34,755 nt of DNA from Methanothermococcus sp. SCGC AD-155-C09. GTDB lineage: Archaea > AGJL01 > Methanococci > Methanococcales > Methanococcaceae. A model generated the notes under the pieces. That model was not told the origin of the DNA. It saw only the letters and a program-made list of their open reading frames with translations, and searched no databases. The position numbers and the translations under genes are program-made. Positions 1-34,755 of the stretch are shown here, one piece after another (positions within the stretch are counted from its first letter, which is position 1; each line of letters starts with the position of its first letter). Location: contig JAHEQB010000099.1 in the NCBI GenBank assembly GCA_019561555.1, positions 1 to 34,755 of the forward strand, written 5' to 3'.

Positions 1-174
1 TAATAAAAGTTCTTTAGATATATAAATTTTACGGTTTATGATTAATTTATTTCTTATTTAGAGTGATATGGTTTTGTCCCGTTAGAAGGGGAGAGTAGAC
101 TAACTGTTTAATTATAATATGGAGCGATCTGAATAGAGATTAAATTGCAAGTTGACAGAACATCCTAATTTTAA

Positions 175-350
175 ACGTATTATAGTATAAAATCCCATAA
201 ATCCTATAATTAAAAGAATTTCTCTGCATTTCCGTGCTTGGAGTGTAGAGAGAGGGAGATGGAAGTGTGGAATTTCTATTTTTTTTAAGTATTTATTTTC
301 TCTTGTATTTTTAAATAATTTTATTTTTTTCCTCATATCCTAAGATTTAG
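175..350 (-). repeat. R1 leader-like repeat, copy 1
   Basis: Read on the minus strand this has AAATACTTAAAAAA, then a pyrimidine-rich stretch, then CTCCAAGCACGG (core at about 231-250). It matches the other R1 copies in order and spacing. It points left, towards a gene outside the window. The 74-codon ORF called over it (112..336) is not conserved in the other copies, which carry stops in that frame. The rest of 1-451 is AT-rich, with a small GC-richer patch at about 60-110 that I cannot assign. Confidence 0.6.
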
Positions 351-451
351 ATTAATTTTATTATTTTTTTAGGTTATTTTAATTTTTAATTTTTTTAAAT
401 TATTTTTTTATTTGTTATTATTTTTTTAATTATAGATGAGAATTTATTTTA

Positions 452-1861
452 TTATTTTATCCCAAGGTTTTCCTTAATTGCCTCATATAGATTAAAACAT
501 AAAAATTCAATTTCATCCTCAGTAATTGTTAGGGGGGGAACTATTATTATTGTATTAAATATGGGTCTCATATAAATACCCCTTTTTAATAGGTTTTCTG
601 CAACTCTGTAGGCTACCTTGTCCCTTGGGGGATAGGATTCCTTATTATTTTTGTTCTTTACCAATTCTATACCTATCATAAAACCCCTTTTTCTAATATC
701 TCCCACATGTTCCAATTCCTTTAATCTATCAAGGGACCTATGGAGTAGTTCTATTTTTTTGCCCATTTTTTTAAAGACTTCATCCCCTTCAAGTATATCT
801 AAGGTAGCAATTGCCGAAGTACATAGTAATTGATTTCCTGTATAGGTATGTCCATGGAAAAACTGTCTATATTCCTCAAAATCCCCCAAGAATTGGTTGT
901 AGATCTCCTCCCTTACCATAGTAAGGGCAAGGGGTAAATACCCTCCAGTTATTCCCTTTCCAATAGTAATTATATCTGGTTTAGATATTTTCTTTAATTT
1001 TTCATTATCTGAAAATAGATATTTTCCAAGTCTTGCAAAGGTTGCAACTTCATCAAGTATAAGTAAAATACCTTCCTCCTTGGATTTTCTTGCTACTTCC
1101 TCTATGTAATTATTGGGATAGGGTATCATCCCTGCAGAGCCCATTACCCCTCCCTCCAATATTATACAGAATAACTCATCTCTATGTTTCTCTATGAGAT
1201 TCAACATATCCTCTAAGCAATCCATACTACATCCCCTTTCCATTCTTTCATCAGTATTCTTAAAGTCATGGCCATATTTACATCTATAGCAATAGGGGGC
1301 ATTTCCATAGTATCCCTTAAAGAGTAGAGGTTTAAATATTCCATGGAAGGTCTCGCTACCTCCAACACTCATGGCTCCTATGGTATCCCCATGATAACCC
1401 TCTTTCACAGATAGAAATTTTGTTCTCTTTTTATTGCTCTCAGGATCCTTTAATTGATAGTACTCAAAGGCCATCTTAAGGGCTATCTCAACAGCCTCTG
1501 AACCATCCTCAGAGTAAAATACCTTATTTAAATGAGGAGGTGCAATTTCAACAAGTTTCTTTGCCAATAATATGGAGGGCACATTGCCACTCCCTAAAAG
1601 TGTAGAGTGGCATATTTTATCAGTTTGTCTCTTTATTTCTTCAATTATTCTTTTTTCACTATGGCCAAAGAGGTTACACCATATTGAGGATACTGCATCT
1701 AAGTATTTTTTACCATTAATATCTATTAAATAATTTCCTTCACCCCTTTCAATTATTAAATTTTTAAAGGGAGGGTTGTATTCTTTCATTTGAGTATATG
1801 GATGCCATATGTATTTTTTATCCCATTCAATAAGTTCTTTGGGAGAATAATCCTTAGTCAT
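452..1861 (-). CDS. bioA: Adenosylmethionine-8-amino-7-oxononanoate aminotransferase (biotin synthesis)
   Basis: This is a class-III PLP-dependent aminotransferase of 469 residues. BioA makes 7,8-diaminopelargonate from 7-keto-8-aminopelargonate in the cytosol during biotin synthesis. Visible family features are the N-terminal WHPYTQM, DGSEAVEIALKMA, the YHGDTIGAMSVGG segment, the Walker-like DEVATFARLGK, and the PLP lysine in IGKGITGGYLPLA. A cysteine-rich insert (YCYRCKYGH...CSMDC) lies near residues 190-220; I recall a similar insert in other BioA proteins of this type, but a metal site is only inference. The ATG follows GGTGA at 4 nt spacing, and a TATA-like TATATATA lies about 60 bp upstream. 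No other bio genes are in the window, so it is transcribed alone here. The amino donor (SAM or lysine) cannot be told from sequence. Confidence 0.93.
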   Translation of the reverse strand: MTKDYSPKELIEWDKKYIWHPYTQMKEYNPPFKNLIIERGEGNYLIDINGKKYLDAVSSIWCNLFGHSEKRIIEEIKRQTDKICHSTLLGSGNVPSILLAKKLVEIAPPHLNKVFYSEDGSEAVEIALKMAFEYYQLKDPESNKKRTKFLSVKEGYHGDTIGAMSVGGSETFHGIFKPLLFKGYYGNAPYCYRCKYGHDFKNTDERMERGCSMDCLEDMLNLIEKHRDELFCIILEGGVMGSAGMIPYPNNYIEEVARKSKEEGILLILDEVATFARLGKYLFSDNEKLKKISKPDIITIGKGITGGYLPLALTMVREEIYNQFLGDFEEYRQFFHGHTYTGNQLLCTSAIATLDILEGDEVFKKMGKKIELLHRSLDRLKELEHVGDIRKRGFMIGIELVKNKNNKESYPPRDKVAYRVAENLLKRGIYMRPIFNTIIIVPPLTITEDEIEFLCFNLYEAIKENLGIK

Positions 1862-2043
1862 ATTATCACCATATGTAAAATTAAAATTTTAATTACACTT
1901 TTTAAATAAAATTTAATGATAAAGTATATATATTATTTTAGAGGAATACTATATTGCTAAGATATATATTATTATATTAACAAGTATATATCAATACAAA
2001 AATATAGGATATTAAAAAATTAAAATTATATTGGTGATATTCA

Positions 2044-2382
2044 ATGTCAAAAACCAGCCTTGGTTTAGATGAAAATATTGAAGGTTTGCTATGTTACATA
2101 TTAGGAATAATAAGTGGCATTGTGTTTTTAGTCTTAGAGAAGGAAAGTGAATTTGTTAAATTCCATGCAATGCAATCTATAGTAACCTTTTTAAGTTTGA
2201 TAATAATAGGTATAATAGTAGCATTTATTCCAACTGTTGGAGGTTTAATTAGTTTATTAATAAATCTTGTAAGTCTTGCCCTTTGGATATTGGGCATGTA
2301 TAAAGCATATCAGGGAGAAAGATATAAATTCCCAATATTTGGAGATATTGCAGAGGATTTGCTTAAAAAAGTTAATATCTAA
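2044..2382 (+). CDS. DUF4870 (Tic20-like) small membrane protein, tandem copy 1
   Basis: 112 residues. It begins SKTSLGLDENIEGLLCY, followed by three hydrophobic segments (about residues 15-32, 44-66 and 72-88) and the C-terminal tail AYQGERYKFPIFGDIAEDL, a pattern I associate with DUF4870 membrane proteins. The function is unknown; an integral cytoplasmic-membrane location is predicted. GGTGA precedes the ATG by 6 nt and a TATA-like AGTATATATC lies about 55 bp upstream. It is followed 59 bp later by a near-duplicate. The ends of the two genes are almost identical, while the central membrane segments differ. Confidence 0.8.
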   Translation: MSKTSLGLDENIEGLLCYILGIISGIVFLVLEKESEFVKFHAMQSIVTFLSLIIIGIIVAFIPTVGGLISLLINLVSLALWILGMYKAYQGERYKFPIFGDIAEDLLKKVNI

Positions 2383-2441
2383 TGCATAATATCTTTGAAT
2401 ATACTTGAAATAATTGGAGCAAAATAGTAGTGGTGTTATTC

Positions 2442-2780
2442 ATGTCAAAAACCACCCTTGGTTTAGATGAAAATGTTGAAGGTTTGTTATGTTATTTAAT
2501 AGGGGCAATAAGTGGCATTGTGTTTTTAATCTTAGAGAAAGAAAGCGAATTTGTTAAATTCCATGCAATGCAATCTATAGTAACCTCTTTAAGTTTGATG
2601 GTATTAAGTATAATAGTAGCACTTATCCCATGTATTGGAATTCTCTTTAGTATATTGATATTTTTCGTAGGTCTTGCCCTTTGGATATTGGGCATGTATA
2701 AAGCATATCAGGGAGAAAGATATAAATTCCCAATATTTGGAGATATTGCAGAGGATTTGCTTAAAAAAGTTAATATCTAA
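2442..2780 (+). CDS. DUF4870 (Tic20-like) small membrane protein, tandem copy 2
   Basis: Second copy of the preceding gene, also 112 residues when started at the ATG at 2442. The ORF track starts it at a GTG at 2430, but that would place the GGTG ribosome-binding site inside the coding region, and copy 1 starts at the homologous MSKT. The last ~120 bp of the gene and the ~25 bp after the stop (TGCATAATATCTTTGAATAT) match copy 1 almost base for base. The middle (about codons 50-75) differs both in sequence and in the hydrophobic residues used. The pair may form hetero-oligomers in the membrane, which is inference. Confidence 0.8.
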   Translation: MSKTTLGLDENVEGLLCYLIGAISGIVFLILEKESEFVKFHAMQSIVTSLSLMVLSIIVALIPCIGILFSILIFFVGLALWILGMYKAYQGERYKFPIFGDIAEDLLKKVNI

Positions 2781-2975
2781 TGCATAATATCTTTGAATAT
2801 TTCTGAACAATACTTGATATTTATAAATTATTATAATTATTATTTTTTTATATTTTTAATTTTATTTATTTTTTAACTATTTTTAATTATTTATTTCATA
2901 TTTAAAAAACTAATAAATAATAAATATAAATTTTTATTATGGTTATTTTTATATTAATAATATACACGTGAAAAA

Positions 2976-3314
2976 ATGAGTGAGAATAATAAAAATAATA
3001 AAAACAGAGAATTAGAATTGATTTGCCCAATATGTAAGGGAAATGATTGTATAATAGAATCTGTTGTTAAACTGTATCTATCTATGGTAGAAAAATTTCC
3101 TAAATATCAAGATGAAAATAGCGAGTCAATATATCAAAAGTATCCAACTGTTGGAGATATAGGAGAATGTAAAAAAACCTTTAAGAGAATATGGTTATGT
3201 CCCTACTGTAAAAGGCCTTTTGAGTCCAATTATGCCCTTGAAAAGGCCACAGTTAATTGTCCCAATTGTGGTAGTACCCTATGTATCCCAGTATCCCATA
3301 GGACATTTTGCTGA
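2976..3314 (+). CDS. Zinc-ribbon protein, function unknown
   Basis: 112 residues. Cysteines are arranged as CPICKGNDC near residue 17, CPYC near 76, CPNC near 95, and single C residues at C102 and the C-terminus. This suggests two zinc ribbons: one formed by the N-terminal CPxC with CPYC, the other by CPNC with the terminal cysteines. The middle has no motif I recognise. The N-terminus is asparagine/lysine-rich. The start is preceded by CGTGA. It stands alone in a very AT-rich stretch, with about 195 bp of noncoding DNA upstream. Nucleic-acid binding or a redox role would be speculation. Confidence 0.6.
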   Translation: MSENNKNNKNRELELICPICKGNDCIIESVVKLYLSMVEKFPKYQDENSESIYQKYPTVGDIGECKKTFKRIWLCPYCKRPFESNYALEKATVNCPNCGSTLCIPVSHRTFC

Positions 3315-3409
3315 TTTTCTATTATATTATTAGGTTTTTTTATTTCTCAATACTATTAAAATTATATTTATTTATTAAACTATATATTATAAACAAAATA
3401 CTTTTTATA

Positions 3410-4078
3410 TTATTTATCAACCAATATGGCATCTTTAACAATATAGAGGCCATTTATTTCATTCCAGATTATATCATAATCTAAAACTTCTATTTTTTTA
3501 TTAAAAAAGGGGGCATCAAAAACAAAAGTTTCTGCCTCGCCCCCTTCAAAGGCCTTATTTATTCCATATCTTTCCATTATTTTAAGTAATTCTTCAATAT
3601 TTTTCTCATTTATGGTTTTTCCAAGGTATTCCCTACCTAATCCATAGGCAGATACACTAACAATCTTAAATTCAAAAAATTTTGAAGTATCTCTAAGTAT
3701 TAACTCCTGATCCTTATGCCAGAGGGGTGCAAAGGATTTTATATTTAATTCCTCACATATATGATCTATTCTTGTTCTCTGGTATTCACTTGCAAGGGCT
3801 CCACTAACTACTCCCTCAATATCCAATTTTTTTAGTGCCTTCTTTAAGTCCAATACTTCTTTTTCCTTTTCTCCTGTTGTATTTACTCTTATTAATGGAA
3901 TTCCAGTACTTTCTGAAACTAATTCAGTTAGTTCTACATTAGGAACATGAAACATATAACTTTCTTTATTTTTTGAAATTACATTAACGAGATATTTAAC
4001 ATCCCAACCTTGATTTAATGCCCACCATAGTGCATATGCTGAATCCTTTCCCCCAGAGTATAATGAGGCTATTTTCAA
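3410..4078 (-). CDS. dph6: Diphthine--ammonia ligase-like PP-loop ATPase
   Basis: 222 residues of the adenine-nucleotide alpha-hydrolase (PP-loop) fold. The ATP pyrophosphatase signature SGGKDS is at residues 8-13. Other family marks are [25 protein letters not shown] and the C-terminal [12 protein letters not shown]. Members of this family catalyse the last step of diphthamide formation on elongation factor 2. The ORF track starts at GTG 4087, but that GTG lies inside the ribosome-binding GGTGA; a TTG at 4078, 5 nt downstream, gives the expected protein start [12 protein letters not shown], so I prefer it. A strong TATA-like TTTATATATA sits about 35 bp upstream. It is divergent from the CBS gene. 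Confidence 0.85.
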
Positions 4079-4108
4079 GATTTTCACCTAATATTACTTA
4101 ACAATAAT

Positions 4109-4120
4109 CTTTATATATAA
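4109..4120 (-). promoter_or_regulatory. TATA box of dph6
   Basis: Minus strand AAAATTTATATATAAAG, a good archaeal BRE/TATA match. A start site ~25 nt downstream would give a leader of only about 10-15 nt before the TTG start. Confidence 0.55.
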
Positions 4121-4226
4121 ATTTTAAAAAGTAATATATAGGAGTATTATTATAATTATATTTATTTTAATTAGTTTATTTTAATTTTTAATTATTTGTT
4201 AATATAAAAATTGTAATGGTAGTTAT

Positions 4227-4592
4227 ATGTTAAAGGTAAAGGATGTAATGAATAAAAATTTTTTAAAGATGTCCCCTGAAATGATAGGGGGAGAGGCTGT
4301 CGAGACATTGTATAGAAATAAAAAGGCCTATGCCCCAGTTATTGAAGATGGAAAACTTGAAGGATGGATCACAGCCTTGGATATATTAGCAGGATGTAAG
4401 CATTCAAAAGTTGAGGATCTAATGCTCTATGTTGATGAAATAAAAATATTAAATGAGGAGGATGAAATAACTGAGGAATTAATAGATGAAATGGTTAAAG
4501 AAGAGATTATTGCCTATCCTGTTGTTGATGCCAAGGGTTATGTTGTAGGTACTCTATCTATTTTTGATTTAATGAAAATAAAAAATATTTAA
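4227..4592 (+). CDS. Paired CBS-domain protein
   Basis: 121 residues containing two CBS repeats and nothing else. Repeat 1 covers KVKDVMNKNFLKMSPE...YAPVIEDGKLEGWITALDIL; repeat 2 covers about 63-118 and includes AYPVVDAKGYVVGTLSIFDLMK. Stand-alone CBS pairs bind adenosyl ligands such as AMP, ATP or SAM and act as sensors, but the ligand and partner here are unknown. The gene is divergent from dph6, with a TATA-like TAATATATA near 4132. It is followed by nnr after 62 bp and may be co-transcribed with it. Confidence 0.8.
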   Translation: MLKVKDVMNKNFLKMSPEMIGGEAVETLYRNKKAYAPVIEDGKLEGWITALDILAGCKHSKVEDLMLYVDEIKILNEEDEITEELIDEMVKEEIIAYPVVDAKGYVVGTLSIFDLMKIKNI

Positions 4593-4654
4593 AAAAATAA
4601 TTTAAATATATAAGTATATTAATATGAAAATTAATAATTTAAAATGGTATTACT

Positions 4655-6187
4655 ATGGATAATCTAAGATTATTTAACAGTTTATTAAAAAGTTATTATT
4701 ATGACCTTGAAAGGAATAAACCTCACATCTCCCAAAGGGACATGAATATTATTGACAATAACTGTGAATACCTTGGTATTAATAAAATATTACTAATGGA
4801 AAATGCAGGAAAATCTGTTGCCAATGAAGTTATAAATTATTTGGGGGATCAGGGAAATAGAATATATGCATTTTGTGGCCTTGGAAACAATGGGGGAGAT
4901 GGGTTTGTAGCAATTCGTCATTTAATGGAGTACTGCAATTATAGAGATTCTTTGAAGGTAATATTACTTGGAAGGGAAGAATATATAAAAACCTATGAAT
5001 CAAGGGAAAATTTTAAAATATTAAAAAACATATCTCAATTGGATTTAAGATTGGAGATAAAGGAACTTCCCTGTAATGAAGGGGTATTAAAAATAATTAG
5101 GGAAATAGAGGATAATAACACTGATAATATAATAATCATAGATGCCATCCTTGGAACAGGGATTAAAGGGGAACTTCGGGAACCCTTTAAAACCTTAGTG
5201 GAGGAGTTAAATAGATTAAAGGCCTTTAAGAAAAATTTAAAAATAATATCTGTGGATGTTGAAACCAAGGGATTAATAGGGGATGTTATTATATCATTCC
5301 ATAGAAATAAATTGGAAAATGATATAAATAAGACCCTAATTAAAAGTATTGGTATTCCCCCAATTGCCAATAATGTAGTTGGCTTGGGAGATATAAAGGC
5401 ATTAAAAAACATAGATCCAAATTCACATAAGGGAAATAATGGAAAGGTTTTAGTTGTTGGAGGCTCAAAGGAATACTTTGGTGCTCCAATTTTATCTGCA
5501 CTATCCTCCTCAAAAATTGTGGATTTAACAACTGTGGTTTCCACTAAACCTACAATAGAGGCTCTAAGGAATTATCCCCATCTAATGGGTTATGAGGTTG
5601 AGGGGGATTATCTTGGGGAAAATCACTTAGATGAGGTAATAGAACTATCCAAAAATTATCATGTTATAATCCTTGGAAATGGATTGGGAGTAAGGGAGGA
5701 TACTAAGGAGTTTGTAAATAATTTTATAAATGAAGTTGGAAATAAAAAGATAGTAATAGATGCTGATGCCATAAAGGTTATTGATTATGATAATTTTAAA
5801 TTCACTGAAAATTATATATTTACACCCCATAAAAGAGAGTTTGAATATATGGGGATTGATTTAGAGGATGTTGATTCTATTAAGGGAATAAAATCAACCA
5901 TTGTATTGAAGGGTAGATATGATATAATATTCAACAATCAAAGTATAAAAATAAATAAAACAGGCAATGGGGGAATGACAGTAGGTGGTACTGGAGATGT
6001 GCTCTGTGGTATAATAGGGGGATTATTTTGTAATAATGAGACATTTCTCTCTGCATGCTGTGGGACATTTATTAATGGTTATAGTGGAGATATGCTACTC
6101 CAAGAAAAGGGATATTATTACACTGCAATGGATGTTTTGGAGAACATACCGAGGGTATTGAGCAATTTAAATAATAAAATATTTTAG
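4655..6187 (+). CDS. nnr: Bifunctional NAD(P)HX epimerase / ADP-dependent NAD(P)HX dehydratase
   Basis: 510 residues. The N-terminal half is a YjeF_N epimerase domain, with MENAGKSVANEV, the glycine-rich FCGLGNNGGDGFVAIRHL and the catalytic-aspartate segment DAILGTGIKG. The C-terminal half (from about residue 260) is a ribokinase-like YjeF_C dehydratase, with NGKVLVVGGS, ILGNGLG, FTPHKREFEYMG and the phosphate-binding TGNGGMTVGGTGDVL near 440. Together they repair hydrated NADH and NADPH: one domain interconverts the epimers and the other dehydrates them at the expense of ADP. Fusion of both domains is the usual arrangement in prokaryotes. The first ~25 residues extend beyond the homologous ISQRDMNIIDN segment, so a shorter start is possible but I see no better one. 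Confidence 0.93.
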   Translation: MDNLRLFNSLLKSYYYDLERNKPHISQRDMNIIDNNCEYLGINKILLMENAGKSVANEVINYLGDQGNRIYAFCGLGNNGGDGFVAIRHLMEYCNYRDSLKVILLGREEYIKTYESRENFKILKNISQLDLRLEIKELPCNEGVLKIIREIEDNNTDNIIIIDAILGTGIKGELREPFKTLVEELNRLKAFKKNLKIISVDVETKGLIGDVIISFHRNKLENDINKTLIKSIGIPPIANNVVGLGDIKALKNIDPNSHKGNNGKVLVVGGSKEYFGAPILSALSSSKIVDLTTVVSTKPTIEALRNYPHLMGYEVEGDYLGENHLDEVIELSKNYHVIILGNGLGVREDTKEFVNNFINEVGNKKIVIDADAIKVIDYDNFKFTENYIFTPHKREFEYMGIDLEDVDSIKGIKSTIVLKGRYDIIFNNQSIKINKTGNGGMTVGGTGDVLCGIIGGLFCNNETFLSACCGTFINGYSGDMLLQEKGYYYTAMDVLENIPRVLSNLNNKIF

Positions 6188-6204
6188 ACTTAATATTTAA
6201 TATA

Positions 6205-6365
6205 TTTTTAAGATTTAAAAAATATGCCTAAAAAGAAGTAAAAATATAAAAAATAAAAGTCCCATCATTACCCACTAAATGTCCCTAAGCACTGGGAGGG
6301 TTGGCAAAATCTTTTATAGGATTAATTATGGGGTTCATATTAATCTAAGATAGAAGGGACTTAAA
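6205..6365 (+). repeat. R1 leader-like repeat, copy 2 (upstream of tmk)
   Basis: Plus strand: AAAAATATGCCTAAAAAG, an A-rich run, then the core TCCCTAAGCACTGGGAGGG (6281-6299), which can pair with the CCCA at 6271. It ends about 115 bp before the tmk start and points towards it. Confidence 0.6.
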
Positions 6366-6478
6366 GTATTTAGTATTTCCATTTATTAATACTCTATTTT
6401 ATATTTTTTTTATATTAGATTATAAGTTATTGTTATGGATTTGACTATATTTTTTATTTTTATAAATATGGTGAAAGG

Positions 6479-7069
6479 GTGAATTATAAATTCATAGTAT
6501 TTGAGGGCATAGATGGTAGTGGAAAGACTACCCAATCTAAAATGCTATCAAATAAAATAAAGGGTGCATATACCTACGAACCCACTGAAGGAGATATTGG
6601 AAAAGTTATTCGAGGAGCCCTTAGTGGCAAAAGGACATATAGAAAGGAAACACTGGCATTATTATTTGCAGCAGATAGGATGGAGCATGTGCCCATTATT
6701 AAGGAAATGTTAAAAAATCAACATGTTGTTTGTGATAGGTACTTATATTCCTCAATGGTTTATCAATCAATCCAAGGGGTTGAGTTGGATTTTATAATAA
6801 ATATTAATAAATTTGCCATTAGACCTGATGTTTTAATATTCTTAGATGTGGATATTGAAGAATCCATAAATAGAATGGGAAAAAGAGATAGAGAGATATT
6901 TGAAAATAGAGAGATGTTGGAACTTGTAAGTAAAAAATATTATGAAATTATAAAAAATAAAGTATTTGAGCCAAAATACGGCTATATTATTATAGATACC
7001 TCTAAGAAAACTATTGAAGAGGTTCATAGTGAGATTTTAAAAAACCTTAGGGATAAGGGAATATTATAA
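6479..7069 (+). CDS. tmk: Thymidylate kinase
   Basis: 196 residues; phosphorylates dTMP to dTDP for DNA synthesis. The P-loop FEGIDGSGKTTQ is at residues 8-19, the substrate-site DRYLYSSMVYQ is near 86-96, YEPTEGDIG follows the first strand, and RDREIFENREMLE in the lid region resembles the archaeal/yeast type. The start is GTG at 6479, chosen because GGTGA precedes it by 4 nt and the reading frame before the P-loop is conserved in family style. Length is typical. Confidence 0.93.
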   Translation: MNYKFIVFEGIDGSGKTTQSKMLSNKIKGAYTYEPTEGDIGKVIRGALSGKRTYRKETLALLFAADRMEHVPIIKEMLKNQHVVCDRYLYSSMVYQSIQGVELDFIININKFAIRPDVLIFLDVDIEESINRMGKRDREIFENREMLELVSKKYYEIIKNKVFEPKYGYIIIDTSKKTIEEVHSEILKNLRDKGIL

Positions 7070-7080
7070 CTTTATTTAAC

Positions 7081-8481
<1,401 letters not shown>

Positions 8482-8739
8482 TTATAAAAAAATAAAAAAT
8501 ATTAAAAATAATTATACAATAATATTAACATATTATACTTATCTACAGGATTTAAGTATTTAAATGATAATTTTTTAGGTATTAATTATTTTTTATTAAA
8601 TATAGCCATAGTTTCCTTTATTTTTTTAATTTAATTTTATTTTTTTATTTTTTGATTATTCTTTTATTCGACTACACTTTAAATTTAATATATAACCAAG
8701 TGTATGAACTTAAAGGTATATCCTAATTTTAAAAAATGA

Positions 8740-8880
8740 TTATAGACTTTATTAATCTTTTAAAAGTTAAAATTTTTTTAATCTTTTACATTTGAAAGAG
8801 CACTAAAATCCTGCATCCTATTATAACATGGTGGCAATGGTTTTCTATTATTTAGAAGGGTTTTCCTTTTATAGATTTTT
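8740..8880 (-). repeat. R2 module with degenerate R1 core (upstream of aspartate kinase)
   Basis: Minus strand: CCCTTCTAAATAATAGAAAA (degenerate R1 core), then CATTGCCACCATGTTATAAT, GGATGCAGGATTTTA, and TGTAAAAGATTAAAAA...AACTTTTAAAAG. It aligns with the plus-strand copy before gatB (11376-11470), and the ATGTTATAATA..ATGCA part recurs before the mcm gene. It ends about 270 bp before the aspartate kinase start. The rest of 8473-9257 is A/T tracts. Confidence 0.5.
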
Positions 8881-9257
8881 AAAAAATATATTTTATTTTA
8901 TTTTTTTTACTATTTCCTTGATATAACTTTATAACTTTTTTAAATTATTTTATTATTTTTTTTATTTTTTACTTATTTATTTTATAACTATTTTTTATAA
9001 AAATTTTAAATAATTTATTTATTCTTGATTAACATCCAAATATATGAAAAGAATATTTTATTTACCAAAAACATTAAAATAACATATTAATATAAAAAAG
9101 TTTTTATAATTATCTTATAAAATAAGAGACCATTTAAGAAAATATATTTTATATAATATATTATTGACAGTAGATAATTGAGCAATAATATATTTATCTC
9201 TCATTTAAGGTATTAATTATTTTACAAAAAATATTAAAAATTTAAAAAAGTGATTTT

Positions 9258-10733
9258 ATGGTTAAAATATTGGATACTACATTAAGGGATGGAGAACAAA
9301 CCCCTGGAGTCTCTCTAACACCCCATGAAAAACTTGAAATAGCCTTAAAATTGGATGACTTAGGTGTGGATATAATAGAGGCAGGAAGTGCCATAACCTC
9401 CAAGGGAGAGAGAGAAGGAATAAAATATATCACCTCCCAGGGACTAAATGCCGAAATATGCTCCTTTGCCAGGGCCATGACCATTGATATAGATTATGCT
9501 TTGGAGTGCAATGTGGATAGTGTTCATCTTGTAACACCTACCTCAGATTTGCATATGAAATATAAACTTAGGAAAAGTAGGGAGGAAACCCTTAAATGTG
9601 CACTAAATGCTACTGAATATGCTAAGGATCATGGTTTGATTGTGGAACTTTCGGCCGAAGATGCCACAAGAAGTGATATAGACTTTTTAATGGAGTTATT
9701 CACTAAGGGCGTAGAGATAGGGGCAGATAGAATATGTGTATGTGATACTGTAGGAATACTAACCCCAGAGAGATCCTATGATTTATTTAAAAAAATAAGT
9801 GAAAAAATCACTGTCCCGGTGTCAGCCCACTGCCACAATGATTTTGGCATGGCCACAGCAAACACAATTTCTGCAATAAGGGGGGGAGCCCAGGAGTGCC
9901 ATCTTACAATAAATGGCATTGGGGAAAGGGCAGGTAATACTTCCCTTGAGGAGGTTGTAATGGCACTTCATACCCTATATGATATAAAAACCAACATAAA
10001 AACTGAAAAACTGTATGAGGTATCCAGGGTAGTATCAAGACTTATGAAATTACCAGTGCCCCCCAATAAGGCCATAGTAGGGGATAATGCCTTTGCCCAT
10101 GAGGCAGGAATACATGTGGATGGACTTGTTAAAAATACTCAGACCTATGAGCCAATATCTCCAGAGGTTGTTGGAAATAAGAGAAGGATAATACTTGGAA
10201 AGCATAGTGGTAAGGCAGCCTTAAAGTATAAATTGGAACTTATGGAAATATCCCTAAGTAGGGAGGAATTTGAAAGGGTTTATGAAAGAATAAAAAATCT
10301 TGGAGATTTGGGCAAGTATATCTCTGATGTGGATTTAAAGGCAATAATAAAGGAGATTAAGGGGGAGGTTATTGAGAGGAAAATATATTTAGAGGAACTT
10401 ACTGTAGTATCAGGTAATAAAATAACTCCTGTGGCCTCAATTAGATTGAATTTTTCAGATGATTGTAAGAGGGAACAACTTATAGAAACTTCATTTGGTG
10501 TGGGCCCAGTGGATGCAGCCATAAATGCCATGAGAAAGGCCCTAAGTAGCGTTGCAGATATAACCTTAGAGGGTTATCATGTAAGATCCATAGACAGTGG
10601 AACTGATGCCTTTGTTGAGGTAACTGTTAAACTTAGAAGGGGCCATGAGGTAGTTGAGGTTAAAAATTCTCAGGAGGATATAATAAGGGCCTCTGTTGAG
10701 GCAGTAATGGAAGGAATAAACATGTTAATTTAA
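9258..10733 (+). CDS. cimA: (R)-citramalate synthase
   Basis: 491 residues of the LeuA/CimA/AksA family. The TIM-barrel condensing domain has DTTLRDGEQTPGVSLT, the metal-binding HCHNDFGMATAN, NGIGERAGNTSLEE and HEAGIHVDGL. The C-terminal third is the LeuA-type regulatory domain. The sequence follows what I remember of M. jannaschii CimA (same length, SVHLVTPTSDLHMKYKLRK and GKHSGKAALKYKL segments), so I call CimA rather than isopropylmalate or homocitrate synthase; those close paralogues are the main alternatives. CimA condenses pyruvate with acetyl-CoA on the threonine-independent route to isoleucine. AGTGA precedes the start; TTTTATATAATA about 100 bp upstream may be the promoter, giving a leader of about 75 nt. 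Confidence 0.88.
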   Translation: MVKILDTTLRDGEQTPGVSLTPHEKLEIALKLDDLGVDIIEAGSAITSKGEREGIKYITSQGLNAEICSFARAMTIDIDYALECNVDSVHLVTPTSDLHMKYKLRKSREETLKCALNATEYAKDHGLIVELSAEDATRSDIDFLMELFTKGVEIGADRICVCDTVGILTPERSYDLFKKISEKITVPVSAHCHNDFGMATANTISAIRGGAQECHLTINGIGERAGNTSLEEVVMALHTLYDIKTNIKTEKLYEVSRVVSRLMKLPVPPNKAIVGDNAFAHEAGIHVDGLVKNTQTYEPISPEVVGNKRRIILGKHSGKAALKYKLELMEISLSREEFERVYERIKNLGDLGKYISDVDLKAIIKEIKGEVIERKIYLEELTVVSGNKITPVASIRLNFSDDCKREQLIETSFGVGPVDAAINAMRKALSSVADITLEGYHVRSIDSGTDAFVEVTVKLRRGHEVVEVKNSQEDIIRASVEAVMEGINMLI

Positions 10734-11039
10734 TTCTTAAAGTTATTAAAAAAATAATATAATTCAAAAAATAATAAAATAATAAAATAATTTAAAAAAA
10801 TAAAATTAAAAAATTAATTAATATAATAATAAAAAAATATAATTAAAGAATTAATAGGAATAAAAAATCATTATACAAAAAATATAATAAAAAAATAAAA
10901 AATAAAATTATGGTTATGAATATAATTATTTATACTAAATAAAAATTTCTAATTTAAAAAAAAACTTATAAAAAATAACAATTATTAAAAATTATTGAAA
11001 AAATAAAAAAATTAAAGAAAATTAAGACATAAAAAAATA

Positions 11040-11200
11040 ATATAATACACTTAAAAAGAAAATAAAAACATAAATAAAAATAAAAAAATAAAATCCTATA
11101 CCCCAATACCTCTAAACACTGGGGAAAGGATATTGTCCCTTTGATGAAGTGGCATTATGAACTTTTAGATTAGATAAGATAGATGGAGATAGATTTACAG
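11040..11200 (+). repeat. R1 leader-like repeat, copy 3 (upstream of gatB)
   Basis: Plus strand: ATACACTTAAAAAG, an A-rich run, then CCCCAATACCTCTAAACACTGGGG (11100-11123), whose ends CCCCA and TGGGG can pair. It points to gatB and is followed by an R2 module. The rest of 10734-11654 is almost pure A/T. Confidence 0.6.
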
Positions 11201-11375
11201 TAAAATCCTCATTAATTTTCATTATTAATATTTTATACTTCTTATTATTTTTGTTATATAATATTTATGTTAAAATTTAAATTTAAAACATTATTTGATT
11301 AATTATAATATAAAATTTATTAATAAAAATTTATTTTTTAAAATAAATAAAAAAATAATCATAAACTAATAAAAG

Positions 11376-11470
11376 AGCATTGCCATCTGAGTATAGCAAG
11401 ATACGGGGATTTTACCTCTCTTCAATGTAAATGATTAAAAAGTTCTAACTTTAAAAGGTAATAAAATATA
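11376..11470 (+). repeat. R2 module (upstream of gatB)
   Basis: GAGCATTGCCATCTGAGTAT, ACGGGGATTTTACCTCTC and TGTAAATGATTAAAAA...TAACTTTAAAAG align in the same order with the minus-strand copy at 8740-8840. It ends about 185 bp before gatB. A GC-richer island in an AT desert is what a structured RNA would look like, but no fold was computed. Confidence 0.5.
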
Positions 11471-11654
11471 TAATATTTTTTTAAATCCCTTAGAAGATAA
11501 GTTAAGATATTATGCATTTGGCTATAATAATAAAATATTAAAATACTCGAAACAATTAGAAAACTAAAGAAAATTAATTAATCATCTCTTATTATAAATT
11601 TTTTTATTAATTTTTTAATAATTTATTTAAAATTTTAATATATGGTGAGATAAC

Positions 11655-13070
11655 ATGGATGAAAACGTCTCTATGAAGTGTGGTTTAGAGATTCATGTTC
11701 AAGTGGATACAAAATCAAAGTTATTTTGTAGATGTCCTACAAACTATAACGAGGTACCCCCAAATACCAATATATGTCCTGTATGCATTGGGCATCCAGG
11801 AGCAAGGCCCATGCCCCCAAATAAAAAAGCCATAGATATTGCAGTCATGGTAGCCAAAATGTTAGGATGCGAGATTGTACTAAATAAAGATATTTACTTC
11901 CAAAGAAAGCACTATAGGTATCCAGATTTACCTGGGGGCTATCAGAGAACTACAGTTCCTGTGGGGGTTAATGGAAATTTCTTAGATGTGGGTATTACTG
12001 AGGTGCATCTTGAGGAGGATCCTGGACAGTATAAACCAGATTTAGGTGTTGTTGATTACAATAGAAGTGGTACCCCCCTTATTGAAATAGTCACTGAGCC
12101 AGATATGAAAACCCCTGAAGAGGCCAGGGAATTTTTAAAACAACTAATGAGGTTATTTAAGTACATTGGACATCTTAGGGGAGAGGGTACAATGAGGGCT
12201 GATGTTAATATATCTGTTAATTACAAGGGTATTCAGGGGAATAGAGTTGAAGTAAAAAATGTTAATTCCATCAAAGGGGTTTATAAAGTCTTAAAATATG
12301 AGTATATAAGACAGAAAAACATTTTACGAAGGGGAGGAGAAATTAAGAGGGAAACACGAGCATACATGGAGTCTCAGATGATTACAAAGGCCATGAGATC
12401 AAAGGAAACTGCAGATGACTATAGATATATACCAGATCCAGATATTCAACCTATAGTATTGGATAGCAATTGGGTAGAGGAAGTGGAATCCAAAATGCCT
12501 GAAACCCCAATGGAAAAGGAAAAGAGATTTATGGAAGAGTACGGTATAAAAGAAGGGGATGCAAAGGTTCTTGTTTCTGATTTGGCCCTTGCCGAGGTTT
12601 TTGAGAAGGTTGTCCATGAGTTAGGAGTGGATGAGAAAAACATAAACCTTGCAGTAACTTGGATAAGGAACGAGTTAAGGAGGGTTTTAGCCTATAATAA
12701 AATAGACTTTTTTGAAAGTAATCTAAAATCTGAACATTTAACAGAACTTATAAAGTTAATAATAGATAATACCATAAGCCAGAAGATAGGTAAAAGGGTT
12801 ATTGAAATAATGGTGGAAAATAGGGGGAAAAAGACTCCAAAGGAGATCATAGAAGAATTGGGATTAACAGTAATTACCAATGATGATGTACTTATAAATG
12901 CCTGTGAGGAGGCCATAAAAAATAATCCCAAGGCTGTTGAAGATTATCTAAATGGAAATAAGGTAGCCTTAAACTTCTTAATGGGCCAAGTTATGAAATT
13001 AACAAGGGGGCGAGCAGAACCTAAGAAGGTTGTAGAGATTTTAAAGGAAAAATTAAAGGACTATAGTTAG
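11655..13070 (+). CDS. gatB: Asp-tRNA(Asn)/Glu-tRNA(Gln) amidotransferase subunit B
   Basis: 471 residues. With GatA and GatC it converts Asp-tRNA(Asn) or Glu-tRNA(Gln) to the amidated form. Visible marks are the start KCGLEIHVQVDTKSKLFCRC, CPVCIGHPGARP (zinc-site cysteines), YFQRKHYRYPDLPGGYQ, VHLEEDPGQYK, DYNRSGTPLIEIVTEPD and RADVNIS. The helical and YqeY-like tRNA-binding tail occupies about 330-470. The length is that of GatB, not the longer GatE. No gatA or gatC lies nearby. GGTGA precedes the ATG. It is preceded by 920 bp without genes. Confidence 0.95.
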   Translation: MDENVSMKCGLEIHVQVDTKSKLFCRCPTNYNEVPPNTNICPVCIGHPGARPMPPNKKAIDIAVMVAKMLGCEIVLNKDIYFQRKHYRYPDLPGGYQRTTVPVGVNGNFLDVGITEVHLEEDPGQYKPDLGVVDYNRSGTPLIEIVTEPDMKTPEEAREFLKQLMRLFKYIGHLRGEGTMRADVNISVNYKGIQGNRVEVKNVNSIKGVYKVLKYEYIRQKNILRRGGEIKRETRAYMESQMITKAMRSKETADDYRYIPDPDIQPIVLDSNWVEEVESKMPETPMEKEKRFMEEYGIKEGDAKVLVSDLALAEVFEKVVHELGVDEKNINLAVTWIRNELRRVLAYNKIDFFESNLKSEHLTELIKLIIDNTISQKIGKRVIEIMVENRGKKTPKEIIEELGLTVITNDDVLINACEEAIKNNPKAVEDYLNGNKVALNFLMGQVMKLTRGRAEPKKVVEILKEKLKDYS

Positions 13071-13278
13071 ACGCATAAACTTAACTTATAATTCAATATA
13101 ACAATGAAAATAATAAAAAAGATAATATTAATAGAGAGAAATACTTGTAAATTCATTCATATATTACTTTAGTTTTACTATATATTTTTTTAAAATCATA
13201 ATTAGATTTTAAAACCCACTTAAAGATAAATGGTTAAAAAAATATAATATCAACATAAAAAAGTATTTTTATAATATA

Positions 13279-13470
13279 CTATTTTTTAAAATTTTTAAAC
13301 CTACTTAAACGTTCATTGATTTTATCCAATTCCTCTCTAGTAAGTCTTGTAGATTGCTTAACATGTTCCAACTCCTTTTTTAATTGTATTACTTTTATAA
13401 AGAGTACAATATTTATTATAAGGCTAATAACGGCTATTACAATAGCAATAGTGCTAATAAATGAATCCAT
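13279..13470 (-). CDS. Small membrane-anchored coiled-coil protein downstream of minD
   Basis: 63 residues: one N-terminal membrane helix (about residues 5-27, FISTIAIVIAVISLIINIVLF), then a charged heptad-like helix (about 28-60, LKKELEHVKQ...EELDKINERLSRF). The start lies 2 nt after the minD stop and uses a GGGGGT site inside the minD end, so the two are probably one operon with coupled translation. I do not recognise the family. The arrangement suggests a membrane partner or anchor for the MinD-type ATPase, which is inference only. Confidence 0.65.
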   Translation of the reverse strand: MDSFISTIAIVIAVISLIINIVLFIKVIQLKKELEHVKQSTRLTREELDKINERLSRFKNFKK

Positions 13471-13472
13471 TT

Positions 13473-14252
13473 TTATCTACCCCCAAATAATCCTTTAATG
13501 AATTTTTTAATAAATGATTCTCGTTCAACTTTTTTAGGTTGGTATTTCTTACCAATTAACTTTGCTGCAATTTTCATAATTGCCTCTGCAGCAATAGAAT
13601 CTGGATATTTCAATACAATAGGCTCTCCAAATGCAGCACATCTCTTAACATAAGGATCCTCTGGAATAACTCCTAATATTGGGACTTCTAATATTGTCTC
13701 AATTGCACTGGAACTTAACTCTGAGTCTTCTATGGTTGTTCTATTTATTATGGCTCCTAAAATATTAGTATCAAACTTTTTCGCTATGGCTATAACCTTT
13801 AAGGCATCAGATATGGAGGATATTTCAGGATTAACTACCAATATTAAATGCTCAGCAGTGGACATTGCTGTTAATGCCTCCTTCCCAATCCCTGCAGGGC
13901 AATCTATTATAATAATTTCTGCCATATCATGTAGTTTTAATAGGACCTCTTCCAATTTTTCTGGCCTGGCTTTTCTAAATGCATCTAAGGATATACCTGC
14001 AGGTACTATCTTTACCCCCGCAGGACCTTCGTATATGGCCTTTTCTATGGGGGCATTTCCTGCAAGAACATCATTTAATGTTACTGATTTTCCATCTAAG
14101 CCCATAACCAATTCTAAATTGGCCATGGCTATATCTGCATCTAAAACTATAACTTCTTTTCCAAGTTTTGATAGGGCCACGGCTAAGTTGGCTGAAATAG
14201 TAGTTTTACCTGTACCACCTTTACCCGATGCAATTGCAATGGATATTGCCAT
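13473..14252 (-). CDS. minD: MinD/ParA-family ATPase
   Basis: 259 residues. The deviant Walker A KGGTGKTT is at residues 10-17, switch I DADIAMANLELVMG near 39-52, and Walker B IIIIDCPAGIGKEA near 113-125. The C-terminal tail ESFIKKFIKGLFGGR looks like the amphipathic membrane-targeting helix of MinD proteins. It closely follows archaeal MinD homologues that I remember. Archaeal MinDs lack MinC/MinE, and their role is spatial positioning of cell-surface structures rather than division in the species studied. GGTGA precedes the ATG. It is the first gene of an apparent two-gene operon with the 63-residue protein. Confidence 0.88.
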   Translation of the reverse strand: MAISIAIASGKGGTGKTTISANLAVALSKLGKEVIVLDADIAMANLELVMGLDGKSVTLNDVLAGNAPIEKAIYEGPAGVKIVPAGISLDAFRKARPEKLEEVLLKLHDMAEIIIIDCPAGIGKEALTAMSTAEHLILVVNPEISSISDALKVIAIAKKFDTNILGAIINRTTIEDSELSSSAIETILEVPILGVIPEDPYVKRCAAFGEPIVLKYPDSIAAEAIMKIAAKLIGKKYQPKKVERESFIKKFIKGLFGGR

Positions 14253-14328
14253 TATTTTTCACCCATTATTTGCTATATTTTTATTTTATTTGATATATAT
14301 CCATTCATTTTTTTATTCCATATTTTAT

Positions 14329-15675
14329 TTATATACTATTACAATTATACCTACTAACTTGATTATTTAATAAAACATTTTCTAATTTTTCAATTGCATT
14401 AACAATATCTTTTCTTTTAACTCCTATTGAAGCATTTATAACAATATAATTATAGGGATATTCTCCCAAGTAACAGGTGGAGAATTTATCAGAGGATCTC
14501 ACTCCCCTTGGTCCAGTAATTCTTAAACTATACAATTTTCCTGCAATTTTTACAGGATCTGAATTTATGGCAATAGATAGAGATATTGGATTATTAATAT
14601 TTAAAACTTTACCTCCTATTTTTTCTGCCAAGTTATTGAGAAGTACATCTAAAAGATTTCTACATTCTATTTGTTGTTCCATAAGTTTTAAATACTTATC
14701 CATTCCCAAGGATAGTAATGATATCAATATATTTACAATAGGTGTTGCACAGGCTCTTCCAGGATAACTAAGGGATACTTCCCTTAGGAATTCCCTGTCC
14801 TTGGAATATATTATACTACCCCCTATTGGAGTTAATAATGTTTTATCTGAGGAACTTACAATGGCATCAACCCTGTATTTTAATGCCTTATTTAATTTAT
14901 TAATATAGTACTTATTTTGCAGGGCATAGGCTCCATTTATAATATGGGGTACATTGTACTCCTTACATATCTTTGCTATTCTTTCAATATCATCACCTTC
15001 CCTTGGGGGGAAAAATGTAAGGGTACTTAAAATACAGGGGTTATTTTTACATTCTATTTCATGAATTAGGGCATCCTCTATATCCTCCACATCTACTTTA
15101 AGGGCATCTCCATATAACTTAGTTTCAACTAATCTCATTTTAAACCCTGAAAAAAATACGGCCTTTATTGGACTTTTATGGGCTGCATAGGGATATATCA
15201 CTACATTGGATTGATATTTCTTTCTTATGGCATTTAAACATAAGGATAGGGACATTCCTGTTGCCACAGGAACTGCAATTGAATAAACCTTTAAACCTAA
15301 GCCATTTAAAAAACTTGTTAATAGATTATTTGTTAAACTATACATAACACTTGCTCCAGGGGCCTTAGGTTGTGGATCTATTAAATTGCCACTTCTTCCA
15401 ACTCCATGACAAAAACCAGAAACTAATTCCTCTTGAATTTTTGAGGCATATCGTCCTTCTCTCTCTCCAATCCTTATAACCTTAGGGTCCTTATCAGTAT
15501 CCATAAGTGAAAGAAACTTTAAAAACAATTTTATTTTATCGTCAGATATGCCCTTTTTTGGCACTTTTCTATGGTTTAAAATTTCCTCAATGTATTCAAA
15601 ATTATCCTTTAATATTATTAATCCCCTATCCTCCATGTTCTTGGGAATCATTCCAGTTATATTCATTTTAAACAT
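14329..15675 (-). CDS. spcS: O-phosphoseryl-tRNA(Sec) selenium transferase (SepSecS)
   Basis: PLP enzyme that converts phosphoseryl-tRNA(Sec) to selenocysteinyl-tRNA(Sec) with selenophosphate. Motifs: RIGEREGRYASKIQEELVSGFCHGVGRSGNL, the phosphate-loop QPKAPGASVMYSLTN, and the PLP lysine in SSSDKTLLTPIGGS, all as I remember from the M. jannaschii enzyme. The ORF track starts at 15750 (473 residues), but family proteins begin near the GMIPKNM segment, and the ATG at 15675 has AGTGA at the 4-nt spacing used by other genes here, so I prefer 448 residues. It implies that this organism makes selenoproteins. An R1 element lies upstream. Confidence 0.88.
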   Translation of the reverse strand: MFKMNITGMIPKNMEDRGLIILKDNFEYIEEILNHRKVPKKGISDDKIKLFLKFLSLMDTDKDPKVIRIGEREGRYASKIQEELVSGFCHGVGRSGNLIDPQPKAPGASVMYSLTNNLLTSFLNGLGLKVYSIAVPVATGMSLSLCLNAIRKKYQSNVVIYPYAAHKSPIKAVFFSGFKMRLVETKLYGDALKVDVEDIEDALIHEIECKNNPCILSTLTFFPPREGDDIERIAKICKEYNVPHIINGAYALQNKYYINKLNKALKYRVDAIVSSSDKTLLTPIGGSIIYSKDREFLREVSLSYPGRACATPIVNILISLLSLGMDKYLKLMEQQIECRNLLDVLLNNLAEKIGGKVLNINNPISLSIAINSDPVKIAGKLYSLRITGPRGVRSSDKFSTCYLGEYPYNYIVINASIGVKRKDIVNAIEKLENVLLNNQVSRYNCNSI

Positions 15676-15814
15676 AATTTCACTTATTTTCTTATTGGAC
15701 AGTGTGTTTAAAAATTTATAATCAATTATATAATTTAAATTTAAATCCATAATATAAAAATAGAGGTATTCAATAATAAAAAATAATAAAAAATAATAAA
15801 AGAAATATTTTAAG

Positions 15815-15950
15815 TCCTACCTTAGCCTGAGTATGATATTTTCATAATATATCCTGTTAAGGATTTCTATCTGCTTTCCCGGTGCTTAGGAGCACCTAAG
15901 GAGATAACAATAGAAATTTCTATTTTTTTTAATGTATTTATTTTTTTTAA
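15815..15950 (-). repeat. R1 leader-like repeat, copy 4 (upstream of SepSecS)
   Basis: Minus strand: AAATACATTAAAAAAAATAG, then CTTAGGTGCTCCTAAGCACC. The core at 15881-15896 is a perfect GGTGC/GCACC hairpin, with an alternative CTTAGG/CCTAAG pairing. It is followed by GCAGATAGAAATCCTTAACAGGAT and a CTCAGGCTAAG segment shared with copies 5 and 8. It points towards SepSecS. Confidence 0.65.
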
Positions 15951-16253
15951 GAAATTTTAAAATATTATATTTTATTTTTTATCTTGATATTTTTATTTTT
16001 TTATTTTGTTTATATATTTTTTATATATTTATAATAATTATTATTTTTTTACAAAATTCTTAATGAAAATTAAGTTTTTTTATATAATTATTTTTTTTAG
16101 ACTATAAAAAAGACATTAAAAAATATTTTAATTAATATTTTAATATAATTACTATTTTTTTCTTTATTTTATAAGTAAATAGCATATCTTTCAATTTATC
16201 AAATCTCCCTTTAACTTAGAACCTTCTATTATATGGTGACAATCCATTAGATA

Positions 16254-17279
16254 TCATTTCATAAATAATCTTTTCATACTTCTTTCAATAGCGCCCTCTG
16301 CTGCTTTTTCTCCAATAATGGTTCTAAGTTCATTTACAAGGGCCTGAGAGGCTACAATTGTTGTTGGGTTTACCTTAGAATTTTTAGATTTTTCAACTAT
16401 TTTATCATCCAAATTACTTAAAATATCCAGGGCTACATCCAATCCCTTTTGATCCTCCAACAGACGCATGGATGAGGCACTCTTTATAACCAATTCCACA
16501 TTAAGGGCCTTTAAAAGGCCATAAACACCTGAAGTCTCCACAATTGAAGACATTGTTTGAAGTGTCATGGCTATCTGCTGCTCTACCATTTTCTTAGGTG
16601 CTCCTATAACTTCCCTACTAACAGTGTAATACTCTAAAACACCTGCTAATGCCACAGCAGTTGTAAGAACTCCCATATCTGAAACAGTAGGTACTACATC
16701 AATAGGAACTACATAGGCCTTCTTATTAACACTCTCTGCTAATTCAACACATTTTTTCATCTGTTCCTCAGTAATGTATTCCCTTCCATCAAGGGCAGTA
16801 CCTCCTATAACATAGTGATTATGTTGAGGAGTGCCAGGCACTGCAGCAGGCTGCATTGAGGAAATACCCACATCCTTTCTCTCCCTAAGTTCATATTTAA
16901 GACTTATATAAAGGACACTAGGGGAGGCAGTACAGGTGGTTAAAATAACCCCATCCTTTGGAAGATATGTAATTATACTATTAGCAACGCTTGTAGTGAC
17001 ACATCCAAAGGGTGTAAAAAGTATATGCAACTCTCCATGCTTTGCAGCCTCCATATCATTGTTAGTAATCTTAACTCCTGAACTTTCAACTTTTTCCCAC
17101 ATTTCATCAGTTAATTTATTTCTATCTGGTTCTGAAAGTATAACATCATGTCCTGCCTCAGCAAATTCCATTGCCATTCTACTTCCACCGTAGGGTGGCT
17201 CCCCTCCAAAAAGTTCTGGAAGTTTAAGTTTGTTAACATATAAGTTCTGATTTCCTGCTCCGTAGACTGAAACCTTCAT
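16254..17279 (-). CDS. Hmd paralogue (HmdII/HmdIII type), array copy 1
   Basis: 341 residues. Homologous to [Fe]-hydrogenase Hmd but of the paralogue class: it starts KVSVYGAGNQNLY, a Rossmann motif in which the catalytic His14 of true Hmd is replaced, then GGEPPYGGSRMAMEFA. The iron-ligand cysteine is kept (ILTTCTASP, C116), but the histidine of the following SMHPAAVPGT motif is Gln (SSMQPAAV). Such paralogues bind or may sense the FeGP cofactor, and one was reported to interact with a tRNA synthetase; none is a proven hydrogenase. ATG with GGTGA 4 nt upstream and a TATA box at about -55. First of four tandem minus-strand copies and, with copy 3, of the A type in its centre (PIDVVPTVSDMGVL). 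Confidence 0.9.
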   Translation of the reverse strand: MKVSVYGAGNQNLYVNKLKLPELFGGEPPYGGSRMAMEFAEAGHDVILSEPDRNKLTDEMWEKVESSGVKITNNDMEAAKHGELHILFTPFGCVTTSVANSIITYLPKDGVILTTCTASPSVLYISLKYELRERKDVGISSMQPAAVPGTPQHNHYVIGGTALDGREYITEEQMKKCVELAESVNKKAYVVPIDVVPTVSDMGVLTTAVALAGVLEYYTVSREVIGAPKKMVEQQIAMTLQTMSSIVETSGVYGLLKALNVELVIKSASSMRLLEDQKGLDVALDILSNLDDKIVEKSKNSKVNPTTIVASQALVNELRTIIGEKAAEGAIERSMKRLFMK

Positions 17280-17326
17280 AAATTCACCAATGGTATCTGA
17301 TGATGGCTTACAGTATTTTATGATAG

Positions 17327-17338
17327 TTATATATAAAT
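17327..17338 (-). promoter_or_regulatory. TATA box of Hmd-paralogue copy 1
   Basis: Minus strand AATTTATATATAACT, about 50-60 bp before the ATG, predicting a leader of about 25-30 nt. The equivalent site is not obvious in copy 2. Confidence 0.5.
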
Positions 17339-17347
17339 TGTATACTT

Positions 17348-17388
17348 CCCTTAGTATTTAATAATTACTATACGGAACTATCAATAGC
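17348..17388 (-). promoter_or_regulatory. Conserved upstream block, Hmd copy 1
   Basis: Contains AGTTCCGTATAGTAATTATT followed by AAATACTAAGGG (minus strand). It is nearly identical to the block before copy 2 and recognisable before copy 3. It is conserved better than the DNA between it and the start, so it may be an operator or activator site, or simply a remnant of recent tandem duplication. Confidence 0.45.
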
Positions 17389-17530
17389 ATCTATCTATTT
17401 TTCTTTTATAGATTCTGAAAACTTTTAATTAAAAAATTTACTTTTATTTATTTTAATTAAAAAATAATAAAAAAAACTAAAAAAATAACTTTAAAAAAAT
17501 TTAAGAATTTATTAATTATGTATTATAATT

Positions 17531-18559
17531 CTACTCATTCATAAAGAGTTTTCTCATACTTCTTTTAATGGCTCCATCTGCTGCTCTATCCCCCATAATG
17601 ACTCTAAGTTCATTTACAAGTCTCTGAGGGGCTACAGGTGTTGTTGGGTTTACCTTGGCATTCTTAACCCTTTCCATTAATTCCTCGTCAATATTCTTTA
17701 ATCTCTCCAATGCTGCTTTTGAGGTTTTCTGATCCTCCGTAAGACATATAAATGAGGTACTCTTTCTAATCAATTCCACATCAAGGGCCTTTAAGAGGCC
17801 AGAAATTCCTGAAGTCTCCACAAGGGAGGCTAATGTTTGGAGTGCCATAAGTATATCCAATTCTATTACCTCTTCAGGGATATCCATAACCTTTCTACCA
17901 ATGGTGTAATAGTCCAATATACCTGCCAACGCCACGGCAGTTACTAAAGAGGATCCCATATTTCCAGTGGGGCATATTGCACCTATGGGAACTATATAAG
18001 TCTTCTTATTAACACTCTCTGCAAGTTGGATACACTTTTTCAATTGCTCCTCAGTAATGTAGTCCTTTCCCTCAAGAGAGGTGCCCCCTATAATATAATA
18101 AGTATGTTGAGGGGTACCGGGAATTGCAGTAGGATGTACTGAAGAGATACCAACATCACTTCTCTCCTTAAATTTATATTTGAGATAGTGATATGGGACA
18201 AGTGGGCAGATATTATAGGTAGTTAGAATTATGGCATCCTTTGGAAGATGTGGAAGTATATTCTTAATAATCTCTAGAATACGATCTCTGGGTGTAAAGA
18301 ATATATGGACCTCTCCGTGCTTAGCAGCCTCTATGTCATCGTTGGTAACTTTAACCCCAGATTCTTCAACTTTTTTCCACATTTCATCAGTTAATGCATT
18401 TCTATCTGGTTCTGAAAGTATAACATCATGTCCTGCCTGGGCAAATTCCATTGCCACCCTACTTCCCCCGTAGGGAGGTTCTCCTCCAAAAAGTTCTGGT
18501 GCTTTAATTTTGTTAATATATAGGTTCTGATTCCCTGCTCCGTAGACTGAAACCTTCAT
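17531..18559 (-). CDS. Hmd paralogue, array copy 2, iron-ligand Cys replaced by Tyr
   Basis: 342 residues, B type in the centre (HTYYIIGGTSLEG, PIGAICPTGNMGSS), shared with copy 4. The N-terminus MKVSVYGAGNQNLY matches copy 1. The iron-binding cysteine expected in ILTTC is tyrosine here (ILTTYNICP, Y115; codon TAT where copies 3 and 4 have TGT), although a second Cys three residues on is present as in copy 4. If it still binds the FeGP cofactor, it cannot do so by the usual Cys ligand. The ORF is intact, with ATG and GGTGA at 4 nt. Its C-terminal part (TSKAALERLKNIDEEL) is the most divergent of the four. Confidence 0.88.
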   Translation of the reverse strand: MKVSVYGAGNQNLYINKIKAPELFGGEPPYGGSRVAMEFAQAGHDVILSEPDRNALTDEMWKKVEESGVKVTNDDIEAAKHGEVHIFFTPRDRILEIIKNILPHLPKDAIILTTYNICPLVPYHYLKYKFKERSDVGISSVHPTAIPGTPQHTYYIIGGTSLEGKDYITEEQLKKCIQLAESVNKKTYIVPIGAICPTGNMGSSLVTAVALAGILDYYTIGRKVMDIPEEVIELDILMALQTLASLVETSGISGLLKALDVELIRKSTSFICLTEDQKTSKAALERLKNIDEELMERVKNAKVNPTTPVAPQRLVNELRVIMGDRAADGAIKRSMRKLFMNE

Positions 18560-18626
18560 AAATTCACCAATAACACTTGATAATGACTTTTCAGTATTTT
18601 AGATGGTTATTTACTATACGTAATAA

Positions 18627-18667
18627 CCCTTAGTATTTAATGATTACTATACAGAACTATCAATAGC
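18627..18667 (-). promoter_or_regulatory. Conserved upstream block, Hmd copy 2
   Basis: Minus strand AGTTCTGTATAGTAATCATT then AAATACTAAGGG, differing from the block before copy 1 at only a few positions over about 40 bp. Confidence 0.45.
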
Positions 18668-18810
18668 CCCTATCTATTTTTTTTATAGATTTAGAAAAAC
18701 TTAATTAAAAAATATATTATTTTAATTTAATTAAAAATTAATAAAAAAATAAAATAATAATTTTAATTGTTTAAATAATTTGTTAATTGTAGTATAATTT
18801 TTATAGGTCG

Positions 18811-19836
18811 CTAATGGCTCATAAAGAGTTTTTTCATACTTCTTTTAATGGCACCATCTGCTGCTTTACCTCCAATAATAGTTCTAAGTTCATTTATAAG
18901 TGACTGGGAGGCCACAAGTGTTGTTGGATTTACCTTAGCATTTTTAGATTTTTCCAATATTCCATTATTTAGATTACTTAAAATATCCAAGGCCGCCTTT
19001 AATTCTTTCTGCTCCTCCATTAGATACATGGAGGAGGCACTATTCACTAGTAGTTCCATATCAATGGTTTTTAAAAGGCCATCTACATCTGAAGTTTCCA
19101 CAATAGAGGCCAATGTTTGAAGTGATGCAACTATCTGTTGCTTTATCATTTTTTTAGGTGCATTTATAACCTCCCTACCAACAGTGTAATAGTCTAAGAT
19201 ACCTGCCAATGCCACAGCAGTTATTAGAACTCCCATATCTGAAATAGCAGGTACTATATCAATAGGAACTACATAGGCCTTCTTATTAACACTCTCGGCT
19301 AATTCAATACATTTTTTCATCTGCTCCTTAGTAATGTACTCCTTTCCATCAAGGGCAGCGCCTCCTATAACATAGTGATTATGTTGAAGGGTACCTGGAA
19401 CTGTAGCTGGGTGCATAGATGAGATACCTATATCACCTCTCTTCTTAAGTTCAGATCTAAGGGACTCATATAAAAGTATGGGAAAAACAGTGCAAGTGGT
19501 TAGAATTACAGCATCCTTTGGTAAATATGGAAGTATGTTCTTGGCTATACTTTTAGTATGGCCATAGGGTGTAAAAAGTATATGAACTTCCCCATGCTTA
19601 GCAGATTCTATATCATCGTTAATAACTTTAACCCCAGATTCTTCAACCTTCCCCCACATTTCATCAGTTAGTTTATTTTTATCTGGTTCTGCAAGTATAA
19701 CATCATGTCCTGCCTGGGCAAACTCCATTGCCATTCTACTTCCGCCGTAGGGTGGCTCCCCTCCATAGAGTTCTGGTACTTTAAGTTTATTAATATACAA
19801 ATCTTGATTCCCTGCTCCGTAGACTGAAACTTTTAT
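18811..19836 (-). CDS. Hmd paralogue, array copy 3, apparent ATA start
   Basis: A-type centre (HNHYVIGGAALDG, PIDIVPAISDMGVL) like copy 1. C115 (ILTTCTVFP) and the SMHPATVPG histidine are both kept. The ORF track begins at a TTG (19800), but the conserved N-terminus IKVSVYGAGNQDLY lies upstream in frame. It begins at ATA (19836-19834), exactly where copies 1 and 2 have ATG and 4 nt after GGTGA. Between that ATA and the in-frame TAG at 19857-19855 there is no ATG, GTG or TTG; an ATT lies immediately before it. With ATA the protein is 341 residues, the same as copy 1. Starting at TTG would remove the GxGxxQ nucleotide-fold motif. Either an ATA (or ATT) start is used or the gene is newly crippled. 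Confidence 0.82.
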   Translation of the reverse strand: MKVSVYGAGNQDLYINKLKVPELYGGEPPYGGSRMAMEFAQAGHDVILAEPDKNKLTDEMWGKVEESGVKVINDDIESAKHGEVHILFTPYGHTKSIAKNILPYLPKDAVILTTCTVFPILLYESLRSELKKRGDIGISSMHPATVPGTLQHNHYVIGGAALDGKEYITKEQMKKCIELAESVNKKAYVVPIDIVPAISDMGVLITAVALAGILDYYTVGREVINAPKKMIKQQIVASLQTLASIVETSDVDGLLKTIDMELLVNSASSMYLMEEQKELKAALDILSNLNNGILEKSKNAKVNPTTLVASQSLINELRTIIGGKAADGAIKRSMKKLFMSH

Positions 19837-19896
19837 AATTTCACCCCTGAATATCTAATGGTTTTATATTGTTCAAATTATATGTAATTATATACT

Positions 19897-19937
19897 CCTT
19901 AAGGTATTTAATATTTACTATGATAGAACTATTAACG
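19897..19937 (-). promoter_or_regulatory. Conserved upstream block, Hmd copy 3
   Basis: A diverged version of the block before copies 1 and 2 (minus strand AGTTCTATCATAGTAAATAT then TAAATACCTTAAGG). Copy 4 has no clear equivalent. Confidence 0.35.
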
Positions 19938-20084
19938 GTAACCATATAAAAATATATTTATTTTATAAATTCCAAAAACCTTAATTAAAAAAAATATTAC
20001 TTTAATTATAATCATAAAAATAATAACTATTAAAAAATTATTAATCTAAAAAAATAAAAAATAATTAAATAAAAATAGATAATT

Positions 20085-20144
20085 TAATATTTAAAAAATA
20101 CCTAAAAAAAAGTAAATGTATAAAGAGGAGTCTTGTCATTACTA
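20085..20144 (+). repeat. Truncated R1 element abutting Hmd copy 4
   Basis: ATATTTAAAAAATACCTAAA, then AAGTAAATGTATAAAG and TCATTACTATTACC resemble the first half of R1 copy 2 (6205-6280). The hairpin core is missing and the match ends at the stop of Hmd copy 4, as if truncated by a rearrangement there. This piece points into the gene end, unlike full R1 copies. Confidence 0.35.
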
Positions 20145-21170
20145 TTACCCCATAAAGAGTTTTTTTATACTTCTTTTAATGGCACCCTCTGCAGCCTCAC
20201 CACCAATAATATTTCTAAGTTCATTTACAAGGGCCTGGGAGGCTACAAGTGTTGTTGGATTTACCTTGGCATTTTTAGATTTTTCTATTAATTTATCATT
20301 TAGATTACTTAAAATATCCAAGGCTGCCTTTAATTCTTTCTGCTCCTCCTTTAGATACATAAAGGAGGCACTCTTTATAATTAATTCCACATCAAGGGCC
20401 TTTAAAAGGCCAGGAATTCCTGAGGTCTCTACAATAGAGGCCAATGTTTGAAGTGCCATGACTACTTCCCGCTCAATTACATTTTCAGGGGATTTCATAA
20501 CTTCAGTACCAATGGTGTAATAGTCCAATATACCTGCCAACGCCACGGCAGTTACTAAAGAGGATCCCTTATTTCCAGTGGGGCATATTGCACCTATGGG
20601 AACTACATGGGCCTTTTTATTAACACTCTCTGCCAGTTGGATACATTTTTTCAATTGTTCCTTAGTAATATATTCCCTTCCCTCAAGGGAGGTGCCCCCT
20701 ATTATGTAGTAGGTATGTTGAGGAGTACCTGGGTATACACCTGGGTGCATTGAGGAAATACCAATATCACTTCTTTCCTTAAATTTATATTTGAGATGGT
20801 GATAGGGAACAACTGGGCAGATATTACATGTTGTTAGAATTATGGCATCCTTTGGAAGATGGGAAAGTATATTTTTAACAACCTCTAGGGTATAGTCAGT
20901 GGGAGTATATAGTATATGCAACTCTCCATGCTTTGCAGCCTCTATGTCATTGTTGGTGATTTTTACCCCGGATTCTTCAACCTTCTTCCACATCTCCTCA
21001 GTTAATATATTTCTATGGGGTTCTGAAAGTATTACATCATGTCCTGCCTGGGCAAACTCCATAGCCATTCTACTTCCGCCGTAGGGTGGTTCTCCACCGT
21101 AGAGTTCTGGTACTTTAAGTTTATTAATATAAAAATCTTGATTTCCTGCTCCATATATTGAAATTTTTAT
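20145..21170 (-). CDS. Hmd paralogue, array copy 4, apparent ATA start
   Basis: B-type centre (HTYYIIGGTSLEG, PIGAICPTGNKGSS) like copy 2, but with the iron-ligand cysteine (ILTTCNICP, C115) and the SMHPG histidine kept. The C-terminal third (EEQKELKAALDILSNLN, KSKNAKVNPTTLVASQ) is nearly that of copy 3, so the gene is a mosaic. The ORF track starts at ATG 21068, removing 34 conserved residues. The conserved reading (IKISIYGAGNQDFYINKLKVPELYGGEPP) runs upstream in frame to ATA at 21170-21168, 4 nt after GGTGA. An in-frame TAA at 21182-21180 leaves no ATG, GTG or TTG as an alternative. Length with ATA is 341 residues, as in copy 1. Confidence 0.82.
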   Translation of the reverse strand: MKISIYGAGNQDFYINKLKVPELYGGEPPYGGSRMAMEFAQAGHDVILSEPHRNILTEEMWKKVEESGVKITNNDIEAAKHGELHILYTPTDYTLEVVKNILSHLPKDAIILTTCNICPVVPYHHLKYKFKERSDIGISSMHPGVYPGTPQHTYYIIGGTSLEGREYITKEQLKKCIQLAESVNKKAHVVPIGAICPTGNKGSSLVTAVALAGILDYYTIGTEVMKSPENVIEREVVMALQTLASIVETSGIPGLLKALDVELIIKSASFMYLKEEQKELKAALDILSNLNDKLIEKSKNAKVNPTTLVASQALVNELRNIIGGEAAEGAIKRSIKKLFMG

Positions 21171-21376
21171 AGTTTCACCTTAAATATTCATTTTAGGGAT
21201 AGAGCATTTAAATTCTTAATGATGGATGAATATTATTTAAATATTTATTGATAGTAATTATAGTTTAATTTACAAGTGTTAAATATATACTAATATTTAA
21301 TAGTTATTATTTTTATAATTAATATTAGAAATATATAGATATATCAATATTAATTGAAATAAATAAAAAAATATTA

Positions 21377-22309
21377 TTACATATTTAATTCCCTTCTTAA
21401 TTCTCCCATAGTAGAGTGTCTCTCGGCAAAGGCATCATGTCTATGGATACTTTCCTTATTTACCTGTCTAACTAACACTTGAGCATCATCAGGTAAATAT
21501 TTAAACTCCTCTACAATTTTCTTTATCATCTCCCTTGCACAGTCCTCAACAAACTTTGGATTTCTATGGGCCATTTCTACAACATAACTCTCATCCACCC
21601 TTTTTAATAATTCATAAACCTCCCCACTCATTGATTTTTTTATAATATTTATTATCTTTCCAATACTAACATTGTATCCATTAGGAACTTCAATCATTAC
21701 TGTGCCAATTCCTCTTTGATTGTGGGTTGCAACAACCACAGAATCTAAAATTTTAATTATATCCTCATCTGAAAATCCCTTTTCCTTTAGATTCTCAATT
21801 GCTTTTTCCTTTAAAAGATTTTGGGCACAGGGACAGGCTGTAATACCTACAACCTCTGCACCTACCATTTTTTTTATGCAAATATTCCCCTCTGAATCCT
21901 TTATACCATAGGCCCTACTTATAATCTTACATATTTCTTGAGATTCTTTATTGGTTACTGGAGATTTTTCCTCCATCACATAATCTCCATATATTAAAAC
22001 CTCTGCCCTACTGGCATATTCGTGTTTTTCAAATAATTTTTTTACAATACCCATGGATAACTCTTCCAATCCATAGGTTTCCTTAATAACAAGGTTTTCA
22101 ATTACCTCCTCAATTACCTCTGGACTTCTTGACATATGTATGCCCTTCTGGGAACTTGGTAGATCCACAAAAACTTCAAAGGTAGGCAATAATATAATTG
22201 GCCTCTTATTTCCCCTATATATTTTAACAAGTTTCTTTAGGTTCGTAATTCCCACTCTTGTAAGGGAAATTTTAATATCTGGCTCTGTGGCTTGGACATC
22301 ACAAAACAT
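21377..22309 (-). CDS. mptA: GTP cyclohydrolase MptA (methanopterin synthesis)
   Basis: 310 residues. Fe(II)-dependent archaeal GTP cyclohydrolase making the cyclic phosphate of 7,8-dihydroneopterin, the first step of the tetrahydromethanopterin pterin moiety. Motifs: DVQATEPDIKISLTRVG, FVDLPSSQKGIHMSRSPEV, EVVGITACPCAQN, VVATHNQRGIGTVMIEVP and the C-terminal VRQVNKESIHRHDAFAER with likely metal and catalytic histidines. The ORF track begins at 22333, but the ATG at 22309 follows AAGGTGG at 5 nt and gives the family N-terminus (FCDVQATEPD). It lies just upstream of the Hmd array on the same strand with about 200 bp between, a sensible neighbour since Hmd uses methanopterin, but a shared transcript is uncertain. 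Confidence 0.93.
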   Translation of the reverse strand: MFCDVQATEPDIKISLTRVGITNLKKLVKIYRGNKRPIILLPTFEVFVDLPSSQKGIHMSRSPEVIEEVIENLVIKETYGLEELSMGIVKKLFEKHEYASRAEVLIYGDYVMEEKSPVTNKESQEICKIISRAYGIKDSEGNICIKKMVGAEVVGITACPCAQNLLKEKAIENLKEKGFSDEDIIKILDSVVVATHNQRGIGTVMIEVPNGYNVSIGKIINIIKKSMSGEVYELLKRVDESYVVEMAHRNPKFVEDCAREMIKKIVEEFKYLPDDAQVLVRQVNKESIHRHDAFAERHSTMGELRRELNM

Positions 22310-22679
22310 AAAATCCACCTTATTGTAAATCATATAAATTTTAAAATAATATTAAAAATAAAAAAATAATATGATTTAAATAATATAAATAAGTTTTTAT
22401 AAAAATAATTTAAAATATTTTAAAAATTATAATAAAAAAATTAGGATCTATTAAAAAATAAAGATAATAGAAAAAAAAAATTAATAAAATATTAGTTATT
22501 AATATTATTCTTTCTAAGATTGCTAAGGAAATATACTATAAATCTAAAGGACAAAAGGGTAAATATTTATTCTTTCGTATTTTATAATATTATTTTAATT
22601 ATCACCACTAGAAATAAAATAAAAATAATTATAATATTTAATAAATAATAAAAATAATAAATAAGTACCGGCTATATAC

Positions 22680-22800
22680 AATTTAGTCTTAACCTGAGAA
22701 CTTTCATAAGGACTTTTTGTCAAAGATTATCTGTCTTTAGTGTTTAGGAGCATCTAAAGAGTAAAAGTGGAATTTTTACTTTTTAAGTATTTTAAAATTT
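22680..22800 (-). repeat. R1 leader-like repeat, copy 5 (upstream of mptA)
   Basis: Minus strand: AAAATACTTAAAAAGTAAAA, then CTTTAGATGCTCCTAAACAC (22739-22758), where CTTTAGA/TCCTAAA-type pairing is kept with a G-U pair, then GACAGATAATCTTTGACA and TTCTCAGGTTAAG as in copies 4 and 8. About 370 bp before mptA; the DNA between is A/T tracts. Confidence 0.6.
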
Positions 22801-22935
22801 TAAATTTCTATTTTATCTTAATTATTTTTTATATTAATATTAATAAATTTTTTTAATAAATTTAATAATTTTTTATAAATATATTATTTTTTTTATTATT
22901 GATTTTTTCATTTTATTTTTAAATTTTTTATATTT

Positions 22936-24177
22936 TTATTTATTATTTTTATCTCTATTAAAATCCTCCTCTATTAAAACATCACTTAATTCTTTGGATA
23001 ATATATAATATACATTATTTCCAGAGCGCTCCTTATATATGTAGCCCATTTCATAAATATCTGATAGATGGGTTCCAATGGTGCCTGGAGAATAATTTAA
23101 AGATTTGGCAAGTTCAGTTACTGTTGATCTCCCATTAAAACTTGCCAATGCCCTAACTATCTTAGATTGGGCAGGAGTTAGATGGTTTAATATCTGATGG
23201 CCTATGCTAATACCTAATTTTTTCATGGCCATTTTTACTATGTTTTCATCTATTTCTGTCAGTCCCTTTTTTAATCCTATGGATATGGCCTCAGAACAGG
23301 TCATAATAATCTTTCTTGGAATACCATCACACTCCTCCACAATAACATCAACTGCTCCTTCAGTAAAGGGCTCATAATTTTTAGCCTTGGATATTTGGGC
23401 ATCCTTTAATCTTCTCAATATTAAATCATAGGATTCTTCCTTGGATAGGGGAGGCATGTTTATTATCTTTGGTAATCTATCCCTCATGGCAGGAGATACC
23501 TTAGTTAGATTTTCCATAAGTGTGGGAGAGCCTGCAAAAAATGTTAGAATACCATCCTCATATAAAAAGGAATGGAAAAATTGGAGTAATTCAAGACATT
23601 TCTTTTTTGCAAATTGGTCAGCCTCATCTATAAGTATTATACATAGTCTATTATCTCCCTTTACAATATTCAATAAATAATCCAAATCCCTTTCAATTCT
23701 CTCCCTGGGATAATGCACTGGGGTTTTATCTGGATGGGCATCTAACCTCCTATATATCTCAATTATTTTTTGGGAATGTTCCACATATTCAGTAGATAAT
23801 GTGCCCTCCATAGTAAATAAATTATCCTTTATAATTCCATACATAAGTTGTATTAGAAATTGTCTGGGGGTAATTTGAGAGGCCTCCAATTCAACAGTCC
23901 AATGGTTCTGCCTCTTTGCTGCATAGTATATAACATTTAAAAGGGAACTCTTCCCAATTCCCTTTGTTCCAACAATGGCAGCATTGGCCACACTACCATA
24001 CTGGGCTGCTCCAAGTATATCGGCTATCTCCATTAATTCTGTGGTTCTACCAACAAAAAATTTTGTATTGCCCCTTATTGGTTTTTCAGAGAAGGGATTC
24101 GTCTTTAACTTTAGCCTATTCATGGCTTTTTTTGTTATGGATGATGCATTTTGTATAAATTCTATAGGGTCCAACAT
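22936..24177 (-). CDS. Divergent Orc1/Cdc6-like AAA+ initiator
   Basis: 413 residues from the preferred start. The AAA+ core has a Walker A GTKGIGKSSLL (about residues 70-80), Walker B CIILIDEADQF (about 179-189), sensor-1-like TFFAGSP (about 212-218) and MRDRLPKI (arginine finger region). A winged helix follows at about 325-405 (LTPAQSKIVRALASFNGRSTVTELAKSL). NPFSEKPIRGNTKFFVGRTTELMEI resembles the start of Orc1/Cdc6. It is far from the standard archaeal family, which fits the divergent initiators described for Methanococcales. Start: the track uses 24195, but the ATG at 24177 has GTGAT upstream while the first ATG has no site. Origin-like motifs lie upstream. Confidence 0.75.
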   Translation of the reverse strand: MLDPIEFIQNASSITKKAMNRLKLKTNPFSEKPIRGNTKFFVGRTTELMEIADILGAAQYGSVANAAIVGTKGIGKSSLLNVIYYAAKRQNHWTVELEASQITPRQFLIQLMYGIIKDNLFTMEGTLSTEYVEHSQKIIEIYRRLDAHPDKTPVHYPRERIERDLDYLLNIVKGDNRLCIILIDEADQFAKKKCLELLQFFHSFLYEDGILTFFAGSPTLMENLTKVSPAMRDRLPKIINMPPLSKEESYDLILRRLKDAQISKAKNYEPFTEGAVDVIVEECDGIPRKIIMTCSEAISIGLKKGLTEIDENIVKMAMKKLGISIGHQILNHLTPAQSKIVRALASFNGRSTVTELAKSLNYSPGTIGTHLSDIYEMGYIYKERSGNNVYYILSKELSDVLIEEDFNRDKNNK

Positions 24178-24250
24178 AATATCACAGTAGTCCATTATTA
24201 AAAACTTATTTTTATACTTTCTAATTTTTAATATATTTATATATTTTTTA

Positions 24251-24276
24251 TTCGAATAATTCGAAAACTCGAAAGT
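24251..24276 (+). other. Origin-like motif, site 1 (triple CGAA)
   Basis: TTCGAATAATTCGAAAACTC followed by GAAAGT: three TCGAA units at 8-9 bp spacing, containing TTCGAAAACTCGAAA (24260-24274). It lies about 75 bp upstream of the Orc1/Cdc6-like gene in a 675-bp AT-rich gap (24178-24852), so it could serve the origin, the promoter, or both. The rest of the gap is A/T-rich, with a weak CTCCTAAATACC (24425) that may be a decayed R1 core. Confidence 0.6.
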
Positions 24277-24852
24277 CCTACTATAATATGATTTTTAAAT
24301 ATATTTTTATTTATATATGTCAATAATTAAATAAACAACCTTATATATAATAACCGTGAATACAATATTAAAATAAAATTAAAATGTGAATATAATAATA
24401 AATAAAAAAATAATATAATCTATGGCTCCTAAATACCTATAAAATTAACTTTAATAAAATTTTAAAAAATATATAAACTATCACAGTAATAATAAAGTTT
24501 TCTTTAATTCAATTTTTAGTATATATAGTAAAATCAAAATCGTGAATCAATAATATTATATTATATCTGCTATGAATATATTAAATTATACCTATAAAAA
24601 ATTATAATTTATTTTATATATTCTTATAATTACCTATCATACCCCTAAATATAAAAATAATTTATTAAAACCAATAAAATTAATTAATCAAAAATAAAAA
24701 AGTATATATATTTGATACTTCCATTAAGATAATAACCTAAAAATAATCCTTAAATGAATCCAAGGATAAAACATATACTAAAAAACATTAGAATTGATAA
24801 AATAATAAAATAAAATATAAATAAGAAATAAATAAAAAATTAAGGTGAAATA

Positions 24853-25371
24853 ATGGAGAACATAATAAATGAAAGTATATCTACCCCTATAAGAAAATTA
24901 ATTTTACATTATGTGTTAATTCGTGGCACAACATATCCCAAACAAATAACCGAAAACCTGAAAATCTCTAAGGGGCTTCCTTCTCAATTTTTAAGGCTTT
25001 GCACTGCTTTAAACCTAACAAAGCGAGAGAGAAATGGCCATAAAGTAATGTACTCCATGACTAAAAAAGGAATTGCAATTTTAAAGAGATTATGCCCTGA
25101 AATATTTGACCTTAGTTTTTCGAGTCTTTTCGAAAGTTTATCGAAAAAGAAATTTGATACTAAGTATTACCCAGTGAATAAAATAGGTTTTGAAATAAAG
25201 AAATACGTGGATAACTTTGGTGGAATCACATTTAAATTCTATGATGATAGTGGAGAAGAAATATCCTCAGTCTTTAGGTCTGCTGTAGGAACATGGTGGT
25301 GTGTAGCCTGTCAATCCAATGATTGTAGGCATATTAATTATCTGAAAAAATATTACCTTAATCCCAAATAG
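24853..25371 (+). CDS. Winged-helix protein with C-terminal SWIM-like zinc motif
   Basis: 172 residues. The N-terminal half is a winged-helix domain (RKLILHYVLIRGTTYPKQITENLKISKG..LPSQFLRLCTALNLTKRERNGHKVMYSMTKKG). A middle segment (KIGFEIKKYVDNFGGITFKFYDD) is followed by GTWWCVACQSNDCRHINYLKKYY, a CxxC-x4-CxH pattern close to the SWIM zinc motif. DNA binding is likely. GGTGA precedes the ATG. It is divergent from the Orc1/Cdc6-like gene across the AT-rich gap. An origin-like motif lies inside its coding region and another right after its stop, so it may bind these itself or be part of initiation; both are inference. I do not recognise a named family. Confidence 0.65.
   Translation: MENIINESISTPIRKLILHYVLIRGTTYPKQITENLKISKGLPSQFLRLCTALNLTKRERNGHKVMYSMTKKGIAILKRLCPEIFDLSFSSLFESLSKKKFDTKYYPVNKIGFEIKKYVDNFGGITFKFYDDSGEEISSVFRSAVGTWWCVACQSNDCRHINYLKKYYLNPK
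25117..25148 (-). other. Origin-like motif variant inside coding region
   Basis: Plus strand TTTCGAGTCTTTTCGAAAG then TTTATCGAAAAAG. The reverse complement, CTTTCGAAAAGACTCGAAAA, matches the motif with a two-base insertion in the spacer. Confidence 0.4.
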
Positions 25372-25376
25372 TAATA

Positions 25377-25391
25377 TTTCGGGTTTTCGGG
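25377..25391 (-). other. Origin-like motif, site 2
   Basis: Minus strand CCCGAAAACCCGAAA, starting 6 bp after the stop of the winged-helix gene, followed by a GC-richer GGTGTGCACTGTATAAGG patch. The rest of 25372-25894 is AT-rich and gene-free. Confidence 0.55.
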
Positions 25392-25733
25392 TGTGCACTG
25401 TATAAGGGGAGGGGAAAGTATATAAAAAATTTAATATTCCAAAATATTTTTGAGAAATAATTCCTTGGAAAATGGTTTATTTTTTGATATATCATAGTAT
25501 ATAAGTTTATATTATTAATACACTGATAACTGCATTTAATTTATGTATATTTTAATTATTTATTTTGTATTTTTTAAATAGTAGAAAAATATACATTATT
25601 TTAATAAAATACTTATTTATATTATTTATTATACATATTATGTGCAAAAATATAATATCAATATAATTTCTTAGGAATAATTTTTTTTATTGTACTTAAG
25701 GGATACTTCTTTTTTCTGTACATATATATCACA

Positions 25734-25748
25734 CTCGAAAACTCGAAA
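25734..25748 (+). other. Origin-like motif, site 3
   Basis: CTCGAAAACTCGAAA, intergenic, in a very AT-rich context. Confidence 0.6.
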
Positions 25749-25894
25749 CACTTTTAAGAAATCATTTAAATACCTTTTTTCTTAAAATATTAACCTGAAA
25801 TATTATATTAAAAACAGTGTTGTGCCACAACTATGAACAAAACATAAATGGTAATAAAATAGATTATTTTTTTAATATTCGGCAAAAAACAATA

Positions 25895-26956
25895 CTATCC
25901 GAAAACTCGAAAGTTATCTATAATGAGGTTGTTGTAATATATCCCATACACACTGGCATGGAAACTCCTATAGGGCAGGGTTTTAAAAATATCTAATAAA
26001 TCACTATTATCAGTATTTATTTTAAATATTATATTTTTTCCAATTCTTCTCTTTTTTAATATTTTTTTATCTGCCAATTCACTTAGATAGGCATATATTG
26101 TGGGCAATTTTAAATTTATATGTTTTTCAATATCATTTATGGTAAATTTTTTTAATTTCCAGGCTATATTTATTATTTTTTTATACTTATTTGGGAGTAT
26201 TAAGGGAATTACCTTTGACCAGGGTATTTTTAATTCCCTTAGGTTCCTTACCTCTCTTTTAATGCGGGGGAGAATTATATCCAGTATGTTAAGATTTCCC
26301 TGGGATATTTTTAATAGATATTTTGCTACCTTTGTGGATAGAATACATCCCTTTTTTCTTGCGTAGTATTTTATTATTGCAATATTGTTTATTTTCGAGT
26401 TTTCGAATATCCTTTTGGCATATTCTGTGGATTCAATAGGACATCTTAATACTATTGTAATGCCATTTTTATTTAACCTATCTACAAATTTTTTAAACCC
26501 ATTAATATGATTCCACTTATTTATGTTGTGTAAATCAAGTACAAGAATTGGTTTCAATACCTTTAATAAAGTTATTGTTTTATTAATGGCATTTTTAAAG
26601 TTCCACTGATAAATATCATTAAAAAAGTCCCCTATAAATCTATACCATGCCTTTTTTGCTCTATGGTAGTTTTTATTAATATTTTTAAAATAGACTTTGT
26701 CTAAATACTTAAATATATTTAGGTTTAGATCTTTATCCCTCTCTTTAAATAATACCATTTTGTCCTTTATTGTATATAATAACCTACTAATGGTTTTTTT
26801 TAATGAGGGTGTTGCCAATATCCTTAAAATAGGTATGCCATCCACTAAATTAATCTCCCCACTTTCATTTAACTCAAGAGTATTTTCTCTATCTGTTGGC
26901 ATAATCCATAAATCCCCTGTTAGAAAGTCCTTAGCATTTTTGGCAATTATATCCAT
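25895..26956 (-). CDS. Winged-helix protein with ATPase-like core lacking a P-loop (possible degenerate initiator)
   Basis: 353 lysine-rich residues that I do not recognise by name. The middle has a Walker-B-like strand PILVLDLHNINKW (about 136-148) and a following strand ITIVLRCPIESTEYAKRIF, as in AAA+ cores. A small helical stretch and a winged helix follow (about 270-320, KKIINIAWKLKKFTINDIEKHINL..PTIYAYLSELADKKILKKRRIG). No GxxGxGK[ST] is present at the N-terminus. The order of parts parallels the Orc1/Cdc6-like protein upstream, so it may be a degenerate paralogue or a regulator of it. Two origin-like motifs overlap this gene, one at its 3' end (encoding the tail NFRVFG) and one internal. 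A repeat R1 copy precedes it. Confidence 0.6.
   Translation of the reverse strand: MDIIAKNAKDFLTGDLWIMPTDRENTLELNESGEINLVDGIPILRILATPSLKKTISRLLYTIKDKMVLFKERDKDLNLNIFKYLDKVYFKNINKNYHRAKKAWYRFIGDFFNDIYQWNFKNAINKTITLLKVLKPILVLDLHNINKWNHINGFKKFVDRLNKNGITIVLRCPIESTEYAKRIFENSKINNIAIIKYYARKKGCILSTKVAKYLLKISQGNLNILDIILPRIKREVRNLRELKIPWSKVIPLILPNKYKKIINIAWKLKKFTINDIEKHINLKLPTIYAYLSELADKKILKKRRIGKNIIFKINTDNSDLLDIFKTLPYRSFHASVYGIYYNNLIIDNFRVFG
25898..25912 (+). other. Origin-like motif, site 4
   Basis: TCCGAAAACTCGAAA, overlapping the last codons of the gene at 25895-26956. Confidence 0.55.
26393..26407 (-). other. Origin-like motif, site 5
   Basis: Minus strand TTCGAAAACTCGAAA, identical to site 1 but inside the coding region of the gene at 25895-26956. 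Confidence 0.5.
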
Positions 26957-27036
26957 AATTCTTCCCTTTATGTAAATTTTTATTTTGGATTATTTCTTTA
27001 AAAATAAAATAATAAAATTTATATTAATTATAGTCA

Positions 27037-27250
27037 AGGACATAATAATTTAAACTTATTATGGGTATAGCATCTATACTTAAAGGGTTTCCCCTAAACA
27101 TCCAGTGCTTAGGGGTGTAGGAAGGAGGATATCGGCAGAACTTTTGCTTTTTTAGTATTTATTTTCTTTTATATTTTCTTTATGTCTTTAAGTAAATATT
27201 GATATTGCTTTTTTTTAAATACTTAATTTTTCCCTATATCTTAGGATTTA
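27037..27250 (-). repeat. R1 leader-like repeat, copy 6 (long form)
   Basis: Minus strand: TCCTAAGATATAGGGAAAAA at the start, AAATACTAAAAAAG, the core ACACCCCTAAGCACTGGATG (about 27108-27120), GGGGAAACCCTTTAAGTAT, and the end AATTATTATGTCCTTGACTA. It ends about 80 bp before the start of the P-loop-less winged-helix gene and points to it. Copy 7 is nearly the same sequence about 1 kb away. Confidence 0.65.
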
Positions 27251-27401
27251 GGTTATTTTAATTTTTATTTATTTTTAATTTTTATATTTAGATTATAGTT
27301 TAAGAAATCATGTTCTTAATTATAATTTATTACCATAGTTCCTACTAAAACTAATATATACTAACCACTAACTTATATAAAAATATTATACTTAAGGAAA
27401 A

Positions 27402-27612
27402 AAGGAGTTTACTAAAAGGTTAAAAGAAGAAACTACCATAGATATAAAGGATACATTGAGCAGGAAGTTCTCTAAAAAAAATGAAGAAAAAGGACGTTAC
27501 ATTCATTGCAATGAAAAGAGAGAACATTATTGAGGGATATAAGGAACAGGAGTACTACAGGTTCCTCTCTAAACTGAGAAAGAAAATTAATATTTTTCTC
27601 AGTTGTAGATAA
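27402..27612 (+). pseudogene. Decayed, frameshifted gene fragment
   Basis: Two overlapping open stretches in different frames carry protein-like sequence in an otherwise AT-only gap: KEFTKRLKEETTIDIKDTLS...KGRYIHC (27402-27533, no start codon, preceded by a stop) and MKKKDVTFIAMKRENIIEGY...INIFLSC (27481-27612). Base composition rises to normal coding levels here. It looks like the frameshifted remnant of one gene. I cannot name it; a transposase or plasmid-type origin is possible. Confidence 0.35.
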
Positions 27613-27774
27613 CTTAGATTAATATATATACGGGCTGTAAGTAGAAGGGGCCTATTTGTTAAGATTATTCTTAGTTTGATAATCTTTTAATTTCTATCCT
27701 TAATAGGTGATGGGAACTAGGGTAATTTATTTTATTTTTTATTATTTAATTATTTTATATTTTATTTTTTTTAA

Positions 27775-28013
27775 TCATTTTATAATCTTTAATTCCATAT
27801 TTCTTAGGTATGTCTTAAGTATAATTAGCCTTATTTTATAATCTCTTACTAATTCCACTACTTTTTAAAAACTTCCCATCTATCTATGGATATTTTAAAA
27901 GTAAAGTCTTTTAAGAACTATTATGTCCTTTTATAGATCTCTATTTTTTATTTAATTTTTTAGATGTTATATTATTTTATAGGCCGCTGCCTTTTTAAAC
28001 TCCTTTTCTTCCT
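27775..28013 (-). pseudogene. Second decayed gene fragment, minus strand, between the two long R1 copies
   Basis: Minus-strand pieces in successive frames: EEKEFKKAAAYKII (28013-27968), FLKDFTFKISIDRWEVFKK (27917-27858) and VVELVRDYKIRLIILKTYLR (27861-27775). The last two join smoothly if a one- or two-base shift is assumed at 27860, giving IDRWEVFKKVVELVRDYKI. This reads as the end of a dead gene. R1 copy 7 lies just upstream in the right orientation to have been its leader. Confidence 0.35.
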
Positions 28014-28065
28014 ATTTATTTTTTTATTTAGTTTTATCTCCTTGGTATATATTTTTTTAAAAATT

Positions 28066-28258
28066 GTAGTCAAGGACATAATAATTTAAACTTATTATGG
28101 ATATAGCATCCATACTTAAAGGGTTTCCTCCACACATCCAGTGCTTAGGGGTGTAGAGGGGAGGAAGGTAAGTTATGGGATTTCTACTTTTTAAGTATTT
28201 ACTTTCTTTTATTTCTTTAAATATTTTATTTTTCCATATATCTTAGGAATTATATTAT
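28066..28258 (-). repeat. R1 leader-like repeat, copy 7 (long form)
   Basis: Minus strand: TTCCTAAGATATATGGAAAA, AAATACTTAAAAAGTAGAAA, the core ACACCCCTAAGCACTGGATG (around 28138-28150; ACATC can pair with GGTGT), GAGGAAACCCTTTAAGTATG, and the end AATTATTATGTCCTTGACTA. Over the last ~110 bp it differs from copy 6 at only about ten positions, showing recent duplication or strong conservation. Confidence 0.65.
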
Positions 28259-28352
28259 TAATTTTATTTATTTTAATTATTTTTATATTTTATTTATTTT
28301 ATTATTTTATTATTTTATACATTGTAATATATGACTTATAATATATAACCCA

Positions 28353-30398
28353 TTAAATTAACCTATATTTTCCATTTCTTGGTTCGTCTATATCCCCTCT
28401 TTTAAGTAATTTCTTAATGATATTTTCTACCCTTTCTTCATCCATCCCCTTCTTTTTAGCCTCTTCAACAATATCCATAAATAAAACTAAATTATCTCCA
28501 TTCTTTTTTTCAGATAGATTTTTTATAATATTGTAAATCTCCTTCATATCATCTCGATCTTTACTGGATTCCCCTACTATTTTCCCAACATCTATCATCC
28601 CTGTTTCAGGATCATAGGCAATTTCCCTTAAGGATTCCATTATTATATTAATGGCCTCCTGGGCATCTTCAGCCTCTACAATATCCTTTAATTTTACCTT
28701 AGCATGGGCCTCAGCAAGTCTAATTGCAGCCTCAAGTTGTCTTGCAGTTACCTGTATGGAACTCTTTCTCATATTGACATAGTACTCCACTAAAATATCC
28801 TCGGCCTCCCTGGATATAGTTGGTTTCTTAGTTTTACTATATATTATGTATTTTGTAATGAAATCTTCGTCTATTTCCACTCCATATATGTTGGTTTTTT
28901 TAGTCTTTTTATTTTCCTTATCCCTTTTAAGGTAATTCCTATGGATATCAATAATATGCCTTGCTATCTCTGTATCTTTGGCCCTATTCACTTCATCCTT
29001 TATGGGAAAGATTATATCAAACCTACTTAACATGGGAGCAGGTATATTTATCTGTTCAGGTATGGATTCATTTGGATCAAATTTACCCCATTTGGGATTA
29101 CATGCAGCCAATATTGCACACTCTGCTGGAAGTTTAGTGTTTATTCCTCCCTTATTGATATGTATAGTCTGACTCTCCATGGCCTCCAATACATAACTTT
29201 GTAAATCCTTATTTACAGTTAATTCATCAATACAGGCTGTGCCCTTATTGGCTTTAACCAATAAACCTGGTTTTATTACCCAAGTATCATCCCCAATCTC
29301 AGTCCTTTCCCTTACAACAGCGGCTGTTAATCCTACCCCTGATGCAGTAGTTACAGAGCCATACATGTTTCCTGGAAGTTCTGCAATTTTTCTTAGCATA
29401 ACACTCTTTCCTATACCTGGATCAGTAATTAAAAGAATATGACTATCTGCCCTTTTATTTCCCTTTTTAACTCCCTTTATCTGTTGTAAAAATATGGCCT
29501 TTTTTATGGTATTATATCCCTTTATTTCCTTTATAAGTTCATTGGCCAATATATTCAATACATCAGGATGTTTAGATACCTTTTCAATATTTTTAATATC
29601 CTCTTCAGTAAGTTCCATCTCCAACTTATCCTCTATTACTTGACAATCTATTCCCCTTATATATATGTCATATATGGGCAATTTTTTATTACTACGGTAT
29701 TTAATTGGCACCCCTGTTATTCTTACCCTTCCACAAAATACCCCTGGTGAATTTTCCAAGAATACTGTTATGTATTTTGGAGGCTCTTCAGGATCATCCA
29801 TTAGATCCAATGGTTGCTGGATTTTTAACTCTTGAAAGTCAATATATTCTGATATATTTTCGTTAATTTCCATTGAACCATTACAATCTTCTTTACCACA
29901 GGGCATTGATTCTGGAATGGATTCATATGGATTATCAATAGTCTTTTTTATGGAGTATCCACATTTATTACATACAAATACTGCTTTCTTTAATATGGAC
30001 TTTATTTTAGTGGCCAATACTACTATGCCTTCAAATTCAATGAGTTTTCCTAAGGTATTACTTTTAATATCCTTAATTGTTAAAGTTCTGTTTCCATATC
30101 TTTTAAATATATGGGGCAAATTTTTAATGGTGATAATACATTTACTATCTTCACTCTTTAATATTCTGTAGGCTTTGTTGTAGGCCTCATTTAATATTTC
30201 CAATCCATCGTAGGGATTATTATGGAGATATTCTATAAATTCCACTAATCCATAGTTATATAGTTTTTCTAAATCAATGGCTATTCTTTCCCTTTCAGAG
30301 ATAATATCCTCACTGTGGAAATTCCTAATATAATTTGCAATAGGGTTTATAAAATCTTCTCTATCTTTCTTTTTTATTTCTATTGATTCCTCATCCAT
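28353..30398 (-). CDS. mcm: MCM replicative helicase
   Basis: 681 residues. An N-terminal domain with a zinc site (C143, C146, C167, C172) is followed by the OB-fold segment. The AAA+ domain has Walker A ITDPGIGKS (325-333; most MCMs have GDPG), Walker B ACIDELTVN (388-396; most have IDEFDKM), LEAMESQTIHINKGGI (the pre-sensor hairpin region), sensor-1 LAACNPKWGKFD and the arginine-finger PMLSRFDIIF. The tail folds into a winged helix (from about 610). MCM unwinds DNA at the fork. Methanococcales carry several MCM paralogues and I cannot say which this is; the slightly altered Walker A and B sequences suggest one of the variable copies. It lies 1.4 kb downstream, in window terms, of the initiator-like genes. 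Confidence 0.9.
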   Translation of the reverse strand: MDEESIEIKKKDREDFINPIANYIRNFHSEDIISERERIAIDLEKLYNYGLVEFIEYLHNNPYDGLEILNEAYNKAYRILKSEDSKCIITIKNLPHIFKRYGNRTLTIKDIKSNTLGKLIEFEGIVVLATKIKSILKKAVFVCNKCGYSIKKTIDNPYESIPESMPCGKEDCNGSMEINENISEYIDFQELKIQQPLDLMDDPEEPPKYITVFLENSPGVFCGRVRITGVPIKYRSNKKLPIYDIYIRGIDCQVIEDKLEMELTEEDIKNIEKVSKHPDVLNILANELIKEIKGYNTIKKAIFLQQIKGVKKGNKRADSHILLITDPGIGKSVMLRKIAELPGNMYGSVTTASGVGLTAAVVRERTEIGDDTWVIKPGLLVKANKGTACIDELTVNKDLQSYVLEAMESQTIHINKGGINTKLPAECAILAACNPKWGKFDPNESIPEQINIPAPMLSRFDIIFPIKDEVNRAKDTEIARHIIDIHRNYLKRDKENKKTKKTNIYGVEIDEDFITKYIIYSKTKKPTISREAEDILVEYYVNMRKSSIQVTARQLEAAIRLAEAHAKVKLKDIVEAEDAQEAINIIMESLREIAYDPETGMIDVGKIVGESSKDRDDMKEIYNIIKNLSEKKNGDNLVLFMDIVEEAKKKGMDEERVENIIKKLLKRGDIDEPRNGKYRLI

Positions 30399-30477
30399 TT
30401 GATCCCTTTTTAAATTAAATAAATTAATATTTTTTATTTTTAATAATAAAATAAATTTTTAATATAAATAAAATAAT

Positions 30478-30590
30478 TAAATTATAGTCAGGAACAAAAT
30501 TCCTTGAACTCATGCATTATATTATAACATGAATATACTAAAATATATACCATTTGTAGGGAGTTATTGATAAAATTTTATATGGTGAGT
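30478..30590 (-). repeat. R2-like module upstream of mcm
   Basis: Minus strand: CATGTTATAATATAATGCATG, matching the R2 module before aspartate kinase, then GAGTTCAAGGAATTTTGTTC and CTGACTATAATTT, matching the 3' end of R1 copies 6 and 7. It lies between R1 copy 8 and mcm, so the two form one composite leader of about 360 bp. Confidence 0.45.
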
Positions 30591-30729
30591 TCAGATAATT
30601 ATGTTTCTTACTATAAGTATAATTTAATAAATTAGCAAAAATCTTTAATATAAATAATAAAAATAATATGGATAATGATAAAAATAATAAAAAGGATAGA
30701 ATGTTAATAAAAAATATTTTAATTTATTA

Positions 30730-30860
30730 TTTAGCCTGATAAAGTTTATATACCATCCTGTAAAGAATTATCTACTCTTCAGTGCTTAAGAGCATCTAAG
30801 ACGAACAATGACGAGATTTTCACTCTTTTTTATATTTTTACTTTTTAAGTATTTTAATTT
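30730..30860 (-). repeat. R1 leader-like repeat, copy 8 (upstream of mcm)
   Basis: Minus strand: AAAATACTTAAAAAGTAAAA, the core CTTAGATGCTCTTAAGCACT (30781-30800), then AGTAGATAATTCTTTACAGG and TATCAGGCTAAA. It points to mcm. Confidence 0.6.
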
Positions 30861-31026
30861 ATTTTTTAAGTATTTTAAATTCTTAGATTATTTATTTTAA
30901 TTATTTTTTTAATTACTTTATTTTTTATTTTAATATTCTATACATTATTTAAAATAAATACTAATAAATAGATAACAATTCCCAACAAATAAAATAAATA
31001 TGATAATAAAAATCATCATAGTATAA

Positions 31027-31635
31027 TTATATACTGTTGGTTTTTTCAATGACTTGGGATTTTGGTTTAATTTCCTCAAAAATTTGAGCCTGAAATGAAT
31101 ATATCTTCACAGGATGATTTAGCCAATAATTTGGAGGTAGGGAGGCTTTTATACATAAATTGGATAAATACTCTGAAACATCCCAACCTTGCTCCAAAGG
31201 TACCTGAGGCAATAGTAATCCCCTATAGGCCCCATACTCTATTATTAGTCCATCCCTTCCAATCTTTATTTTATCCAAGTACTCCATGGGATTCTCCACA
31301 GTTATTAACTTAGGTGTTGTTAATATACTAACCTCTATAACAATGGAATCCATTTCATCATATTCTACAGGTGGAAATCTTGGATCATTAGTTGCTGCAC
31401 TTATTGCTGCCTCTTTAAGGGCATCTATTAAGGGCATTACTGGTTCAGGTATGCCAATACATCCCCTTAAGGTATGATTAGGATAGGTATGGAGCGTCAC
31501 AAAAACCCCTCTTGGGTCATTAAATTTCTTAGGGTAATTAACCACTACAATATCTTTACCAGTTAAGTAATTTTCAATAACAGTTCTTGCATATTTTACA
31601 GCATAGGTTCCCTCTTCAAGGGTTAATTTTTCCAT
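31027..31635 (-). CDS. AMMECR1-family protein
   Basis: 202 residues covering one complete AMMECR1 domain. The signature LRGCIGIPEPVMPLIDALKEAA is near 56-77, preceded by DPRGVFVTLHT, with NDPRFPPVEYDEMDSIVIEVSILT next and IIEYGAYRGLLLPQVPLEQGW in the second half. The family is conserved across archaea and eukaryotes and often pairs with a radical-SAM or MEMO protein, but its biochemical function is not settled. A GGGGATATT site precedes the ATG. It is a single gene with no obvious operon partner here. The segment 30399-31026 upstream of mcm holds the R1/R2 composite. Confidence 0.9.
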   Translation of the reverse strand: MEKLTLEEGTYAVKYARTVIENYLTGKDIVVVNYPKKFNDPRGVFVTLHTYPNHTLRGCIGIPEPVMPLIDALKEAAISAATNDPRFPPVEYDEMDSIVIEVSILTTPKLITVENPMEYLDKIKIGRDGLIIEYGAYRGLLLPQVPLEQGWDVSEYLSNLCIKASLPPNYWLNHPVKIYSFQAQIFEEIKPKSQVIEKTNSI

Positions 31636-31934
31636 AATATCCCCTTTATAAATTATACATTTAGAATTATTTTAATAATTAAAGTATAAATTTAATAATA
31701 TAAAATATTTATTGTAAAAAATATTTATCTCATAATGATTAAAAATAATTATAGTTTTAAAAAAAATTTTATAGTGGATAAAAAACTTTAATTCTCATTA
31801 GAAATCCTAAAAATATAATAATTATCATAAAAATTATTTAATATTAAAAATAAAAATAATTAAAAAATTATTAATATAAAAATAAATTATAATATAATAA
31901 AAAAATAAAGGGCAATTAATATAAAATAGAAAAA

Positions 31935-32050
31935 TCTAAGATTTTAAAAATACCTAAGAAGAAATAAATACATAGAAAGTAGAAATTCTATATTACCTTA
32001 TATACTTCTAAGCACTAAGGAAAAGAGTGACTTCTTAAGTGTTCAAAATA
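31935..32050 (+). repeat. R1 leader-like repeat, copy 9
   Basis: TTTTAAAAATACCTAAGAAG, AAATACATAGAAAGTAGAAA, then the core TATACTTCTAAGCACTAAGG (32001-32020). It ends about 30-60 bp before the amidotransferase start, the closest of all R1 copies to a gene. The rest of 31636-31934 is A/T-rich with no gene seen. Confidence 0.6.
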
Positions 32051-32081
32051 TTAAAAAATAATTAAAATAATAATTGATACT

Positions 32082-33623
32082 ATGGAAATTGGATTATTGG
32101 ACATAAAAGGATCCCTTCCTGCCTTTGAAAGATTTGGAAATCTTCCCACAGTATTAATAACAGAAAAGAATATTGATGTAATTAAAGATTTAGATATGCT
32201 AATACTACCAGGAGGTAGTTTAATAGAGAGTAATTCCTTAAATGAAAAACTAAAAAAACAGGTTATTGAATTTGATGGAATATTACTTGGAATATGTAGT
32301 GGATTTCAGATATTATCCAATAAAATAGATATTGGAAGAAAAAGCCCTTTTCCAATATTTAAGGAAGGTTTAGGTCTTTTGGATGTTGAATTTTCCCCTC
32401 TTGTATGTACAGATGAAGTAACCTTTAAATTAGAGAGCAATTGTATATTTGGTAATGCCGGAATTGAGGGAGAAGGTTTTCACTGTCATACCTATGGTAA
32501 TATAACCATTAACGATAAAAAAATAAACATTCTAACAAAATCCCTTGTTAAAAAGTTAAATTATAAATTCCTTGAAATAGAAAATTACATGATTTCTGGA
32601 GTTTGTTATAAAAACATATATGGAACAATGGTACATGGATTTTTAGACAATGAGAATATGAGAAAAAATTTACTATGCTCTTTGGGAGTTTATGAGGATA
32701 AAACTATACTCAAGGATATATTGGAAAAAAATGCTAAATTGAATAAAAAATTAAAGGAAAGTTCCATAATTAATATTAATAGATTAAAGGGTAATAATAA
32801 TAATGGATTAAATAATAGATTAAATAACAAAAACAATAAAAAAATTAAAGAAAAAAAGGGAATAATACTACTATCAACAGGCTCTGAAAGTGGAAAAACC
32901 TTTTTAACAACAGGTATTGTTTCAAAATTAGATAGAAAAACATTTGTTGCAAAAATAGGTCCTGATGTAAGGGACATAGTTCCATCCCTATATATTTTAA
33001 GGGAGCCTATGCTACATTACAGTAGTATAAAAATTGGAGATAGGGGATGGTGTGATGTAGGGGAGTTTTTAAAATTTGTTAATGAGTCAGATTATGAGTA
33101 CTATATAATAGAGGGAGTTATGGGAGCCTTTACTGGTGCATTAAATAGAAAAAATTATAGTGGTGCCGAAGTATCAAAATTACTTGGATTTCCAGTATAT
33201 TTAGTATCCTCTTGTAATAAGAGTGGTATTGAGGGTGCCTTTGTAGAAAGTTTGGGATATTATACTTTATTAAAGGATATAGGTATTGAGGTTAAGGGCA
33301 TTATATTAAATAGGGTTTATAATTTTAAGGTATTTGAAAAGATTAAAAAAATATGTGGAGAAATTGGATTAAATATAATAGGTGTTGAAAAGATCAATAA
33401 AGCCAATAATAGGGGCCTTATTCCTGAAGTGGAGATTGATTATGATAGTTTTTGTAAGAGTTCAATGGAATTAAACATTAATATAGAGATCCCAAAACTT
33501 GATATGGATAAAATAAATAAATATATAATCAACCACAATAGGGACAACTATTTAGAAGAGGACACCAAAGAATTTGAAGACTACTTAAAAAAATGGGCTA
33601 TGAAATTAAGTGATAATCTGTGA
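32082..33623 (+). CDS. Permuted CobB/CobQ-like fusion: glutamine amidotransferase plus dethiobiotin-synthetase-like ATPase
   Basis: 513 residues. The N-terminal domain (1-205) is a CobB/CobQ-type class I amidotransferase: nucleophile Cys72 in [12 protein letters not shown] and His185 in IYGTMVHGF, like the YGTYLHG of CobQ. A lysine/asparagine-rich linker (233-259, [13 protein letters not shown]) leads to a P-loop domain of the BioD/CobB kind: Walker [18 protein letters not shown] (263-279), [15 protein letters not shown] (near 345) and LVSSCNKSG. In CobB, CobQ and CfbB the order is the reverse (ATPase first). The likely reaction is ATP- and glutamine-dependent amidation of a carboxylate, perhaps a tetrapyrrole or other cofactor, but the substrate is not known to me. 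Its stop overlaps the next gene's ribosome-binding region. Confidence 0.75.
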
Positions 33624-33627
33624 TATT

Positions 33628-34320
33628 ATGAGAATAGCAGGAATAACTGATTTACATGGTAATTATCAAGGGATTAATGAAATTTTTATTTATAAACCAG
33701 ATGTGTTGATTATTTCAGGAGATATTACTCACTTTGGTAGAAATCTAAAGGTAATTGATTATTTAAAATTTTTAAAGGAAAATAGTAATATAAAAATACT
33801 TGCAATTCCTGGAAATTGTGATACTGAAGAGGTAATAAATAAAATCAATGATATAGGTATTAACTTAGATGAAAGGATTATTAATATAGAGGGCATATAC
33901 TTCATAGGCTTAGGAGGGAGCAACATTACTCCATTTAATACGCCAAATGAATATACTGAGGAGGAAATATACCTTAAATTTAAAAATACAATTAAAAAAG
34001 TAAAAAAAGAAGATTTAATAAATAAATTTGTACTAATATCCCATGCCCCTCCATATAATACCATGGCTGATAGGATAAATAATAATCATGTAGGGAGTAC
34101 CTCAATTAGGAGGATTATTGAGGAATATAGTCCCTCCTTAGTGGCCTGTGGTCATATACATGAGGGTAGATGTATAGATAAGATAGTGAATAGTTATATT
34201 ATTAATCCCTCTCCAAGATCTTTTTTTATATCAGATATAGTTATTGAAAAATATAAAGATAATAAGGAAAACATGGAAATGGCAACGACAGTTAAAACCC
34301 TTGAATTAATTGATTATTGA
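33628..34320 (+). CDS. Calcineurin-like metallophosphoesterase
   Basis: 230 residues from the ATG at 33628; the ORF track starts at GTG 33610, inside the previous gene. Metal ligands follow the family order: DLHGN (D8, H10), SGDITHFG (D36), GNCD (N, near 67), SHAPP and GHIHE. These place two metals for hydrolysis of a phosphomono- or diester; the substrate is unknown. Start choice: GTGAT precedes this ATG and spans the stop of the amidotransferase, so the two genes are translationally coupled and probably act on a common pathway. Confidence 0.82.
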   Translation: MRIAGITDLHGNYQGINEIFIYKPDVLIISGDITHFGRNLKVIDYLKFLKENSNIKILAIPGNCDTEEVINKINDIGINLDERIINIEGIYFIGLGGSNITPFNTPNEYTEEEIYLKFKNTIKKVKKEDLINKFVLISHAPPYNTMADRINNNHVGSTSIRRIIEEYSPSLVACGHIHEGRCIDKIVNSYIINPSPRSFFISDIVIEKYKDNKENMEMATTVKTLELIDY

Positions 34321-34335
34321 TTATTTATAATTTAT

Positions 34336-34376
34336 AGTCAATAACATAATTTCTTAAATCCTATTTAAAATAAAAA
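34336..34376 (-). repeat. Possible R1 3'-end remnant after the phosphoesterase gene
   Basis: Plus strand TAGTCAATAACATAATTTCT then TAAATCC resembles, in reverse, the end of R1 copies 6 and 7 (TAGTCAAGGACATAATAATT). No core hairpin is present. Weak. Confidence 0.25.
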
Positions 34377-34532
34377 AAATAATAATTAAAATAATTTAAA
34401 AAAATTAAAAATTAAAAAATGAATAACCTAAAAAAATAATAAAGTTAATCTAACTCTGAGTGTGTCTAACATATAACTTCAATACTTATTAATAGTAAAG
34501 TATATATTTAAAATATTGCCAATAATAATAGT

Positions 34533-34739
34533 ATGTTAAAGAGATGGGATACTAGAAATTACGACATAAAATTAATTTTAGAGGTATTTGACTGGATTAA
34601 TGTACCTTTTGAATCTATGGGCATACCAAAACCAAAAGTTCACGATATAAAGGTAATAATAAAGGCATTGATTATAAAAGAATTGGAAAAACTATCCCTG
34701 AGATCTCCAGAGATAAGAGTAAATAAATTCTCAGAGTGA
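34533..34739 (+). pseudogene. Transposase-like N-terminal fragment at window edge
   Basis: 68 residues, MLKRWDTRNYDIKLILEVFD to LIIKELEKLSLRSPEIRVNKF. The KVHDIKVIIKALIIKELEKLSLRS part looks, from memory, like the N-terminal region of DDE transposases common in Methanocaldococcales. The frame stops 15 bp before the window end, far short of a transposase, so it is truncated or frameshifted, or continues out of the window. ACTCTGAG at 34453 and CTCAGAGT at 34730 form a short inverted repeat around it, which could be terminal repeats of a deleted insertion sequence. Confidence 0.4.
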
Positions 34740-34755
34740 GAATTATCACTCTGTC

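Follow-up and report, generated by a model that had tools for sequence, protein, structure and literature searches.

Gene X of Methanothermococcus sp. SCGC AD-155-C09 (genome 1.73 Mb) may encode a nucleotide-binding-deficient initiator subunit, an Orc1/Cdc6-like AAA+/winged-helix protein specified at the chromosomal origin of the Methanococcales; we give this reading, which is built on sequence comparisons and predicted structures, an even chance of being right. X and the origin-box-like elements beside it likely mark the origin of this order. The window that we analysed, 34,755 nt of contig JAHEQB010000099.1, also carries a divergent Orc1/Cdc6-like gene (orc1, product ORC), a winged-helix gene with a zinc-type motif (HTH) and the gene for the MCM helicase (mcm), and its features are listed in Table 1. 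Reviews describe replication initiation in the Methanococcales as an intriguing unknown, Orc1 having long gone unrecognised, and the origin prediction for M. maripaludis as inconclusive (PMC3984812, PMC5333045).

Table 1. Positions of the genes, protein segments and motif sites in the window
Feature	Position	Strand	Basis or remark
ORC, divergent Orc1/Cdc6-like AAA+ protein, intact Walker A/B	22936-24195	minus	profiles, alignment
Site D, upstream of the Orc1/Cdc6-like gene	24261-24274	minus	most relatives carry a variant ahead of orc1
Second repeat type, copy TTGATTCACGAT... in the HTH–orc1 gap	24534-24550	minus	similar to the Methanococcaceae motif of Ori-Finder 2 (PMC4164010)
HTH, winged-helix protein, invariant C-x2-C-x4-C-x-H zinc-type motif	24853-25371	plus	convergent with X
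Site C, inverted partner of B	25377-25406	plus	core TTTCGGGTTTTCGG at 25377-25390, extension degenerate
AT-rich spacer between B and C, candidate unwinding region	25391-25734		18% GC
Site B, 30-bp origin-box-like element	25719-25748	minus	core 25735-25748; motif matches, flank alignment
Gene X, degenerate AAA+-like and winged-helix protein, 353 aa	25895-26956	minus	ORF, 25 orthologues, alignment, models, Foldseek
Site A, TTTCGAGTTTTCGG, over the 3′ end of X	25899-25912	minus	near the X stop in most orthologues
X winged helix, residues 256-313	26018-26191	minus	many weak profile matches, model; in register with the ORC winged helix
X helical lid-like segment, residues 191-246	26219-26386	minus	three helices in model; Hda_lid below cut-off
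Internal motif copy, TTTCGAGTTTTCGA, codons FENSK	26393-26406	plus	common to the window and G009 only
X sensor-1-like strand GITIVLRCP	26438-26464	minus	alignment; model strand E167-173
X Walker-B-like strand VLDLHN, residues 139-144	26525-26542	minus	alignment; model strand E137-142
X degenerate P-loop position ATPSLKKT, residues 48-55	26792-26815	minus	three glycines lost, Lys-Thr kept
MCM helicase	28353-30398	minus	upstream of X; here 1.4 kb of repeat-containing DNA between

Searching 61 genomes, we found 25 orthologues of X beyond the window, distributed over both Methanococcales families and absent outside the order, which brings the X-bearing genomes to 26. Gene order is fixed: folE2, orc1, HTH and then X, convergent to HTH, with mcm directly upstream of X and followed by cobB in the Methanococcaceae; at one locus (L033), mcm overlaps X by 4 bp. 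While orc1 adjoins the X–HTH locus in all X-bearing genomes except one (G025, discussed below), synteny identifies X, HTH and the array in the intergenic region between them as an order-wide locus in all Methanococcales with X. HTH is present at the locus in 26/26 X-bearing genomes and has no Pfam or NCBIfam family above cut-off. In one MAG (G034; L053, 9386-10066), an in-frame TAG cuts the X ORF after 226 aa, which makes it a pseudogene or an assembly error.

Several observations concern the surrounding DNA. Two copies of an element of ~112 nt (27018-27129 and 28054-28165, 89% identical) lie in the X–mcm interval, on either side of 1 kb of AT-rich DNA. The element has at least 42 matches in the window's genome (40 of 329 first-look candidates were scored), with weaker relatives in G002, G007, G005 and G001 only, and it has no Rfam match, nor does Rfam match anywhere else in the window. 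Four tandem paralogues of one family at 16254-21068, 67–77% identical to the fourth gene, are putative Hmd-type dehydrogenases.

The motif TTTCGRRTTTTCGR occurs five times in the whole 1.73-Mb genome, always inside 24261-26406, and its reversed control pattern occurs 0 times; thus the two copies inside X, to which the original prediction had drawn attention, are real and beyond chance. Over the 3′ end of X and the X/HTH intergenic region of 26 loci, we counted 64 matches (≥13/14), against 0.075 expected from dinucleotide shuffles. Where site A is clear, its distance from site B is constant (163–168 bp). Its reading frame differs between genera (FRVFG versus IFEFS), indicating that the DNA is conserved and not the peptide. 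Site A is, judging from these alignments, an intragenic copy constrained as DNA and part of the order-wide array.

Sites B and C usually lie 357–374 bp apart, C being inverted relative to B, and flank alignment extended both to a 30-bp box, TTTCGRRTTTTCGANNTGCATGTATGTATA; in many species there is also an inner pair of inverted GATTATCACAA copies. Of the 61 genomes, 15 contain the strict pattern of this box, 27 times in total and exclusively at the X–HTH locus; the window's own B and C have degenerate extensions and do not match it. Across the loci measured, the spacer between B and C has a GC fraction of 0.12–0.25 and a length of 334–363 bp, with one exception of 615 bp. The core also shifts in concert at A, B and C, reading GAATTTT in G026, G028 and G030. 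Exact motif copies in argD (Methanocaldococcus) and in a membrane protein gene (Methanococcus) are probably coincidences of coding sequence and were left out of account, since in G028 argD keeps GAGTTTT while A, B and C of that genome carry GAATTTT. Other exact copies lie between the gene for the large PolD subunit and an apparent rRNA in G011 and G003 (L066, position 3069; L061, position 5045); these are apparently noncoding and possibly functional.

The X–HTH locus has the layout of an archaeal oriC (an AT-rich interval, inverted repeated boxes and an adjacent orc1/cdc6), with a box that departs from the canonical archaeal consensus, TCCA..GAAA (PMC4164010). Besides the TTTCGRRTTTTCGR boxes there is another array, of a different type, in the HTH–orc1 gap (24196-24852 and its equivalents in relatives), where phased direct TTGATTCACGAT-like repeats are found in most relatives, at spacings of ~30 and 156–187 bp; its presence means that the origin could be centred in that gap. 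It is there, next to orc1 (MJ0774), that Zhang and Zhang in 2004 reportedly located the Z-curve origin of M. jannaschii. The previously predicted origin is on the other side of the HTH gene, in the interval neighbouring the X/HTH array. The Ori-Finder 2/DoriC motif for Methanococcaceae origins, TT[TA][GT]ATTCA[TC][GA]AT[AT]T[AT]T[AT] (PMC4164010), points to the same neighbourhood and has its copies in the HTH–orc1 gap, but it is unrelated to TTTCGRRTTTTCGR; several loci, and G025 throughout, have no exact copy of it.

The single genome with a displaced orc1 separates these elements. In the 1.33-Mb chromosome of G025, orc1 and folE2 are found 193 kb away from X and HTH. Sites A, B and C remain with X and HTH as their sole copies in the chromosome, while site D is missing upstream of the moved orc1. 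A TTGATTCACGAT-like repeat lies beside HTH and not beside orc1, although its two copies count for little because the repeat is common in G025 at two mismatches. Since both arrays have stayed with X and HTH while orc1 has moved, the origin unit seems, as far as sequence can tell, to consist of X, array, HTH and array, with orc1 usually, not always, beside it. GC skew over the whole G025 chromosome gave no clear extremum at the X–HTH locus.

X, HTH and ORC are jointly missing from one sub-clade within the genus to which the window belongs (G001, G002, G004–G008 and G010), which includes a closed, 99% complete genome of 1.5 Mb (G005), and from the fragmented G035. Searching five X-less genomes for ORC at E≤10 returned nothing except one fragment (E 0.08). 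Genomes with this joint absence include incomplete MAGs, and the absence of X together with orc1 is supportive only, because it may reflect a single evolutionary event. The same sub-clade is also without the boxes and without a close mcm orthologue. G003 differs, in that X probably falls in an assembly gap, given that ORC lies at the start of a contig and mcm at the end of one.

We then considered the X protein. As originally predicted, it has no P-loop, the Walker A pattern GxxGxGK[ST] being missing from X and from 24/24 aligned orthologues, and it contains a hydrophobic strand with an Asp, a sensor-like strand after it and a winged helix. In place of the P-loop, 24/24 orthologues carry ATP[SN]LKKT or a near variant, in contrast to the invariant GTKGIGKS of the neighbouring ORC, and both X models have a strand-loop-helix at this place, from which we infer that ATPSLKKT is positionally equivalent to the P-loop. 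The Walker B pattern hhhhDE is likewise incomplete: the strand reads VLDLHN or VFDVHD, with Asp in most orthologues and Glu absent. Pfam Hda_lid gave weak, below-cut-off matches in 7/24 orthologues, and the winged helix resembles those of ArsR/TrmB/BlaI regulators in profile and fold matches. A weak match to Pfam RXYLT1_C was dismissed as chance. The curated Orc1/Cdc6 profile TIGR02928 has no match to X, and sequence searches of solved structures gave nothing useful for X or ORC.

Structural models were generated for full-length X (AlphaFold2, 4-sequence alignment, pLDDT 70) and for the core of another X orthologue (4-sequence alignment, pLDDT 73); a protein scan of genome contigs with X gave no match and an alignment-based scan gave three loci, which limited the structure alignments. 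With the full-length model, Foldseek ranked archaeal Orc1 structures first and second (2v1u, E 4e-4; 2qby, E 8e-4; TM 0.20) and a Drosophila ORC structure third. With the core-only model, all 50 matches listed are AAA+/STAND proteins (best E 8e-3, TM up to 0.38), and among them yeast ORC chain C, which we take to be Orc3, comes first, Hda (3bos) second and RFC next, with DnaA present too. TM-scores are low across these searches (0.2–0.38), and in the models no second sheet strand follows the first helix ahead of the Walker-B-like strand; the order of strand, helix, Walker-B-like strand, sensor-like strand and lid is retained. X probably belongs to the AAA+ superfamily on the strength of these models, and the unrelated fold that would have spoken against the original prediction was not obtained. 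When viral models were searched, the plasmid replication protein of a haloarchaeal phage ranked first for X. X itself was found in no viral contig, plasmid or phage, so that its recent capture as a plasmid initiator is unsupported.

ORC is, by its sequence profiles, a divergent Orc1/Cdc6: it aligns with canonical Orc1/Cdc6 over 290 columns (hhalign probability 97.7, E 1.6e-12), and in several Methanocaldococcus genomes no protein matches TIGR02928 better. Profile comparison of X with this neighbour aligned the winged helix (probability 31, or 53 with the lid region) and nothing in the core, and hhalign of X against canonical Orc1 likewise aligned the winged helix only (probability 40). The suggestion that X is a degenerate paralogue of the Orc1/Cdc6-like protein is upheld in part. 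An AAA+-like core, a winged helix and linkage to orc1 and origin-like DNA agree with it; paralogy with the neighbour is unproven, because the X core has no profile similarity to the neighbour or to canonical Orc1, and we rejected it at the sequence level.

Comparison with archaeal Orc1/Cdc6 (A. pernix Orc1, 2v1u; S. solfataricus Orc1-1/Orc1-3, 2qby) reveals a shared predicted arrangement of AAA+-like core, lid and C-terminal winged helix, and a gene position beside origin-like inverted boxes and mcm. Unlike these proteins, X has no Walker A, an incomplete Walker B, no TIGR02928 match and a fast-evolving core of unrecognisable sequence. X also recalls eukaryotic Orc2/Orc3, which have degenerate ATPase sites: it pairs an AAA+-like region with a winged helix, has no ATP site and has an ATP-binding Orc1 for a neighbour, and its first core match is yeast ORC chain C. 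This is a likeness in predicted architecture, from which neither membership of a complex nor common descent follows. WhiP of Sulfolobus oriC3 is similarly a winged-helix protein at an archaeal origin (a predicted one for X), but it is Cdt1-like (PMC5333045), whereas X carries a single winged helix after an AAA+-like core.

The claim that the motif at 26393 is constrained as protein and DNA at once fared less well. The window and G009 carry the same rare codons, TTC GAA AAC TCG AAA (TTC, AAC and TCG being the rare ones), and the motif is missing from G011, which is closer to the window than G009, and from all other relatives. Given the FENSK peptide and codon usage, the motif has a probability of 1.4e-4 in the window and 1.8e-3 in G009, rough values based on few genes, while retention of the 5 synonymous codons between the two by chance is expected at ~9%. 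Because other relatives are without the motif and chance sharing with G009 is of this order, the claim is weak; comparison of the window with G009, G011 and other relatives did not establish synonymous constraint. The copy may be a lineage-specific extra site, to judge from its distribution.

In the mechanism that we propose, the boxes would be initiator-binding sites and the AT-rich interval between B and C the place of DNA opening. The winged helix of X might bind origin DNA, or X might dock on bound Orc1; the neighbouring Orc1/Cdc6-like protein would provide the ATP switch, and X would act as a structural subunit without ATP, in a role comparable to that of Orc2/Orc3 in eukaryotic ORC, and could help to place MCM. 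The rate of change in X (tree length 6.1 versus 1.55 for orc1, ~4x faster) counts against a tightly constrained role and is unusual for an essential initiator.

Other readings of X were weighed against this one. According to the original prediction, X could be a brake. In this reading an ATP-less relative would occupy the same boxes, or become part of Orc1 assemblies, and keep initiation from recurring, much as Hda or sequestering factors do. The weak Hda_lid matches, the second rank of Hda in the core fold search, the missing ATP site and the motif sites inside the X gene itself suit this idea. Hda, an AAA+ member acting on the initiator DnaA, however, keeps its Walker A, works with the sliding clamp and is itself a nucleotide-binding AAA+ protein, whereas X has no Walker A. 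The retention of X across the order, its linkage to mcm and its absence together with orc1 suit a partner at least equally well, and because of them we favour a co-initiator and regard a brake as distinctly unlikely. A different objection is that X might not be AAA+ at all but a winged helix attached to some unrelated helical domain, as the core without profile similarity, the low TM-scores and the missing second strand would allow; the uniformly AAA+/STAND core matches among those listed, Orc1 as first match of the full-length model and the retained order of elements make this unlikely.

The boxes could also be explained without an initiator. If X were a transcription regulator of the mcm/orc1 locus, they would be its operators and the origin would lie in the HTH–orc1 gap, as earlier predicted, a view in keeping with the ArsR/TrmB/BlaI-like winged helix, the position of site D in the orc1 promoter region, the second repeat array and the M. 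jannaschii origin reportedly beside orc1. We consider it rather unlikely: the genes flanking B and C converge, and a promoter is not expected there; the two boxes are inverted and enclose AT-rich DNA at a fixed spacing; and in G025 sites A–C have remained with X and HTH while orc1 is elsewhere without a D site. A further reading, in which X or HTH would bind B and C as a centromere-like partition site or a fork barrier close to the origin, and replication would not start there, is very improbable. Such a site would agree with the convergent intergenic location and with weak matches of the full-length model to the winged-helix centromere-binding proteins TubR (3m8e) and AspA (5k5q), but archaeal origins usually have this layout of inverted boxes on either side of an AT-rich interval, and orc1 and mcm adjoin.

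The co-initiator reading may extend to a mixed archaeal ORC, in which ATP-binding Orc1 and ATP-less X, possibly with HTH, would assemble on a previously unrecognised type of box that brackets the true origin; we advance this tentatively, as a possible, if doubtful, step beyond the evidence for X. If true, X in such a complex would parallel, in archaea, the inactive ORC subunits of eukaryotes, and an archaeal initiator subunit dedicated to working without ATP would bear on the origin of those subunits. For the Methanococcales, the locus offers named parts and exact sites that are testable in genetically tractable Methanococcus.
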